A stretch of DNA of 64,000 nucleotides, taken from assembly GCF_000332195.1 (NCBI RefSeq), contig NZ_KB235922.1, positions 4,127,322 through 4,191,321 of the forward strand, read 5' to 3'. The position numbers and the translations under genes were made by a program. A model generated the notes under the pieces. That model had not been told where the DNA came from. It ran no database searches and saw only the letters and a list, made by a program, of their open reading frames with translations. Of the stretch, positions 1-64,000 are shown in pieces; position 1 is the first letter of the stretch, and every line of letters begins with the position of its first letter. Source of the stretch: Pleurocapsa sp. PCC 7319. GTDB taxonomy: Bacteria; Cyanobacteriota; Cyanobacteriia; Cyanobacteriales; Xenococcaceae.

Positions 1-574
1 TTTGTTGCCAATCTAAGTAGGCTAGGTCCAAGACACTAGTTACTGTTGCAGCAATATGCTCGTCGGCCTTGATTAATTGATAAGACAATTCAAGATTTGC
101 TAATGTTTGCTGCCAGGCAGGTAAGGTCATCAGAGTATCTGCCAGATAAGTTTGAATATTTCCCTGCTGGTCTAGATGATAAATAGCAACAAATAACTGT
201 TCGCGTCTAGCATCCATCTGAACTGCTAACAGTTGTCCCTCCTGAGGATGACTGGAAGCGGCAATTGCAGCTAAGTTGGAAATACCGAATAAAGGTATAT
301 TCAGTTGTTGAGCGATGGTGCGGGCAGTCACAACCCCCACGCGAGTCCCAGTAAAACCCCCAGGACCTTTAGCAACAGCAATGAATTGGATATCCTGCCA
401 GGTTTGAGGCAAGATCATTTCTTGCAGATGTTGATGCAAATGAGATGCTAAATCCCGCCCTAAGTCCCATGTTTGGCTTCTACTATCTCTTCCATAATTA
501 CTAATAGCTATGCCTAATTTTGGTGTACTGGTATGGAGAGCGATCGCATATTGATGATTAAGGAGAATGGGCAT
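1..574 (-). CDS. tsaB: TsaB, tRNA threonylcarbamoyladenosine biosynthesis protein (3' part cut by window edge)
   Basis: The reading frame opens with ATG at 574 and runs off the left edge, giving about 191 residues. The N-terminus is MPILLNHQYAIALHTSTPKL, and near residue 70 it carries KGPGGFTGTRVG, the signature of the TsaB/YeaZ branch of the ASKHA fold (usually GPGSFTGLRIG). In the family TsaB partners TsaD and TsaE to place the threonylcarbamoyl group on A37 of ANN-decoding tRNAs. The C-terminus lies outside the window. The downstream genes on this strand cannot be seen. The family call is secure. Confidence 0.9.
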   Translation of the reverse strand, partial: MPILLNHQYAIALHTSTPKLGIAISNYGRDSRSQTWDLGRDLASHLHQHLQEMILPQTWQDIQFIAVAKGPGGFTGTRVGVVTARTIAQQLNIPLFGISNLAAIAASSHPQEGQLLAVQMDARREQLFVAIYHLDQQGNIQTYLADTLMTLPAWQQTLANLELSYQLIKADEHIAATVTSVLDLAYLDWQQ

Positions 575-670
575 AGATCAACCAACTTCTGAGCAAGTAT
601 TAACTGTAGCGAATATCGAACTTCATTCATATAGATCATACCAATTCTTACTTTACAGAATTAATTTCAT

Positions 671-1447
671 CTAATTAATTAACTGATCATCTTGATTAAA
701 AAAAACCTTATAAATACCTTCAGTGACCAGTAAAGCAGCCATTAAGTTTGTAAGAACGATCGCAAATAAAATTAAAATCTGATAGGATGCTGCATCACGA
801 GGATTACTACCACCCAAGACTTGCCCAGTAAACATTCCTGGTAAGCTTACTAAACCTACTACCATCATGTTGTTAAGGGTAGGAATCAAGCCTGTGCGGA
901 TCGCTTCTTTTTGATAGCCTGAAATAGCTTGTTTGGGAGTTGCACCCAGACATAAGTGGGTTTCAATTTCCAGACGGTTTTGATTGATGGCATTGAGCAA
1001 GCGATCGCCTGCTAACGTTGCTCCATTCATCGCATTGCCAAATAACATTCCTGCCAGAGGGATTAAATACTGTGGCTCATACCATTGATCGGGTTGTACA
1101 ATCAACAAAATGACATAACCAAGAGAAAAAGCACTACTGGCTAACAGTGATAAAATTACGGTTGGGAAAAGTCCTTCAAGTTTTTGATCGATACGATTAC
1201 GAGTAACAATCGAAGCGATAGTGATCATTACGCCTAAAATTCCTAACACTGCCAGCCAATTGTCGAGAGCAAAGACCAAATCTAAGATATAACCAACCGC
1301 TATTAACTGCATCAGAGAGCGTACTGCACCGTAAGCCAACTTCGTAGCTAATCCCAGCTTTTGCCAGAGAGACAAAGCGATCGCAATGCCAATGATACCC
1401 AAACACAATACTAGATCCGTTGTATCCAAGGCGATAAGGTTATTCAC
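671..1447 (-). CDS. FetB-type (UPF0014) ABC transporter permease
   Basis: A 258-residue integral membrane protein with about seven hydrophobic segments, starting at GTG 1447. Family landmarks are the segment around GAVRSLMQLIAVGYIL near residue 40, the GMLFGNAMNG stretch near 137 and the SLPGMFTGQVLGGSNP stretch near 200, all typical of the UPF0014/FetB family. In E. coli FetB is the permease of FetAB, an exporter linked to iron homeostasis. No ATPase partner lies beside it here, so the substrate is unknown. It sits 35 bp downstream of pdxH on the same strand and could be cotranscribed. Confidence 0.8.
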   Translation of the reverse strand: MNNLIALDTTDLVLCLGIIGIAIALSLWQKLGLATKLAYGAVRSLMQLIAVGYILDLVFALDNWLAVLGILGVMITIASIVTRNRIDQKLEGLFPTVILSLLASSAFSLGYVILLIVQPDQWYEPQYLIPLAGMLFGNAMNGATLAGDRLLNAINQNRLEIETHLCLGATPKQAISGYQKEAIRTGLIPTLNNMMVVGLVSLPGMFTGQVLGGSNPRDAASYQILILFAIVLTNLMAALLVTEGIYKVFFNQDDQLIN

Positions 1448-1481
1448 GCTTGATTATTAATCCTTGTTTGTTGCTAATTTC

Positions 1482-2129
1482 TTAGGGTGCAAGTCTGGTA
1501 ATCTCCCAACTGCTATCATCTTGCAAATTATATACTAAGCGATCGTGAAGACGACTGGGTCGACCTTGCCAAAACTCGATCCGGTTAGGTATTACTCTAA
1601 ACCCACCCCAATATTCAGGACGAGGAATGGTATCATCATTTTGATACTGAGTTTGCAGGTCTACTAATTTCTGATCCAACAATTCTCGGCTAGCTATTAC
1701 TTGACTCTGCGCCGATGCCAATGCCCCCAACTGAGAAGCTCTTGGGCGACTATAAAAATATGTATCTGATTCTTGAATACTCAATTGCTCAACTTTTCCT
1801 TCTATGCGAACTTGTCTTTCTAATTCTTTCCAGAGAAAAACCAAGGCACCATAGGGGTTAGCAATTAATTGTTTACCTTTCTGACTCTGATAATTAGTAT
1901 AAAAAACAAAACCATTATCACTGACTCCCTTAAGCAATACAATCCTTGCCGTAGGCTTACCATCAGCTGTAGCAGTAGCTAGAGTCATAGCATTCGGTTC
2001 AAGTAACTCGGCATCTAAAGCTTGTTGAAACCAAATTTGAAATTGCTTAATCGGATTAGCATCAACATCAGCTTTCGCTAATCCCCCTAGAGTATAGTTT
2101 TGTCTTAAATCGGCAATAGAAGAATTCAC
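1482..2129 (-). CDS. pdxH: Pyridoxamine 5'-phosphate oxidase
   Basis: FMN-dependent oxidase that converts pyridoxine or pyridoxamine 5'-phosphate to pyridoxal 5'-phosphate. Visible motifs include the FMN-binding stretch ARIVLLKG near residue 65, FVFYTNYQSQKG, the RPRASQLGALAS segment and the C-terminal FWQGRPSRLHDR with conserved arginine and histidine. The frame is open to a TTG at 2138, but a GTG at 2129 gives the N-terminus MNSSIADLRQNYTLGGL, which fits the family better; I chose GTG. No clear Shine-Dalgarno decides it. Length is about 215 residues, normal for PdxH. Confidence 0.93.
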   Translation of the reverse strand: MNSSIADLRQNYTLGGLAKADVDANPIKQFQIWFQQALDAELLEPNAMTLATATADGKPTARIVLLKGVSDNGFVFYTNYQSQKGKQLIANPYGALVFLWKELERQVRIEGKVEQLSIQESDTYFYSRPRASQLGALASAQSQVIASRELLDQKLVDLQTQYQNDDTIPRPEYWGGFRVIPNRIEFWQGRPSRLHDRLVYNLQDDSSWEITRLAP

Positions 2130-2321
2130 TTTTATCAATGGATACTGAACAGTTTATACTCTAGCAATAACTGATTGTACCTTCTACGAATTTCCTTAGG
2201 AATCAATTAGGGGAGCAACACAAATACCTGTCTAATTGACATCAGACGTTTCAACTGATGTATTAAGAACATTATTTTATACTTTTCGGGTGAAACCCTG
2301 TCGGCGATCGCTATTGACTAA

Positions 2322-2513
2322 ATATTCAAAGAATTTTATCTGAATGAAGTTCTCCAACATTGGCAAAAAGATTTCCCCAAATTAGCCAGCTACAACCGTT
2401 TTCTAGAGCTTATTCCTTTTGATGGATTAATTGTCTATACCTATCATCCAATCAAACCTTCTCTTGATTTGGTGGACAAAAGCTTACCTGCTCTGCCTCC
2501 TGCTATATTTTAG
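2322..2513 (+). pseudogene. IS982-type transposase N-terminal remnant
   Basis: A 63-codon open stretch without a plausible start reads LNEVLQHWQKDFPKLASYNR followed by FLELIPFDG. The pattern FPKL.SYNRF.EL is characteristic of the N-terminal region of IS982-family transposases. The remaining reading frame departs from the family and hits a stop at 2511-2513, and no catalytic region follows, so this is a fossil fragment. It fills the 400-bp gap between the convergent ends of pdxH and gatC transcription units; nothing else was recognised there. Confidence 0.55.
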
Positions 2514-2545
2514 GTTCATCGAGCTCACGTTGTACTACTTTGTAA

Positions 2546-2842
2546 TTATCCTTCGTCGGTACTAATAATTTTGGGTACACGGAAAAACTCTCCTTGTTGT
2601 TCTGGAGCAGCTTTTAATAACTCTTCTTTAGCGGGAAAAGGAGATAACTTATCAGCACGGGTAATATTACTAGTTTCAATCGCTCTTGTCGTTGGCGGAA
2701 CATCACTAGTATCTAATTCACTCAACTGCTCGAAATATTCCAAGATACTGTTGAGCTGAATAGTAAATGCCACTTCTTCCTCTTCGGTAATATTTAGTCT
2801 AGCTAGGTTAGCAACTTTTCTAACTTCTTCACGATCAATCAT
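2546..2842 (-). CDS. gatC: Asp-tRNA(Asn)/Glu-tRNA(Gln) amidotransferase subunit C
   Basis: A 98-residue protein starting [20 protein letters not shown], with the family pattern VANLARL near residue 10, the helix [20 protein letters not shown] and the C-terminal [10 protein letters not shown]. GatC is the small subunit that clamps GatA to GatB for transamidation of mischarged Glu-tRNA(Gln) and Asp-tRNA(Asn). As is common in cyanobacteria, gatA and gatB are not adjacent. It follows ycf3 on the same strand across a 44-bp gap that is mostly a heptamer array. Confidence 0.93.
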
Positions 2843-2848
2843 GTTTTT

Positions 2849-2879
2849 TGATTACTGATTACTGATTACTAATTACTGA
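2849..2879. repeat. Heptanucleotide tandem array, unit TGATTAC
   Basis: Three exact copies of TGATTAC are followed by TAATTAC and a partial unit. It occupies nearly the whole ycf3-gatC spacer, directly upstream of the gatC start. The same heptamer in opposite orientation (TAATCAG) forms the array at 23444-23478. Confidence 0.85.
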
Positions 2880-2886
2880 ATTAGTT

Positions 2887-3408
2887 CTAGAAAAAGACAT
2901 CCATTTCGGAACGTCCTGTAACTTTGAGCCAGTTCTGAGCTTCCATATAGTTATTTGGAGCGATCCGAATAGCTTGCTTCCAATATTCAGCAGCTTTATC
3001 GTAGTATGATTCTGCCTTTTCTACATTACCTGCCTCTTTGGCTTTTTCACCTTCATAGTGATAGATAACAGCGATATTGTTTAATGCCTGAGGCATTCTA
3101 GGGTTGAGAAAAATCGCCTCAGTATAAAGCTCGATCGCTTTCTCAATATCTCCGTTACTGGCATAGATCAAGCCCATATTATAGAGAATATAACTGCGAT
3201 CGTTAGGGTCCTCTTCCAGAGTCAATGCCTCTTCATAGTTTTCTAGTGCTTCTGCATATTCTCCATCTCCTTGAGCGGACATTCCGTCACGGTAATAGGC
3301 AAAAGCTTCTTTCGCTTTTTTGTTGGTAGGCAGGGCTTTTAAGATGATGTCTGCCATGACAGTAAAAGTTTTATCTACGAAGTTATCGTTTCTCTGGGTA
3401 CGTGGCAT
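2887..3408 (-). CDS. ycf3: Photosystem I assembly protein Ycf3
   Basis: A 173-residue tetratricopeptide protein starting [20 protein letters not shown], which is the near-invariant Ycf3 N-terminus. Three TPR units are visible: around residues 35-68 ([20 protein letters not shown]), 70-105 ([20 protein letters not shown]) and 109-150 ([13 protein letters not shown]). Ycf3 is a peripheral thylakoid chaperone for photosystem I assembly. Its length equals that of cyanobacterial and chloroplast homologues. It is followed by gatC on the same strand. Confidence 0.96.
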
Positions 3409-3499
3409 AGCGGATTTTCAAGATCAATTAATCATAGTTAATTAGATATTAACCCCAATCGTCAAGCAAAAACTATAAGTTATGCTGCATCTACTAGAA

Positions 3500-5152
3500 C
3501 TAAATATTAATTTCACAACTAAGATCCCCTGCTTTCTGAGAAAAACGGAGATTTTCTTTATAGTCTACGGGGCAATCAATCACTGCTGGAACATCATCTG
3601 CCAATGCTTTTTGCAAGGTTGGAATCAAGTCTGCTGCCGATTCTACTCGATAGCCTTTTAACCCCATACTTTCGGCAAATTTGACAAAATCGGGATTACC
3701 AAAATCAATCGAAGTAGAGTGACCAAACTGATTAATTTGCTTCCATTCAATTAAGCCATAGCCATTGTCATTAAAAATCAAGGTAACAAAGGGAGTATTA
3801 ACCCGTAAAGCGGTTTCCAATTCCTGACAATTCATCATAAACCCACCATCTCCCGTCACTGCGACAATTTTCCGCTCGGGATACACTAATTTGGCTGCCA
3901 TTGCCCCAGGTATGGCAATACCCATCGCAGCAAAGCCATTAGAGATAATGCAGGTGTTAGGACAATCAGAGTGATAGTGGCGTGCCATCCACATTTTGTG
4001 CGCTCCGACATCAGAAATTACAATATCTTCTGGTGCCATTACTTGACGTAAATCGTAGATAATTTTTTGTGGCTTAATAGGGAAACCATCATCGTTAGCA
4101 TACTGTTCATAATCCTCTTTAATTTGACTTCTTAGACTAACTGCCGAAGGGGTTGCCTTACCTTGGCGATCGCAACGTTTGACAATATCGTTGAGAGAGT
4201 CAGAAATATCCCCAAATACTTCTACTAAAGGAATATAGCTACTATCGATTTCAGATCTACTTTCATCGATGTGAATAATTTGCTTGTTGCCTTCCGGATT
4301 CCATTTTTTGGGAGAATACTCAATTAAGTCATAACCGATAGCAATTACTAAATCTGCTTCATCAAAAGCACAGCTAATCAGATCTCGCTGTTGTAGTCCA
4401 AGTGTCCATAAAGATAGGGGATGGGTATAGGGAATTGCTCCTTTCCCCATAAAAGTATTGGCAACGGGAATATTGAGTTGAGTAGCAAATTCTGTTAGGG
4501 CTTCACTAGCACGACCGCGAATTACACCGTTACCTGCCAAAATTAGGGGGTTTTTCGCTTTAGAGATGGCAGCAGCAGCAGCATTAAGACTTCGAGTTGA
4601 GGCGTAAGTTTTTTCACGACTATCTCGGTGCAAAGGCTTGGCATCCAAAGACATTGCAGCAATATTTTCCGGTAAATCAATATGAACTGCGCCAGGTTTT
4701 TCGGATTGGGCGACTTTGAAGGCTTTGCGAATAATTTCGGTGGTGGTGTCAGGGCGGACAATTTGGGCATTCCATTTAGTAACGGGGGCAAACATAGCTA
4801 CTAAATCAAGATATTGGTGGGATTCAATGTGCATCCGATCTGTCCCTACCTGTCCTGTAATTGCTACCAGAGGCGCGCCATCAAGATTAGCATCAGCTAC
4901 ACCTGTCATTAGGTTAGTTGCTCCAGGTCCCAAAGTCGATAAACACACTCCTGCTTTTCCTGTTAAGCGACCATACACATCCGCCATAAACGCAGCTCCT
5001 TGCTCGTGACGGGTAGTAATAAACTGAATCGGTGAGTCCCTCAGAGCTTCTAGGATATGGAGATTTTCTTCTCCAGGTAAACCGAAGACATATTCCACTT
5101 CCTCATTTTCCAGACACTGAATTAAGACTTCTGCTACATTTAGTTCGCCCAT
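3500..5152 (-). CDS. ilvB: Acetolactate synthase large-subunit-like ThDP enzyme
   Basis: About 550 residues with the three ThDP-enzyme domains: the Pyr domain with YVFGLPGEENL (conserved Glu) and STLGPGATNLMTGVADA; the central domain; and the PP domain with GDGGFMMNCQELETALR followed by NDNGYGLI, the GDG-x25-N cofactor motif. The frame is open to TTG 5167, but ATG 5152 (MGELNVAEVLIQ) is preceded by GGGGATAGG and is the likelier start. Family knowledge points to condensation of two pyruvates to 2-acetolactate for branched-chain amino acids. The single-unit AlsS/IlvX branch is an alternative, and no small subunit is adjacent, so the symbol is tentative. Confidence 0.8.
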   Translation of the reverse strand: MGELNVAEVLIQCLENEEVEYVFGLPGEENLHILEALRDSPIQFITTRHEQGAAFMADVYGRLTGKAGVCLSTLGPGATNLMTGVADANLDGAPLVAITGQVGTDRMHIESHQYLDLVAMFAPVTKWNAQIVRPDTTTEIIRKAFKVAQSEKPGAVHIDLPENIAAMSLDAKPLHRDSREKTYASTRSLNAAAAAISKAKNPLILAGNGVIRGRASEALTEFATQLNIPVANTFMGKGAIPYTHPLSLWTLGLQQRDLISCAFDEADLVIAIGYDLIEYSPKKWNPEGNKQIIHIDESRSEIDSSYIPLVEVFGDISDSLNDIVKRCDRQGKATPSAVSLRSQIKEDYEQYANDDGFPIKPQKIIYDLRQVMAPEDIVISDVGAHKMWMARHYHSDCPNTCIISNGFAAMGIAIPGAMAAKLVYPERKIVAVTGDGGFMMNCQELETALRVNTPFVTLIFNDNGYGLIEWKQINQFGHSTSIDFGNPDFVKFAESMGLKGYRVESAADLIPTLQKALADDVPAVIDCPVDYKENLRFSQKAGDLSCEINI

Positions 5153-5332
5153 GACACCTATCCCCAATTTATCGGTTATGTGGTTTTTCTATTATTACCA
5201 AACTATAGCTATTCTGACTGGAAATGAGTTACAGTCAATACCAAGATTTTTCAACAATGGACAACAACAGCAGAAATATTAATAAATTTGTTGGCTTTGC
5301 AAGCAAATAACAATTGTGAGGAGTTTTCATAA

Positions 5333-5755
5333 CTATATTTTTGTGATTGCTCCTGCATTTACTTCCACTTCAACAATATCTCCGTCTTTTAAGCTAAACT
5401 CATCTCTTAATTTAGTATCTGTTGCTATTTCTAAAATTTGTTCTGGAGAATGACCATGTTTTTCTGTATCGCTATCCGTACGCAGAATATAAGCATCTTT
5501 CTCCAAAATGCGACACTCGATCATGCTAACCGACACAATACCGCCATATTCTTCTTTTTCTAAACGAATACAATCTTCGGGAAAGTAATATTTATGATCT
5601 AGAAGATGAACATTGAGTGTACCTGGAAAGAAATTCATCCCTGTCTTTTGTGTATAGAAAGACGATAATTTTTTCATCCAAAAAGAAAAGTCGTTCTTTC
5701 CTGTTCTGATTTCACCTCGTAGTTTCACAATATGTATATTGTTGAACGGTAGCAT
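5333..5755 (-). CDS. DUF120 protein, homologue of archaeal CTP-dependent riboflavin kinase
   Basis: A 140-residue protein. Recalled features of the archaeal RibK family match: an N-terminal beta strand ending in GEIRTG, the stretch FFPGTLNVHLLD near residue 43 (archaeal PYEGTLNLKL), the GG in EEYGGIVSVS, and the C-terminal LEIATDTKLRDEFSLKDGD then IVEVEV (archaeal LREQFNLKDGD). The glycine-rich loop that follows the first strand in archaea (GLGEG type, contacting CTP) is not present: here the text is TGKNDFSFWM. The fold call is good; activity as a riboflavin kinase is uncertain. It stands alone between a 180-bp gap and the YdcF-like genes. Confidence 0.7.
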   Translation of the reverse strand: MLPFNNIHIVKLRGEIRTGKNDFSFWMKKLSSFYTQKTGMNFFPGTLNVHLLDHKYYFPEDCIRLEKEEYGGIVSVSMIECRILEKDAYILRTDSDTEKHGHSPEQILEIATDTKLRDEFSLKDGDIVEVEVNAGAITKI

Positions 5756-5824
5756 TTTGCTATTCTAGGGCTGCACGGATACAAATTGCTTTTTTAAATT
5801 GAAGACAAGCTCAAAAACTGTCAT

Positions 5825-6424
5825 CTAGATCCTAAGCTCTATATCCATTAACTGTCCTTCTCTGACGAATTTAACGAGATTAGCTATTTCTTTCATTACA
5901 TATCTATAGGATTCGGGATACTGCCACCAATTATCAGGTTGACATTTCATGTAGCTTGCAGGACACCAAGTATAGTTGATCCATTTTGGATAGTATGTTT
6001 TTAGACTAAGCATCCCTCTTCTATAGTGCCAAGGAACGCTAATAACCAAAAGATGTTTAATTGTGTGAATTCCAAATTTATTTTCTAAAGTGAATAGAGA
6101 TGAAATGGCATTTTCTTTGGTATTGTTGGAAAGTTCCTCGGTTAATATGGCTTTTATAGGTATACCCATTTCTAAGGCTTTGTCTCTCATTGTCGCAGCT
6201 TCTGGATATGTGTACTTTCCATATTTAAGACCACCAGAAAAAAGGATATAGTTTGCTCTCTGTTGTTTGTATAAATCAACAGCTTTGTGAACTCGTTCTA
6301 TACCTCTACCACCGTAGACAAAAATGCAATCTCCTTGCTTGTTATTATCTTGCTCGTTACCAAATAATATTTTAGTTATCTGTTCTCTGGATAATTCATT
6401 GGCATCAATTTCTGATAATTTCAT
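5825..6424 (-). CDS. YdcF/SanA-like DUF218 protein
   Basis: A 199-residue cytoplasmic protein without a signal peptide. The DUF218 pattern is visible: CIFVYGGRGIERVHKAVDLY near residue 33, YILFSGG near 60, the acidic LTEELSNNTKENAISS near 98 and LLVISVPWHYRRGMLSLKTY near 125. The family binds nucleotides or S-adenosylmethionine-like ligands in E. coli YdcF; no reaction is established. A diverged, broken copy lies directly upstream (6460-7082), so this is a tandem duplication with this copy intact. Confidence 0.75.
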   Translation of the reverse strand: MKLSEIDANELSREQITKILFGNEQDNNKQGDCIFVYGGRGIERVHKAVDLYKQQRANYILFSGGLKYGKYTYPEAATMRDKALEMGIPIKAILTEELSNNTKENAISSLFTLENKFGIHTIKHLLVISVPWHYRRGMLSLKTYYPKWINYTWCPASYMKCQPDNWWQYPESYRYVMKEIANLVKFVREGQLMDIELRI

Positions 6425-6459
6425 TTTTCAAGGTCATTTTTAGAGGTTTTGTCCTTGCT

Positions 6460-7082
6460 CTAAATCTCAATTTCTATATCCATCAACTGTCCTTCTTTGA
6501 CAAATTTGACTATATTAGTTATTTCCTTAATTACGTATCGATTAGATTCAGGATACTGCCACCAATTGGTTGATTGATGTTTTATATAGTTTGCTGGACA
6601 CCAACTATAGTTTATCCATTGTGGATAATATGTTTTTAAACTAAGTACCCCCCTTCTATAGTTCCAGGGAATACTAACAACCAAAAGATGTTTAATTGTA
6701 TGAATACCAAATTCATTTTCTAAAGTAAACAGAGATGCGATGCCTTCGGCTAGGCTTCGCCAATCGCACCTTCTTTAACATGGTTTGAGCGATCTTCAAC
6801 TAAAATATTTTCTTCTGGTACACCTAGCTCTAAAGCACTATCTCGCATTTTAAACGATAGTGGGTAAGTGTACTTTCCATATCCCAACCCGCCAGTAAAT
6901 AAAATGTATTTGGCACGTTCTTGATTGTATAAATCAACAGCCTTGTGAACTCTTTCTATTCCTTTACCACCATAGACAAAAATACAGTCACCTTGCTTAT
7001 TATTATCTTGCTCGTTACCAAACAATATTTTAGTTATCTGTTCTTTTGATAATTCATTGACATCAATTTCTGATAGTTTCAT
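6460..7082 (-). pseudogene. Second YdcF-like gene, disrupted by a 23-nt repeat insertion
   Basis: The N-terminal 110 codons (7082 to 6750) parallel residues 1-105 of the intact neighbour, and the C-terminal part (ending 6460) parallels residues 105-199, including SLFTLENEFGIHTIKHLL. At the junction the neighbour reads KENAISSLF. Here the same place would read KEGAIASLF from a GCGATCGC octamer, but 23 extra bases sit between GCGAT and CGC. They shift the frame and add an in-frame TAG. Everything else is intact, so the lesion looks recent. Readthrough products are possible but the full protein cannot be made. Confidence 0.85.
6737..6767 (-). repeat. HIP1-splitting hairpin module (23-nt insert)
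   Basis: Read on the minus strand, GCGAT is followed by TGGCGAAGCC, then TAGCCGAAGGC, then ATCGC. Each half can form a small GCC/GGC stem with a GAA loop. Removing 23 nt restores GCGATCGC and the reading frame of the surrounding gene. It belongs with the modules at 18060, 45816 and 60515. Confidence 0.8.
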
Positions 7083-7207
7083 GATTGAAGTTCTTGAATA
7101 TTTCTACGGAATGGCAAATATATATTTATGTATTTGATTTTAAAACAACTTTAACTCAGGTAATACAATAGAAATGTGCGATCGCCTTGATTACAATCTC
7201 CCTTAAT

Positions 7208-7648
7208 TTAAATTTCTCCAAAGTAATCATCTGTCATTATTATTTCCAAATCAACAAAACTATCATCAGGAATAGTAAATTCTTGATGCATTGCCTTTAC
7301 TGATTTTTGATGCCAATCAAGGTAATTTTGTTGCAAGTAACTATTTAAACTTGGAGACTCTTGAAGAATACTTTTAATTTCCTCACGAAAGTTAACTACT
7401 TCCTTTTTCCAACCTCGCTGATTATATTCTCGTTCGCTTTTCCAATATTTAAGTTTCAATATATGTTCAATTAATCTTTTGGTATAACTTCTTAAGGCAC
7501 GTTTTTCACTCGCTCCCATATCGTTAATTTCTTCAATCAGATTATCCCAATCCATATTTTCAAGTTTCCTATTTTGAATGGCAGTTATAATCTTTTGTCT
7601 CCAAAGGTTTAAATCCTGATAATATAGCTGTTTCAATTGATTATTCAT
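7208..7648 (-). CDS. DUF29 family protein
   Basis: A 146-residue protein with the DUF29 landmarks: YYQDLNLWRQKIITAIQNR near the N-terminus, the core MDWDNLIEEINDMGASEKRA near residue 33, and the helix LIEHILKLKYWKSE. DUF29 proteins are small, helical, of unknown function and multiply represented in cyanobacterial genomes. Its start ATG at 7648 overlaps the stop of the Uma2 gene by 4 bp, so the two are translationally coupled. The protein has no membrane segment or signal peptide. Confidence 0.85.
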   Translation of the reverse strand: MNNQLKQLYYQDLNLWRQKIITAIQNRKLENMDWDNLIEEINDMGASEKRALRSYTKRLIEHILKLKYWKSEREYNQRGWKKEVVNFREEIKSILQESPSLNSYLQQNYLDWHQKSVKAMHQEFTIPDDSFVDLEIIMTDDYFGEI

Positions 7649-8193
7649 CTATTTAATAATAATTGTTCGACTTTGATATTGATTTTGGGGAAAGCTAGAG
7701 GATTAATATTATCTGTAGTAATTTCTTGTCGATTTACATAGCGTTTTTCTTGAGGTTGAGTAAAGATCCAAAGCTTATTATGCGGCAGATCGATTACCCA
7801 ATACTCTTGAATACCGTTGCGAGCATAAATAACAGATTTTTCTTCTAGGTCTTTGGTTAAAGTTTGATTTGATACTTCAATTAGCCAATAAATATCTTGA
7901 GGATAAGGATGACGAGTTGCATAATTATCTTTTTCAAATTGAACTATGGCAATATCTGGTTCGGGCTCAGAATTATCAAGGGTAATAGGGTGCGCTTCTC
8001 TGACTTTAGCTTTACCTTGTAAGATATCTCGTAAATAATCAGCTACGGTATCAATCCGAGAACTATGAATCGGTTTTTCTGGACTCATTACTACAATTTC
8101 ACCTTCTAGTAGTTCAACGAATTTTCCTTCTAAGACTCCAGATTCAATTATTTGATGGTAATCTTTCACCGACCATTTATGGAGTGTTTTCAT
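7645..8193 (-). CDS. Uma2 family (DUF820) putative restriction-like endonuclease
   Basis: A 182-residue PD-(D/E)XK-fold protein. Visible are the early VKDYHQIIESGVLEG, the ELLEGEIVVMSPEKPIHS stretch, EPDIAIVQFE near residue 93 (catalytic Asp candidate) and IYWLIEVSNQTLTKDLEEK near 122, where E-x-(S) and the downstream Lys fit the EXK motif. The family is hugely expanded in cyanobacteria; no substrate is known. It overlaps the DUF29 gene by 4 bp. Confidence 0.88.
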   Translation of the reverse strand: MKTLHKWSVKDYHQIIESGVLEGKFVELLEGEIVVMSPEKPIHSSRIDTVADYLRDILQGKAKVREAHPITLDNSEPEPDIAIVQFEKDNYATRHPYPQDIYWLIEVSNQTLTKDLEEKSVIYARNGIQEYWVIDLPHNKLWIFTQPQEKRYVNRQEITTDNINPLAFPKINIKVEQLLLNR

Positions 8194-8393
8194 TGCCTAC
8201 ATCCAAACCCATAGATTAATTCTAATATTGTCTTACAATTTAAATGTACGCTTTGACGTACACTTCATTTAAATCTCCCCGTGTTAGACGAGTCTGAGAT
8301 AAATGCGATCGCTTTATGTTAATTAACTACAACATCAATAAATATATAGTTTTCCTATGAAGGCAATACAATCTTTTGCGTCTCTGTAAGAGA

Positions 8394-11300
8394 TTACACC
8401 AACTCCAACTCCGGCAATGCCTTGTGAATTTTACCCAACCAGTCAATTAGATTATCCAACTGCTTCTGAGGCTTAACAATACCCAAACCTCTAACGATTA
8501 CCTTCTTTGGCGCATAGACAAAACGCGATCGCAAGTGTTTTGGAATATTTTCTGCTAATAGGTTCCAAGCTGGTTCTGCCATCGGAGTTTCTAGAACAAT
8601 ATTTTGTTTGCCTTCAGGTTTGATTCTGGAGAAGCCGATCGCTTTAGCGATTTGCTTTAATTCCATTACCTGTATCAGTTGCTGTGTTGATGGAGGAATA
8701 GCACCATAACGATCTTCCCATTCCGCAGCAATTTGCACTAATTCTTTGCTTGATGATGCGGTAGCAACGGCACGGTAGGCATCCATTTTTTGTTCGGGAT
8801 CGGAGATATAGCTGGCAGGAATAAAAGAGGTGAGTTTAAGATCCACTTGAGTATCCTCCACTTTGGGGATTTCTTGTCCTTGGATTTCCTGAATCGACTC
8901 TTGTAGCATCTCCATATAGAGATCGAAACCAATTTGTGTCATTTGTCCTGACTGTTCTGCCCCCAGAAGGCTGCCTACTCCACGAATCTCCATATCTCGT
9001 GTCGCCAGTTGATAACCTGAACCTAATTGGCTAAATTCCTGCAAAGCGCGGAGTCGTTTACGAGCTGTATCGGATAAGGTCTGTTTACTGGGGTATAGTA
9101 GCCAGGCGTGGGCTTGAATTCCTGATCGCCCGACTCTACCTCGTAGTTGATACAGTTGGGATAAGCCAAATCGTTGAGAATCTTCGACGATAATCGTGTT
9201 GACACGAGGGATATCTAATCCCGACTCGATGATCGTAGTGCAAACCAATAATTCAGATTCACCATTGCTAAAGGTAAGCATAGTCGATTCCAGTTCCGCC
9301 TCTGGCATCTGTCCATGAGCGATCGCAATTTTAATATTGGGAATCATTTCCCGTATTTGCGCGCTAATCTCTTCAATCCCCTCTACCCTAGGGACAACAT
9401 AGAATACTTGTCCACCCCTATCTAACTCATTACGAATCGCATTACGGATCACCTCAGGGTTATAGGGAGAAAGATGAGTTTTAATTGGGCGACGGGATGG
9501 TGGGGGAGTAGTAATTAAGCTCATTTCCCTAATTCCCGATAAAGACATATACAAGGTACGGGGGATGGGGGTAGCAGAAAGAGTTAATACATCTACCTGG
9601 GATTTAAAAGCTTTAATTTTTTCCTTTTGGTTGACCCCAAATCTTTGTTCTTCATCTACGACTAACATTCCTAAGTCTTTGAACTTAACGTCCTTACCCA
9701 GTAGTTGTTGTGTACCAACCACGACATCTAATTCTCCTGTGGCGAGACGTTGCAGAATCTCTTTTTTCTCGGAGGGGGTACGAAAACGATTTAATAAACC
9801 AACATTAATCGGATAAGGAGCAAATCTTTCTTTGAGAGTGTGATAGTGTTGCTGGGTCAAAATAGTGGTCGGAGCAAGAAACGCCACTTGTTTGTTGGCA
9901 CTGGTAATCACTTTAAAAATTGCCCGTATTGCCACTTCCGTTTTCCCAAAACCTACATCACCACACACAAGCCGATCCATCGGGCGATCGCTTTCTAAAT
10001 CTATTTTGATATCTTGAGTGGCTTTGAGTTGATCGGGGGTAGGTTGATAGGGAAAAGAATCCTCAAGCTCCTGTTGCCAAGGATTATCTGGCGGATAAGC
10101 ATAACCCTCTAATTTAGAGCGTTTGGCATAGAGTTTTAATAAATCGACTGCCAACTTTTTAATATTCTTTTTCACTCTCGTCTTGGTTTTCGACCAAGAC
10201 TGAGTTGCCATTTTGTTTAATTCTGGAGGACGCTTACCCGTCTGCCGAAACCGTGTCAGCATATCCAAAGAATCTGCCGGAACTCTTAACGTACCATCAG
10301 CGTATTGAACTACTAAATATTCTCGATAGACTAAAGTTTCTAGTTCCATAAATTTGCCCAAGCCGTGATGTTTATGCACCACATAATCACCAGGACGTAA
10401 TTTATTGAGATCGACTTTTTTAGAAGTAGCCCGACGACGTTTGCGAATGTAACCAGCAGTAGCTAAGGTATGCTGTCCAAAGAATTCCTTATCAGTAACA
10501 ACGACAATGCGATAGGTGGGTAAGATAAAGCCTTCCAATTCAGCTAAACCCGAATATTTTAAAGCTACTGCCGTATCTTGAATTTGGGCTTTCTCGATCG
10601 CCCGGAAATCTTGAGAATTAGGAATAAACTGCACCGGACAATCATGTTCTTGAAGTAAAGCGACAGAACGACTGGGTTGTGCCGAAATCAACCAAGCTTG
10701 ATATTTTTTTAAAGTCATCCCACTGTATATTTCTCGTTTGCCTCGCAAAATACTAGCTAGCTTGGCAAACTGATGGGGTGTAGTCGGGATAGGGCGCGCT
10801 TGTAAATTATGTATCGATAAAGATTCAGGATTAGATATGTTTAAACGGGGTTTTTCTTCCGCAATCTCCGATAAATAAATGCAGTTAAATTCATCAGTAT
10901 TCAGTAAACAAGTAGCAAATTCAGCGTGAATTTTGGGGAGACTAGAAGCTAAACTCTGCCATTGAGATTCTGCCAATTCTAGCCAGCGATCGCTATGTGC
11001 TTGACACTGTTCTAATTCATCAATGGCAATTAGGGTATTATCTGGTAGATAATCTAGAATCGAAGCTGGTTGGTCAAAGGCAATACCTAAAAAACGCCTC
11101 ATACCTTCGGGGGGATTGCCTTCAAGTAAAGCTTCTAATTCTGTATCAGCTAAATAATCATCTAAATTTTTATCTGCTTCTAAAATTGTGTTAGCAATAA
11201 TGACACTAAAAGAAGTTGGGGTTAATAGCAATTGCTCAAGTTGATCTAAAGAGCGTTGTGTCGCCGGATCAAACTCTTTAATGTGTTCCAACTCATCCCC

Positions 11301-11930
11301 AAACCATTCGAGCCTCACGGGTAATTCAGCTGAGACTGGGAATATATCGACAATATCTCCCCGTCTACTCCATTGACCTTCAGTTTCAACCAAGGAAACT
11401 CGTTCGTAACCCAATTTAGCCAAAGATTGATCTAACTTTTTTGAGGTCCATTCCATCCCTGGCTGTAAATTCAAACAATAGGAGGCAAATACCTCTGGTG
11501 GTGGTAAATGGGGTTGCAAGGATCTTTCCGTGGCGACAATGGCGAATTGTTGATTGTTTTCACCTTTTCCCTTTTCCCTTTCCTCTTTTCCCCGATCACC
11601 GATCACTGAAAGAACTTGCATCTGACCCCATGTCGTCTCAGATTCGGGGTCAAAAGGATCATAAGGGCTTGCCTCGGAGGTCGGATAAAAATTCACAGTT
11701 TGCCAGTCCATCGCCTCTAATTGAGCTGCCCAACGTCCAGCTTCTTCAATCGTGGGACAGACAATTAATAAGTTATTACTTTGGGCTTTAGCCAAACTAG
11801 AACTAACAATTCCCTTGGGTAAACGAGGAATGCCATTTAGCAGTAGAGGCTGTCCACCGTCTAATTTAGTCAGTAATTCTCTGGTTAAGGGTGATTTTTC
11901 AACCGCACGCACCGTTGACGCAAAAGCCAT
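8394..11930 (-). CDS. mfd: Transcription-repair coupling factor Mfd
   Basis: A 1178-residue SF2 translocase that displaces stalled RNA polymerase and recruits UvrA. Domains in order: UvrB-like damage-recognition homology in the N-terminal 350 residues; CarD-like RNA-polymerase-interacting domain from [20 protein letters not shown] near residue 510; helicase with [11 protein letters not shown] (Walker A) and DEEQRFG (Walker B); motif VI around [13 protein letters not shown]; and the C-terminal D7 region. An unusual feature is a hydrophilic insertion near residue 112 ([18 protein letters not shown]) encoded by heptamer repeats at 11563-11606, just before the conserved [17 protein letters not shown]. 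Start is ATG at 11930. Confidence 0.96.
11563..11606. repeat. Heptamer arrays inside mfd (CCTTTTC and CGATCAC units)
   Basis: On the plus strand two exact CCTTTTC units run into degenerate copies, and after a short C tract two exact CGATCAC units follow. On the coding strand this gives the Lys/Glu/Gly-rich insert. The frame stays open, so the arrays are tolerated inside the protein. Confidence 0.75.
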
Positions 11931-12295
11931 AAATTAAGATTTAAAAATAAATAATGAACTGAAACAATACTTCCATTGAAAAAGATAGCGAAAAATGGAA
12001 TCAGGTAGTGCGAATATATTAATTTGGTTACTTGAACTATTTAATGACGAACCGAAGGCTATGCAGAGCGCAATCGCTTAAACTACGGTTTCAGTGGGAT
12101 TAGAATAAATATTTTTTATACAACTACTTTGAGCGGAAGTTTTCCGCTATTGAGGTTAACAAAATCGCCGTTAATCATCAACTATTGTTGCTAACAGTTA
12201 ATTTAAGCTACGACCTGAAAGCCAAAAGCCAAAAGCTATTGATATTAAAGTAGCTTAACTATTGAGTATAGGAAGTATCCCATAGGTCAATAATA
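11931..12295. other. Divergent intergenic region mfd / haem sensor
   Basis: No coding frame was recognised in these 365 bp. It should contain divergent promoters. Near 12046-12078 the minus strand reads GCGATTGCGCTCTGCAT and onward, a possible decayed HIP1-splitting module. Near 12124 there is a small GCGGAAG-TTTT-CCGC hairpin. At 12218-12237 a 2.7-copy AAAAGCC heptamer array lies just upstream of the next gene. Confidence 0.5.
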
Positions 12296-13201
12296 ATGTT
12301 CGCTTTTAAAACTTTTAGATTGAGTACTAAGCTAAATTTAATTTTAGCAACTGTCCTGATTTGTACAATTGGGACTTGTAGTTTATTTTTATCTATAGTT
12401 CTCAATCGTAAAGTTGAACAAGAAGTAGCGGACAAAGCATTTCTAATTATTGAAACGATGAATTCAGTTCGCAACTACACTGATACTCAAGTCAAGCCTG
12501 AATTAGAAGCTAAACTAACCAGTCAGCCTAGCTTTATCCCTGAAACTGTTCCAGCCTATTCTGCTCGAGAGGTTTTTGAAGAATTAAGAACTCAGCCGAA
12601 GTATCAAGATTTTTTGTATAAAGAAGCAACCTTAAACCCAACCAATCCTAGAGATCGAGCTGACTCATTTGAAACTCAGATTACGCAACAATTTCGACAA
12701 AATAAACAGTTAAGCGAAAAAACGGGATTTCGCTCTCAAGAAAATCAAAATTTTTATTATGTTGCTAGACCTCTAGCAATCAACAAGGCTAGTTGTCTTG
12801 AGTGTCATAGTACGCCTAGCCGAGCCCCTAGAAACCTAATTAACACCTATGGTACAGAAAATGGTTTTGGCTGGCAATTAAACGAAATTGTTGCTTCACA
12901 AATGATTTATGTACCCGCAGAAAAAGTATATGCAGCGGCTAGGAAAATCAAAATTTCGGTAATTGGTATTTTTATTCTCTTTTTTCTAATCGCGATCGCG
13001 ATAACTAATCTTTTCTTAAACCAATTAGTTCTTAAACCAATCAAAAATATAGCTAAATTAGCTACTGAAATTAGTACAGGCAATCTAGAGCAGCAATTTC
13101 AACAGGATAGTAAAGATGAGTTGGCATTGTTAGCGAAAGCACTTAATCGTATGATTTTAAGTTTAAGAATGGCCCTCGAGATGATTAATGAAGATAAATA
13201 G
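12296..13201 (+). CDS. Tll0287-like (DUF3365) c-type haem sensor with HAMP domain and no output domain
   Basis: A 301-residue membrane protein. The first transmembrane helix is residues 17-38, and the extracytoplasmic DUF3365/PAS-like domain spans roughly 40-215, with the haem-binding CLECH (CxxCH) near residue 168. A second helix follows at about 220-245 (IGIFILFFLIAIAITNLFL), then a HAMP domain with the LKPIKNIAKLATEISTGNLE start, and the protein ends ten residues after HAMP. Homologous domains usually feed a histidine kinase, cyclase or chemotaxis domain; here there is none and no kinase is adjacent. Family assignment rests on the CxxCH context and architecture. A redox or gas-sensing role is inferred. 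Confidence 0.75.
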   Translation: MFAFKTFRLSTKLNLILATVLICTIGTCSLFLSIVLNRKVEQEVADKAFLIIETMNSVRNYTDTQVKPELEAKLTSQPSFIPETVPAYSAREVFEELRTQPKYQDFLYKEATLNPTNPRDRADSFETQITQQFRQNKQLSEKTGFRSQENQNFYYVARPLAINKASCLECHSTPSRAPRNLINTYGTENGFGWQLNEIVASQMIYVPAEKVYAAARKIKISVIGIFILFFLIAIAITNLFLNQLVLKPIKNIAKLATEISTGNLEQQFQQDSKDELALLAKALNRMILSLRMALEMINEDK

Positions 13202-13223
13202 CTGATTTCTTTGAGGCTCTACT

Positions 13224-13742
13224 CTATTCTAATAAAGTTTGCTTAAATTTAATTACTTGTTGAGAATCAGGAATTTTGTCGGCAATAATTTCCACAAATT
13301 GCTGTCGATTTAAGTCAGAATTATTAGCAATAGTTTGTTTGCAAATCACTGGAGCAAGAGGACCAATGTATTCAGCTAGTATTCTTTTACAACGATCAAT
13401 GAAACCAGGGTCTAATGGCAGCAAATTATTTGTATTATCCAATAATATTACTTTGTTAGAAATAATTGAATCATTTGAACTTGCTATTTCTTTTTTTTGC
13501 TGACCGAAATCATTTTTTAGCCAAATTTGGAGAAAATTCCGATTTTTTACAATCAAGCAAAGACTTTGCTGGTGATTAAATTTAAAATACTCGCAATAGC
13601 ATAAGGCAGCTTTATGATTCGACAAAGAAAAAGTCGGACCAGTATCTATTAATATTCCTTTGTATACTCTTTGAAATGAATTGATAATACTAGAATTATG
13701 CTTAAAGTAATTAGCAGATATAATACTCATAGTATTTGGCAA
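13224..13742 (-). CDS. Uncharacterised protein with a C-terminal helical domain seen on signalling proteins
   Basis: A 172-residue protein I do not recognise as a whole. The first 110 residues are mixed alpha/beta with a Cys-rich patch (ALCYCEYFKF). The last 55 residues (CKRILAEYIGPLAPVICKQT and following to FKQTLLE) resemble a small helical domain with a LA-x-YIGPIA pattern that I recall at C-termini of cyanobacterial and proteobacterial kinases and response regulators. It is convergent with the haem sensor, 22 bp away, so the two are not cotranscribed. Confidence that it is a real gene is good; function is unknown. Confidence 0.6.
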   Translation of the reverse strand: MPNTMSIISANYFKHNSSIINSFQRVYKGILIDTGPTFSLSNHKAALCYCEYFKFNHQQSLCLIVKNRNFLQIWLKNDFGQQKKEIASSNDSIISNKVILLDNTNNLLPLDPGFIDRCKRILAEYIGPLAPVICKQTIANNSDLNRQQFVEIIADKIPDSQQVIKFKQTLLE

Positions 13743-14270
13743 AGAATAAAAACAATTAATATTTAACGCTTAATTCTGACGTACAAAAGTAAAAAAAATA
13801 AGCTGATTGATCATAATTATCTCAGATTCAGATTAGTTAAATCTTAGAAATCTTAGATTACTACCTAAGATTTCTATTCTCATCTTGACAAACGTGAATC
13901 AGAATCGAGAAATAGTAATAAATCCCAAAAAATTTTAATGATCGCATGATGAAGACTACTTTTAGCTTTACAATAATTTACTGCATAGAGCTATTGCAGC
14001 CATAATTAATGTGCTGACTCAAGCAACAACTGAAAGCAAGTCTTTTGAAGGTATTGAAGAGATTTAGTGACTATCAGCCTAAGATTACTCCGCCACATTA
14101 TGGCAGAGCCTTCTTACGAAGTTTGCTCAACGGGACAAAGGGCTTGCCCGCATGTGACCCCCGCAACGCTACTTCTCGCTGCTGTAATCGCTGGTCAATC
14201 TCAACCTCAAAAAATTAGGCTTACAGCTAAAATAACAAGATTCCAGGGAATTAGACTACTATTCATGACT
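13743..14270. other. Intergenic region upstream of serA, with dispersed repeat
   Basis: A 530-bp stretch without a gene I can support. The serA frame stays open upstream to 14067, but residues encoded there bear no relation to SerA and are read through a GC-richer repeat block (14096-14205) containing CGGGACAAAGGGCTTGCCCG and continuing to CCCGCAACGC. A similar sequence occurs inverted at 58161-58210. The rest is AT-rich and presumably holds the promoter. Confidence 0.6.
14131..14185 (+). repeat. Dispersed repeat B, copy 1
   Basis: Aligns over about 45 bp with the reverse complement of 58161-58210: shared blocks are CGGGAC, AAGGG, CCGCA, GTG, CCCC and CAACGC in the same order and spacing. 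It is much GC-richer than its surroundings. No open reading frame or IS ends were recognised. Confidence 0.65.
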
Positions 14271-15860
14271 ATGGCAAAAGTTCTCGTCTCCGATCCTATC
14301 GATCCAGCTGGTATCGATATACTCTCTCAAGTAGCTGAAGTAGACGTAAAAACTAAGTTACCTATAGAAGAACTAATCAATATTATTCCCGAATATGATG
14401 CTTTAATGCTGCGATCGGGTACTAAAGTTACAGCAGAAGTTATCGAAGCTGGTACTCAACTCAAAATTATCGGGCGTGCAGGGGTAGGAGTAGACAACAT
14501 TGACGTTCGTGCTGCTACTCGTCATGGTATTGTTGTGGTTAACTCTCCAGAAGGTAATACTATTGCAGCTGCCGAACACGCTCTAGCAATGATGTTATCT
14601 TTATCTCGTCAGATACCCAATGCCAATCAATCAGTCAAAAATGGTAAGTGGGAACGTAAAAAGTTTGTTGGCAATGAAGTTTACAAGAAAACTATTGGGG
14701 TAGTTGGTTTAGGCAAAATTGGCGCACACGTTGCCAAAGTAGCCAGGGCAATGGACATGAAACTGCTTGCTTACGATCCTTTTGTTTCTAATGAGCGAGC
14801 TGAGCGGTTGGGCTGTAGTTTAGTAGATTTGGACTTATTATTTCAAGAAGCGGATTATATTACTTTACATATCCCCAAAACTACAGAAACTGCCAATCTA
14901 ATTAATGCCGAGGCATTAGCTAAGATGAAGCCAAATGTCAGAATTATTAATTGCGCTCGTGGAGGAATTATCGACGAAGCAGCATTAGCAGAAGCACTTA
15001 AAGCTGGACAAATAGGTGGTGCAGCCCTAGATGTTTATGCCAATGAACCTTTAGGGGAATCTCCGCTAACAGAAGTTGAGTCTAATTTAGTATTGACTCC
15101 CCATTTAGGAGCATCTACAGCGGAAGCACAAGTTAATGTAGCGATTGATGTTGCCGAGCAAATTAGAGATGTTTTGTTGGGTCTTCCTGCTCGCTCTGCG
15201 GTAAATATTCCTGGGTTGAATCCCGATGTAATGGAAAAACTTCGTCCTTATCTAAGATTGGCGGAAACTTTAGGCAACATGGCTAGTCAATTAGCTGGTG
15301 GCAGGATTGACGAACTGAATATACGTTTACAGGGAGAATTAGCCAGTAACGATAGTCAGCCATTAATTGTGGCTGCTTTAAAGGGACTATTATCTCAGGC
15401 ACTGAGAGAGCGGGTCAACTATGTGAACGCAGCTATTGAAGCACAAGAAAGAGGTATTAGAGTAATTGAAACCAAAGACAGTTCAACTCGCGACTATTCT
15501 GGAGGTTCATTACATATGGAAGCTCAAGGAGCAAATGGTCAACACTCAGTGACTGGGGCATTACTAAGTGAAGGAGAAATCCGCATTACTAACCTAGATG
15601 GATTTCCCATTAATGTTCCTCCAAATGATCATATGTTATTCACATTACACCGGGATATGCCGGGAATTATCGGTAAAATTGGCTCGTTACTAGGTAGTTA
15701 CAATGTGAACATTGCTAGTATGCAAGTAGGACGTAAAATCGTTCGAGGTGAGGCAGTAATGGTACTCAGTTTGGATGATCCATTACCAGAGGGGATTTTA
15801 CAAGAGATTACTAAGGTTGATGGTATTAGAGATGCTTATACAGTAAAATTATCTGTTTAG
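14271..15860 (+). CDS. serA: D-3-phosphoglycerate dehydrogenase
   Basis: A 529-residue enzyme of the long SerA type: oxidises 3-phosphoglycerate to 3-phosphohydroxypyruvate, the first step of phosphorylated serine synthesis. Domains: substrate-binding and NAD-binding with GVVGLGKIGAHVAKVA near residue 145 and the catalytic stretches CARGGIIDEAAL and LTPHLGASTAEAQ; intervening ASB domain about 320-445; C-terminal ACT domain from LFTLHRDMPGIIGKIGSLLG. I chose ATG 14271 (MAKVLVSDPIDPAG); ATG 14265 adds two residues. The 66 upstream open codons come from a repeat and are not SerA. A terminator-like hairpin follows. Confidence 0.95.
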   Translation: MAKVLVSDPIDPAGIDILSQVAEVDVKTKLPIEELINIIPEYDALMLRSGTKVTAEVIEAGTQLKIIGRAGVGVDNIDVRAATRHGIVVVNSPEGNTIAAAEHALAMMLSLSRQIPNANQSVKNGKWERKKFVGNEVYKKTIGVVGLGKIGAHVAKVARAMDMKLLAYDPFVSNERAERLGCSLVDLDLLFQEADYITLHIPKTTETANLINAEALAKMKPNVRIINCARGGIIDEAALAEALKAGQIGGAALDVYANEPLGESPLTEVESNLVLTPHLGASTAEAQVNVAIDVAEQIRDVLLGLPARSAVNIPGLNPDVMEKLRPYLRLAETLGNMASQLAGGRIDELNIRLQGELASNDSQPLIVAALKGLLSQALRERVNYVNAAIEAQERGIRVIETKDSSTRDYSGGSLHMEAQGANGQHSVTGALLSEGEIRITNLDGFPINVPPNDHMLFTLHRDMPGIIGKIGSLLGSYNVNIASMQVGRKIVRGEAVMVLSLDDPLPEGILQEITKVDGIRDAYTVKLSV

Positions 15861-15942
15861 AAAAATTGAACTAGTAAGGCAAGTCTCTTACACAGAAATA
15901 CATAATCTTCCTCAACATAAACCGGAAATTAAACAATATTGA

Positions 15943-15970
15943 GTTGGTGAGTTTTCTCGCCAACTTTTTT
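15943..15970 (+). terminator. Rho-independent terminator after serA
   Basis: Inverted repeat GTTGGTGAG / CTCGCCAAC (9-bp stem with one G-T pair or mismatch, TTTT loop) followed by TTTTTT. It lies 80 bp past the serA stop and fits termination of the plus-strand transcript. Confidence 0.8.
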
Positions 15971-16249
15971 AATTTCAGGGGTTAGAGTAGTGTGGGGAAT
16001 CCTTTTGCCAAACATAAATTTCCATAGATTAAAAACCTAAATTATTGAGGAATATTGGGCAAACTATCAATAGTCCTCAATAAAAAGTGGATAAAGCTAA
16101 AATCTTGACATACAGTAGAGAAGAAATGTCTATTGACTTCAGTTCATCGATTAAAAACGACCAGATGACCGATTAATCGGCAATAGTCAGGCAAACTTAT
16201 TCAGGTTTAATCAAATCATCTCTATATAACTCACAAATAAAGGAAATTC

Positions 16250-17185
16250 ATGTCTAATCGTTGGTGGGAGATCGTCGTAAAATGCGAGCCAATTCTGGAA
16301 GAATCGGTTTTTTGGCGTCTCGAAAAGTTTGGTTGTTCTGGAACAGCTACTCAGGTTGAAATTTTGGATAATGAACAAAATTATAACCCTGAGCTGGTTA
16401 AAGATAAGCAAATTTTAATTCGGACATATATTCCCGAAATCAATACTCAGTTATTAGATTTAGCAGCTTTATCTTTATGGCTAGAGCAAGATGCCAAATT
16501 ATTGGAGGTGTCAGTACCTGAAGCTCAATGGCATCTGATAGATGAAGAAGATTGGGCAAGTAGTTGGAAACAGTATTGGCAACCTACAGAAATTGGCGAT
16601 CGCTTTTTGATCTATCCTGCTTGGGAAACCCCACCAGAAGAATCTGAAAAACTAATTTTACGTCTTGATCCTGGTGCAGCATTTGGTACGGGAACTCATC
16701 CTACCACCCAGTTATGTCTAGAATCTTTAGAAATGAGATTGTCTGAAAATGTCGAAAATCAAATTGTAGCGGACATTGGATGTGGATCAGGAATTCTGGC
16801 TTTAGGTGCAGTTTTACTTGGAGCAAAAAAAGCTTATGCTGTCGATAACGATGCTTTAGCAACCAAGACTTGTCGTAGCAATTGTCAGTTAAACAAAATT
16901 GATCGGGAACGTTTAATGGTCAGCGATGGTAGTGTAGAGCAATTAGTTGAGGTAGGTGAAACCTTTGATGGCATCATTTGCAATATTCTTGCTGATACCA
17001 TCGTCGAATTATTTCCTAATTTTAATACTATTTCCCATGAGAAAAGTTGGGCAATTTTGAGTGGAATTCTATTAACTCAAGCTGATCAAATCGCGGATAT
17101 TGTGGAACAGCATGGATGGACTGTTGCCGCATTATGGAAAAGAAAAGATTGGTGTTGTTTTAATATTCGCCGCTCAGAGTATTAG
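16250..17185 (+). CDS. prmA: Ribosomal protein L11 methyltransferase
   Basis: A 311-residue class I SAM methyltransferase that trimethylates L11. The N-terminal substrate-recognition domain begins [20 protein letters not shown]; the linker carries [14 protein letters not shown] near residue 145, diagnostic for PrmA; SAM-binding motif I is [13 protein letters not shown] near 178, and [14 protein letters not shown] is motif IV. AAGGA lies 8 bp before the ATG. Convergent with map, 9 bp apart. In the 390-bp gap upstream, beyond the serA terminator, I see only a CCGATTAATCGG palindrome at about 16166-16177. Confidence 0.95.
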
Positions 17186-17194
17186 GACTTGCCA

Positions 17195-17971
17195 TCAATT
17201 AGCTAGAGTTAAAATATCTACTCCATCTTTAGTTACGGCGATGGTATGTTCAAACTGAGCTGACAGTTTGCCATCTTTAGTAATCGCTGTCCAACCATCA
17301 TCTAACATTACTGCTTCCCAAGTTCCCTCATTAATCATGGGTTCAATTGTAAAAACCATTCCAGGTTTGAGCTTCTTCTTCTGCCTTGGGTCATAGTAAT
17401 GTGGAATCTGAGGTGCGGTATGAAAAATATGACTAACCCCATGTCCGACAAAATCTCTCACCACAGAAAAACCATTCTGCTCAGCATATTCTTGAATTGC
17501 GGCACCAATATCACAAATTCTTGCTCCAGGTTTTACTGCGGCGATTCCTCTCCTTAAACATTCTTCAGTAACTTCGACTAACTTTCTTGCTTTAGGTGAA
17601 CAAGTCCCGACAAAAAAGGTTTTGGAAGTGTCTCCATGATAACCATCAACAATAGGAGTTACATCAATATTAATGATGTCTCCATCTTTTAATATTTGCT
17701 TGGCGTTGGGAATACCATGACAAATCACTTCATTTACACTTGTGCATAGTGAAGCAGTAAACGGATTATCCGCGGGACCATATCCTAAAGGTGCGCTTTT
17801 TGCCCCTTTTTCTTGAGTCCATTGTTCCGCTGCGTCATTAATTTCTAAAGTGCTTACTCCAGGTTTTACCATTGGTTCAAGAAAATCTAATAACTCTGCT
17901 GCCAAAGCTCCTGCTCGACGCATTTTTTCGATTTCTCGTCTGGAGAGTAAAGTGATTTGTTCGCTTCCCAT
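17195..17971 (-). CDS. map: Methionine aminopeptidase, type I
   Basis: A 258-residue cytosolic metalloprotease that removes initiator methionine. All metal and catalytic positions are visible: VICHGIPN (His), NIDVTPIVDGYHGDTSKTFF (two Asp), FVGHGVSHIFH (His), FTIEPMIN (Glu) and AQFEHTIAVT (Glu). The short N-terminus without a zinc finger marks the type Ia form. Start is ATG 17971. It lies between prmA (convergent) and the large acidic protein gene on the same strand, separated from the latter by a hairpin terminator. Confidence 0.95.
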   Translation of the reverse strand: MGSEQITLLSRREIEKMRRAGALAAELLDFLEPMVKPGVSTLEINDAAEQWTQEKGAKSAPLGYGPADNPFTASLCTSVNEVICHGIPNAKQILKDGDIINIDVTPIVDGYHGDTSKTFFVGTCSPKARKLVEVTEECLRRGIAAVKPGARICDIGAAIQEYAEQNGFSVVRDFVGHGVSHIFHTAPQIPHYYDPRQKKKLKPGMVFTIEPMINEGTWEAVMLDDGWTAITKDGKLSAQFEHTIAVTKDGVDILTLAN

Positions 17972-18059
17972 AAATTTGTGTTACTGCTGAGCTTAATTAT
18001 TGCTGTAGATATTAATTAGTTTATCAATTCTCACTACTTGAATAGAAGTGGATTGTAGA

Positions 18060-18091
18060 GCGATTGGGCAAAGCCCACACTTCGCGATCGC
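18060..18091 (+). repeat. HIP1-splitting hairpin module (24-nt unit)
   Basis: GCGAT is followed by TGGGCAAAGCCCACACTTC and then GCGATCGC. The GGGC-AAA-GCCC stem-loop sits directly after GCGAT-T. Deleting the 24-nt unit leaves a single GCGATCGC. Same architecture as the module at 60611-60642, with a different stem sequence. Confidence 0.85.
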
Positions 18092-18099
18092 CAAAAAAG

Positions 18100-18127
18100 A
18101 AAGACCTAGAAAAAAATCTAAGTCTTT
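18100..18127 (-). terminator. Terminator of the acidic repeat protein gene
   Basis: Stem AAAGACCTAGA / TCTAAGTCTTT with a 6-nt loop. Read on the minus strand the hairpin is followed by CTTTTTTTGG, fitting Rho-independent termination just past the stop at 18158. Confidence 0.75.
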
Positions 18128-18157
18128 GAGTAAGTTTTCAACTAATCAAAACGATAG

Positions 18158-18661
18158 TTAACTATTTATTTGATTCTCATGGTGAATTTCGCCCAATTCA
18201 TGATTTTCTTCAATCTCATGATCCTGCACAGAATCTAATAAATCTTTTAACTCTTCTAATGATTCATCAGAAATTTCATTGATCATATCAAGTTTTTTCT
18301 CAATGGATTCTAATTCTCCTTCAACAGAAGTATCTTGAAAACTAAATCCTTCGAGATCTGATTTGGAGTCAGCTTCATCTACGGCAGATTCACTTTCATC
18401 AGAAAACTCGCCCATCAACTCCAAAGACTCTTCTTCGGCTAAAGGAGTTTCATCAAAACCAAATTCTGGCAACTCCGATTCATCGACTGAATCGAACAAT
18501 GCTCCTACTTCTGTGATTGAATCAATCGATTCAGAATCCATCTCATCCACAGCAGATTCACTCTGAGCAGAAAACTCGTCCATCAAGTCCGGAAGACTCT
18601 TCTTCGACAGAAGTATCCTGGAAACTGAATTCTTCCTCATCCATGGGAGATTGACTCTCAT
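18158..18661 (-). pseudogene. C-terminal continuation of the acidic repeat protein, out of frame
   Basis: From about 18590 down, this frame continues the repeat protein encoded upstream: LMDEFSAQSESAVDEMDSES, then SITEVGALFDSVDESELPEF and FGFDETPLAEEESLELMGEF, ending in a non-repetitive helical tail (KLDMINEISDESLEELKDLL and onward). The first part of the open frame (about 25 codons) is the wrong frame of the repeat. Compared with neighbouring repeat copies there is one extra G at 18591-18592 (TCCGGAAGACTC against TCCGAAGACTC elsewhere). Either the gene is truly frameshifted or the extra base is a sequencing or assembly error. Joined, the protein would be about 1116 residues. Confidence 0.7.
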
Positions 18662-21509
18662 TAGCCAATTCTTCCATCAAGTCCGAAGACTCTTCTTCGG
18701 CTAAAGGAGTTTCATCAAAACTAAATTCTGGCAACTCCGATTCATCGACTGAATCGATCAATGCTCCTACTTCTGTGATTGAATCAATCGATTGAGAATC
18801 CATCTCATCCACAGCAGATTGACTCTCATTACTAAACTCGCCCATCAAGCCCAAAGACTCTTCTTCCAAGGGTGTATCCTGGAAACTGAATTCTTCCTCA
18901 TCCATGGGAGATTGACTCTCATTAGCCAATTCTTCAATCATGTCCGAAGACTCTTCGACAGCAGGAGTTTCATCCAAACTAAATTCTGGCAACTCCGATT
19001 CATCGACTGAATCGATCATTGCTCCTACTTCTGCAATTGAATCAATCGATTGAGAATCCATCTCATCCACAGCAGATTGACTCTCATTACTAAACTCGCC
19101 CATCAAGCCCAAAGACTCTTCTTCAACAGAAGTATCTTGTAAACTAAACTCTTCCTCATCTGATGGAGAATTCATTTCATCCACGGGAGATTCACTCTCA
19201 TCAGAAAAATCAGCCATTAACTCCGAAGACTCTTCTTCAACGGAAGTATCCTGGAAACTGAATTCTTCCTCATCCATGGGAGATTGACTCTCATTAGCCA
19301 ATTCTTCCATCAAGTCCGAAGAGTCTTCGACAACAGGAGTTTCATCAAAACTAAATTCTGGCAACTCCGATTCATCGACTGAATCGATCAATGCTCCTAC
19401 TTCTGTGATTGAATCAATCGATTGAGAATCCATCTCATTAATGGCAGATTGACTCTCATTACTAAACTCGCCCATCAAGCCCAAAGACTCTTCTTCAACA
19501 GAAGTATCTTGTAAACTAAACTCTTCCTCATCTGATGGAGAATTCATTTCATCCACGGAAGATTGACTCTCATTAGAAAACTCGCCCATTAAGTCAGAGG
19601 AATCTTGTTCAACTACAAGATTGTCATCAAAACCCAATTCTGATGATTCCGATTCATTAACTAAGTCCATCAACGATTCTACTTCTGTCATGGAATCACT
19701 AGATTCGGAATTCATCTCCTCTAAGGCAGATTGACTCTCATTAGAAAATTTATCCATCAAGTCAGGAGACTCTTCTTCTATCATGGAAGCATCTTGGAAC
19801 TCGAACTCTTCGGCATCTGATTCAGAGTTCATTTGATCCAGAGAAAATTCATTTTCCTCAAAACCCAATTCTGATAATTCCGATTCATTAACTGAGTCCA
19901 TCAACGATTCTACTTCTGTCATTGAATCACTAGATTCGGAATCCATCTCCTCTAAGGCAGATTGACTCTCATGAGAAAACTCATCCATCAAATCAGGAGA
20001 CTCTTCTTCTATCATGGAAGCATCTTGGAACTCGAACTCTTCGGCATCTGATTCGGAGTTCATTTGATCCAGAGAAGATTCATTTTCCTTAAAACCCAAT
20101 TCTGATAATTCCGATTCATTAACTGAGTCCATCAACGATTCTACTTCTGTCATGGAATCACTAGATTCGGAATTCATCTCCTCTAAGGCAGATTCACTTT
20201 CATTAGAAAACTCGCCCATTAAGTCAGAGGAATCTTGTTCAACTACAAGATTGTCATCAAAACCCAATTCTGATGATTCCGATTCATTAACTGAGTCCAT
20301 CAACGATTCTACTTCTGTCATTGAATTACTAGATTCGGAGTCCATCTCCTCTACAGTAGATTCAGTTTCATCAGCTAATTGACCCATCCATTCTGGAGAC
20401 TCTTCTTCTATTAGTAGTGGATCTTCAAAGCTAAATTCTTCGATATCCGATTCTGAATCCATTTCTTCAATAGGTGATTCCCTTTCATCAGCTAATTGAC
20501 CCATCCATTCTGGAGACTCTTCTTCTATTAGTAGGGGATCTTCAGAGCTAAATTCCTCGGCATCCGATTCGGAGTCCAGCTCTTCACCATCATCATTAAA
20601 TTCTTCAGATGATTGACTGTCAAACATTTTTAATTCGGACTCACCTAGAGCACTACTTAAATGTTCTATATCTGCATCAGAGTTAGTTACATCTTCACCT
20701 ATTTCAAAATTAGATTCTTCATCAATAATATTTACCTGTTTTTCTTCATCAGTATTTTTGTTTTCTATAGATAAATTATTGTCAAATCCCTCTAGCTCAG
20801 ATTCATCCAAAGAACCAATTAGTTTATCAACTATTTCTAGTTCTGAATCGTTATTTAATTCGATAGATTCTGATTGTTCGGAAACATCAGTAAATGGATT
20901 AATACTTAATTGATCTTGGTTTTCTATTACTTCATTATTAAATACTTCTATATCTGATTCATCTAAAGAATTAACAAGTTGTGCAACTTCTAAATCTGAA
21001 TCTAATGGAATTGCCTTTGAATTTACTTGTTGATCTTCATTATCGTGAGTAAGATTAACAAGATTTTGCTCAATAGGTGATATTACTTGATCTAATTGGG
21101 CTTGTTTAAAAGATAGTTGTTCTACTTCAGTTTCTAATTGTTGTTTTTGAGTATTTAAATCAGAAATTATAGTGATAAGCTGATTTTGCTCTGTTTGCAG
21201 TGAGTTTATCTCGGCTTCTACTGCATGCCTCTTAACATTAATTTCATTTAAAGATTGCTGTAATTGTGTATCTTGATTATTAATTTCTGAGATTTGCTTA
21301 ACTGATGAGCTATTATCTTGATTATTTTTAGAATCTTTTTTATTGTTAGTAACCAAAGCTCCAGCCACGCAAGCCATAGCTCCAACCGCACCAGTACCCT
21401 TTAAGGTTTTTTGAATATTATTATCTTTGACTAACATTCCAATACCAAAGGTTGCACCAAAAGCAAGGGAACTTAGCAGAATATTATTAACAACTTTTGC
21501 TGATTCCAT
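18558..21509 (-). CDS. Large acidic repeat protein with N-terminal membrane segments and coiled coil
   Basis: About 983 residues from ATG 21509 (the open frame extends five codons further to TTG). Residues 9-30 and 40-58 are hydrophobic (ILLSSLAFGATFGIGMLV; GAVGAMACVAGALV), about 70-160 is a Gln/Leu-rich coiled coil, and the remainder is Asp/Glu/Ser-rich repeat. The core motif is S-(M/I)-TEV-x2-L-x-DSV-(N/D)-ESE, with seven clear copies here and an eighth in the downstream frame. Older, diverged versions lie nearer the N-terminus (LEVAQLVNSLDESDIEVF, LEIVDKLIGSLDESELEGF). Between cores are EFSFQDTSVEEES and LM-x-EFSNESQS-type blocks. I do not recognise the family. It is probably membrane-tethered and largely disordered. 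Its frame ends early at 18558 because of the one-base lesion near 18591. Confidence 0.75.
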   Translation of the reverse strand: MESAKVVNNILLSSLAFGATFGIGMLVKDNNIQKTLKGTGAVGAMACVAGALVTNNKKDSKNNQDNSSSVKQISEINNQDTQLQQSLNEINVKRHAVEAEINSLQTEQNQLITIISDLNTQKQQLETEVEQLSFKQAQLDQVISPIEQNLVNLTHDNEDQQVNSKAIPLDSDLEVAQLVNSLDESDIEVFNNEVIENQDQLSINPFTDVSEQSESIELNNDSELEIVDKLIGSLDESELEGFDNNLSIENKNTDEEKQVNIIDEESNFEIGEDVTNSDADIEHLSSALGESELKMFDSQSSEEFNDDGEELDSESDAEEFSSEDPLLIEEESPEWMGQLADERESPIEEMDSESDIEEFSFEDPLLIEEESPEWMGQLADETESTVEEMDSESSNSMTEVESLMDSVNESESSELGFDDNLVVEQDSSDLMGEFSNESESALEEMNSESSDSMTEVESLMDSVNESELSELGFKENESSLDQMNSESDAEEFEFQDASMIEEESPDLMDEFSHESQSALEEMDSESSDSMTEVESLMDSVNESELSELGFEENEFSLDQMNSESDAEEFEFQDASMIEEESPDLMDKFSNESQSALEEMNSESSDSMTEVESLMDLVNESESSELGFDDNLVVEQDSSDLMGEFSNESQSSVDEMNSPSDEEEFSLQDTSVEEESLGLMGEFSNESQSAINEMDSQSIDSITEVGALIDSVDESELPEFSFDETPVVEDSSDLMEELANESQSPMDEEEFSFQDTSVEEESSELMADFSDESESPVDEMNSPSDEEEFSLQDTSVEEESLGLMGEFSNESQSAVDEMDSQSIDSIAEVGAMIDSVDESELPEFSLDETPAVEESSDMIEELANESQSPMDEEEFSFQDTPLEEESLGLMGEFSNESQSAVDEMDSQSIDSITEVGALIDSVDESELPEFSFDETPLAEEESSDLMEELANESQSPMDEEEFSFQDTSVEEESSGLDGRVFCSE

Positions 21510-21981
21510 TTTATGTAAGTTCAATATAAGTTAGCTTATTAAAGAAGTTATGTTTTCAGAGCTGTAGCTTCAAAAGCTACTTTACTTTGGGAAACATAGC
21601 AACCAATGGCTGATTGGTTCTGAAATACGAGAACTTCCTTAGTCTCATATTTAAGAGTTCCCAAATGTTTATTTAAAATTAACAGCTGAAGTCATCAGTA
21701 AAAAAATACTGAGATATCTAATTGATATTGGTAAACTTAATCCAAAAACTACTTGAAGAAGAAATTTGCGAATCACAAGAATATCAAGATGTTCACTCGA
21801 TTTAGATTTAATATTTATTAATCAGAGTCTTTTATTAACTCGAGCAAAATGCATAATTGAAAAGAGTAAATAACGGTTTTTCACGTTTTTAACTACAAAA
21901 TGTATTTTTAGAATTCTTGAAAAGACCATAAATCGGTTTAAGATAATGATGACGTAATAATACTTAATATTTACTCTGACT
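21510..21981. other. Divergent intergenic region, acidic protein / grxC
   Basis: About 470 AT-rich base pairs. A short inverted repeat GTAGCTTcaAAAGCTAC lies near 21565-21580, close to the start of the acidic protein gene. No open frame of interest and no recognised RNA was found. Promoters for both directions should lie here; the stretch TTAAGATAATGATGACGTAA about 30 bp before grxC is a plausible but unproven promoter. Confidence 0.4.
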
Positions 21982-22236
21982 ATGGCAGCAAAGATTGAAA
22001 TATATACTTGGAGTAGTTGTCCATTTTGCATTCGTGCCAAAGGGCTACTCGATCACAAAGGGGTTCAATATATTGAGTACTGCATTGATGGTGATGAAGA
22101 TGCAAGAGATAGCATGACAGAAAGAACTAATGGTAGATCGAGCTTACCGCAAATTTTTATAGATGATCGCCATATTGGTGGCTGCGACGATCTTTATGCT
22201 TTAGAAAGTAGGGGAGAATTAGACCCTCTATTGTAG
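21982..22236 (+). CDS. grxC: Glutaredoxin 3
   Basis: An 84-residue dithiol glutaredoxin with active site CPFC at residues 14-17 (WSSCPFCIRAKGLL), the cis-Pro segment SSLPQIFIDDRHIGGCDDLY and the C-terminal ALESRGELDPLL. It reduces protein disulfides and glutathione mixed disulfides using glutathione. It is immediately followed by gshB (66-bp gap) on the same strand, a common cyanobacterial pairing of glutathione synthesis and use. Confidence 0.95.
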   Translation: MAAKIEIYTWSSCPFCIRAKGLLDHKGVQYIEYCIDGDEDARDSMTERTNGRSSLPQIFIDDRHIGGCDDLYALESRGELDPLL

Positions 22237-22302
22237 AGGGGTATCGCTCAGTTGTACCTTATTAGTTAAAGAAATACCAAGCATTTACTCAAGGAAAAAA
22301 GT

Positions 22303-23271
22303 GTGAAACTCGCGTTTATCATTGATCCAATAGCAAAATTAGACCCAGGACACGATAGCAGCGTTGCCATGATGGAAGCGGCACAGATCTTAGGTCATCA
22401 AGTCTGGATAACTGAAGCTAATCAACTAAGTATCATTGGGGGTAAAGCTTGGGGATATTTACAAGCAGTTGATTTGAAACTAGTGAAGCTAGTTGATGGA
22501 CATTGGCAAGCAGAATCAGATTGGTATCAACTGGGCAATAAATTGCTAACTTGTTTGGAGGAAATGGATGCCGTTTTTATGCGCACCGATCCTCCTGTTA
22601 CTGTTCCTTATCTCTACACTACATACATCTTAGATTTAATTGATCGAGATCGGACTTTAGTAGTAAATTCTCCCCAAGGATTGAGAACTGCCAACGAAAA
22701 AGTGTACGCACTTCAATTTACCTCTGTAATTCCAGAAACTATTGTCAGTCAGGATAAATCGGTAATTGCTCAATTTGTTGAAGAGAAACAATCTGCCGTA
22801 TTAAAACCTTTAGGGGGCAAAGGGGGAGAAGGAATTTTATTCTTAGAAGCTGGCGATCGCAATTTTAATTCTTTAATTGAGGTAAGTACGTATCAAGGAC
22901 GTGAGCCTGTAATGGTTCAAGAATATTTGCCTGCTGCTAAGGAAGGTGATAAAAGGATTATTCTACTTGACGGTGAACCAATTGGAGCAGTTAACCGTAT
23001 TCCTAGTGGTACCGAATTTAGAGGAAATATGGCAGTGGGCGGAAAAGCGGTCAAGGCAGATATCACCGCCAGAGAACAAGAAATTTGTGCCATTGTTGCC
23101 CCACAATTGCGTGCTGATAATCTTTATTTTGTCGGAATTGATGTAATTGGAGGCTACTTGACAGAGGTGAATGTTACTAGTCCTACTGGAATCAGGGAAA
23201 TAGATCGCTTAAATAACGTCAGTTTAGGTAAGCAAGTGATTGAATGGCTAGAGAACACAATATCTAACTAA
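22303..23271 (+). CDS. gshB: Glutathione synthetase
   Basis: A 322-residue ATP-grasp enzyme joining gamma-glutamylcysteine and glycine. Start is GTG 22303, preceded by AAGGAAAAAAGT (Shine-Dalgarno AAGGA). N-terminus MKLAFIIDPIAKLDPGHDSS; the ATP-binding loop is LKPLGGKGGEGILFLE near residue 165; metal ligands lie in YFVGIDVIGGYLTEVNVTSP near the C-terminus. It is downstream of grxC. Confidence 0.95.
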   Translation: MKLAFIIDPIAKLDPGHDSSVAMMEAAQILGHQVWITEANQLSIIGGKAWGYLQAVDLKLVKLVDGHWQAESDWYQLGNKLLTCLEEMDAVFMRTDPPVTVPYLYTTYILDLIDRDRTLVVNSPQGLRTANEKVYALQFTSVIPETIVSQDKSVIAQFVEEKQSAVLKPLGGKGGEGILFLEAGDRNFNSLIEVSTYQGREPVMVQEYLPAAKEGDKRIILLDGEPIGAVNRIPSGTEFRGNMAVGGKAVKADITAREQEICAIVAPQLRADNLYFVGIDVIGGYLTEVNVTSPTGIREIDRLNNVSLGKQVIEWLENTISN

Positions 23272-23443
23272 TATCATTGGGCGCAAGTAAAGTGGTCAAC
23301 ATCAAATTTGACGAGCGAACCTGCCGAAGTTTCCTCGGCTAAGGAACGTACGAGTTATCGGTTGAGGCTGATAGGAAGATCGGAAGAGAGCTTCAAGGTG
23401 CGTTTCCCCACTAACAAATATGCTAGTTGAATGTAAATTGGCT

Positions 23444-23478
23444 TAATCAGTAATCAGTAATCAGTAATCAGTAATCAG
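23444..23478. repeat. Heptanucleotide tandem array, unit TAATCAG x5
   Basis: Five exact copies, ending 2 bp before the DUF2499 start codon, so it occupies the position of the ribosome-binding site. The preceding 170 bp (23272-23443) show no gene I recognise. Confidence 0.9.
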
Positions 23479-23480
23479 CT

Positions 23481-23795
23481 ATGCACGCATTATCAATTCC
23501 GACTTGGATAGTTCATGTTTCTAGCGTTCTTGAGTGGGCGGTTGCTATCTTCTATATTTGGCAATATGGGAAAATTACTGGCGATCGCTCTTGGTACAAT
23601 TTGTCTTTTGCCATGCTACCGGCTTTAGTTAGTGCTATGTGTGCCTGTACTTGGCATTTCTTCGATAATCTCCAGTCTTTAGAATGGTTAGTCACCATGC
23701 AAGCATCAATGACTGTGGTAGGCAACTTTACGGTTTGTATTGCTGCTTGGGGAATCTGGCGTAGCTCTAGAAATATTGAGATCGACTCTGATTAA
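23481..23795 (+). CDS. DUF2499 (Ycf49-like) membrane protein
   Basis: A 104-residue protein with three hydrophobic helices (about 8-28, 42-60, 70-93). Landmarks: PTWIVHVSSVLEWAVAIFYI near the start and ALVSAMCACTWHFFDN in the middle, the DUF2499 signature conserved in cyanobacteria and some plastids as Ycf49. Function is unknown. A DUF3593 gene follows 18 bp downstream, a recurring pair that suggests a shared membrane complex. The ribosome-binding region is replaced by a heptamer array. Confidence 0.88.
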   Translation: MHALSIPTWIVHVSSVLEWAVAIFYIWQYGKITGDRSWYNLSFAMLPALVSAMCACTWHFFDNLQSLEWLVTMQASMTVVGNFTVCIAAWGIWRSSRNIEIDSD

Positions 23796-23813
23796 GCTTG
23801 TATTAATTTTGCA

Positions 23814-24104
23814 ATGAATAAAGAAAGTTTATTTGCCATTTCGTTATTTCCCTATCTCGGCTTTTTGTGGTTTATGACTCGTTCGGGGAAAACACCACGT
23901 CTAGCTTTGATTGGTTTCTATGTCCTCTTGATTTTTGTGGCTATAACCATTCCTGCGGGTATTTATGCCCAAGAACATTATGGCAAAAGCTTAGCTAATG
24001 TCGATTGGCTGCACGGGAGTGCAGAACTTTTTCTAACATTTTCTAACATTTTGGTGGTTTTAGGTTTTCGTCAGGCGATTATCAAGCTGAAAAAAACTGA
24101 ATAA
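23814..24104 (+). CDS. DUF3593 membrane protein
   Basis: A 96-residue protein with about three hydrophobic helices. The N-terminus MNKESLFAISLFPYLGFLWF and the HGSAELFLTFSNILVVLGFR segment match the cyanobacterial/plastid DUF3593 family as I remember it. It is paired with the preceding DUF2499 gene in an evident two-gene operon. No catalytic motif is visible. Confidence 0.85.
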   Translation: MNKESLFAISLFPYLGFLWFMTRSGKTPRLALIGFYVLLIFVAITIPAGIYAQEHYGKSLANVDWLHGSAELFLTFSNILVVLGFRQAIIKLKKTE

Positions 24105-24155
24105 TACACCTGATTTGATTTCTCACTGCTCTAAATGAAACAATGATTCGCTGCT

Positions 24156-24424
24156 ATTAGCTATTAGCCATTAGCCATTAGCCATTAGCCATTAGCCAAC
24201 CGTGACAAGTTAAGCTAATTTGCATTAAGTCAACTACTATATATAGTGTCTTATTTATTTTTTAGAACTATATGTAGATTCAAGGTTAGAGAACAATTCA
24301 TAGTACAAAGAGACTATTTTAGTGACAAAACTCGTTACTCGTTACTCGTTACTCGTTACTCAAAACTAGTTGACAAACAACACACACCCTTAACTTGTCA
24401 CCAATGGCCATTAGCCATTAGCTT
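24156..24424. repeat. Cluster of heptamer arrays (ATTAGCC, CTCGTTA, ATTAGCC)
   Basis: Within the 323-bp gap between DUF3593 and prfB there are three arrays: ATTAGCC-type x6 at 24156-24197, CTCGTTA x4.4 at 24331-24361 and ATTAGCC-type x2 at 24410-24423, the last abutting the prfB stop. No gene or RNA was recognised between them. Confidence 0.9.
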
Positions 24425-24427
24425 GTA

Positions 24428-25538
24428 TCAAACCAACTGATTTTCTTGTCGGAGATAGGCCTCAATAAAGGGGTTGAGATTGCCATCCATTACGTCGTTA
24501 ACATCGGTGGTTTCGGTTTCTGTTCGCAAATCCTTAACCATTTGATAAGGATGAAAAACGTAATTACGGATCTGATTTCCCCAAGCAGCTTCTACCATGT
24601 CGCCCCGAATTTCAGCGATCTCTTTTGCTCGTTGTTCCTCGGCAATGATCAGTAATTTAGCTTTTAAAAGGGCTAAGGCTCGCTCTTTATTTTGTAACTG
24701 GGAACGCTCCTCTGTGCAACGCACAGCAATTTTAGTCGGTAAATGAGTAATTTGGACGGCAGTTTCTACCTTATTGACGTTTTGTCCCCCAGCACCACCA
24801 GAGCGTGATGTTTTGATTTCTAAATCTTTATCAGGAATTTCTAGATCTAGCTCTTCATCCCCTAGATTGGGCATAATTTCTACCCCAGCAAAGCTAGTTT
24901 GCCGTTTTCCGTTAGCGTTATAAGGAGAGATTCTAACTAGGCGGTGGGTTCCTTTCTCAGCTTTTAAATAGCCATAAGCATAACGCCCTTCGATTTCTAG
25001 GGTAGCGGATTTGATTCCTGCTTCATCCCCAGGAGAAGATTCTGCCAGACGGACTTTGTAACCTTGTTTTTCGCTCCACCGAGTATACATCCGCAATAGC
25101 ATTTCTGCCCAATCTTGAGCATCTGTGCCCCCTGCACCAGCATTAATGGTTAAAACGGCTCCTTTGGTATCATAAGTGCCAGATAATAGCTGTTGTAATT
25201 CCCACAGCTCTAGTTCTTTTTCTAATTGCTCTAAGTTTGTTTGGGCTTCTGTTGCTAAAGCTTCATCTGATTCTAATTCCAGTAATTCGGCGATCGCTTT
25301 AGTATCTTCTAAAGTACTCTGCCATTGCTGATATTGTTCTAGGCTAGACTTAAGCTCATTCAATTCTTGCAAAACTTGCTGAGCTACGTCACGATTATCC
25401 CAGAAGTCGGGTTGAGCCGCACTTTGTTCTAAATCTTGAATTTTTGCAGTTATGGCAGGAGGGTCAAAGATATTCCTGAGTTTTACCCAGGCGTAGAGAT
25501 ACAGTTTCGATGTTTCGTTTTAATTCTGATACTTCCAT
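24428..25538 (-). CDS. prfB: Peptide chain release factor 2, with programmed +1 frameshift
   Basis: Recognises UGA and UAA and triggers peptide release. The zero frame begins ATG 25538 ([20 protein letters not shown]), reaches CTT-TGA at 25469-25464 after 24 codons, and continues in the +1 frame as [39 protein letters not shown] contains the usual internal Shine-Dalgarno-like AGGA just before the slip site, the classical autoregulation by RF2 level. Downstream are the SPGDE-type tripeptide context, [10 protein letters not shown] (GGQ peptidyl-hydrolase loop) and a normal C-terminus. The post-shift part alone is open from 25372. Confidence 0.95.
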
Positions 25539-25616
25539 TGAAGAACATTCTCAAATAACTTATTATTGGCTCTATTAATTATTGATTATTAACTATCAAT
25601 GATCAATCAGTAATTA

Positions 25617-25847
25617 CTAATTATTAATTAACTCAATGTATTGGCTTTCTAATAAAAAAGCTCCTTGAGTAAAGCGAATACCCCAATAACCACCAGGGCG
25701 ACGCTCCATTACTACTCCTGTTTCCCCTACAGTCAAAAGATTGGGGGAGCGTAGCATAGGCATGGGTTCAGCAGTCTTAATATAAGCAGGTAAGGCGACT
25801 ATTTTGACCTGATCGCCTACTTTGATTTTTTTCTGTTCCTGGTTCAT
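25617..25847 (-). CDS. sipA: SipA-like regulator (DUF3148)
   Basis: A 76-residue SH3-like beta protein. The stretches VALPAYIKTAEPMPMLRSPN, VGETGVVMERRPGGYWGIRF and GAFLLESQYIE match what I recall of SipA, which binds and stimulates the NblS/Hik33 histidine kinase in cyanobacterial stress signalling. Start is ATG 25847. It is 17 bp downstream of the LRAT-like gene on the same strand. A TAATTAC-type degenerate heptamer array (about 25612-25632) overlaps its stop codon. Confidence 0.88.
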   Translation of the reverse strand: MNQEQKKIKVGDQVKIVALPAYIKTAEPMPMLRSPNLLTVGETGVVMERRPGGYWGIRFTQGAFLLESQYIELINN

Positions 25848-25864
25848 GGTTCAAAAAGTCAATT

Positions 25865-26551
25865 TCAAAAAGTCAATTCTTGTTGATTGCGCACAATATT
25901 TTCGGTCATTTCCGCTAATTCACTCAGTTCTATCTCCAATTTGCTGGCTTGTTTTTCAAAGTGTAGCTTTTTAGCGATCGCTGCTCGGGCTAAATCTTCG
26001 CGTTCTTTAATCAAAGCTTGTTTTGCTACTCGATCCCATACTTGGACTTCGTTGATCGCCTGTTGATATTCTGGCTGTACCCGATCCCAAACTGATTTAA
26101 TATCCGTCAGGGCTTCGGCTAACAACTGCTGAGCATTACGGCTGTCTTTGCCTTGCAGTGCCTGTTTAATTGGTTTATATAGTTTTGAAGCATCAAGGGT
26201 ATGAATCAGGGGTAAAAAATCTTTGACCTGTTGACTTTCGCTGACTCCTGTTTTACACCAGCTAACAAAATGTTCGCAGTTATTAAATAGTAAATTATAT
26301 TTGCGCTCTCCTAGTCGACTTTCTGCTCTTTCTACTACTACATGAGGAATAAAGCCAAATCCATCGCCATATTCGGCAACATATACAGGATTTCCCCTAC
26401 TAAACGTTGCTAGGGATGTCCTTTCGATGGTTTCGCTGGGCTTGCGATAATGGATTACTGTACCGTCACCACAATCAATACCGTGATGTTGATACAGTCC
26501 ATCTAGCTCCCATAAATTTCGATATACGTAAATGCGATCGCCTTTCGCCAT
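25865..26551 (-). CDS. LRAT/NlpC-P60-like thiol protein
   Basis: A 228-residue protein. Residues 1-115 show the permuted papain-like LRAT fold: MAKGDRIYVYRNL, the catalytic His in LYQHHGIDCGDGTVIHY near residue 23, and catalytic Cys in LFNNCEHFVSWCKTG near 93. Residues 115-228 are helical and charged, probably a coiled coil (LIKEREDLARAAIAKKLHFE). LRAT-type enzymes transfer acyl groups or hydrolyse lipids or peptides; the substrate here is unknown. Seventeen bases separate it from the sipA-like gene, so coexpression is likely. Confidence 0.78.
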   Translation of the reverse strand: MAKGDRIYVYRNLWELDGLYQHHGIDCGDGTVIHYRKPSETIERTSLATFSRGNPVYVAEYGDGFGFIPHVVVERAESRLGERKYNLLFNNCEHFVSWCKTGVSESQQVKDFLPLIHTLDASKLYKPIKQALQGKDSRNAQQLLAEALTDIKSVWDRVQPEYQQAINEVQVWDRVAKQALIKEREDLARAAIAKKLHFEKQASKLEIELSELAEMTENIVRNQQELTF

Positions 26552-26571
26552 TGGATATTTGCTTAAATGAT

Positions 26572-27549
26572 TTATTTATTGCTGAGTCCTAATTCTCTTT
26601 TTAGTAAATTAATTGACTTCTCGGCAATGTAGCTATCAGTACGAATTACATCGGGAATCCGAATTAAATCCTCTCGCATAGCGATAATCTCAGATTTAAC
26701 GAGATCGTAACTAGCAAAGCCAGCAATCAGTGTATGAGCCGCCCGAATAACTGCTTTAAGGCGTTCGCGATCGCTCACAGCAGAAGTTAAGACTAGTAAA
26801 TCGTCTCCTCTTTGGCTGTTAACTATACTAGAAGCAATACTCAAAGTTCCCTCACTAAGGCTAACTATACCCAGACAAGCTTGGGATGGAAGGGTCTTAA
26901 TGATCTCTAATTCCTTATTGTAGTCGTACATATCAATGGGAATAACTCGAAAAGAATTGGGGGGGACAATTGCCAACACCTCTTGAATAAAATAACGATT
27001 AGTTACCAAAGTACCAAAGTTAATTTTTTCCAGAATTTGTGGTAATTCCTCTAATTCAATTAATTCAATGTCGATTGACAATGAATCCCTCAGCTCCTGC
27101 TGCATGATTTCTCCCGCGCTGATGTCTCTTTGGGGAACAGTAACAATAACGCGATCGCAACAACTAATACGCCAGTCTATTTCTTCCAGAACAATATCTT
27201 TGAACTGAGCTAAAGTGCAACCTAACTCTAAAGCCCGATCGATACTTTCTTTGATCACATTGACTGAGGCAATTACAGGGGAGTCAGAATTGAGAGTATT
27301 TTCTCGTTCGTGAGTTTTGACATAAATTCCCGAACCAGCAACTGATTCTACTAGCCCGCTTTCTTCTAATTGCTGATAAACTTTACTGATGGTGTTGCGG
27401 TGAAGACCTGTAATCATCGCTAATTGCCTGGTACTGGGTAAACGATGAGCAGGAGGATATTGTCCAGAAGCGATCGCAAATTGAAGTTGAGCAAATAATT
27501 GCTTAGATGCTGGTACGTCACTATCTGACTGGATTTGAAAATTCAGCAT
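26572..27549 (-). CDS. GntR-family transcriptional regulator
   Basis: A 325-residue regulator. Residues 8-75 form the GntR winged helix (QLFAQLQFAIASGQYPPAHR, then LPSTRQLAMITGLHRNTISK and VYQQLEESGLVESVAGSGIY). The C-terminal 240 residues resemble a two-lobed ligand-binding domain rather than an FCD, UTRA or aminotransferase domain. The length and layout recall Synechocystis Sll1961, a GntR regulator linked to photosystem stoichiometry; that link is from memory and not tested. It ends 20 bp before the LRAT-like gene starts. Confidence 0.85.
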   Translation of the reverse strand: MLNFQIQSDSDVPASKQLFAQLQFAIASGQYPPAHRLPSTRQLAMITGLHRNTISKVYQQLEESGLVESVAGSGIYVKTHERENTLNSDSPVIASVNVIKESIDRALELGCTLAQFKDIVLEEIDWRISCCDRVIVTVPQRDISAGEIMQQELRDSLSIDIELIELEELPQILEKINFGTLVTNRYFIQEVLAIVPPNSFRVIPIDMYDYNKELEIIKTLPSQACLGIVSLSEGTLSIASSIVNSQRGDDLLVLTSAVSDRERLKAVIRAAHTLIAGFASYDLVKSEIIAMREDLIRIPDVIRTDSYIAEKSINLLKRELGLSNK

Positions 27550-27652
27550 TGGAAAATAAGCGAACGAAAGGACTGACTTTTATTGGCGCTATTGTATGCG
27601 GAAAATAAGTGTTTTCTAAGGAATTAATAATCTTTTGTAAAAAAGAAGACAA

Positions 27653-28441
27653 CTATTTTTTATAACCTACTTCTAAATCTATTGAACCGCTATGCTCTGG
27701 AGACACTTGCTGACGGAAAAATTCTTCAATAGAATCTTTCTCAACTTTAGATGAGGAGCTAAAAATGAACAGGATTTTTGATTTGGCAAAATTCTTTTTT
27801 TCAATGATGATGTTATATTTTTGTGTTTTGAGAGCATTACGATATTGTTCAACTGATTCCCAAAACAATTTTTTCTCTAGCCCCGTAATTTCAATTTGAT
27901 AAATAGTTCTGCGCTCTAAAAAATAAATTAAAATCCACCCTACCAAGGTGGAAACCCCGGCAATGTAAAGCATCTTTAGACCACAACAGAGACCAATCAG
28001 AGCGACTAAAATCAAACGTCCAGTTTGGTTAGATCCCCCAGCATTTGTCCTAAAGCGCATCAATCCTCCAAGACCAAAAAAGATAAATCCTAGTTCAGGA
28101 CCATAATCAGCCACAGTAGCACCAACAAGAGAACCAATCATGGCATAGAATAAGAAAGTTTTAGGTGCTTCAATCTCATCAATGTTCTCCTTTTTACCAA
28201 AGGTTTGAGGATGGAAAGCAATAATCATACCAAAAACTATTGCCATGATCAGAGAAATTACATATCCACTCAATTGATTCAAGCCCATGTAGCTTTCGAC
28301 AAAGCTGTCCATCATAGATGATGTATTGGTACCTGGAAAAGCATTTTGAGTAACAACATTGTCTTGACTAAGTACAATTCTTCCGTAGAGAGTTAAGGAA
28401 AATATGACTAAAAAGTAGCTAATTCTAGTAAAAATACGCAT
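27653..28441 (-). CDS. Multi-pass membrane protein (DUF4956/MgtC-like)
   Basis: A 262-residue protein with an N-terminal signal-like helix (ISYFLVIFSLTLYGRIVL), helices at about 57-77, 94-112, 115-128 and 140-175, and a soluble C-terminal domain of about 85 residues ending in a charged tail. The stretch LGGLMRFRTNAGGSNQTGRL is the recognisable element and resembles the GxLxRFRT motif of DUF4956 and related MgtC/SapB-like proteins. Transport or polyphosphate-linked roles are known for distant relatives; here the function is unknown. It follows the exoD-like gene on the same strand. Confidence 0.6.
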   Translation of the reverse strand: MRIFTRISYFLVIFSLTLYGRIVLSQDNVVTQNAFPGTNTSSMMDSFVESYMGLNQLSGYVISLIMAIVFGMIIAFHPQTFGKKENIDEIEAPKTFLFYAMIGSLVGATVADYGPELGFIFFGLGGLMRFRTNAGGSNQTGRLILVALIGLCCGLKMLYIAGVSTLVGWILIYFLERRTIYQIEITGLEKKLFWESVEQYRNALKTQKYNIIIEKKNFAKSKILFIFSSSSKVEKDSIEEFFRQQVSPEHSGSIDLEVGYKK

Positions 28442-28562
28442 TAAAGTAATTAGTTTTGGTTTAAATTTATTTATTTTCTTAAAGCTTATGGCTCTAAGCT
28501 TCTTAATTAACTTTTTGCGTAGTAGCTTAAAGCTTATGGCTTATGGCTGGGGCGAAGCCCCT

Positions 28563-29186
28563 TTATCTGGCTAGCTGCTCTTTAATTACATCAATTAAGT
28601 TGGAGCCACCCCAAACTACAGCAATTAAAATTGAGGTGGAAACTGCTGCCCCCAAAGCGCAGATAATTAGACCCAGTAAACTAATTGCCCCGTCATCCTC
28701 TACTAAACCAAAACCAGTTACAAAAATTCCGATCGCGGGTAAGGTGTTTGTCCCAGGAATGACAATCATCATGGAAATCGACATTAAGGCGATCGCACTA
28801 CCCAGCACTACTCTTCCTGGCAAACTAGTACAGATCGAGCTAAAACGGGGTTGAGTTAGAGCTTCAATTCTCTGTAGCCAAGGAATTCCTTTTTTGACAA
28901 CTCCTTGCACTTTCTCTAAAGGCATCGAACCATTCATGATTTTAGCGGGTAGCCAGGGGCGATCGCGACCTATAATTAGCTGTATAGCCAAGAAAAACAT
29001 AGCAACTCCGAAAGGAACAGAGTAACCAGGAGCAGGGATTGGCAAAGCAGAAGGTAGAGCTAAAATTACAAATAAAAATCCGAATACTCTTTCCCCCGCT
29101 AGAGTTAGAATATCTGCTAAAGTAACCTTTTGACCTCTAGATTCTTCAAAAAAATAACGGTTAAGTTCGATAGAAAGTTTTGCCAT
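28563..29186 (-). CDS. ExoD-family membrane protein
   Basis: A 207-residue protein with four to five hydrophobic segments. The ExoD landmarks are visible: LADILTLAGERVFGFLFVIL, ALPSALPIPAPGYSVPFGVA and GRDRPWLPAKI, then the VVLGSAIALMSISMMI and GIFVTGFGLVEDDGAI helices. In Rhizobium ExoD affects exopolysaccharide production; the biochemical role is unknown. Small GCTTATG repeats (28529-28549) lie between it and the next gene. Confidence 0.85.
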   Translation of the reverse strand: MAKLSIELNRYFFEESRGQKVTLADILTLAGERVFGFLFVILALPSALPIPAPGYSVPFGVAMFFLAIQLIIGRDRPWLPAKIMNGSMPLEKVQGVVKKGIPWLQRIEALTQPRFSSICTSLPGRVVLGSAIALMSISMMIVIPGTNTLPAIGIFVTGFGLVEDDGAISLLGLIICALGAAVSTSILIAVVWGGSNLIDVIKEQLAR

Positions 29187-29228
29187 TTAGAATTTTAAAA
29201 AATAATTTATTAAACCAAAATAAAATAA

Positions 29229-29251
29229 AAAGGTGAGCAATGCCCACCTTT
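29229..29251 (-). terminator. Terminator of ahcY
   Basis: Hairpin AAAGGTG / CACCTTT with additional G-C pairs near the loop. On the minus strand it is followed by TTATTTTATTTT. It lies between the ahcY stop (29477) and the exoD-like start (29186). Confidence 0.75.
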
Positions 29252-29363
29252 GATTTAGAACTTAAATTTTAGACATGGTTTAGCTATTTCAATTTACCTA
29301 AACCAGTTGTTATCTTTTAGGCGTTGCTGATTTGAAGTATGAAACCGAAAAGTAATCTGTTCG

Positions 29364-29398
29364 TAGCTCTTAGCTTTTAGCTCTTAGCTCTTAGCTTT
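29364..29398. repeat. Heptanucleotide tandem array, unit TAGCTCT x5
   Basis: Five units, TAGCTCT and TAGCTTT mixed, in the ahcY 3' region. Confidence 0.85.
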
Positions 29399-29476
29399 TT
29401 AATTAATCTGCTTAGTCATTAAAGTTTAAAATCATACCTCGATCCAGCAACGCCGTTATCTTTTAAGTTGCATTTT

Positions 29477-30880
29477 TTAGTACTTGTATGCTTCAGGTTT
29501 AAAGGGACCGTTTACTGGTACATTAATGTATTTAGCCTGTTCTTCAGTTAATTCAGTAATCACGCCGCCAAATCCTGCAACCATATAACGAGCTACTTCT
29601 TCATCTAAATGTTTGGGTAGCACTTCAACTGTAATAGCAGCAGCTTTTTCCTCTGGAGATTTATCAGCAAACTTACGTTCAAATAAAAACATTTGAGCTA
29701 GTACTTGGTTAGCAAAAGATCCATCCATAATTCTGGAGGGGTGTCCAGTGGCATTCCCTAAATTGACTAGACGACCTTCAGACAATAGCAGTAAGAAATC
29801 TTGAGGATCATTACTACGATAAACTTGATGCACCTGAGGTTTAACTTCTTCCCAACGCCATTCCCGACGCATAAAGGCAGTATCGATCTCATTATCAAAG
29901 TGACCGATATTACAAACCACAGCACCTGGTTTTAGGTGAGTCAACATATTAGCGTCGCAGACATTGAAGTTACCAGTTGCGGTTACAACCATATCAAGTG
30001 ATGCGAGTAATTCTTTGTTGATGCTGTTGACCGAACCGTCATTTTTGCCATCAATGTAAGGAGAAACTAGTTCATAACCATCCATACAAGCTTGCATAGC
30101 GCAAATGGGGTCAACCTCGGCAACTTTAACGATCATGCCTTCTTGACGGAGAGAAGCCACAGAACCTTTACCAACATCACCATAGCCAATTACCAAGGCT
30201 TTTTTACCAGCCATTAAGTGATCTAGACCACGTTTGATCGCGTCATTCAAACTATGACGACATCCGTACTTGTTATCATTTTTGGCTTTGGTGACAGAAT
30301 CATTAACATTGATCGCTGGAACTTTTAGTTCTCCCTTTTCCAGCATTTCCCAGAGACGGTGAACTCCAGTAGTAGTTTCTTCTGTGACACCATGAATTCG
30401 GTTTAGCATTTCAGGATACTTTTCATGGATATGACCAGTTAAATCACCACCATCATCCAAAATCATATTGGCATCCCACAAGTCTCCTTCCCCATCACGG
30501 CAAGTTTGCTCAATACACCAAATGTATTCTTCTTCTGTCTCGCCTTTCCAGGCAAATACAGGTATTCCCGCAGCAGCAATGGCAGCAGCAGCATGATCTT
30601 GTGTCGAAAAGATGTTACAAGAAGACCAACGAACTTCAGCACCTAATTCACATAGGGTTTCAATTAAAACCGCTGTTTGTATTGTCATGTGAATGCAGCC
30701 AATGATCTTTGCACCCTGCAACGGTTTACTATCTCGGTATTTAGCCCGAATTGTCATTAATGCTGGCATTTCACCTTCGGCAATAGATATTTCTTTGCGC
30801 CCCCAATCTGCCAGAGAAATGTCGGCTACTTTATAGTCTTGAATATTCTTTTTTTCCTTGGTAATCACTTGTGTAGTCAT
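29477..30880 (-). CDS. ahcY: S-adenosylhomocysteine hydrolase
   Basis: A 467-residue NAD-dependent enzyme splitting S-adenosylhomocysteine to adenosine and homocysteine, sustaining the methyl cycle. Visible: [20 protein letters not shown] near residue 60, [36 protein letters not shown] (catalytic Lys/Asp), the NAD loop [19 protein letters not shown] near 238, GHFDNEID and the C-terminal [10 protein letters not shown] with the conserved Lys and Tyr. I looked for a SAH riboswitch in the 300 bp upstream (30881-31180) and saw no convincing one; nothing else was recognised there. Confidence 0.97.
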
Positions 30881-31179
30881 AGATTCTTTGTTAACTAGAG
30901 TACTATTTGTAAAGTATTTACTTCGTCAGTTTTGCCAGAGTCAAATTAGGTAAATGCTAACCTAAGCAACCATAATCAGCAGATTAAAAATAACTGGGTC
31001 TTAACTTCCTAACATATTAATTCAGTCATATGCTACTTTGCCTGCTGCAAAGAATTTGACAGATACAAACGTAGTTTTCGCTACTCTAGTAATAATTTAG
31101 ATACTAGAAATATGAGAAATGAACTATCTTAGGCTAGAGAAATTTCTCATGTAATATAGCACAGTTATCAAGGAAAGCT

Positions 31180-31812
31180 AGATTTCAGAACTTGAAGATT
31201 TACCTAGATGATAGGAAGAACTATACCGACAATCGAGGTAACAAGGTTGAAAATCCTCGTCATCTGAGAAAATCGGAAAAAGCTCTTAAACGTCTGCAAA
31301 GACGGGTTAGTCGCAAGGTTAAAGGCTCTAATAAGCGCAAAAAAGCAATTAATAAACTGGGAAGAAAGCACTTGAAAGTCTCGCGCCAGCGTAAAGATTT
31401 TGCCGTGAAGTTGGCAAGATGCGTAGTCAAATCTAACGATTTGGTGGTGTTTGAGAAACTGACGGTGCCTAATATGGTCAAGAATCGTCGTCTTGCCAAA
31501 AGCATTTCCTGCGCTGCATGGAGACAATTCTTTGAATGGTTGGAATACTATGGACAAGTTTTTGGCAAAATTGTCATTGCTGTTCCACCTCAGTACACCA
31601 GTCAAGAGTGCAGTTCTTGTCATCGAATTGTTAAAAAGTCTTTGTCTGAAAGAACCCATGCTTGCGAGTGTGGCTGTATTCTCGATAGAGACGAAAATGC
31701 CAGCCGTAATTTGTTGGCAAAAGGATTGGAATATTTGAGTAGGGGGGGGCACTCCCGAATTAACGCCCAAGGACATTTGAACCTCTGTCAAATAAGTGAA
31801 AGCGAGCTTTGA
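31180..31812 (+). pseudogene. TnpB (IS200/IS605 group) remnant, N-terminus missing
   Basis: About 206 codons match the C-terminal half of TnpB/OrfB: YTDNRGNKVENPRHLRKSEK, VVFEKLTVPNMVKNRRLAKS (Glu of the RuvC site), VPPQYTSQECSSCHRIVKKS and ACECGCILDRDENASRNLLA (zinc ribbon and final catalytic Asp). Full TnpB has about 170 more residues with the first catalytic Asp; these are absent, and the frame starts only with TTG 31192. So it is a 5'-truncated fossil with its right end retained. No tnpA is nearby. Confidence 0.88.
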
Positions 31813-31836
31813 TAAGTTTGGTGGTTGAGTTGGGAA

Positions 31837-31869
31837 CCCCACACTGTACCGCAAGCGGTCAGTGTTGGG
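31837..31869 (+). repeat. IS605-type right-end hairpin
   Basis: A hairpin with ACCGC / GCGGT at its top and CACT / AGTG and CCCA / TGGG below lies 25 bp past the tnpB stop, preceded by TTGAGTTGGGAAC. This is where IS200/IS605 elements carry the subterminal hairpin and the 3' part of the omega RNA. Confidence 0.65.
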
Positions 31870-32040
31870 AGGATGTCAGAAATTCATAATAGGCGTAAAA
31901 CATATCAATTACCTATAAAGCTTAAAGTTTTGACGACTTTAGCTTAAAGTTTTGATGATTCTAAGCTTAGAGTACTTTACTTATTCTCCTAGGTGAAGGT
32001 AAGAAACTTAGCAGTAGGTTAAAAAGTTTGGGTTTAAGAT

Positions 32041-33285
32041 ATGACTACAATACCCCGTCTAATTGCTTATTCCAATGAGTTTTTTCTTGGTAATGACTTG
32101 AGCCTTTTCGCTCCCGATAATAACATCAGCGGTGATTTTGATAGACTAACTACCCCTCCATCTGCGCGTTTCAGAGGCAGTAATGATGTCATTAAGGCGA
32201 AGGCTAGAAATACTAATATCATTGCTGGGGATGCAAGAGAAGCTCAGGCACTAGATGATAATAGTTTGGAAATTAAGGGTGGCAATGACCGGATTAAGTC
32301 CTTGGCAGATGATGGCAGTAACTTTATTCAGGGTGATCTAAATAGAGCAGAAGCCTCAGGAGGAGGTAGAGTTACCATCAAAGGTGGCAACGATAAAATT
32401 ATTGCCGTATCCAACTCTACTTTTTTTCCCAACGGTGAGCCGGTTCTTCAGCCTCCTTTCCCGACGCCAAGCGCTGCCAATGTCGTTACCGGCGATTTAG
32501 GTTTCGCTCAAGTATCCGGTGCAGGTAGCAGCGTCAACACCTGGGGTGGCAACGACCACATCAAGGCAGTCGCTAAGAATGGGGGAAATGTCATCGCTGG
32601 TGATGTGGGTGCAGCTGTAGCATTTAGTGGTGCTAGGGTAAACATTCGGAGTGGGCGTGATGTCATCAACTCCTTTTCCGTCGGTGAAAGCGAGCTAGCT
32701 GGGGATGTGGGTACTGCTATAGCGCTAAATAGCATAATTACCATCGAAAGTGACAACGATCGCATCATCAGCCAAGGAAGTGGCAACGATCAAATATCGG
32801 GAGACATTCTCCAAGCATTTGGTAATGTAACCGTAACTGCTTATGGAAATGATTACATTGTTGCAGGAGGCGGCAATGACCAAGTCTTCGGTGACTATGA
32901 TCCAGCCATGGTCAATGATGCTGCGGCTACTAGTGGCGGCAATGATGTTCTCGTGGGAGTCGATCTTAGAGCAAGTATGCCTGGAACACTCGAAGTAGAT
33001 GTACTGTGGGGTAACGGTGGTGAAGATACTTTTGTCTTAGGCGATCGCCACAACTTCTTTTACCTAGGACATGGTATTAGTGACTTAGCATTTATTAAAG
33101 ACTTTGGCGACCAAGAGGATCAAGACTGGATTCAGCTCAAATGGGGTGGCGGTTCCAATGGCTTCAAAAGCTACTCTTTTGACCAAGATGGTAACGATAC
33201 TAAGATTTCTTTCCAAGGAGATTTAATTGCAGTTGTAGAGGGAGCCACAATGAGTGAGGTAGAAAATAGAATCGTCTGGGCATAG
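32041..33285 (+). CDS. RTX-type calcium-binding repeat protein
   Basis: A 414-residue protein with no signal peptide. From about residue 45 to 300 it carries some ten GGND-(R/K/H/Q/V)-type motifs (GGNDRIKSL, GGNDKIIAV, GGNDHIKAV, GGNDQVFGD, GGNDVLVGV) alternating with GD-type turns (IAGDAREAQA, VTGDLGFAQVS), the hallmark of hemolysin-type calcium-binding beta rolls. The C-terminal 100 residues (DTFVLGDRHNFFYLGHGISD then LAFIKDFGDQEDQDWIQL) form the usual RTX cap used in type I secretion. No enzymatic domain is seen. Probably secreted or surface protein; no exporter is adjacent. Confidence 0.82.
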   Translation: MTTIPRLIAYSNEFFLGNDLSLFAPDNNISGDFDRLTTPPSARFRGSNDVIKAKARNTNIIAGDAREAQALDDNSLEIKGGNDRIKSLADDGSNFIQGDLNRAEASGGGRVTIKGGNDKIIAVSNSTFFPNGEPVLQPPFPTPSAANVVTGDLGFAQVSGAGSSVNTWGGNDHIKAVAKNGGNVIAGDVGAAVAFSGARVNIRSGRDVINSFSVGESELAGDVGTAIALNSIITIESDNDRIISQGSGNDQISGDILQAFGNVTVTAYGNDYIVAGGGNDQVFGDYDPAMVNDAAATSGGNDVLVGVDLRASMPGTLEVDVLWGNGGEDTFVLGDRHNFFYLGHGISDLAFIKDFGDQEDQDWIQLKWGGGSNGFKSYSFDQDGNDTKISFQGDLIAVVEGATMSEVENRIVWA

Positions 33286-33347
33286 ATAATCTGCTAATTT
33301 TCTTGCTGAACTTGTTAAACGAGAAGTATTGATTGGAGACCCCCACT

Positions 33348-33383
33348 TATAGCGATCGCATAGTTGCGATCGCTATAATACAT
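33348..33383 (+). terminator. Hairpin made of two HIP1 octamers, likely terminator
   Basis: A perfect 13-bp inverted repeat, TATAGCGATCGCA / TGCGATCGCTATA, with a TAGT loop, followed after a few bases by CATTTTTT. It lies 63 bp past the RTX gene stop. Both arms contain GCGATCGC. Confidence 0.75.
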
Positions 33384-33495
33384 TTTTTAACTAAAAAAAT
33401 TTACCAGTTCTAAATTATTGAATAATTAATGGGGACATCTGAGTTTTTCAGAAGTTCGGAATAAAACATTTTTTGAGGATTGAGGAGAATTTGAT

Positions 33496-33846
33496 ATGGC
33501 TTGGACGAAAGCATTGTCAGCCGAAGAATTAACACCTGGGACGAGACAGGTTGTTAAGTTAGATCAGAAAGCACTATTACTCTTAAATGAATCTGGCAAT
33601 ATTTATGCAATTGATAGTATTTGCCCCCATTTAAAACTACCTCTCAAAAAAGGTAAGATTACCCCTGATGGTTCTATTGTCTGTCCTTGGCATCGTAGTG
33701 AATTTGATCTAGAAACTGGCAATGTTAAAAACTGGTGTCCTTTTCCCCCTGTTGTAGGTAACGTACTAGGCAAAATTTCAACAGAGAAAACTTTAGGAAT
33801 TTTTCCGACTCGGATTGAAGATGGACAAATTTTAGTGGATCTATAA
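33496..33846 (+). CDS. Rieske-type [2Fe-2S] ferredoxin
   Basis: A 116-residue soluble protein with the Rieske cluster motifs CPHLKLPLKKG (CxH) near residue 43 and CPWHRSEFDLETG (CxxH) near 64. The size and lack of a membrane anchor point to a NirD- or dioxygenase-ferredoxin-like electron carrier rather than a cytochrome-complex Rieske protein. It stands alone, with no oxygenase next to it. The PaO-type oxygenase at 60721 is too far away to imply partnership. Confidence 0.9.
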   Translation: MAWTKALSAEELTPGTRQVVKLDQKALLLLNESGNIYAIDSICPHLKLPLKKGKITPDGSIVCPWHRSEFDLETGNVKNWCPFPPVVGNVLGKISTEKTLGIFPTRIEDGQILVDL

Positions 33847-33903
33847 AAATCACTTACAAAAGGGTGTTGTTAAGATTGCACCCTCATAAAATTTATTTTT
33901 CTT

Positions 33904-34059
33904 CTATTTTTGGCTGTCCCTAGTAATCATGGCATCCTCAATATTTATAGAATTAGATGATTCTTCCTGTTTTTGAATAGAATTAGATGCTTGAATAATC
34001 AAAAGCCCAATTATAAAACAAAATAATAAATCGACAAACGTTTTATTTATGCCCTGCAT
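33904..34059 (-). CDS. Small single-pass membrane protein (51 residues)
   Basis: An ATG at 34059 opens 51 codons: MQGINKTFVDLLFCFIIGLL then IIQASNSIQKQEESS and a polar tail. One transmembrane helix covers about residues 8-23. The pattern FVDLLF followed by a long hydrophobic run resembles the N-terminal anchor of ExbD/TolR or MotB-type proteins, but there is no periplasmic domain. No clear Shine-Dalgarno. The rest of the 470-bp gap to holA (to 34320) is AT-rich with nothing recognised. Confidence 0.4.
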   Translation of the reverse strand: MQGINKTFVDLLFCFIIGLLIIQASNSIQKQEESSNSINIEDAMITRDSQK

Positions 34060-34320
34060 TTTTAAATCTTGTATTATATTTGCCCAATAAACATAACTCC
34101 AAAATAATACTTAATTTATCCTCATAACCTAAAATTTTTGGGAACTTTATATAACCAAGAGAAAATTAAATAATACATCAAGTAATAATCTCAATACGAA
34201 TTTTATATTGTTTACATTTTGTTATAAATACTGATACTAACTCTATAATCAAACTGCCTTTTCATAATCAATAATTAAAACAAGAATCAAAAGGTAAAAG
34301 TTTGTGGAGATTAAGAAATT

Positions 34321-35304
34321 ATGCCTATCTATTTATATTGGGGAGAAGATGATTTTGCGATCGCCCAAGCTGTAGAAAAACTACAAACTAAAGTTCTCGA
34401 TCCAAGTTGGCTGCAGTTTAATTATCATAAGCTTTCTGCCGACCAACCTGAAGCAATTTTTGCTGGTCTAAATCAAGCTTTGACCCCCGTATTCGGTATG
34501 GGAGAAAGATTGGTCTGGCTAGAAAATATAACTATATGCCATCAGAAGCCATCAGCAGAAATTCTGGCAGAATTAGAACGCACCTTAAAGATAATTCCTG
34601 AGACATCTCACTTACTGTTAACTACCAATAAAAAAATTGATAGCAGACTAAATTCAACCAAACAAATCAAAAAATATGCTCAAGTTCAAGACTTTAGTTT
34701 AATACCTCCTTGGAAAACTGATTTAATTACGGCTCAAGTAAGAAAAGGGGCTCAAGAAATTCAGCTTAAATTAACACCAAAAGCACTCACTTTACTAGCA
34801 GAATCGGTAGGCAATGACACTAGACAATTATGGAATGAATTAGAAAAATTAAAAATCTACTCAAGTGATTCTGAGCAAGCACTAGATGAAAATACAGTAG
34901 CTAACTTAGTTCTTTGTAATACCCAAAATAGTCTACAGTTAGCAGCCGCCATTAAAGATGGTGAAACAGATAAAGCCTTAGGGTTAGTTACTGATTTAAT
35001 TAACCGCAATGAACCCGCATTAAAGATAGTTGCCACCTTAGTAGGGCAATTTCGGACATGGACAATAGTTAAATTAATGGAAGAAGCTGGAGAACGAGAC
35101 AATAAGGCGATCGCTTCTACTGCCGGCATCAATAATCCTAACCGTCTTTATTTTATTCGCCAAGAAATTCACCAAACAAGATCCCAACAGTTGTTATCGA
35201 CACTGCCATTGTTATTAGACCTTGAATATAGGCTCAAAAGAGGAGCAGAAGTGTTGGGAATATTGCAAACTAAAATTATTGAACTTTGCTTAGTATTTCA
35301 ATAG
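34321..35304 (+). CDS. holA: DNA polymerase III subunit delta
   Basis: A 327-residue clamp-loader subunit. The N-terminus MPIYLYWGEDDFAIAQAVEK is the typical delta start (YxxGED), followed by the AAA-like fold without Walker A, HLLLTTNKKIDSRLNSTKQI near residue 100, and the C-terminal collar with SLQLAAAIKDGETDKALGLV and QLLSTLPLLLDLEYRLKRGA. Delta opens the beta sliding clamp. Its 3' end overlaps an inverted IS1 remnant. Confidence 0.9.
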   Translation: MPIYLYWGEDDFAIAQAVEKLQTKVLDPSWLQFNYHKLSADQPEAIFAGLNQALTPVFGMGERLVWLENITICHQKPSAEILAELERTLKIIPETSHLLLTTNKKIDSRLNSTKQIKKYAQVQDFSLIPPWKTDLITAQVRKGAQEIQLKLTPKALTLLAESVGNDTRQLWNELEKLKIYSSDSEQALDENTVANLVLCNTQNSLQLAAAIKDGETDKALGLVTDLINRNEPALKIVATLVGQFRTWTIVKLMEEAGERDNKAIASTAGINNPNRLYFIRQEIHQTRSQQLLSTLPLLLDLEYRLKRGAEVLGILQTKIIELCLVFQ

Positions 35305-35473
35305 CTCCATAGGCTGCCCAAAAATCAGTGTAAGAGATCGCACACTGGCGATAGGCTGGAGGTAAAGAATTCCATAGTTTTCTGGCTGCCTTCTCGTCGC
35401 GATTGTGCTCCGCTTTAATTCGCCAACAGTATCTATTGAACGGTGGAATTAATTTGATTATTAAAATATTCAA
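35276..35473 (-). pseudogene. IS1-type transposase remnant
   Basis: The 65-codon frame contains NRDEKAARKLWNSLPPAYRQ then CAISYTDFWAAYGAI, matching the middle of IS1 InsAB transposase (pattern TAQKLWDSLP..YRQCAV.YTDFW.AY). Homology covers about 35296-35414; the flanks are not IS1-like and the DDE catalytic set is incomplete. It fills the gap between the holA stop and the TPR gene stop. The homology begins at a GCGATTG (plus strand), the same place where the HIP1 modules insert. Confidence 0.8.
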
Positions 35474-36656
35474 CTTTATAATCCAAAGGTTTTGCTAACT
35501 CTAAACCAGCTTGGAAATACAGTTTCGCCTTAGCTTTTTGATTTAAATTGAAATATATCTTGCCCAGAGTGTCATAAGTATTAACCAAACCATAATAGTT
35601 ATAAGTTTGTTGTTGAACCTCGATTAACTCGGCGTAAGTCGCGATTGCATCATCTGTGCGCTTAGTTTGTTGATATAGTTCCCCTAGTCTAGTTAAAGCA
35701 TCGCTAGCTATTGCTAATTTTTGCGTTTGGGATGCCATTGTAAAAACCCGATCATAAGCTTTGATAGCTTTATCTGGTTGATTTAAAGTTTCATAATTCT
35801 GGGCGATCGCCATTTCTAAAGCCGGTATTTTATTTAATTGTTGAGCAGCAGAATATTGCTTGAGCAAACGTTTTCTCGTCGTAATTGCTTTATTCGTTTG
35901 CTCGGTGCGATCGTAAATATCAATTAAAGTGCTGAGATAGAATTTTTGTTTATTGCTTAGTTTAGTTTTTTGTTCGTCAAAAGTATCAACAGTTGATAAC
36001 TCTTGGTAAATTTTGGCAGCTTGTTGATAGTCAAATCTAGCCAAATAGAGTTTTCCCAGAGTCTCTAAATTTTTTTGTTCTGCAATCGAACTATTTGTTT
36101 TTCTATTATTAGTTAATATTTGCTGATAAATAGCTATAGCCCGATCTAAATATCCAACTTCTTGATAGGCTTGAGCAAACTGATTTAGTAAAGCAGTAGT
36201 TAGTGGTTTTTTAGCGGTTATTTCCTCTTGAATTGTAATCAAACGTTTGGCAATATTACGGACATCTGCACCACGATTCTCTTGCCAAGCGATCGCACCA
36301 ATTTTTCCCAAAGCTTTGATTTCTGCGCTCGTATCAAGAGCACGAGTAAGTCTTAACTGTCGATACCACAGTTTAAAAGCCTGATCGGTATTACCCTGAG
36401 CTAATTCTGCTGTTGCAGTCTGATTAAGATCAATTATGGTTTTTTCAATCCGATATTTTTCAAAAGATGTCAATTCTCTTTGACCATAACCAGGAGGAAT
36501 CAAAGGATCGGATTTGATAGTTTCTAAAGGATTAACTAGATCAGTCTGAGCTTGGGCTATTGTCTGAACAGAAACAAAATTACTAATTCCCAAAAAGCAC
36601 GTCAATAATAATATTTTCCAATTATTATTATTGAGTATTAAAAGTTGTTCGCTCAT
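35433..36656 (-). CDS. Exported tetratricopeptide repeat protein
   Basis: A 407-residue protein with an N-terminal signal sequence (NWKILLLTCFLGISNFVSVQ, ending near AQAQ at residue 37). From about residue 80 it is built of TPR units: QGNTDQAFKLWYRQLRLTRA, NQFAQAYQEVGYLDRAIAIY, LARFDYQQAAKIYQELSTVD, QNYETLNQPDKAIKAYDRVF and LGELYQQTKRTDDAIATYAE among others. Likely periplasmic or thylakoid-lumen scaffolding; no specific role can be given. The last codons run to the edge of the IS1 remnant. Confidence 0.82.
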   Translation of the reverse strand: MSEQLLILNNNNWKILLLTCFLGISNFVSVQTIAQAQTDLVNPLETIKSDPLIPPGYGQRELTSFEKYRIEKTIIDLNQTATAELAQGNTDQAFKLWYRQLRLTRALDTSAEIKALGKIGAIAWQENRGADVRNIAKRLITIQEEITAKKPLTTALLNQFAQAYQEVGYLDRAIAIYQQILTNNRKTNSSIAEQKNLETLGKLYLARFDYQQAAKIYQELSTVDTFDEQKTKLSNKQKFYLSTLIDIYDRTEQTNKAITTRKRLLKQYSAAQQLNKIPALEMAIAQNYETLNQPDKAIKAYDRVFTMASQTQKLAIASDALTRLGELYQQTKRTDDAIATYAELIEVQQQTYNYYGLVNTYDTLGKIYFNLNQKAKAKLYFQAGLELAKPLDYKVEYFNNQINSTVQ

Positions 36657-36694
36657 GTAGTTTATTTATTGGAGTACTCTTAGTGAAAAATTAG

Positions 36695-38155
36695 CTATTC
36701 CATAGCACTTTGATAAATTTTTTCGTTAGCTTTGACTGATTTAAAAAAGTCTACTATGGGGCGTGGATAGTCTACACCTAATCTGACTCCATATTGCTGT
36801 TGTTCTTCTGTGGTTAATTTCCCTGGTTCCCGAGCTAAAGCACCAGGAAGTGCTGCTAATTCTGGTAGCCAGTGTTTAATATAATTTCCCTTGGGGTCGT
36901 AATCTTTGGTTTGTTTAGGAATATTAAAGTAGCGAAAACCCCGTGCATCATTGCCAACTCCGGCAGTATAATTCCAATTTCCCCAATTACTACACACATC
37001 ATAATCAATCAGGAGAGATTCAAACCATTCTGCACCCATTTGCCAATTTATACCCAGGTTTTTTGTGAGGAAACTAGCAACATTTTGTCTACCACGATTA
37101 GACATAAAACCTGTGGCAGCTAATTCTTGCATATTGGCGTCAATTAAGGGATAACCAGTTTTGCCTTCTCGCCAAAGATCGAAGCGTTTCCAATCTTCTT
37201 TCCAGGGAATTGCTTTTCCTTGTAATCCTTCAATTTTAAATACCTTGTTACCGTGTTTTGCCACTATGAAACGAAAAAAATCACGCCAGATAAGCTCGAA
37301 AATTAACCAGTAGGTTGAATTGTTTTTCACCCTTTCAGTCTCATATTGAATTACTCGATCATTGATATATCGTGGAGAAATACAGCCTAACGCTAACCAG
37401 GGAGAAAACTTAGACGAATAGTTTGCCCCCAACATTCCGTTGCGGGTTTCCTTATATTCCCGAAGACAGTCTTCTTGCCAAAAGTAATTCTGTAATCTTT
37501 TAAGAGCTTCGCTTTCGCCACCTTTAAAATTTAAGACTGCTCGCTCGTCAAATTGTGGAGTCTCAAGACCCAATTCCTCTAAAGTTGGGATTTTTCCTGG
37601 ATCTATTTCTGGTAAAGAAGTTAGTTCTTTCGGTGCGGGAATAGCTTCTTCAATAGCAGATTTTTTTTCAACTTGCTTCCGAAAATTAGTATATAGTTCT
37701 GGTATTTGACTAATTTCAAAGGGTAAATCTGCCAACAAATACAAGGTTGCTTCCCAAAAGCTTTTCGTTTTGATGTTATGAGCAGATAATGCTTTTGTAA
37801 CTTCTTTCTCTACCTGTTTTTCTTCGCTAGTAACTTCTTGACTGTAATAGACTTGGTCAACTTTTAACTGTTCGGCGATCGCGGGAATGATTTTTGCTGG
37901 TAAACCCTGACGTACAATCAAATTACTCCCTAATTTCTGTAGAGAGGCACGCAGATCGGCTACACTTTCAACTAAAAATTGTGCGCGAAACTTGCCTGTT
38001 TTCGGAAAACCAAAAGAAGTTGTCTCAAACTGACGCGGATCGAAACAATATACGGGAATAATCTCTGCTTTTTGCCCCAGAGCTTCATAAATAGCTTCGC
38101 GATCATGAACTCGTAAATCATTACGATACCAAATTAAAATACGTTGTTGCGTCAT
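36695..38155 (-). CDS. DASH-type cryptochrome / photolyase
   Basis: A 486-residue flavoprotein. The photolyase N-terminal domain begins with ILIWYRNDLRVHDREAIYEA; the FAD domain has ANYSSKFSPWLALGCISPRY, WRDFFRFIVAKHGNKVF, GYPLIDANMQELAATGFMSN, RGRQNVASFL and WEWF-like WQMGAEWFESLLIDYDVCSN followed by GNWNYTAGVGNDAR. The FRYFNIPKQTKDYDPKGNYI ending and overall length match the Cry-DASH clade (Synechocystis Sll1629 type). These repair cyclobutane dimers mainly in single-stranded DNA and may be light-responsive. Confidence 0.92.
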   Translation of the reverse strand: MTQQRILIWYRNDLRVHDREAIYEALGQKAEIIPVYCFDPRQFETTSFGFPKTGKFRAQFLVESVADLRASLQKLGSNLIVRQGLPAKIIPAIAEQLKVDQVYYSQEVTSEEKQVEKEVTKALSAHNIKTKSFWEATLYLLADLPFEISQIPELYTNFRKQVEKKSAIEEAIPAPKELTSLPEIDPGKIPTLEELGLETPQFDERAVLNFKGGESEALKRLQNYFWQEDCLREYKETRNGMLGANYSSKFSPWLALGCISPRYINDRVIQYETERVKNNSTYWLIFELIWRDFFRFIVAKHGNKVFKIEGLQGKAIPWKEDWKRFDLWREGKTGYPLIDANMQELAATGFMSNRGRQNVASFLTKNLGINWQMGAEWFESLLIDYDVCSNWGNWNYTAGVGNDARGFRYFNIPKQTKDYDPKGNYIKHWLPELAALPGALAREPGKLTTEEQQQYGVRLGVDYPRPIVDFFKSVKANEKIYQSAME

Positions 38156-38289
38156 GCTAAGATTTACAGTTTTTTAACATAAAGTTTGCAATATCTAGGT
38201 GATTCTTAAGTAATAGACACAAAAGACATACTTCGCTCTATATTTAATATAGGATAGATAATCCTTGAGTTTTCTTTCTTGAGCAATTT

Positions 38290-38901
38290 ATGAGGGATGC
38301 CAGACAATACGCTCCTGCTACTCAACGTAATCGCGAACCAATCTTAGAAATATTAACCAAAATTTTACCTGCCAAAAGCAATGTTTTAGAAATTGCTAGT
38401 GGTACTGGAGAACACGCTGTTTTTTTTGCCTCTCAGTTACAATCTTGTCATTGGATTCCATCGGATAATAATCCTTTAGCTTGTGAAAGCATTATCGCTT
38501 GGAAAAATTTTGTTGGTGTAGATAATTTGGATACGCCTTTAAAAATCGATGTAACGAAAGATGATTGGATAGACCAATTAGCAACGTACAAGATTGATGC
38601 GATCGTCAACATTAACATGATTCATATTGCTCCCTGGCAAGCTTGTTTGAGTTTAATGAATGGAGCCGGGCAAATATTGCCCCCGGGAGGTATTCTTTAT
38701 CTGTATGGACCTTATAAACGTGATGGGGAACATACTGCTCCTAGCAATGCTAATTTTGATCGTTCACTACGCGATCGCAATGATCAATGGGGTGTGAGGG
38801 ATCTAGAAGCGGTAATTGAAGTTGCAGCCACAGCTAAATTAAGACTACAACAAGTTATTGAGATGCCTGCCAATAATTTATCAGTAATTTTTAGCCGCTA
38901 A
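38290..38901 (+). CDS. DUF938 SAM-dependent methyltransferase-like protein
   Basis: A 203-residue protein starting MRDARQYAPATQRNREPILE, the DUF938 N-terminus, with motif I as VLEIASGTGEHAVFFASQL near residue 36, the acidic loop WIPSDNNPLA, NINMIHIAPWQACLSLM and LYGPYKRDGEHTAPSNANFD. The class I methyltransferase fold is clear; the substrate is unknown. It lies 32 bp before the response regulator gene. Confidence 0.88.
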   Translation: MRDARQYAPATQRNREPILEILTKILPAKSNVLEIASGTGEHAVFFASQLQSCHWIPSDNNPLACESIIAWKNFVGVDNLDTPLKIDVTKDDWIDQLATYKIDAIVNINMIHIAPWQACLSLMNGAGQILPPGGILYLYGPYKRDGEHTAPSNANFDRSLRDRNDQWGVRDLEAVIEVAATAKLRLQQVIEMPANNLSVIFSR

Positions 38902-38933
38902 ATAAACAATTTTTAGACAAACTAAATTGTAAG

Positions 38934-39710
38934 ATGATCCAAGTTTTCCTCGTAGACGATCAATATTTGATGTTGGAAGGTATTAAGGCAATCTTAAAAA
39001 GTGAGCCAGGAATTAATGTAATTGGTACTGCTTACGATGGACAAAGAGCGATTACTCAAATTGAAAAATTACAACCAGATGTTGTCTTGATTGATATTGA
39101 AATGCCTAAAATGAACGGTATCACGGCAACTAAGTATATCTGTAAGTATTTGCCCAATACTAAAGTAATTGTGCTTACAGGTCACAAATATTGTAATTAT
39201 ATTAGCCAAGCTCTACAAGCAGGTGCTTCAAGTTATTTGTTAAAAGATAGTTTAGCTGACGATCTCAAGCAAGCGATATATTCGATTAGTAGAGGTTATT
39301 CTTATATTGAAGCTCATTTATTAACTCAAGCAATAAATAAAATAAAAGCCAAAAACATTATTAACCCTCGTAAGAAGACTACTTATATCAAAAAGTATCG
39401 CAAGAATATCTATACTTCCTCGATTTCTTTGCCACATAAGCAACACCCTGTATTGAAAGCTTCAACAAATAAGGGTTATCGCTGGAAAAAAAACAAGTTT
39501 GGTATTAGTAAAGCCAGTCTCGCACCTATATTAGAACCATCAACCTTAGAGCACATAGAGGGAAATGATTATTCTCAATATTTACACCGTCGACCAAACT
39601 TGATTCAAGAACCAAAATCATTCAATAATCATCTCAAATTTGTGAAAAGGCTGACCTGGCTGCTGATTGCGATCGCCAGTACTATCTTATCTGTGATTAT
39701 TTTTTCCTAA
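38934..39710 (+). CDS. Response regulator with C-terminal membrane anchor
   Basis: A 258-residue protein. Residues 1-125 form a NarL/CheY-type receiver: VFLVDDQ (acidic pocket), VVLIDIEMPKMNG (phospho-acceptor Asp near residue 54), VIVLTGH (Thr) and SYLLKDS (Lys). In place of a LuxR-type helix-turn-helix, residues 125-235 are basic and Ser/Lys-rich without recognisable domain. The last 21 residues are hydrophobic (LTWLLIAIASTILSVIIFS), a tail anchor. It has no kinase neighbour. Confidence 0.85.
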   Translation: MIQVFLVDDQYLMLEGIKAILKSEPGINVIGTAYDGQRAITQIEKLQPDVVLIDIEMPKMNGITATKYICKYLPNTKVIVLTGHKYCNYISQALQAGASSYLLKDSLADDLKQAIYSISRGYSYIEAHLLTQAINKIKAKNIINPRKKTTYIKKYRKNIYTSSISLPHKQHPVLKASTNKGYRWKKNKFGISKASLAPILEPSTLEHIEGNDYSQYLHRRPNLIQEPKSFNNHLKFVKRLTWLLIAIASTILSVIIFS

Positions 39711-39880
39711 ATTTTCCCAAAACTGATTATTTTCCTCGGGTGAGCGAAATTTACGGTGGCCAAAATTTTAATTGCCGTTACTCGTTACTTAAAGCGTCTC
39801 TATTATTTAACTCCACACCTTTTTTCGTTCACCCATTTTCCTCCCAGCTTCGAGTCACTGAAAATAAGCAATTATCATAT

Positions 39881-40669
39881 TTAACGTAAAGGCCACCAAG
39901 ATACTTTATCCCTAGTCGCTCCATAAACCGCTTTCATTTCTTCAGGATTGAGCACTTGAACTAAATCACTGTGAGTAGCTTTATCAGACTTTAATAATCC
40001 GATTTTAGTCATACCTTTGAGAACTTGTTCGACCGTACGATGATTTAATTGGCAAGCTTTAGCAATCACCTCTACAGGTAAATCAAATACAAAAACACCA
40101 TCGCCCTGAGGTTGATTCCCTAATTCCCTCTCCTGATAAATTAAAGCTCTTAATAATGCTGCTACAGCTTGGGGTGGATAAGTACTGCAATTTAGCAAAT
40201 GATATTGAAACTTTTCTTGCAATTCAAACATCAACCCATATCGCTGTCGAAATATTGACGATTCTTGATGTAGTATTTTAACTACTTCTAAAGGGATTTT
40301 AACTACGTCTGCGGTTTTATAAGCTTCTACTAAACTTGGGAAAGCACGAGAAACTTTGCCAAAACTTAAAGCTAAGTTTTGCATACCAAAACAACTTCCA
40401 ACGTAAGTTATAGCAATTATTCGATCCAATGGTGTACTACGCACAACAATTGGTCCTCCATGAATTACAACATAGAGATATTCCAAAGAAGTATCGGTGC
40501 GAAATGCGGTGTAAATTGGTCGACTAGAGTACAATTTTTCTCGAATCATTTGCTCGGGAGCAATATATTTAGTTAACCAAGATGACATTAACCCCCTAAA
40601 TAAAAAATTATTTTGAGTCAAATACTCGATCAAATCTAAGTTTTCCGTTTCTTCTGTTGACTTACTCAC
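39881..40669 (-). CDS. Crp/Fnr-family transcriptional regulator
   Basis: A 262-residue protein. Residues 45-140 form a cyclic-nucleotide-binding-like beta roll (YLYVVIHGGPIVVRSTPLDR then IIAITYVGSCFGMQNLAL), lacking an obvious cAMP RE-x6-RS signature. Residues 165-240 form the C-terminal helix-turn-helix region (FDLPVEVIAKACQLNHRTVE followed by QVLKGMTKIGLL). A DNR/Fnr-like ligand type is possible. It is divergent from the SLC13 permease, 150 bp away, and might regulate it. Confidence 0.78.
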   Translation of the reverse strand: MSKSTEETENLDLIEYLTQNNFLFRGLMSSWLTKYIAPEQMIREKLYSSRPIYTAFRTDTSLEYLYVVIHGGPIVVRSTPLDRIIAITYVGSCFGMQNLALSFGKVSRAFPSLVEAYKTADVVKIPLEVVKILHQESSIFRQRYGLMFELQEKFQYHLLNCSTYPPQAVAALLRALIYQERELGNQPQGDGVFVFDLPVEVIAKACQLNHRTVEQVLKGMTKIGLLKSDKATHSDLVQVLNPEEMKAVYGATRDKVSWWPLR

Positions 40670-40818
40670 TTTTATTATCCATACTGTATCAACTAGCTAA
40701 AACTATCTAAACTATCTGAGATTTACTTAAGGTTAAATTTCGATTGAATTAGAAAACATTTGAAATTTATTCATGTTACACTTTACTCTAATTTATTTTT
40801 GTTGAGGAAATATCCAGC

Positions 40819-42726
40819 ATGGAAGCTCGACGAATCTCCCACCGTATTTTCGCGCCGAAAACTTGGAAACATTGGCTCTTGCTGACGTTTATGGGTTTGA
40901 TTGCCTCCATTGGAATCGCTCTACTATCATATGTTGCTACTTCTCCTAGTTTTGCTCTTTCCTGGCAGGCATGGGTAGCAATATTCGTTGCCATCAGTGT
41001 TTTTTTATTCAACGCTCTGACAACTCTCTCCACAGAAATTATCTTTTTGGGTGGTGCGGCAGTCTTATTTGTAAGTGGTATTTTAAACGAACAAGATGCT
41101 TTTGCCGGTTTTAGTAATTCAGGGATGATCACCGTAGCCGTACTCTACATTGTGGTTACTGGTTTATCCCAAACTGGAGGTTTAAACTGGATCTCTCAAC
41201 GAGTATTGGGACTTCCTCAAGGTCATAACGCAGCTCTCTTGCGCTTGATGACTCCTGTCATGGGAATGAGTGCTTTTTTAAACAACACTCCTGTAGTGGC
41301 GATGTTCATTCCCATAGTAACTGACTGGTCGCGTAAACTGCGGATTAGCCCTTCTAAGTTAATGATTCCTCTGAGCTATGCAGCGATTTTCGGGGGCATG
41401 TGTACTTTAATTGGTACAAGTACTAATTTAGTAGTTAACGGTTTATTAATCTCCACTACAAATTTACCAGGCTTAAAGTTATTCGATCTGGCGGTGGTAG
41501 GTTTGCCTTGTGCGATCGCCGGGAGCATATATTTGTTTCTGACTCATCGCTGGTTACTACCGAGTCGTAAGCCTGTAATTAGCGAAGCCGACGATGTCCG
41601 CCAGTACACGGTAGAAATGATGGTTTCGCAAGATAGTCCCCTGACAGGAGATAGTATTGAAGCGGCAGGTTTACGTCATTTACCAGGATTGTACTTAGTA
41701 GAAATTGTCCGCGATCAAATGATTATCCCGGCTGTTAGTCCCAAGGAAGTTCTACGAGATGGCGATCGCCTGGTATTTATTGGCATGATTGATTCGATTG
41801 TGGATTTAAATCGTCTTAGGGGTTTACAACCGGCTACTGACGAAGTATTTAAGCTCGATACCCCACGCTCTGAACGTTGTCTAATTGAAGCAGTAGTGTC
41901 TAACACCTCTGCCATGGTGGGCAAAACAATTCGCGAAGGAAAATTTAGAACCCAATATAATGCCGTGGTATTGGCGGTTGCTCGTAACGGAGAGCGATTA
42001 CCAGGCAAAATTGGTAGTATTCGTCTCCAGCCTGGCGATACCTTATTACTGGAAGCTAATGCTAATTTCCTATCTCAGCAACGTATCTCTAGAGATTTTT
42101 ATTTAGTTAATGGTATCCCTGATTCTGAACCACTACGCCATGAAAAAGCACCTTTAGCGATCGCTATTTTAGGAGCGATGGTCTTTTTGGCAACTATTGG
42201 CTGGATGACTATGCTTAAGGCAGCAGTATTAGCATCGGTGGTGATGTTATTGACGGGTTGTTGTTCTTCTGTTAGAGCCTTACGTAATATTGAGTGGTCA
42301 GTATTATTGGTGATTGGGGCAGCTTTGAGTATTGGTAAAGCTCTAGAATCGACAGGAGCAGCAGGAGCGATCGCCTCAAGTTTAATTGACTTTTCAGGAA
42401 ACAATCCTTGGCTGGCGTTGGCGATTATTTATGGATTGACTAACCTCTTGACAGAAACCATTACTAATAATGCTGCTGCTGCACTGGTATTTCCGATTGC
42501 CCTGGCTTTATCTCAAGATCTAGATGTCAGCTTTATGCCTTTTGTAATTGCCATGATGATTGGTGCATCGGCTAGTTTCTCTACTCCCATTGGCTATCAG
42601 ACTAACTTGATGGTCTATGGACCAGGAGGTTATCGGTTTACTGACTTTATGCGAGTTGGCATCCCGCTCAATCTTCTATTTTGGCTAATTACGATTGGTC
42701 TAACTCCCATATTTTTTCCTTTTTAG
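40819..42726 (+). CDS. SLC13/DASS-type permease with central RCK_C (TrkA-C) domains
   Basis: A 635-residue membrane protein with about eleven helices split into two halves. Around residues 265-435 two soluble TrkA-C domains are inserted (VEMMVSQDSPLTGDSIEAAG; CLIEAVVSNTSAMVGKTIRE). Transport signatures are SAFLNNTPVVAMFIPIVTDW and LTETITNNAAAALVFPIALA, the paired hairpin SNT-like motifs of the DASS fold. Relatives in cyanobacteria move sulfate or dicarboxylates; the substrate here is not determined. GAGG lies before ATG 40819. Confidence 0.85.
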   Translation: MEARRISHRIFAPKTWKHWLLLTFMGLIASIGIALLSYVATSPSFALSWQAWVAIFVAISVFLFNALTTLSTEIIFLGGAAVLFVSGILNEQDAFAGFSNSGMITVAVLYIVVTGLSQTGGLNWISQRVLGLPQGHNAALLRLMTPVMGMSAFLNNTPVVAMFIPIVTDWSRKLRISPSKLMIPLSYAAIFGGMCTLIGTSTNLVVNGLLISTTNLPGLKLFDLAVVGLPCAIAGSIYLFLTHRWLLPSRKPVISEADDVRQYTVEMMVSQDSPLTGDSIEAAGLRHLPGLYLVEIVRDQMIIPAVSPKEVLRDGDRLVFIGMIDSIVDLNRLRGLQPATDEVFKLDTPRSERCLIEAVVSNTSAMVGKTIREGKFRTQYNAVVLAVARNGERLPGKIGSIRLQPGDTLLLEANANFLSQQRISRDFYLVNGIPDSEPLRHEKAPLAIAILGAMVFLATIGWMTMLKAAVLASVVMLLTGCCSSVRALRNIEWSVLLVIGAALSIGKALESTGAAGAIASSLIDFSGNNPWLALAIIYGLTNLLTETITNNAAAALVFPIALALSQDLDVSFMPFVIAMMIGASASFSTPIGYQTNLMVYGPGGYRFTDFMRVGIPLNLLFWLITIGLTPIFFPF

Positions 42727-42831
42727 CAACATCCTAGTTCTTCGTTACAATTTTCTTGGCTAACTACAAGATTTACAGGTATTAGTAAGCTTTGACGCAT
42801 TCAAACTGCATCCCCAGATTTTGGGAAAGGC

Positions 42832-42852
42832 AATAGGGAATAGGGAATAGGC
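42832..42852. repeat. Heptanucleotide tandem array, unit AATAGGG x3
   Basis: Three units (third AATAGGC) in the convergent gap between the permease and the PatD-like gene. Confidence 0.7.
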
Positions 42853-42889
42853 AACAGAATATATGCAACCTAGGTGAGTCTAAGCTTAG

Positions 42890-43261
42890 CTAGCCGCTAT
42901 TTGCTAACATTACTTGACAATAACCAATTAGTTTAGTTACGCGATCGCTGATACTTTGAATTCTTTTAGTCTGAGTGGATTGTTGACGAGCAGACTTAAG
43001 GAACAAGATATCTGTGGTTAATAATTTAAACTCACGCTTAATTTCTGTTTGTACCGATTGCCATCGAGAAGCGATCGCCTTTTCTAATTCTTGCTCATCA
43101 AGGTCAGTAACATTCTTGTCAAACCAATGTTGCAGTTCCTGAAACTTTTGCTGGATCTGAGAATTAGCCTTTTTCTCCTCCGGATTGCCTAAAAAGCTCT
43201 TAAAATTTGTTAACAAAATTAAGAAATCCTGATATGCTCGATTATGTGATGGAGATAACAT
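42890..43261 (-). CDS. PatD-like protein
   Basis: A 123-residue helical protein beginning MLSPSHNRAYQDFLILLTNF, with LDEQELEKAIASRWQSVQTE and IKREFKLLTTDILFLKSARQ in the second half. This layout matches my memory of PatD, a small cyanobacterial protein named for control of heterocyst frequency in Anabaena but also present in unicellular species. Function in a non-heterocystous organism is unknown. Start is ATG 43261, divergent from rel. Confidence 0.6.
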   Translation of the reverse strand: MLSPSHNRAYQDFLILLTNFKSFLGNPEEKKANSQIQQKFQELQHWFDKNVTDLDEQELEKAIASRWQSVQTEIKREFKLLTTDILFLKSARQQSTQTKRIQSISDRVTKLIGYCQVMLANSG

Positions 43262-43573
43262 TATTCAGTTAAGCAAAGGTAATGTATGAGGTAAAATTAT
43301 ACTAAGTCGCCTTGACTTTTCAGCTTATTCTATAACTTTTAGAATGAAAATTGGCTGGTTAAAGTAGACTTTAGTTCTTAAAAAATAAGATAATTTTATA
43401 CATTAATACTTAAGCAGATTACACAATTAGACTATAAACCTAGCTTAAAATACTTAACTCACAAGACAGTTATCCATATAAAGTAAAAGAATATTTAGAC
43501 GAAAGTTACATCAATTTAAGGTTTTCCCCGATCTATTTTGTCCTTCCACATTTACTTATAATTTTATTGATCT
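43262..43573. other. Divergent intergenic region, PatD-like / rel
   Basis: About 310 AT-rich base pairs without a coding frame, terminator or repeat that I recognise; presumably promoters for both genes. Confidence 0.5.
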
Positions 43574-45853
43574 ATGACCGCTATCTCTATCATAGAAAGT
43601 CGCAGTAACGAAGTTAATCTTCCTTATTGGTTACAAGAATGTCTAATTAATCAGCAAACAGAGCAGTCAGAATCGGACGCTACTGTAATTTGTCGGGCAT
43701 TTAATTTTGCTTATCAGCTTCACGAAGGTCAATATCGTAAGTCTGGAGAGCCTTATATCGCTCATCCGATAGCAGTAGCTAGTTTATTGCGGGATTTGGG
43801 GGGGGATAGCGTAACTATCGCCGCTGGATTTCTCCATGATGTGGTAGAAGACACGGAAGTAACTCCAGAAGAAATTGAGGAAATGTTTGGGGTACAAGTA
43901 CGTCAATTAGTCGAGGGCGTAACCAAACTATCTAAGTTTAATTTCTCTAGTACAACAGAGCGTCAGGCAGAGAACTTCCGACGCATGTTTCTCGCCATGG
44001 CAACGGATATTCGCGTGATTGTGGTTAAGTTAGCAGATCGACTGCATAATATGCGAACTCTAGATCATCTCAAGCCAGAAAAGCAACGACGCATTAGCCA
44101 AGAAACTAGAGAAATTTTTGCTCCCCTAGCAAATAGATTGGGTATTGGTCGATTTAAATGGGAACTAGAAGACCTCTGCTTTAAATATTTAGAGCCAGAA
44201 GCCTATGAAGAAATTAGAGCTCTAATTGCCGAAAGACGAGCTGATCGCGAAGCCAGAATTGTTCGAGTTACCGAAAAACTGCGATCGCGTTTAGAAGAGT
44301 TAAAAGTCAATGTGATTGAGCTTAAGGGAAGACCCAAGCATCTTTACGGCATTTATCAAAAAATGCAGCGACAACAGAAAGAATTTAGTCAAATTTATGA
44401 TATTGCTGCCTTCAGAATTATTGTTGAAACTAACGAAGAATGTTATCGTTCTCTAGCGGTAGTTCATGATGCCTTCAAACCCATTCCTGGAAGATTTAAG
44501 GATTATATTGGTTTACCCAAGCCTAATCGTTATCAGTCTCTGCACACTACTGTAGTTGGCTCCAACGGTCGTCCGATTGAAATCCAAATTCGGACCATGG
44601 AAATGCACCAAATCGCTGAATACGGGATTGCTGCTCATTGGAAGTATAAGGAAACAGGCTCCAGCAATACTAGGTTGTCCTCTGAAGATAATAAATTTAC
44701 TTGGTTGCGCCAATTATTAGAGTGGCAAAAAGATCTTAGCGACGCTCAAGAATATATGGAGAACGTGCGGGATAATCTATTTGAAGACGATGTTTATGTC
44801 TTTACTCCCGACGGTGATGTTATAGCTTTAGCCCAGGGAGCAACTCCTGTAGACTTTGCCTATCGTATTCACAGTGAAATTGGCAATCATATGAAGGGGG
44901 CGAGGGTAAATGGTCGCTGGTCGGTATTATCCAAGCCTCTAGAGAATGGGGATATTGTCGAAATCGTTACCCAGAAAAACAGCCATCCTAGTTTAGACTG
45001 GCTTAATTTTGTCGTCTCTCCTACAGCTCGTAACCGTATCCGTCAATGGTATAAGCGCTCGCACCGTGATGAGAATATTGCCCGAGGCAAAGAATTATTG
45101 GAAAAAGAAATGGGGAAAAGTGGTTTTGACTCTTTACTCAAATCAGAGCCAATGCTAACGGTAGCGAAACGTTGTAACTATCACTCTGTAGAAGATTTAC
45201 TGGCAGCTTTAGGATATGGCGAAATTACTCAAAATCATGTGGTTAATCGTCTGCGGGATGTTGTTAAAGAACAACAGCCAGTTGAAGAAGCAGAAGTAGC
45301 CAATGAAGAAGATTTAGAAATCTCCAACTATACTCCCAATCAGATTGAGAAGCGTGAAGGTGGAAAGTCTCCCATAGTTGGGGTGGAAGGGATGTTGTAC
45401 CACATAGCAGGCTGTTGTAAACCTTTGCCTGGAGAATCTATTATTGGTGCAGTAACTCTCAGTTCGAGAGGAATATCTATTCATCGTCAGGGCTGTCATA
45501 ATGTTGAGAAAATTCCAGGAGAACGTATTATCCCTGTTAGCTGGAATGGAGGCGGCGAAGAAGGAAAGCCACTAACTTATCCGGTAGATATTCAAATCGA
45601 AGCTATGGATCGGGTTGGGGTCTTAAAAGATATCTTGGCACGCTTAAGCGATCGCGGTATTAACATTCGTAATGCTGGAGTTAAGACTAGCCCTAATAAA
45701 CCAGCCCTAATTTCCCTAAGTATAGACATTAGAGATCGCCAACAACTAGAGTATATTTCTCAACGAATTAAAAGTATGAGTGATATTCTCAATATTCGTC
45801 GAGTGATTGATTCTGGCGATTGCGCTTCGCGCACCAGCAGAGCTGATCGCTAA
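43574..45853 (+). CDS. Bifunctional (p)ppGpp synthetase/hydrolase Rel
   Basis: A 759-residue Rel/SpoT protein controlling the stringent response. N-terminal HD hydrolase: HEGQYRKSGEPYIAHPIAVA, AAGFLHDVVEDTEVTPEEIE and VKLADRLHNMRTLDHLKPEK, all intact. Synthetase: GRPKHLYGIYQKMQRQQKEF and YDIAAFRIIV. TGS domain from DDVYVFTPDGDVIALAQGAT; C-terminal zinc-finger-like and ACT domains (EAMDRVGVLKDILARLSDRG). The last residues GDCASRTSRADR come from a 27-nt in-frame repeat insertion into a GCGATCGC that otherwise would read GDR-stop. Confidence 0.96.
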   Translation: MTAISIIESRSNEVNLPYWLQECLINQQTEQSESDATVICRAFNFAYQLHEGQYRKSGEPYIAHPIAVASLLRDLGGDSVTIAAGFLHDVVEDTEVTPEEIEEMFGVQVRQLVEGVTKLSKFNFSSTTERQAENFRRMFLAMATDIRVIVVKLADRLHNMRTLDHLKPEKQRRISQETREIFAPLANRLGIGRFKWELEDLCFKYLEPEAYEEIRALIAERRADREARIVRVTEKLRSRLEELKVNVIELKGRPKHLYGIYQKMQRQQKEFSQIYDIAAFRIIVETNEECYRSLAVVHDAFKPIPGRFKDYIGLPKPNRYQSLHTTVVGSNGRPIEIQIRTMEMHQIAEYGIAAHWKYKETGSSNTRLSSEDNKFTWLRQLLEWQKDLSDAQEYMENVRDNLFEDDVYVFTPDGDVIALAQGATPVDFAYRIHSEIGNHMKGARVNGRWSVLSKPLENGDIVEIVTQKNSHPSLDWLNFVVSPTARNRIRQWYKRSHRDENIARGKELLEKEMGKSGFDSLLKSEPMLTVAKRCNYHSVEDLLAALGYGEITQNHVVNRLRDVVKEQQPVEEAEVANEEDLEISNYTPNQIEKREGGKSPIVGVEGMLYHIAGCCKPLPGESIIGAVTLSSRGISIHRQGCHNVEKIPGERIIPVSWNGGGEEGKPLTYPVDIQIEAMDRVGVLKDILARLSDRGINIRNAGVKTSPNKPALISLSIDIRDRQQLEYISQRIKSMSDILNIRRVIDSGDCASRTSRADR
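45816..45850 (+). repeat. HIP1-splitting hairpin module inside the rel 3' end (27-nt unit)
   Basis: GCGAT is followed by T-GCGC-TTC-GCGC (4-bp stem, 3-nt loop), then ACCAGCAGAGCTGAT and CGC-TAA. Removing bases 45821-45847 restores GGCGATCGCTAA. As 27 is a multiple of three, the frame and stop are kept and nine residues are added. Confidence 0.85.
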
Positions 45854-45863
45854 ACTCTATTAT

Positions 45864-46001
45864 TTAAATCCAGCCTAAAAAATTACCAATAATAAGACCG
45901 ATTCCAACTCCTGCTAAACCACTAAAGGCAGTGGGCAAGAAATGCCAATCATTGCGAATATGTAAGGGAGAAAATTTTTGATTTTTGCTATTAGTAATCA
46001 T
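45864..46001 (-). CDS. Small hydrophobic protein (45 residues)
   Basis: ATG 46001 opens 45 codons: a polar N-terminus (MITNSKNQKFSPLHIRNDWH) and a Gly-rich hydrophobic C-terminus (FSGLAGVGIGLIIGNFLGWI) that could span a membrane. It is convergent with rel, 10 bp from its stop. I see no Shine-Dalgarno. It resembles short cyanobacterial membrane peptides in composition only; existence needs homologues. Confidence 0.4.
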   Translation of the reverse strand: MITNSKNQKFSPLHIRNDWHFLPTAFSGLAGVGIGLIIGNFLGWI

Positions 46002-46349
46002 TTGAATAAACTTAATTTTATAGTTGGTGAGCAGTAATAGTCGCAGGAATCAACCTACTGGATAGGAAGTAATGAATGCCTGGGGAAATCCCAGGCAAAA
46101 CCGTATTTGTTGTTGTCTAGATACTTCTGGAGGAATCAAAAGCTCCTATGGCTATAGCCAAAGAGAGTGTCACTTCAGTTGACTACATCCTAAATATGCT
46201 TGAAGCTAAATTGTGTGATTGAATATGGATCAGCAATGAGATGATCGTCACACAAAAATATGATCACAATTACTTGTAGCTATTAAATGAGCTAAAAAGA
46301 TTCGCTGAAGCAAAAACTGAAAAGTAAATCAATACTTCTCCTTTGTTTA

Positions 46350-46600
46350 TATAGTCATTCCAAATAAAAACCATATGATTGTGTAAGGGCGAATCGCGAT
46401 TCGCCCCTACAATAATTATCTGTCTAACACGACTTGGAAGGTTTCTCTGAAATCTTTGCACAAAAAGGATTTTGCAATTAGGACATAAATACTATTTAAA
46501 CGAAAATACGTTGTTTTAGTGGTGGATAAATATGCTAACCTTCCAAGTCGTGTGTCTAACAAAATCTCTCATTATACGGAAACTAATTGGAATGACTATA
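46350..46600. mobile_element. MITE-like element with TATAGTCATTCCAA inverted ends
   Basis: Ends are TATAGTCATTCCAA (46350-46363) and its exact reverse complement (46587-46600), with imperfect pairing extending about 20 bp further inward (CCATATGATTG against CCGTATAATGAG). The ends begin with TA, consistent with an IS630/Tc1-type TA target. The 251-bp interior has no transposase frame. It also contains a near-palindrome, AGGGCGAATCGCGATTCGCCC, around 46386-46406, and a second inserted element. Confidence 0.7.
46422..46560. mobile_element. Inner MITE-like insertion with 7-bp direct repeats
   Basis: GTCTAAC occurs at 46422-46428 and 46554-46560. Between them is an element with 17-bp exact inverted ends, ACACGACTTGGAAGGTT (46427-46443) and AACCTTCCAAGTCGTGT (46537-46553). 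The interior is about 93 bp, non-coding. The flanking repeats look like a target-site duplication, overlapping the ends by two bases (AC). Confidence 0.75.
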
Positions 46601-46668
46601 ACTAGTTAGTGCCATCTACTAGTCTGCCAATTTTGAAATAATGGATGCTAAAAAGTTCGGAATTCAAA

Positions 46669-46693
46669 GTTATAGGTTATAGGTTATAGGTTA
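46669..46693. repeat. Heptanucleotide tandem array, unit GTTATAG x3.5
   Basis: Three exact copies plus a partial one, upstream of the AraC-type regulator. Confidence 0.8.
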
Positions 46694-46811
46694 ATTCAAA
46701 CTTGTTAGAGTACTACTTTGCGATCGATTACTAACAAGTCTGCTCCTTTAATTCTCCACTTTTTCTCGATTGATTCCTAGTTTAGGAACAAGTCTAGAAA
46801 AATCAAGATAC

Positions 46812-47333
46812 ATGAAAGTATTTAGCGAGAATGAATCGAGAACAAAAGGGCAATTGCTTCAGGAATTAAACGCTATGCGCCAAAGAATCACTGAATTAGA
46901 AGCCCAAGCAAATAAAACTGAACTTAAAAAAAGAACCAACCTCAAATTCATTGAGCAGACTAATATTCCTCAGAAACATATTTTTGAACCAAGTGAATCT
47001 GGGACTTTCAAGTTTCCCGACAATTTTCAATTAAGAGAAATATTTGCTTTTATCGAAGCCAACTATCATCAGCCAATTACTTTAAATGAAGTTGCTCATA
47101 ACTTCAATTATTCCTCATCTTATCTGACTAGCTTGGTGCGTCGTCTCACAGGAAAAACCCTCTATCAGTGGATTGTTCAACGTCGGATGTTTCAAGCTCG
47201 TTGCCTACTCTTATCAACCAATTTGTCTTCATCTCAGATTGCTGAGACTGTCGGTTATTCAGATCCGGGTCACTTTATCAAACATTTTCATCAATTGCAT
47301 GGGCAACCTCCTAAGACTTGGAAAAATAGTTAG
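46812..47333 (+). CDS. AraC-family transcriptional regulator
   Basis: A 173-residue protein from ATG 46812 (the frame is open 14 codons upstream to TTG). Residues 1-70 include a short coiled coil (LLQELNAMRQRITELEAQAN). Residues 75-173 are the double helix-turn-helix AraC domain: IEANYHQPITLNEVAHNFNY, SSSYLTSLVRRLTGKTLYQW, SSSQIAETVGYSDPGHFIKH and FHQLHGQPPKTWKN. There is no ligand-binding domain. It is the first gene before the co-oriented sugar/partner-switch cluster, so it may regulate that cluster; this is inference from position. Confidence 0.88.
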   Translation: MKVFSENESRTKGQLLQELNAMRQRITELEAQANKTELKKRTNLKFIEQTNIPQKHIFEPSESGTFKFPDNFQLREIFAFIEANYHQPITLNEVAHNFNYSSSYLTSLVRRLTGKTLYQWIVQRRMFQARCLLLSTNLSSSQIAETVGYSDPGHFIKHFHQLHGQPPKTWKNS

Positions 47334-47405
47334 AGATCATCATTGTTCTGTTCCGAAAGTTCTTCAGCCTCATAATTTCGCTGAGTGTCATTGATTTTTT
47401 TTAGC

Positions 47406-47505
47406 TATAGCAATACGAACTTTTATTAGGACACTCATTGCTCGTAAGTAATGAGTAATAAGTAATAAGTAATAAGTGTTCTAATGTAGGTTCGTATTGC
47501 TTATA
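47406..47505. mobile_element. Inverted-repeat element enclosing a heptamer array
   Basis: TATAGCAATACGAAC at 47406-47420 is mirrored by GTTCGTATTGCTTATA at 47490-47505, and pairing continues inward (ATTAGGACACT against AGTGTTCTAAT). In the centre (47447-47477) is an AGTAATA heptamer array of four units. About 100 bp in total, non-coding; MITE-like. Confidence 0.65.
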
Positions 47506-47933
47506 TGAATAAGCTAGATAGCTTTCGAAAATCTTCACAATGATAAAAGTTTTCGATACTTACAAGCTTGTTGAAAATATAAATCTAAAAGCAAAAAATA
47601 AAAAGCTTCGATTTAAGATTTCAAAGCTTTGATCAACAGCATTCTTAAAATTATTCATTTATCTTAAATGTGTTTTGATTGTTAAAAATAATATTTTAAA
47701 GATTACTCTATTAATATAAAAATCTTTATTCTAAAATCAACTAAAAAATATCCAATATCATCTCAATTATTTCCATTGTAATCACTTTAAATCTTGATTA
47801 TATTGATTATAGATTAAGACTTGAATTTTACCTAATCAAGTGATTGTAATTAGTTAGATATCTAAATTAAATAATTGAATATCTAGCTTTATTTATCTGA
47901 TAGATTGTGTATCCATAGAATTGAAAAAATATC
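47506..47933. other. Long AT-rich leader before the cluster
   Basis: About 430 bp of very AT-rich sequence with no coding frame I can support. Together with the preceding element it separates the AraC-type gene from the SnoaL-like gene by 600 bp, so the cluster probably has its own promoter here. Confidence 0.5.
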
Positions 47934-48506
47934 ATGAATAAGCGAGTAAATTACTATCAATATTTGGCAGCAGACTATTCAAAACCTGGATTAGTTTCTG
48001 ATGAATTGAGACAGGAAATGATCGAGTTAGCCGAAAAGTTTATTTCTCTAAAAAAGGATGTCTTGCCTACAATTAACTCGGACTATCCTCTAGAACAAAT
48101 TGAACAAGAAAATAAAGAATGGTGGCCAACTCATTGTGAGGCATTGAGACAAGGACGAGGAGATATTTTGACTGATGAATATTATCAAGACCTCGTTTAT
48201 TTGTGTCAAGATGGTCCTTATCGTGGTATTGAAATGCAAAAAGAGCGGGAGCAACATTGGTGGGCATTAATTGCACAGCCTGGAGTAACTATGTGTTGGC
48301 CTATCGTGATGTTTCATGGTGAAGTTACCTATTTTGAGTGGAAATGTGTAGATGATGAAACCAATGAAACTATTGCCAAAGGAAATGTTACCTGGATGCG
48401 TCGCGGTCATCGTGGTGGCTGTTATTTGAAAACTGAACAATTGACCTTCTATCGTGATGTTTTTGCTGATGAAAAGCTTTTGAAACTAATAACTACCGCT
48501 GCCTAA
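47934..48506 (+). CDS. SnoaL/NTF2-like protein
   Basis: A 190-residue protein: MNKRVNYYQYLAADYSKPGL, then an extended helix region, WWPTHCEALRQGRGDILTDE, and beta strands around VMFHGEVTYFEWKCVDDETN. The combination of helices followed by a curved sheet with the HGEV and EW positions is like SnoaL-type polyketide-cyclase/NTF2-fold proteins. The reaction is unknown. It is the first gene of a plus-strand run to 58013. Confidence 0.6.
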   Translation: MNKRVNYYQYLAADYSKPGLVSDELRQEMIELAEKFISLKKDVLPTINSDYPLEQIEQENKEWWPTHCEALRQGRGDILTDEYYQDLVYLCQDGPYRGIEMQKEREQHWWALIAQPGVTMCWPIVMFHGEVTYFEWKCVDDETNETIAKGNVTWMRRGHRGGCYLKTEQLTFYRDVFADEKLLKLITTAA

Positions 48507-48622
48507 TTGCTTACAAAATTATATCTCTAGTTGAGATTTTTTTGACTTTCCCTGACTTTAAATTATGGCAGAAACGGCACAAGATTTTTGACAATTTGAA
48601 TCATAAGTAAAGGACAGCAGCA

Positions 48623-49429
48623 ATGGTTTTAGCAATTAACAATTTACTGCAAGGAGTTCAGCACGTTGGCATAACCGTCAATGACATGGCAAAATCCCTT
48701 GAATTTTACACAGAAGTGTTAGGAGGGAAACTGGTTGTCAGCGAAAGCGATCTTGTAGGCGATATCATTCAAAACACCCTCTTTCAAAAGGAGGAATTGG
48801 AAGCGATCGCTTCTGGAACTGACCCAGAAACTCTGGATATTCCTCATCTTAGAAGTGGCAAACAAGATGCATTGGATGTTAAGTTCATCTCTTTTGGCAA
48901 CACGGTTGTAGAACTACTTCAGATCAAAGAGGCGGGAAATCAAGATTTACCTCACAGTTCAGTTAGAACTCTTCCCTCTCACATTGGCGGTGTAAATGCA
49001 ATGCACATCTCTTTCAACGTGAAAGAAGGCATTGACCTAAATCTGTTTGCCAAGATGTTGGAACAAGAATGCCAAAAACGAGGAATGACGAATGTAGTTT
49101 GTAATCGTGTCATTCGCGTTAAATCTGAAGTCGAGAGAAGATCTGTTGCTCTGAGGTACAACTCTTTCAAATTTTGGAATGAACCAGAGTCCCTAGCAGC
49201 AGGCGAACCAGAAATAGACTGGAGTAATGACCCTATGGAGGGTTGGTCATTATTTTACTGCAAAGGTCCCAGCGGTGAGCAGCTTGAATTTAACCAAGTT
49301 ACTGGCAAAGTAAAAACTCGGTTTCAAAACGCCATACAGGAATATAACCAGGCAAACGAAACTTCCTTTTCTTTTTCAGAGACAAAAGTGACCGATGTTT
49401 TAGGTAATGGACTAGTCTCTCAGACCTGA
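48623..49429 (+). CDS. VOC-superfamily (glyoxalase/bleomycin-resistance-like) protein
   Basis: A 268-residue protein. The first VOC half is GVQHVGITVNDMAKSLEFYT, VLGGKLVV (metal-ligand His in QHVGI) and TVVELLQ (Glu). The second half includes GGVNAMHISFNVKEGIDLN and SLFYCKGPSGEQLEFNQVTG, which gives the distal His/Glu pair. A long insertion (about residues 55-90) separates the strands. Family members are metal-dependent lyases, isomerases or dioxygenases; the substrate is unknown. It lies between the SnoaL-like and DJ-1-like genes. Confidence 0.8.
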   Translation: MVLAINNLLQGVQHVGITVNDMAKSLEFYTEVLGGKLVVSESDLVGDIIQNTLFQKEELEAIASGTDPETLDIPHLRSGKQDALDVKFISFGNTVVELLQIKEAGNQDLPHSSVRTLPSHIGGVNAMHISFNVKEGIDLNLFAKMLEQECQKRGMTNVVCNRVIRVKSEVERRSVALRYNSFKFWNEPESLAAGEPEIDWSNDPMEGWSLFYCKGPSGEQLEFNQVTGKVKTRFQNAIQEYNQANETSFSFSETKVTDVLGNGLVSQT

Positions 49430-49552
49430 AGTAAGTAAAAACGTTTTGGAACTTGAGAAATTGGTTAGAGAAAAAGAAACCTATTTAACCTAAATATTTC
49501 TCCAATTTCTAACTCCAGAAATTAGCAAGTAAACTCATCATAATTAAGTAAG

Positions 49553-50167
49553 ATGGCAACTAAAAGCAAAGGTAAAATTGGCGTAATTATTGAAGAACAC
49601 TTCGATGAAACTGAATATCGTCGATTCAACGAATTTTTTCCCGAACATGGCTATGAAGTGGAATATATTTCTAATCTTTGGAATCAGGAAAGTTTGACTT
49701 TCAAAGGCAACGACCATAATGAAGAAGTTACCGTTACCTTAGATTTTAAAGATATCGCTCCTGCTGATTACCGAGGCATCATTCTGATTGGTGGTTATGC
49801 GATGGATCGTCTGCGCTATCAAGTCGCGCCTCAACCTGGTCAACCTAATCAATCGCCAGCCGTTGAATTTCTACGTCAAGCGGTTGAATTAATGGATGAT
49901 TCGGACCTTAAAATTGGCACTATTTGCCACAGTATGTGGTTGTTTTGTGCCGATCCAGAACTAATTAAGGGTCGCAAATTTACCTGTGCTCATAATATTA
50001 TTTGCGATGCTGAAAATGCAGGAGGAACTGTGATTTATGAAGGTGATAGTACTCCAGCAACTTATGTTGATGGGAATTTAATTTCTGGGCAGCATCCAGG
50101 GGTAATTGAAGAATTTATGCAGCTCTTTTTGGCAGCTATCGACCAGAAGCAGACTGTAAAAGTTTAA
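49553..50167 (+). CDS. DJ-1/PfpI-family protein
   Basis: A 204-residue class I glutamine-amidotransferase-like protein. It has KIGVIIEEHFDETEYRRFNE (acidic residue of the active site), ADYRGIILIGGYAMDRLRYQ and the nucleophile elbow LKIGTICHSMWLF with Cys near residue 124, followed by RKFTCAHNIICDAENAGGTV and VDGNLISGQHPG. Members act as proteases, deglycases or chaperones. Its position before the AGE-type epimerase suggests a part in sugar metabolism, perhaps glycation repair. Confidence 0.85.
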   Translation: MATKSKGKIGVIIEEHFDETEYRRFNEFFPEHGYEVEYISNLWNQESLTFKGNDHNEEVTVTLDFKDIAPADYRGIILIGGYAMDRLRYQVAPQPGQPNQSPAVEFLRQAVELMDDSDLKIGTICHSMWLFCADPELIKGRKFTCAHNIICDAENAGGTVIYEGDSTPATYVDGNLISGQHPGVIEEFMQLFLAAIDQKQTVKV

Positions 50168-50215
50168 TCGACTATTTCTCGATTGCTCTCTGGTGGGCTT
50201 GCACTCGTATTTTTG

Positions 50216-50240
50216 TAAGGGCGTTAGCAAAACGCCCTTA
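50216..50240 (+). repeat. Palindromic hairpin, stem TAAGGGCGTT
   Basis: TAAGGGCGTT (50216-50225) and AACGCCCTTA (50231-50240) form a 10-bp stem between the DJ-1-like and AGE genes. There is no T tract after it, so it is more likely a repeat or an RNA-processing/stability hairpin than a terminator. A comparable GGGCGAA-centred palindrome lies near 46386. Confidence 0.65.
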
Positions 50241-50276
50241 ATCCCGAACTTTTGATTAAATAGCGGAATACAACCC

Positions 50277-52097
50277 ATGGGCAATACAATAGATTTTCCT
50301 TTTTCCGATCTAATTGCCGGATATGTCACTTACTTTGATGCTGACAATGATATTTTCGGACTAAAAACCTCAGATAATCGTGAATTCAACTGTGCTTTGA
50401 GTCCTATGACTTATGCCAAACTGGTGCAGAATTTGGATGAGGGATATCCTGATGCTACGGGGGCGATGAGGTCGATGTTAATACCAGGAAGATATCTATT
50501 TACCTACGGTATCTTCTATCCTGACAGTCCTAAGTTTGAGGCTAAACAGATTGTTTTTGTTGGTCGTCACCAACAAGACTATGTTTTTGAGAAACAAAAT
50601 TGGTGGATCGATCAAGTTCTTTCTCTGGCTAATTTTTACTTTCAAGCCCAATTTGGTAAGGATGAAATTAATTATCGCAACTATCGCACCAACCTCAATA
50701 TTTCTGGTGTGCGTTCAACAGATAATTTTCGCCAAGAAACTGACACGATTTCTCGCCTCGTATATGGTTTTGCTACAGCCTATATGATGACTGGGGAAGA
50801 TAAGTTTCTCGACGCTGCTGAAAAAGGGACTGAATATCTCCGGGAGCATATGCGGTTTGTCGATCTCGATGAAGATATAGTTTACTGGTATCACGGTATT
50901 GATGTTCAAGGAGAGCGAGAGCATAAAATCTTTGCTTCTGAATTTGGCGATGATTATGATGCAATCCCTGCCTATGAGCAGATTTACGCCTTAGCAGGGC
51001 CAGTACAAACTTATCGTCTCACAGGCGATCGCCGTATTCTGGATGATGCGGAAAAGACAATCAAGCTGTTCAATAACTTCTTTCTCGATCGCAGCCAAGG
51101 AGGTTATTTTTCCCACCTAGATGTGGTTACATTAGATCCTCGCAGTGAATCCTTGGGTAGTAACCGGGCGAAAAAAAATTGGAACTCGGTTGGCGATCAT
51201 GCCCCTGCTTACTTGATTAATCTTTGGTTGGCTACTGGCAAACAAGAGTACGCCAATATGTTAGAGCATACTTTTGATACTATTATCCAGCGTTTTCCAG
51301 ATTATCAAAATAGTCCTTTTGTCCAAGAAAGATTTTTGGAAGATTGGTCTACCGATACTACTTGGGGATGGCAACAGAATCGCGCTGTAGTTGGTCACAA
51401 TCTTAAGATTGCTTGGAATTTGATGCGGATGAATAGCCTCAAACCCAAAGAGGCTTATTTAGATCTAGCAACTAAAATTGCTCACCTAATGCCTGAGGTG
51501 GGGAGCGATTTACAGCGAGGCGGTTGGTATGATGTTGCCGAAAGAATTTTAGGTGAAGGCGAAACAGTACATCGTTATGTATGGCACGATCGCAAGGCTT
51601 GGTGGCAGCAAGAACAGTCGATTCTAGCCTACTTGATTTTGGCTGGCGTGCTTAAAAATGACGACCATCATCGTCTAGCTAGAGAAGCTGCGGCTTTTTA
51701 TAATGCTTGGTTTCTCGATACTGAAGACGGTGGTGTTTACTTCAATGTTTTAGCCAATGGCATTCCCTTTTTAGCTAGTGGTAACGAACGAGGTAAAGGC
51801 AGTCACTCTATGAGTGGTTATCACTCCACCGAGCTGTGTTATTTAGCAGCAGTATATAGCAACTTACTGATTAATAAACAACCAATGGACTTCTACTTTA
51901 AACCGATACCTGGAGGATTTCCTAATAATATTTTGCGAGTTTCCCCAGATATTTTACCTGATGGCAGTATCAAGATTAGCCAAGTGGAAATTGATGGCGA
52001 ACCCTACACTAAGTTTGATGCCGAGAAGTTGACAGTCAAGTTACCTCAAACTAAGGAACGGCTGAAAGTCAAGGTTCAAATTGTACCTAATCCTTAG
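50277..52097 (+). CDS. N-acylglucosamine 2-epimerase-family (AGE) protein
   Basis: A 606-residue protein. The first 110 residues are an extra beta-rich domain (LIAGYVTYFDADNDIFGLKT; MRSMLIPGRYLFTYGIFYPD). From about residue 120 comes an (alpha/alpha)6 barrel: FATAYMMTGEDKFLDAAEKG, YQIYALAGPVQTYRLTGDRR-like segments, KAWWQQEQSILAYLILAG and SHSMSGYHSTELCYLAAVYS. In the AGE fold, conserved His and Glu residues in such helices epimerise or isomerise sugars. The cyanobacterial relative in the Synechocystis icfG region is of this type. The STAS gene begins 8 bp after its stop. Confidence 0.85.
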   Translation: MGNTIDFPFSDLIAGYVTYFDADNDIFGLKTSDNREFNCALSPMTYAKLVQNLDEGYPDATGAMRSMLIPGRYLFTYGIFYPDSPKFEAKQIVFVGRHQQDYVFEKQNWWIDQVLSLANFYFQAQFGKDEINYRNYRTNLNISGVRSTDNFRQETDTISRLVYGFATAYMMTGEDKFLDAAEKGTEYLREHMRFVDLDEDIVYWYHGIDVQGEREHKIFASEFGDDYDAIPAYEQIYALAGPVQTYRLTGDRRILDDAEKTIKLFNNFFLDRSQGGYFSHLDVVTLDPRSESLGSNRAKKNWNSVGDHAPAYLINLWLATGKQEYANMLEHTFDTIIQRFPDYQNSPFVQERFLEDWSTDTTWGWQQNRAVVGHNLKIAWNLMRMNSLKPKEAYLDLATKIAHLMPEVGSDLQRGGWYDVAERILGEGETVHRYVWHDRKAWWQQEQSILAYLILAGVLKNDDHHRLAREAAAFYNAWFLDTEDGGVYFNVLANGIPFLASGNERGKGSHSMSGYHSTELCYLAAVYSNLLINKQPMDFYFKPIPGGFPNNILRVSPDILPDGSIKISQVEIDGEPYTKFDAEKLTVKLPQTKERLKVKVQIVPNP

Positions 52098-52105
52098 CAG
52101 TTCTC

Positions 52106-52438
52106 ATGAATATTAATACTAAACAAATTGCCGAAGTAAAAATAATCCAACTTGATGGAGAAATCGATACTAGTACTGCTTCAACAGTACAAAAGAAGGT
52201 TTTGTCACTTATTCAACCAGACTGCAAGCTGCTTTTAGACCTGTCTCAGGTTAACTATATGTCTAGTGCCGGGTTGCGCTTGCTGTTATCTCTCTATCGC
52301 CAAACTATTGCTAAACAGGGTAAGTTAGTTCTGGTAGGACTATCGGAAGACATTGAAGATACGATGTCTGTTACTGGTTTTCTCAATTTTTTTACTACCT
52401 GTAAAACAGTAAATTCAGGATTAGAAGCACTGAATTGA
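52106..52438 (+). CDS. STAS-domain anti-sigma factor antagonist (copy 1)
   Basis: A 110-residue single STAS domain. The phospho-acceptor region is LDLSQVNYMSSAGLRLLLSL, with Ser next to Ala-Gly-Leu at about residue 55, as in SpoIIAA/RsbV. When dephosphorylated, such proteins bind the anti-sigma kinase and free its target. It is 8 bp after the epimerase gene, so likely cotranscribed with it. Confidence 0.92.
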   Translation: MNINTKQIAEVKIIQLDGEIDTSTASTVQKKVLSLIQPDCKLLLDLSQVNYMSSAGLRLLLSLYRQTIAKQGKLVLVGLSEDIEDTMSVTGFLNFFTTCKTVNSGLEALN

Positions 52439-53089
52439 CATACTCCTTTAGCTGAAGCAAGAGGATTCTGCAATACTGGCGTAGATAGCAAGTTAGACTT
52501 GTCTGACATCTACTCTCACACTGGAAAATGCCCTCACCAGTTGGATTACTCCAAACAACCAGGATTGATTTTCTTTCTTTAGGTCTTCTAGAGCTTAGTT
52601 GAATCCTGCATTTTACCGCTAGCGATTCGCATTTGTTCCAATCAAACTAGAAAGACTACATTCTCAAGTGTTGCTCGAAGTTTTACCTAAAAAACTCGTT
52701 TTTAGAACCCCATACTTCAACTCTGTTAGAGAACTTACAAATATTATACAACGCCTGAAACTCTTGGTATATAAAGATTATGTGTCAAATATGGCGGTGG
52801 GCTACGCTGAATCGAATTCAGCTTGTAGAACCACCTCGTTGTAAATTCTCAACCCAAGTCCGTTCAGTTCGCTATCATCCTCCATCTGAAGGAAGAGGCT
52901 TTCTCGCTCACATCTGGTAAATTCTGATAAATTTCTGAGTTTTAAGCTTCGTCGAACTCACATTTAAGTAATTAATTTAGAGCAGTCGAATAATTGGGGA
53001 GATGAGGAAATGACAAAGGACTAATCTTCAATCCTCAATCCTCAATTAGCAATTAGCAATTAGCAATTAGCAATCAACAGTGAACGATC
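52439..53089. other. 650-bp gap with hairpin and heptamer arrays
   Basis: No gene was recognised; minus-strand translations contain only broken, transposon-like scraps. At 52796-52835 there is a strong hairpin (GGTGG / CCACC, CTAC / GTAG, GCTGAAT / ATTCAGC). At 53028-53046 lies a TCAATCC heptamer array that merges into CAATTAG x4 at 53043-53075, 15 bp before glgX. A promoter for glgX may lie between. Confidence 0.6.
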
Positions 53090-55210
53090 ATGTTAATGGA
53101 ACGCATTGATATTCATCCTACGCATACTTACGGGAAATTTAAGTTGCGTTGTGGTAAACCATTTCCTTTTGGGGCAACTCTATGTCCAGGGGGTGTGAAT
53201 TTTTCGATCTTTTCCCGTCACGCAACATCCTGTACTTTGGTCTTATTTGACAAGCACGCGATCGCTCCAATGGCGGAAATTCCTTTCCCCGAGGAATTTC
53301 GGATTGGGAATGTCTACTGTATGGTTGTCTTCGATCTAGATTACGAAAACATTGAGTATGGCTATCGTATGGATGGTCCCAATAACTTTGGCGAAGGTCA
53401 CTGGTTCGATAAAAGTAAAATTCTGATGGATCCCTATGCCAAGATTATTGGGGGTCGAGATGTCTGGGGGATTACTCCTAACTGGGATGATATTTATCAG
53501 CATCGCGCCCGCATTTCCTTTGATGATTTTGACTGGGAAGACGATCGCCCATTAGAAATTCCCCCAGAAGATCTGATTATCTATGAAATGCACGTTCGTA
53601 GCTTTACTCAACATCCTTCTTCTGGGGTCAAGCATCCTGGAACATTTGCTGGCATTAGGGAAAAAATTCCCTATCTCAAAGAATTGGGAGTCAATGCGAT
53701 CGAACTGATGCCCATTTTTGAGTTTGACGAGTGGGAAAATTCCCGCCCTAACCCTGAAACAGGATCAATGTTGCTCAATTACTGGGGTTATAGCACAGTT
53801 GGTTTTTTTGCCCCTAAGGCTGGTTACGCTGCCACTGGCAAATTGGGAATGCAGGTAGATGAATTAAAAGCCTTAATTAAAGAACTGCATAAGAATGGTA
53901 TCGAGGTCATTTTAGATGTGGTGTTTAATCACACCGCTGAGGGAAATGAAAACGGCCCTTATATTTCGTTCCGCGGCATTGATAATCAAACTTATTATAT
54001 GCTTACCCCAGAAGGCTACTATTTTAACTTTAGTGGCTGTGGTAATACCCTCAACTGCAACAATCCGATTGTGCGAGGTATCGTCCTCGACTGTCTGCGC
54101 TACTGGGCTAGTGAATACCATATTGATGGATTTCGTTTTGATTTGGCCTCGATTCTTGGTCGAGATCCTTGGGGAGCGCCTCTAGCTAATCCACCGTTGT
54201 TAGAGTCTTTAGCATTTGATCCGATTCTAGCTAAGTGCAAACTTATCGCCGAAGCTTGGGATGCAGGAGGTTTATATCAAGTTGGTTCTTTTCCCGCCTT
54301 CGGTCGCTGGGCAGAGTGGAATGGTCAGTATCGCGACAGTATCCGCAAATTTCTCAAAGGAGAAGGTAGCGTCGGCGATATTGCCCAACGTATCCAGGGT
54401 TCTCCCGATCTCTATTCTGGTGCTGGTCGCGCTCCAGCTACCTCAATTAATTTTATTACTGCTCATGATGGTTTTACTCTGGCAGACTTGGTTTCTTATA
54501 ATCACAAACACAACCAAGCTAACGGAGAAAACAATAACGACGGTGACAACAATAGTGAAAGTTGGAATTGTGGTGTAGAAGGCTGGACAAACGATTCAGG
54601 AATTAATGCCTTGCGGCAGCGTCAAATCCGCAATGCGATCGCGATTCTTATGGTTAGCCAAGGAATACCAATGATTCTGATGGGCGATGAAGTGGGGCGC
54701 ACTAAAAATGGTAATAACAATACCTATTGTCACGATTCTGAACTTAATTGGCTCAATTGGAATTTACGAGAGACTAACGGTGATTTATTACGCTTTGTTC
54801 AACACTGTATCGCTTTCCGTAAAGCTCATCCGGTTCTCAGAAATCCCCACCATTTTCAAAATCAAGACTACGTTAACAGTGGTTATGCCGATATTACTTG
54901 GCATGGTACCCAGGCTTGGAGTGCTGATTGGTCTAACGGTAGTCGCACACTTGCTTTCATGCTTTGTGGCAAACATGCCCAATCAGGAACAACGGAAGAT
55001 GACTACATCTATGTAGCTATGAACACTCATTGGCAAGCACATTGGTTCGAACTTCCTGGTTTACCCTCAGGGATGCAATGGCATATCTCTGTAAATACTG
55101 GGTGTCAGTCTCCAGAAGATTGTTGGCAACCGGGAACTGAACCCGTACTGGAAAATCGACAAGGAATTCTTTTAGGCAATCGCTCTGTCGTCATTTTAGT
55201 AGGTAAATAA
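53090..55210 (+). CDS. glgX: Glycogen debranching enzyme (isoamylase type)
   Basis: A 706-residue GH13 enzyme that hydrolyses alpha-1,6 branches of glycogen. The N-terminal CBM48-like region is FPFGATLCPGGVNFSIFSRH. Catalytic motifs: LIIYEMHVRSF, region I DVVFNHTAEGNENGPY, region II DGFRFDLASILGRD (nucleophile Asp), region III LIAEAWDAGGLYQVG (acid/base Glu) and region IV FITAHDGFTLADLVSYNHKH. Length and GlgX-type NESWNCGVEG-like segment are as in the family. It sits between two STAS genes in the partner-switching cluster. Confidence 0.96.
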   Translation: MLMERIDIHPTHTYGKFKLRCGKPFPFGATLCPGGVNFSIFSRHATSCTLVLFDKHAIAPMAEIPFPEEFRIGNVYCMVVFDLDYENIEYGYRMDGPNNFGEGHWFDKSKILMDPYAKIIGGRDVWGITPNWDDIYQHRARISFDDFDWEDDRPLEIPPEDLIIYEMHVRSFTQHPSSGVKHPGTFAGIREKIPYLKELGVNAIELMPIFEFDEWENSRPNPETGSMLLNYWGYSTVGFFAPKAGYAATGKLGMQVDELKALIKELHKNGIEVILDVVFNHTAEGNENGPYISFRGIDNQTYYMLTPEGYYFNFSGCGNTLNCNNPIVRGIVLDCLRYWASEYHIDGFRFDLASILGRDPWGAPLANPPLLESLAFDPILAKCKLIAEAWDAGGLYQVGSFPAFGRWAEWNGQYRDSIRKFLKGEGSVGDIAQRIQGSPDLYSGAGRAPATSINFITAHDGFTLADLVSYNHKHNQANGENNNDGDNNSESWNCGVEGWTNDSGINALRQRQIRNAIAILMVSQGIPMILMGDEVGRTKNGNNNTYCHDSELNWLNWNLRETNGDLLRFVQHCIAFRKAHPVLRNPHHFQNQDYVNSGYADITWHGTQAWSADWSNGSRTLAFMLCGKHAQSGTTEDDYIYVAMNTHWQAHWFELPGLPSGMQWHISVNTGCQSPEDCWQPGTEPVLENRQGILLGNRSVVILVGK

Positions 55211-55364
55211 ATTGGTGCTACTTGTTCACTTATAGCATTACGTATTTGGGTTAGGGCACTTTTTGAAACTGATACTTGCTATTTGCTACTTACGAACCGG
55301 TAACTTTACTTGTCCTAACACAATTTTGTACGGCTATATATCCATATAACCTAAGGAGGAAATC

Positions 55365-55685
55365 ATGACATTCAATGCTACTTTAGCTACGACCAAAGAT
55401 ATCGCTACGATTACTTTGTCTGGGGAACTAGATGCGACGGCGGCTCCCCTATTTAAACAAGAAGTAACTAAGGCTGCCCCTCTGGGCGTTCAAAAATTGG
55501 TATTACTCATGAAAGACTTGGAGTATATGGCTAGTGCTGGTTTGCGGGTACTGATTTTCGCCAAGCAAAAAATGGGCAAAGGCGTAGATATTTATTTGAT
55601 TAGTCCCCAGGAAATGGTTCTGGACACCATCAAGCAAACTGGCTTTCATCACAGTGTCATTGTCATGGATGAATTTGTTTCCTAG
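55365..55685 (+). CDS. STAS-domain anti-sigma factor antagonist (copy 2)
   Basis: A 106-residue STAS protein: TITLSGELDATAAPLFKQEV, then LVLLMKDLEYMASAGLRVLI with the phospho-acceptor Ser in MASAGL near residue 58. The ribosome-binding site AAGGAGG lies at 55353-55359, the strongest one seen in this cluster, suggesting high expression. It is followed by the RsbW-like kinase and the RsbU-like phosphatase. Confidence 0.93.
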   Translation: MTFNATLATTKDIATITLSGELDATAAPLFKQEVTKAAPLGVQKLVLLMKDLEYMASAGLRVLIFAKQKMGKGVDIYLISPQEMVLDTIKQTGFHHSVIVMDEFVS

Positions 55686-55826
55686 GAGTTCGACGAAGTG
55701 GAAAAAGCTTAAATATTTCGCAACTTTCTAATTTCTAGATCTCTAAAGTCCTGATTATTTCGTTAAGAACAACATAACTCCGAATTCCGAATTCAGAACT
55801 TCGAACTCACGTTGGACAAGGAAGCA

Positions 55827-55854
55827 CCAATGACCAATGACCAATGACAAATGA
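55827..55854. repeat. Heptanucleotide tandem array, unit CCAATGA x4
   Basis: Three exact units and one variant (CAAATGA), ending 13 bp before the RsbW-like start. Confidence 0.85.
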
Positions 55855-55867
55855 ATGATCGACAAAG

Positions 55868-56290
55868 ATGAAATCTCTAACAGTGGATGGGACTGTAGAT
55901 GCCTTCGAAGCGATCGCTAATTATGTAATGTTAGTAGCTAGCCAAGCTAGATTAGACGATAAAACCGCTTACAAACTGCGATTAGCTGTTGATGAAATTG
56001 CCACCAACATTATTATTCATGCTTATGAGGGAGCAGGGATTGAAGGCAAAATCGTCTTGAATGCTCAATTTGATGAGCAAGCGTTAACCATATTTATTGA
56101 AGATACTGGGGCAGAATACGACCCTACCCAGCAAGCTAAACCCGATGATTTAGATCAACCTCTAGAAAATCGTGAGATTGGTGGTTTAGGTGTCTATCTA
56201 GCCCTACAAAGTGTTGATCGCTTTATTTATCAAAGAATAGGTGATCGCAATCTCAATATTTTGGTTGTCAATATCAAGACTATTAATTAG
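55868..56290 (+). CDS. RsbW/SpoIIAB-like anti-sigma serine kinase (HATPase)
   Basis: A 140-residue GHKL ATPase. N box is YKLRLAVDEIATNIIIHAYE near residue 40, G1 is FIEDTGAEYDP near 78 and G2 is REIGGLGVYLALQSVD near 105. It should phosphorylate a STAS antagonist and bind a sigma factor or another effector. Located 180 bp after STAS copy 2 and 49 bp before the phosphatase, completing the partner switch. Confidence 0.92.
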   Translation: MKSLTVDGTVDAFEAIANYVMLVASQARLDDKTAYKLRLAVDEIATNIIIHAYEGAGIEGKIVLNAQFDEQALTIFIEDTGAEYDPTQQAKPDDLDQPLENREIGGLGVYLALQSVDRFIYQRIGDRNLNILVVNIKTIN

Positions 56291-56339
56291 CTTAACTCAA
56301 GCAAATTTTTTATTAGTAACAAATTATTGGTAAAAACTA

Positions 56340-58013
56340 ATGTTAACTATTATCAAATCTCGATTTGATCCTAGGAAAGCTCGTATATCTAAACAAGTTA
56401 TTTGGTTTGTTTTCGGTAGTATTATTGCTATTGAAGGTATTTTACTTATTCCCTCAATCTTCAAACGACAGCAACAATTAATCGAGCAGGTAAGAGAAAT
56501 TACTGCGGGCAAAATTGCCGTAATCATGCAAACAGCTGAGTCAGAATCATCCGATCATGAATTATTGTCGCGGGTTAGCCTTCTTCAGAATCAAAATAAA
56601 CCTTTAAATTTGATTGGCAAACTTCAGCACGTAATTACTGGCGGCGCACTGTATACTGCCGATGGAGAACTAGTTGGTACTTTTGGTGAACAACCGGAAC
56701 TTTCCTTTAAGAGAATCGATAACCAAAAGCAAAAATCTTTAATTTATGACGATGGCTATGATGCTACTTGGCTACCAGAAAAGCTTGGAAGAGACTATAT
56801 CCTAATTTGTCGTCATGATATATCAACGGTAAAGAGTGAGTTAAATTACTATACGCTCATCATGAGTAGCTTAGTAATTGTGCTGTCAGTTTTGGTTACA
56901 GGAATAGTCTGGATAACTTTAAAACCATTATTAATTAGACCAATTCTTTCCCTCAGAAGCGATTTGCTCAAGGTAGGGGAAGCCATCAGCCAAGATCGAG
57001 AACCTCCAGAGTTTGAATCGGCTGCAATTAAACGTCAGGATGAGTTGGGAGATGTAATTATCGCCTTTAACAGAATGTATCAGCAAATTTTTGAGGCAAT
57101 TAGTAAACGTAAACTGGCAGAAATTGATTTACAAAAGAGTTTGAATAAAGTTCAAGCCTACTCTCAACAGTTAGACAGTGAATTGCAGAAAGGTCGCCAA
57201 ATACAACTAGATTTTCTCCCCAATAGGAATAACATCAAACATTTTTATCATAAGTTTGGCTGGGAAATCGCCACTTATTTTAAACCTGCTCGTCAAGTGG
57301 CAGGAGACTTTTACGATTTATTTGAGCTGCCAAATGGCAATATCGGATTGGTTATTGCTGATGTTTGTGACAAAGGTGTAGGAGCAGCACTTTTTATGGC
57401 TTTGTTTCGTAGTCTAATTCGTATTTTTTCTAATTCAGTTCAATTAGTAGAAGGAGTGGCACCTACTCTGCTTCTTGAACAAGAAGACTCTATCTCAATT
57501 AATCTCTTTCATTTTAAAGCTTTGCAAGCGGTTTCTTTAACCAATGATTATGTTGCCGAACATCACTGTGAGTTGGGAATGTTTGCCACTGTTTTCTTTG
57601 GCATCTTAGATTCATCGACTGGTCTGCTAACCTATATTAATGGCGGACATGAGTCTTTGATCGTACTCAATGCCCAAGGGGGTATTAAAGAAACTCTTGA
57701 GCCTACAGGTCCTGCAGTGGGAATGCTACCAGAGGCAAGTTTTAAGATTAATCATACTTATATCAAACCAGGAGATATCCTCTTTGGATACACAGATGGA
57801 GTTCCAGAAGCTCGTAACTACGACGGTAATTTTTTTACCAAGGAAAAATTGCTTTCCATTTTGAGGCTTCCTTTTTCTTCGGCGACTGCTCTATTAAAAC
57901 ACATTGGTAATGTTCTCAAAGAACATAAAGGTGCAGCCGAACAGTATGATGACATTACCCTCATGGCTGTGCGCTGGATACCAAAGTCGGGCATTGTTCA
58001 AAAACGCTGCTAA
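56340..58013 (+). CDS. RsbU-type PP2C phosphatase with HAMP (IcfG/HmpU-like)
   Basis: A 557-residue membrane phosphatase. TM1 is about residues 20-41 (VIWFVFGSIIAIEGILLIPS), an external domain covers 42-170, TM2 is 175-198 (LIMSSLVIVLSVLVTGIVWI), HAMP 200-255, a short coiled coil, then PPM/SpoIIE phosphatase 290-550. Metal-binding Asp motifs are present: QVAGDFYDLFELPNG, VIADVCDKGVGAALFMALF, LFGYTDGVPEARNYDG and QYDDITLMAVRW. It should dephosphorylate a STAS protein in response to an external signal. The matching Synechocystis gene is icfG and the Nostoc equivalent is hmpU, from memory. Confidence 0.9.
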   Translation: MLTIIKSRFDPRKARISKQVIWFVFGSIIAIEGILLIPSIFKRQQQLIEQVREITAGKIAVIMQTAESESSDHELLSRVSLLQNQNKPLNLIGKLQHVITGGALYTADGELVGTFGEQPELSFKRIDNQKQKSLIYDDGYDATWLPEKLGRDYILICRHDISTVKSELNYYTLIMSSLVIVLSVLVTGIVWITLKPLLIRPILSLRSDLLKVGEAISQDREPPEFESAAIKRQDELGDVIIAFNRMYQQIFEAISKRKLAEIDLQKSLNKVQAYSQQLDSELQKGRQIQLDFLPNRNNIKHFYHKFGWEIATYFKPARQVAGDFYDLFELPNGNIGLVIADVCDKGVGAALFMALFRSLIRIFSNSVQLVEGVAPTLLLEQEDSISINLFHFKALQAVSLTNDYVAEHHCELGMFATVFFGILDSSTGLLTYINGGHESLIVLNAQGGIKETLEPTGPAVGMLPEASFKINHTYIKPGDILFGYTDGVPEARNYDGNFFTKEKLLSILRLPFSSATALLKHIGNVLKEHKGAAEQYDDITLMAVRWIPKSGIVQKRC

Positions 58014-58160
58014 GGCTGAAGTAAGTAGACATGAATTGGGATTAAACCATTCTTGATCGGCTGAGAGCTGAAAACCGAGAGTAAAGCTCCTTTTAACTTT
58101 TTGTGAGAGAAGTCTCTACGCCTCTATAGGCTAGGGATGAATCGAAACGGGGCTTATAAA

Positions 58161-58210
58161 GAAGGCAGCGCGTTGGCGGGGCACCTGCGGCTAATCCCTT
58201 GGTCCCGCTT
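58161..58210 (-). repeat. Dispersed repeat B, copy 2, with adjoining GC-rich hairpins
   Basis: Reverse complement matches 14131-14185 (see there). It is followed by GCGACTGCGCAGCGCAATGCG and a CCCCTCCAGGGG hairpin (58247-58259), part of a GC-rich block 58161-58270 in an otherwise AT-rich gap of 690 bp. The stretch 58280-58490 shows nothing I recognise. Confidence 0.65.
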
Positions 58211-58499
58211 GAAGCGACTGCGCAGCGCAATGCGATTACGCCCACTGCCCCTCCAGGGGCAACGAAGGGTTGAGAGTTAACACTTTAGAAACACAAAGGC
58301 ATTCTTTGGCCGCATGTATCTTCATGTTCCAGTGGTTGTAATTGCTGTATTATATTCATCAGCAAAAGCGGGGATGATTAGATGTAGGTGCTGCTTCCGA
58401 ACTATCCGTTGTATAAATGTCTAAGTAGCCTATCAGTCTAGTCTTTTTAGAAATACTGATAGCCTCGATGCGTACCGCGGGTTCTAAATTTGTAATCAA

Positions 58500-58703
58500 G
58501 TACAAGAGTGAACAAAATCAAAATCTACAACCGCACGGAACTGGCGGTTCTGGGTACTGAGGATGAGTAGGACCAATAGATAGCAAGCTATTTAGAGGCA
58601 TTGACCTGCGAAGTGCCAAACTCCGTAGACGAATAAGACCGTCACGAAGCTAAGTCGAGGTTTGGGAAACTCCTACCTCAGCGATAGCAGGTAGGAGTAG
58701 TTC
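58500..58703 (+). mobile_element. Isolated IS605-type right end (omega-RNA-like)
   Basis: The 200 bp end in GTCGAGGTTTGGGAAACTCC with the hairpin ACTCCTACCT / AGGTAGGAGT (58669-58698), then AGTTCA. Right ends of cyanobacterial IS200/IS605 and IS607 elements have this form, and the upstream region with several short stem-loops is where the omega RNA would lie. No tnpB frame precedes it beyond a doubtful 20-codon scrap. Its last bases touch the stop codon of the PHP gene (58702-58704). Confidence 0.6.
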
Positions 58704-59400
58704 ATATACGTTGCAACAAACTTAGTCCATGACTGTCAGTGCCACAAGTGCTGTAAAGATTGTATTGGGCAGCTAATTCTTGAACTCTTTGAGTTTGAGC
58801 AGGGGAGGGTGTCCATATTTGATCTTTGGTGTAAGCGTAATAGGTTTCTACACCGTCGATACCTAGGTCAGCAGCAGCAGGGATTAATTCTAGTGCTGAA
58901 CGACGATAGCGTTCTGGATGAGCCAATACAGCTAAACCTTCTGCTTGATGAATACTGTCAATTACTCTTTTAGCTTCGGCATCTTCTCCTTGAGGTTTGT
59001 CTCCTTGAAGGTATAGCTCCAAACTTGGGTGTTCGGGATCAAAACCATAACCTAGGATATGGACTTCAACTTCTAGCAACTGAGAAGTAATTTCAAATCC
59101 TGTCCAGAGATGGGGCAAGTCTTTGAGCCCTTGATTAGTTGATAGCTGGACTAGATATTGTTCTGCTTGTCGATAGCCATCAACTGAATGATGGTCGGTA
59201 ATCGCAAAACCTTGAAGTCCGATACCGATCGCTTGCTCCACTAAACCCAATGGTGTTAATCTGCCATCAGAAGCATTAGTATGCATATGGAAGTTATAGG
59301 AATAGGGGCAACTAATAAAGTTTATAGTTTCCCAGACACTTCTGAGGTAATTAGTGTCTTGTGCTTTGGGTTTGAGAGAGGAAGTTAAGAGCATACCCAT
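58702..59400 (-). CDS. PHP-domain phosphoesterase
   Basis: A 232-residue protein from ATG 59400 (the frame opens one codon earlier with TTG). PHP metal motifs: YNFHMHTNASDGRLTPLGLV (HxH and D), FAITDHHSVDGY, LWTGFEITSQ (Glu), GLAVLAHPERYRR and the C-terminal STCGTDSHGLSLL (D-x-H). The family includes TrpH/YciV (RNase AM) and related nucleases. It ends exactly at an IS right end, so its extreme C-terminus may have been trimmed or replaced, though the length is acceptable. Confidence 0.87.
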   Translation of the reverse strand: MGMLLTSSLKPKAQDTNYLRSVWETINFISCPYSYNFHMHTNASDGRLTPLGLVEQAIGIGLQGFAITDHHSVDGYRQAEQYLVQLSTNQGLKDLPHLWTGFEITSQLLEVEVHILGYGFDPEHPSLELYLQGDKPQGEDAEAKRVIDSIHQAEGLAVLAHPERYRRSALELIPAAADLGIDGVETYYAYTKDQIWTPSPAQTQRVQELAAQYNLYSTCGTDSHGLSLLQRI

Positions 59401-59588
59401 CAAAGAGGGAGTAAATGTTTCTAATTGTTACAAATACCATAACAAAATAAAAACCCTACTGAAAAGCGATCCCTGAATCTTTTTGCTTAAGAAAAGGTTA
59501 AAACCCTTGACAGTTGTACGAAGACACGATCTCATAAAAACGAGATTAATTTTTTAATATAACCATAAAATTATCTAATGACTCGTAC

Positions 59589-60476
59589 ATGACGACCTTA
59601 CTTCCTGCTGTATTGCCTGTAGGCTTGATAATCTTGATTGGCTTTATTGCTGGTCGTACTTTGCCGCTACAACGCTCCACCCTATCTCAATTAGCATTAT
59701 TTGTCTTATCTCCAGCGTTGGTCATTGATAGTTTGTATCGTACTCAATTATCTATTGCTAGCTCGGGAAAATTACTAATTGGTTTTGCCATTACTTCTGG
59801 TTTAATTTATGCTGCCGTAAAGCTAATTTGTAAAATCTTGCGCCTGCCCCCATCGACAACTACTGGCTTAACCGCCACTGTTTTATTTCCCAATAATGGC
59901 AATATGGGTTTACCAGTAGTTACTTTTGCCTTGGGTGATCCAGGTTTAGAAAGAGCCGTAATTTATATGATCGGCTCGAGTTTTCTGATGTTCTGTTTTG
60001 GTCCAGCTATCATTCAGGGCAAGGGAATATTGCCAGGTTTAAAATTAATCCTTAAGCTACCTCTGATCTGGGCACTTTTATGCGGTGTAGGTTTACGTTT
60101 GTTCTCAATTCAATTTCCCTTTGACCTAGATCAGGGCGTTCAACAGTTAGGTGCAGCAGCTATTCCTATCGCTTTGATCTTACTGGGAATACAGTTGTCA
60201 GAGACTCGCTTTCAACCTGGGGTCAAAGAAATCTTGGGTGCGATCGCCCGTTTATTAGTCGCTCCTCTGATTGCTTTTTATGTGGGGAGATTTCTACAGT
60301 TAGAGCCTCTCAATTTACAGGTATTAGTTTTACAAAGTGCGATGCCCACTGCTGTAAATTCTTTCATCTTAGTTAGTGAATTTGGTGGCGATCAAGAGCT
60401 AGTAGCCAAAGCGATCGTCACTTCTACTTTGATGAGTTTTATTACTTTACCGTTAGTTTTATCCTTACTGTTGTAA
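59589..60476 (+). CDS. AEC-family (auxin efflux carrier-like) transporter
   Basis: A 295-residue membrane protein with about ten helices in two repeats. Landmarks: PVGLIILIGFIAGRTLPLQR in helix 1, LFPNNGNMGLPVVTFALGDP with the NxGNMGxP motif in helix 4, and LQSAMPTAVNSFILVSEFGG in the second half. AEC proteins export organic acids or hormones; the substrate is unknown. The start of the adjacent PHP gene is divergent, 190 bp upstream. Confidence 0.88.
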   Translation: MTTLLPAVLPVGLIILIGFIAGRTLPLQRSTLSQLALFVLSPALVIDSLYRTQLSIASSGKLLIGFAITSGLIYAAVKLICKILRLPPSTTTGLTATVLFPNNGNMGLPVVTFALGDPGLERAVIYMIGSSFLMFCFGPAIIQGKGILPGLKLILKLPLIWALLCGVGLRLFSIQFPFDLDQGVQQLGAAAIPIALILLGIQLSETRFQPGVKEILGAIARLLVAPLIAFYVGRFLQLEPLNLQVLVLQSAMPTAVNSFILVSEFGGDQELVAKAIVTSTLMSFITLPLVLSLLL

Positions 60477-60514
60477 TTATCTTTTAGCAGAATTAAAGCA
60501 ATTTTGGTATGAGT

Positions 60515-60642
60515 GCGATTGACTCTGCCACCGCCCAGAGGGCGATTCCCCGCCGGGCTTGCACTTGAATGGGTGTACGCTCCGCGATTGAGCGAAGCTC
60601 ACCGCCATAGGCGATTGGACTCCGTCCAGGCTCCGCGATCGC
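60515..60642 (+). repeat. Chain of HIP1-linked hairpin modules
   Basis: GCGAT occurs at 60515, 60542, 60584, 60611 and 60635, i.e. at spacings 27, 42, 27 and 24, the final one being part of an intact GCGATCGC. Units after GCGAT-T include GAGC-GAA-GCTC and GGAC-TCC-GTCC stem-loops. The unit lengths 27 and 24 equal those of the single modules at 45816 and 18060. The block occupies most of the 244-bp gap between the AEC and PaO genes. Confidence 0.8.
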
Positions 60643-60720
60643 TTATTTTTCAAACAAAATTTAACTTACACTAAATAAAAGTTAACTTATTTTAATACTA
60701 GATAATTTTAGTTTTCCATT

Positions 60721-62193
60721 ATGGCTATTGAAACTAACCTCCAAAACAATTTAAATAGCAAAACCACATCCTTTTTAAAGGAAGCAGAAACAACGTTTCA
60801 ATGGACGAAGCAATGGTATCCAGTAGCCGTAGCTGAATTTCTGGCTCCGTTTAGACCCCATCCAATACAGTTATTGGGAAAAGACTTGGTATTATGGCAA
60901 GATAATGCTGAGAAATGGCATTGCTTTGAGGATTTTTGTCCTCATCGGTTAGCACCATTGTCTGAAGGGAGAGTAGAATCAGATGGCACACTATTGTGTG
61001 CTTATCATGCTTGGCGTTTTGATGGAGAGGGAAATTGTGTTGGCATTCCACAATCTAAAAATAAAGAAACTGAGACCAAAAACTGCGCTAATGATAAGTC
61101 CTCTGCTGTTGTTTATCCCACTCAAGAACTTCAGGGTTTAGTTTGGGTGTGGGCTGAATCTGGAGAACAAGCACAACTGGAAAGTCAATTAAGACAACCT
61201 CGCACTATTCCCGAACTGGATGATAATTCTGGCAAAGTTGTTAAACCTTTTTGGAATATTCGAGATTTGCCCTATGGTTGGGATTTTTTTATGGAAAATG
61301 TCGCCGATCCCGCCCATGTTCCCGTTTCCCACCATGGTATTATGGGTAGCCGTTACGAAGATGCTAAGTATTACGATATGCATCGCCTAAGAGAAATGTC
61401 TACTCAAGAGGGATTCTCGTTTGAGATAACGCCCACTGCACCTACTGTTGAGCGCGCTATTAATGATTTTCGACCACCCTGTCAGATGAGGATTGTCACC
61501 AGCTATAAAGATGGGGGGATGCTAATCTTGGCGTTGTATGCTGTTCCCACTCGTCCCGGTTGGTGTCGTCATATTGGTAGGCAGATTTTAGTTAAAAATG
61601 ATCGGGGTAAAACTCCCCCAGGTTTAGGATTTTTTGCCCTACCGATGCCAATTTGGTTGGGTCATGTATTAGCTTCTTTGTTTTTGCACCAAGATTTAGT
61701 ATTTTTGCACTATCAAGAAAAAATTGTCTCGAAAAAAAGTAAAAATAGATGGTTAGATGCAGTTTATACTCCTAATCCTCAAGATAAAGCGATCGTTACT
61801 TTTCGTCAGTGGTTGGCAAGGAAAGCTGGAGGGGGAGTAGCCTGGGATGCAGATTGTAATAGTCAGCTACCCCATCCCGAATTAGATAAAGAAAAATTGT
61901 TTGATGTTTGGGCAACTCACACTCAACATTGTCGAGTTTGCCAAGATGCTCTTAAAAATATCAATCGTTTAACAGTATTAAGTTATATTGGAGCGATCGC
62001 CTGTTTGTTTCTAGCTTTATTTATAGATGAACGCTATCTTGCCACCGAAGGTCTGAAAGAAGTGGTATTTCCATCTTTAGAATTTTGGATAGCAATTATA
62101 AGTGCAATAATTTTGGCAACAGGAGGATATTTATTAAAGAAACTGAGTCGGCTATTTTATGTTTACAAGTTTAGCCATGTCGACAATGATTGA
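60721..62193 (+). CDS. Rieske non-haem iron oxygenase, pheophorbide a oxygenase (PaO) type
   Basis: A 490-residue protein. Rieske motifs FCPHRLAPLSEGRV (CxH) near residue 78 and CAYHAWRFDGEGN (CxxH) near 97; mononuclear iron site ENVADPAHVPVSHHG near 195. The PaO C-terminal domain contains HTQHCRVCQDALKN, the CxxC redox motif shared with PaO, PTC52 and Tic55, followed by two hydrophobic helices (about 422-440, 455-475) for membrane attachment. The Arabidopsis member opens the chlorin ring during chlorophyll breakdown; in cyanobacteria the substrate is unsettled. Confidence 0.92.
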   Translation: MAIETNLQNNLNSKTTSFLKEAETTFQWTKQWYPVAVAEFLAPFRPHPIQLLGKDLVLWQDNAEKWHCFEDFCPHRLAPLSEGRVESDGTLLCAYHAWRFDGEGNCVGIPQSKNKETETKNCANDKSSAVVYPTQELQGLVWVWAESGEQAQLESQLRQPRTIPELDDNSGKVVKPFWNIRDLPYGWDFFMENVADPAHVPVSHHGIMGSRYEDAKYYDMHRLREMSTQEGFSFEITPTAPTVERAINDFRPPCQMRIVTSYKDGGMLILALYAVPTRPGWCRHIGRQILVKNDRGKTPPGLGFFALPMPIWLGHVLASLFLHQDLVFLHYQEKIVSKKSKNRWLDAVYTPNPQDKAIVTFRQWLARKAGGGVAWDADCNSQLPHPELDKEKLFDVWATHTQHCRVCQDALKNINRLTVLSYIGAIACLFLALFIDERYLATEGLKEVVFPSLEFWIAIISAIILATGGYLLKKLSRLFYVYKFSHVDND

Positions 62194-62254
62194 AGTCCAC
62201 ATAACACATTGTAGTTGTTGGCTGACGTGAATTCGATAATTAGAAAAAATAAAA

Positions 62255-62274
62255 AGGCTACCACTAGGTAGCCT
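62255..62274 (-). terminator. Terminator of sir
   Basis: Perfect 8-bp stem AGGCTACC / GGTAGCCT with an ACTA loop. On the minus strand it is followed by TTTTTATTTTTT, a classical Rho-independent terminator past the sir stop. Confidence 0.88.
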
Positions 62275-62317
62275 CTTGAATGAGTATTTTAAGTCCTTGC
62301 TAATGATGAAATGATGA

Positions 62318-64000
62318 TTAAGCTTCTTTACTCTTAGTAAAATAATCGCTTAAAGCGTCGGCTATAATCTGGTTCATAGGTCTTCCTTCTTTTTGAGCGA
62401 CCTCTTTTAGACGAGGAAAAATATCATCGGGGACGCTAACACGGCGTTGGTTTTTACGAAACTTGCGTTTGGGAGTAGTATCTGTATCCATATAGCTTCC
62501 TATTGTATATTTTGCAGCAAATTCACGAATGGCATCAAATCCAACCCGACTACAGAATTGACCAAAGCTTTCTTTGGATTTACGGTTCTGTTTGAAGAAA
62601 ACAAAAATAGGCTCAAAGAACGTTTCTAGTTCTTCTACTGGCATTTTTTGTTCGTAAGGTTGGGCAAGCTGAGTTTGGTTGGGAGTGCCTCCTAGCCAAA
62701 TTTGATATTTTTCAGGCGCACTACCAACGAAGCCTAGCTCTGCCATGTAGGGACGAGCGCAGCCGTTGGGACATCCAGTCATCCGAATCACAAAGTGTTC
62801 GTCTGCCATTCCTAGTTTATTCAATAATATTCTGATGCGATCGGTAATTCCTGGTAAAGCTCGTTCGGATTCTGTTACTGCTAGTCCACAAGTGGGTAAT
62901 GCAGGGCAAGCCATTGAATAGCGAGTTAGAGGCTCAATCGCGTTGGGATTAGTCTCAATTCCCCGATTGGTTAAAATATTTTCAACTGTTTCTTTTTGTT
63001 CTGTCGAAATTTCGTAAAGAATAATATTATGATTAGCAGACAGGCGCATCGGCAGATTGAGCTGCTGCACGATTTCTCTCAGGGCAGTTTTGAGCTGAAA
63101 AGCACCTTCATCTTTAACTCTGCCATTTTCTACGCCAATACCGAAAAACCACTTTCCATCTCCCTGTTCGTACCAACCCAAAAAATCTTGATATTGCCAC
63201 TTGGGTAATTTTTTATATGGTTTGAGTTCTTTGCCAAAATAAGATTCAACCTTGGCTTTAAATTTCTCTACTCCCCAATCATGAATTAAATACTTCATTC
63301 GGGCATGACGACGGTTATGGCGATCGCCATAATCTCTTTGAGTAGCCACAATTGCCTTGACTAGATCGTAAACATCTTCTTTATCTATATAGCCAATCTC
63401 GTCAGAAGTCCGGGCAAAGGTTTCCTCCTTATTATGAGTGCGACCTAAGCCGCCTCCAGCTAAGACGTTAAAACCTTTTAGTTCCCCTTGTTTATTAGTC
63501 ATCACCACTAGGCTAATGTCGTGGGTGTAGACATCAATGGAGTTATCTCCAGGCACGGTAACGCAGATTTTGAATTTACGGGGCATAAACTGCTGACCGT
63601 AAATTGGTTCAGGACTTCCCTCAACAATCATGCCTCTACCCTTACTTTGTCGGGCAGCTTTGACCTCTGGAGCTTCTTCGGCACTAATCGCTTTTTCTCC
63701 ATCTAGCCAAATTTCGTAATAGGCACCACTTTGAGGGTTTAAAAGATCGGCAATGTTATTGGCATATTCAAAAGCATACTTATATTCGGGTTTATTCTTG
63801 AATGGTGCTGGAGGAGACATTACATTGCGATTTACATCTCCACAGGCACTCAAAGTAGAACCCATACTCTGAAGAATATTTTGAATTACCTCTTTGAGAT
63901 TTTTTTTCAAAATCCCGTGAATTTGAAAGCCTTGACGAGTAGTGACCCTAAGGGTGTGGTTGCCGTACTCTTCTGATAAGCGATCCAAAACTAAAAATAG
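62318..64000 (-). CDS. sir: Ferredoxin-type sulfite reductase, with C-terminal ribbon-helix-helix-like tail (N-terminus outside window)
   Basis: About 560 residues are visible and the frame runs off the right edge, so the N-terminal 80 or so are missing. Sirohaem/4Fe-4S ligands appear as [19 protein letters not shown] and [19 protein letters not shown]. Also [15 protein letters not shown] near the substrate site. It reduces sulfite to sulfide using ferredoxin. Unusually, the catalytic part ends near [11 protein letters not shown] and is followed by a basic linker ([13 protein letters not shown]) and [20 protein letters not shown] then [15 protein letters not shown], which reads as a ribbon-helix-helix DNA-binding fold. 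A close nitrite reductase is excluded by the overall fit to Sir. Confidence 0.9.

Follow-up and report, generated by a model that had tools for sequence, protein, structure and literature searches.

We have found that HIP1, the palindrome GCG-AT-CGC (GCGATCGC) and the most frequent octamer of the Pleurocapsa sp. PCC 7319 genome, is split in this genome by very small inserts. The architecture is GCG-AT-(hairpin, 0-1 nt, hairpin)-AT-CGC, with AT on both sides of the insert at the palindrome centre. These units are very probably very small mobile repeats of the SDR5 type, a type whose host range and anatomy they extend; they were matched to SDR5 by description, not by sequence. The evidence comprises the insertions and the empty HIP1 sites opposite them, covariation, the HIP1 context of the class with 25-nt inserts, differences in copy number and identical inserts elsewhere.

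The stretch of DNA that was analysed (64,000 nt; the window) lies on a 6.39-Mb contig of the 7.39-Mb genome. Chance levels were also determined for a 2-Mb part of its chromosome (27% of the genome; "the 2 Mb"). There are two main classes of inserts, both with triloops: inserts of 25 nt (27 nt gained) have stems of 5 + 4 bp, and inserts of 22 nt (24 nt gained) have stems of 5 + 3 bp; inserts of 21 and 23 nt are rarer. The total gain is 23, 24 or 27 nt in the window, while in the 2 Mb the main classes are 24 and 27 nt. Gains of 25 and 30 nt are rare. Covariance model R1 represents the 27-nt class and model R2 the 24-nt class. Five places were described in the first-pass annotation (at 6737, 18060 and 45816 and within 60515-60642), and all five read as quoted there. 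The features of the window are as follows.

5825..6424, minus strand: tandem DUF218-type paralogue that lacks the 23-nt insert; the empty position is near 6107
6737..6767, minus strand: single 23-nt insertion, carried by the second member of the tandem DUF218-type pair
18060..18091, plus strand: single 24-nt insertion; R2, 47.2 bits
45816..45850, plus strand: single 27-nt insertion; a RelA/SpoT-type gene (43574-45853) carries it at its 3′ end; R1, 53.2 bits
60240..60247, plus strand: HIP1 of the ordinary, uninterrupted kind, located upstream of the chain; the window has 51
60515..60546, plus strand: chain unit 1, GCGAT, a 25-nt insert (60520-60544) and AT; R1, 24.6 bits
60542..60588, plus strand: chain unit 2, GCGAT and a 40-nt insert (60547-60586); the 42-nt unit
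60584..60615, plus strand: chain unit 3, GCGAT, a 25-nt double hairpin (60589-60613) and AT; R1, 47.3 bits
60611..60642, plus strand: chain unit 4, GCGAT, a 22-nt insert (60616-60637) and ATCGC; R2, 54.5 bits

GCGAT stands at 60515, 60542, 60584, 60611 and 60635, in agreement with the spacings of 27, 42, 27 and 24 first reported for the chain, and deletion of 23, 24 or 27 nt restores the octamer as had been claimed: GCGATCGC results when 23 nt are taken out at 6737 (minus strand), 24 nt at 18060 and at 60611, and 27 nt at 45816. What had been read as a short tail behind the stem-loop is actually a second hairpin. The order proposed for the units (GCGAT, then T, then a stem-loop) holds as an architecture, but the leading T merely reflects orientation, and in chain unit 1 the first stem is damaged, the second hairpin being GCCC-AGA-GGGC. 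The insert of chain unit 3 is TGAGC-GAA-GCTCA / C / CGCC-ATA-GGCG, and chain unit 4 terminates in an intact HIP1 (60635-60642). The 42-nt unit looks like one of the 24-nt type that has gained 18 nt in its interior; it has relatives elsewhere in the genome, one within the chain at C7:4004110-4004336 and others such as that at C7:5514484-5514530 (91%). The former locus is itself a chain of about eight HIP1 units.

The insert at 45816 is a perfect double hairpin (TGCGC-TTC-GCGCA / C / CAGC-AGA-GCTG). It is located near the C-terminus of the RelA/SpoT-type protein, downstream of the ACT domain. The insertion at 18060 is outside the listed ORFs of at least 90 aa (the nearest ORF end is at 17971 and the nearest beginning at 18158); farther on, at 18558-21524, there is a long acidic repeat protein of 988 aa with many ESSDSMTEVESLMDSVNESELSELGF-like units. 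A PLSDB search with the entire chain gave no match, and in Rfam the region 60400-60750 produced a sub-threshold match alone (23.2 bits vs a gathering threshold of 80).

The window contains 51 HIP1 octamers, with 0.31 expected and a maximum of 3 in 100 shuffles, and the units might be a chance pattern of such a HIP1-rich genome. Two results would suit this explanation: mini-hairpins in general (4-bp stem, triloop) are not in excess in the 2 Mb (9769 vs 9917 in one Markov sequence), and a loose scan for a single hairpin across all GCGAT pairs stays at chance (76/478 vs 73.8 shuffled). The signal emerges once full anchors and the two-hairpin split are both demanded. Among the GCGAT-N18..34-ATCGC stretches of the window, four of six form double hairpins with no more than one mismatch (mean 0.16 and maximum 1 when the inserts are shuffled); in the 2 Mb the fraction is 18/161 (100 shuffles, mean 1.5 and maximum 5), and 59 anagram anchor pairs used as a control gave a mean of 0.15 double hairpins and at most 2. 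A count against chance, which the first-pass annotation had proposed as a check, is therefore positive for the full double-hairpin architecture and negative for the loose one-hairpin scan. The anchored test refutes the chance explanation, which also faces the orthologous empty sites described below and to which we assign practically no probability. The two length classes are visible in the same material: length 22 occurs 14 times and length 25 occurs 29 times among the 161 anchored stretches, and in the 2 Mb the distance between a GCGATT and the GCGAT that follows it has its peaks at 24 (9 cases) and 27 (14 cases), with no more than 7 cases at any other spacing from 6 to 69.

Perfect GC-rich double hairpins of the 5+1+4 or 4+1+5 form were also collected from the 2 Mb, and 14 of the 17 rows obtained are situated between AT and AT; seven of these 14 are in GCGAT..ATCGC, five have one side intact and two have both sides altered. 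The other three rows (two places) have arms that consist of AGCT heptamer repeats; they belong to something else. Another mini-hairpin unit, GCGGCTCTGCCGC, occurs repeatedly in the 2 Mb beside AGCTTAT-type heptamer tandem repeats (for example at C7:222815, 328370, 469552, 666414 and 721217); it seems to represent a further family of small dispersed repeats, one that is not tied to HIP1. Short tandem repeats with a seven-base period (GTAATCA, AACTCCG, GCTAATG and others) are abundant in the 2 Mb; presumably they are the same kind of sequence as the STRRs of the Nostoc type.

Empty sites in relatives identify HIP1 as the insertion target, as the first-pass annotation had supposed. In the SLT-type gene (C7:1460188-1462287) the insert is absent in 11/11 same-genus orthologues, six of which read GCGATCGC at the site, while one (G008) has 9 other nt there; these orthologues come from 11 of the 12 sister genomes, the match in the remaining one (G005) being a 47% paralogue that was left uncounted. 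In the HPPD-like gene the insert is absent in 3/3 close family orthologues (79-81% identity), two of which read GCGATCGC; the remaining matches, which are distant homologues or paralogues, were not counted. The inserts in both genes map onto the octamer, and the alignment of orthologues, the second check proposed initially, thus revealed the uninterrupted sequence. A polyketide synthase gene of Nostoc sp. XA010 carries 24 extra nt that are absent in all four homologues aligned (five had been taken from 35 matching records), with the gap after GCG. At this empty site HIP1 is intact in one of the four homologues and three read GCGATCGG; with the right flank of the insert being ATCGG, the target may have been a near-HIP1 sequence. 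As AT is present on both sides of an insert, placements after nucleotide 3, 4 or 5 of HIP1 are equivalent. None of the 10 same-genus permease loci compared contained the oxygenase gene that lies downstream of the chain, and there is consequently no orthologous empty site for the chain itself, so that other loci were used; the nearest named relatives listed for this gene are from Hyella patelloides (77%) and Xenococcus PCC 7305 (75%), in a list that may omit records of the present genome or of a very close one.

A further empty position is provided by the tandem DUF218-type copies (5825-7082, minus strand), which align over 624 columns at 77% identity, their sole indel being the 23-nt gap; the position near 6107 reads GCCATTTC, not HIP1. 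The insertion puts a stop into the gene copy, whose listed ORF has 110 aa, not 199. Identical 25-nt and 22-nt inserts are present at different flanks, some of them across different species. Together with the absence of the insert in 11/11 SLT-type orthologues and the broken gene copy, these identical inserts show that the elements have been mobile recently. Copies with an insert length that is a multiple of three are in open frames of at least 200 aa in 53/119 cases, compared with 1/10 of the others (p = 0.04); in-frame copies lengthen proteins by 8 or 9 residues.

Copy number varies sharply between species of one genus. At E ≤ 0.01 this genome has at least 119 matches to R1 and at least 54 to R2, and the 12 other same-genus genomes have from 0 to at least 142 (R1) and from 0 to at least 80 (R2), five genomes having no more than five in either; with 150 candidates scored per genome the high counts are lower bounds, and R1 and R2 matches may overlap or contain chance matches. 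HIP1 is present in all 12 sister genomes at 0.67-1.70 per kb, and the low-copy genomes are not poorer in it (5.6-13 kb of loci sampled in each). Among 34 named genomes surveyed with the 24-nt model, the only one run, 16 have a match at E ≤ 0.001: Moorena bouillonii PNG has 88, Tolypothrix campylonemoides has 9 and the rest have at most 5.

The stem sequence differs between copies while pairing stays, a feature already noticed in the first pass. The 41 distinct 25-nt inserts have 96.5% Watson-Crick cells vs 71.4% after shuffling (maximum 75.6% in 500 shuffles), and for the 56 distinct 22-nt inserts the values are 94.4% vs 69.2% (maximum 73.0%; 500 shuffles). In 17 hand-chosen rows (16 of the 41 distinct 25-nt inserts plus one other), the covariation score is 0.608 vs 0.228 shuffled, with 0/500 shuffles as high and slid controls at no more than 0.208, and both sides have changed in 8/9 pairs; the number of further pair types, one of five measures, is not over chance in these rows (11 vs 9.6; 105/500). 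Covariation scores are inflated, since the models or scripts by which the copies were picked favour pairing and since the 17 rows were chosen by hand. The anchored double-hairpin test and the three-way test at length 25 are free of this selection bias.

This three-way test concerns the HIP1 halves. When two 27-nt copies are folded as single strands, a third arm is formed by the halves and a three-way junction results; the folds of two 24-nt copies are less clean. With no filter on structure, 11/29 stretches of length 25 form the three-way fold vs 2.31 after shuffling (0/100 as high); there is no excess at length 22 (1/14 vs 0.51 shuffled) and no enrichment across lengths 18-34 as a whole (14/161 vs 10.9 shuffled). 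In the predicted folds of the 25-nt class, then, the HIP1 halves can pair (5 bp), and element and target together can make a three-way junction.

The same-genus and chain data bear on whether a mobile element is needed at all. Elements with a GCG end make up 24/27 of chained and 68/102 of unchained elements (Fisher p = 0.03, counted by element); counted by element end, the same data show no effect (p = 0.84), with chain adjacency being assigned loosely, by spacing. Elements ending in GCG recreate GCGATCGC, and hence chains can grow by insertion. The chain growth by new copies suggested in the first-pass annotation is possible on these grounds, but chains inspected by eye have all their units in one direction, an arrangement that a palindromic target does not force, and local duplication or recombination is therefore at least as likely. 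One could go further and propose that hairpin-primed repair or template switching at HIP1 breaks makes the hairpins in place, with no mobile element involved. One-direction chains and the very different stem sequences of the copies would agree with such local mutation. The identical inserts at different flanks and in different species, the existence of two main length classes (22 and 25) and the patchy copy number among sister genomes that all have HIP1 speak against it, and we consider it improbable.

The reading that we prefer is one of non-autonomous inserts of 21-25 nt (mainly 22 and 25) that would be mobilised in trans and would enter HIP1 at its central AT, the insertion leaving AT on both sides. 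Each insert is a pair of back-to-back triloop hairpins whose stem sequence changes while its pairing stays. The mobilising enzyme would presumably recognise the folded form, as DNA or RNA, and entry may proceed by a two-base staggered break at HIP1. PvuI and AsiSI cut with a two-base AT stagger at the HIP1 centre. A search for a mobilising gene found none. HIP1 may even be a structural part of the element, the AT stagger and the double hairpin building a three-way DNA or RNA junction that is spread by a HIP1-cutting activity; we regard this version as rather unlikely. If it were true, HIP1 would be a marked breakage site, and there would be a handle on why HIP1 exists.

As to the enzyme, a Y1 (HUH) single-strand transposase of the IS200/IS605 or RAYT kind could act in trans on the hairpins, with cleavage 3′ of GCGAT. 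Enzymes of this class usually work on small subterminal hairpins. Across 13 same-genus genomes, with kinship and IS load ignored, the Spearman coefficient between Y1 counts and copy number is 0.66 for R1 (p = 0.015) and 0.47 for R2 (p = 0.11, not significant). As these are 13 genomes with no correction for kinship, the correlation is a hint only; genome size also correlates (0.46, not significant). RAYTs have been proposed to mobilise REPINs in trans. One observation on the Y1 loci of this genome speaks against such an enzyme: of four groups compared, two have a left end that could be read, and in these the shared sequence starts with TTAG instead of GCGAT. The genome has 27 Y1 transposase matches in total, and one group consists of seven near-identical copies. 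Taking both sides into account, we view a Y1 enzyme as possible but not probable. Movement through an RNA copy, by a reverse transcriptase or group II intron machinery, has about the same tentative standing. Paired covariation in both arms would suit a folded RNA, and reverse-transcriptase matches occur in 13/13 genomes; their counts do not follow copy number, however (Spearman -0.06 for R1 and -0.25 for R2), and the genome richest in such matches (G007, with 26) has 1 and 5 element matches.

Whatever moves them, inserts of 21-25 nt put these non-autonomous elements at the bottom of the size range of mobile DNA. The behaviour has been known from Nostoc since 2008; here it appears in a different cyanobacterial lineage, where copies are many and empty sites clear. 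With sister species that range from none to well over a hundred matches, and with conserved genes that offer clean empty sites, this genus is a tractable one for finding the enzyme, and it offers a route to asking what acts at HIP1.

The elements can be compared with three known kinds of small repeats. In common with REPs and REPINs they are short, palindromic, non-autonomous mobile DNA. The REPs of RAYT-linked families carry GTAG or CGTC tags, and REPINs are hairpin-forming doublets with RAYT (PMC3116915, PMC3733652). The present elements have no GTAG or CGTC tag and no linked RAYT, enter at HIP1 and have hairpins that start directly at the AT of HIP1. MITEs, of which Nezha is a cyanobacterial case (PMC3733652), are likewise non-autonomous and mobilised in trans. 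They measure 70-300 bp and have terminal inverted repeats of 15-30 bp, in contrast to the 21-25 nt of the inserts described here.

The closest likeness is to SDR5 (small dispersed repeat 5). Elhai in 2008 reportedly described in Nostoc punctiforme families of 21-27 nt among which SDR5 is said to occur only in HIP1, to keep its structure by compensatory changes and to be thought mobile; SDR4 and SDR6 are said to share its predicted structure and are not known to be tied to HIP1, and movement through an RNA copy was reportedly suggested for some SDRs. The first-pass annotation had considered a variable-stem family locked to HIP1 not to be a described class. This novelty claim fails because SDR5 has been described as entering HIP1 at a precise point, between its nucleotides 3 and 4 (Elhai et al. 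2008, doi 10.1101/gr.074336.107, as cited by PMC4390886). The literature search for mentions of SDR5 led to this article alone, papers bearing just that word being outside its scope; no paper on such elements in the present lineage was found, which says little, with subscription journals mostly uncovered.

The insertion point is that of SDR5 in the SLT-type and HPPD-like genes and in the Nostoc polyketide synthase gene, where the gap follows GCG; the entry point of the 24-nt copy of Nostoc sp. XA010 is compatible with SDR5 as well. The restriction to HIP1 that SDR5 is said to have is paralleled by the 14/14 AT-flanked perfect 5+1+4 or 4+1+5 hairpins without heptamer arms. Gains of 23, 24 and 27 nt are within the reported 21-27 nt, which the 42-nt chain unit exceeds. 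Compensatory changes keep the stems, as is reported for SDR5, with a selection bias towards pairing in the copies scored here. The differences from the SDR5 of Nostoc are a host lineage near Hyella and Xenococcus, a 27-nt class equal in prominence to the 24-nt one, and a copy number of more than 100 model matches. As the family agrees with SDR5 in where it enters, in its length, in its confinement to HIP1, in its paired structure and in its mobility, we have filed it as SDR5-type.
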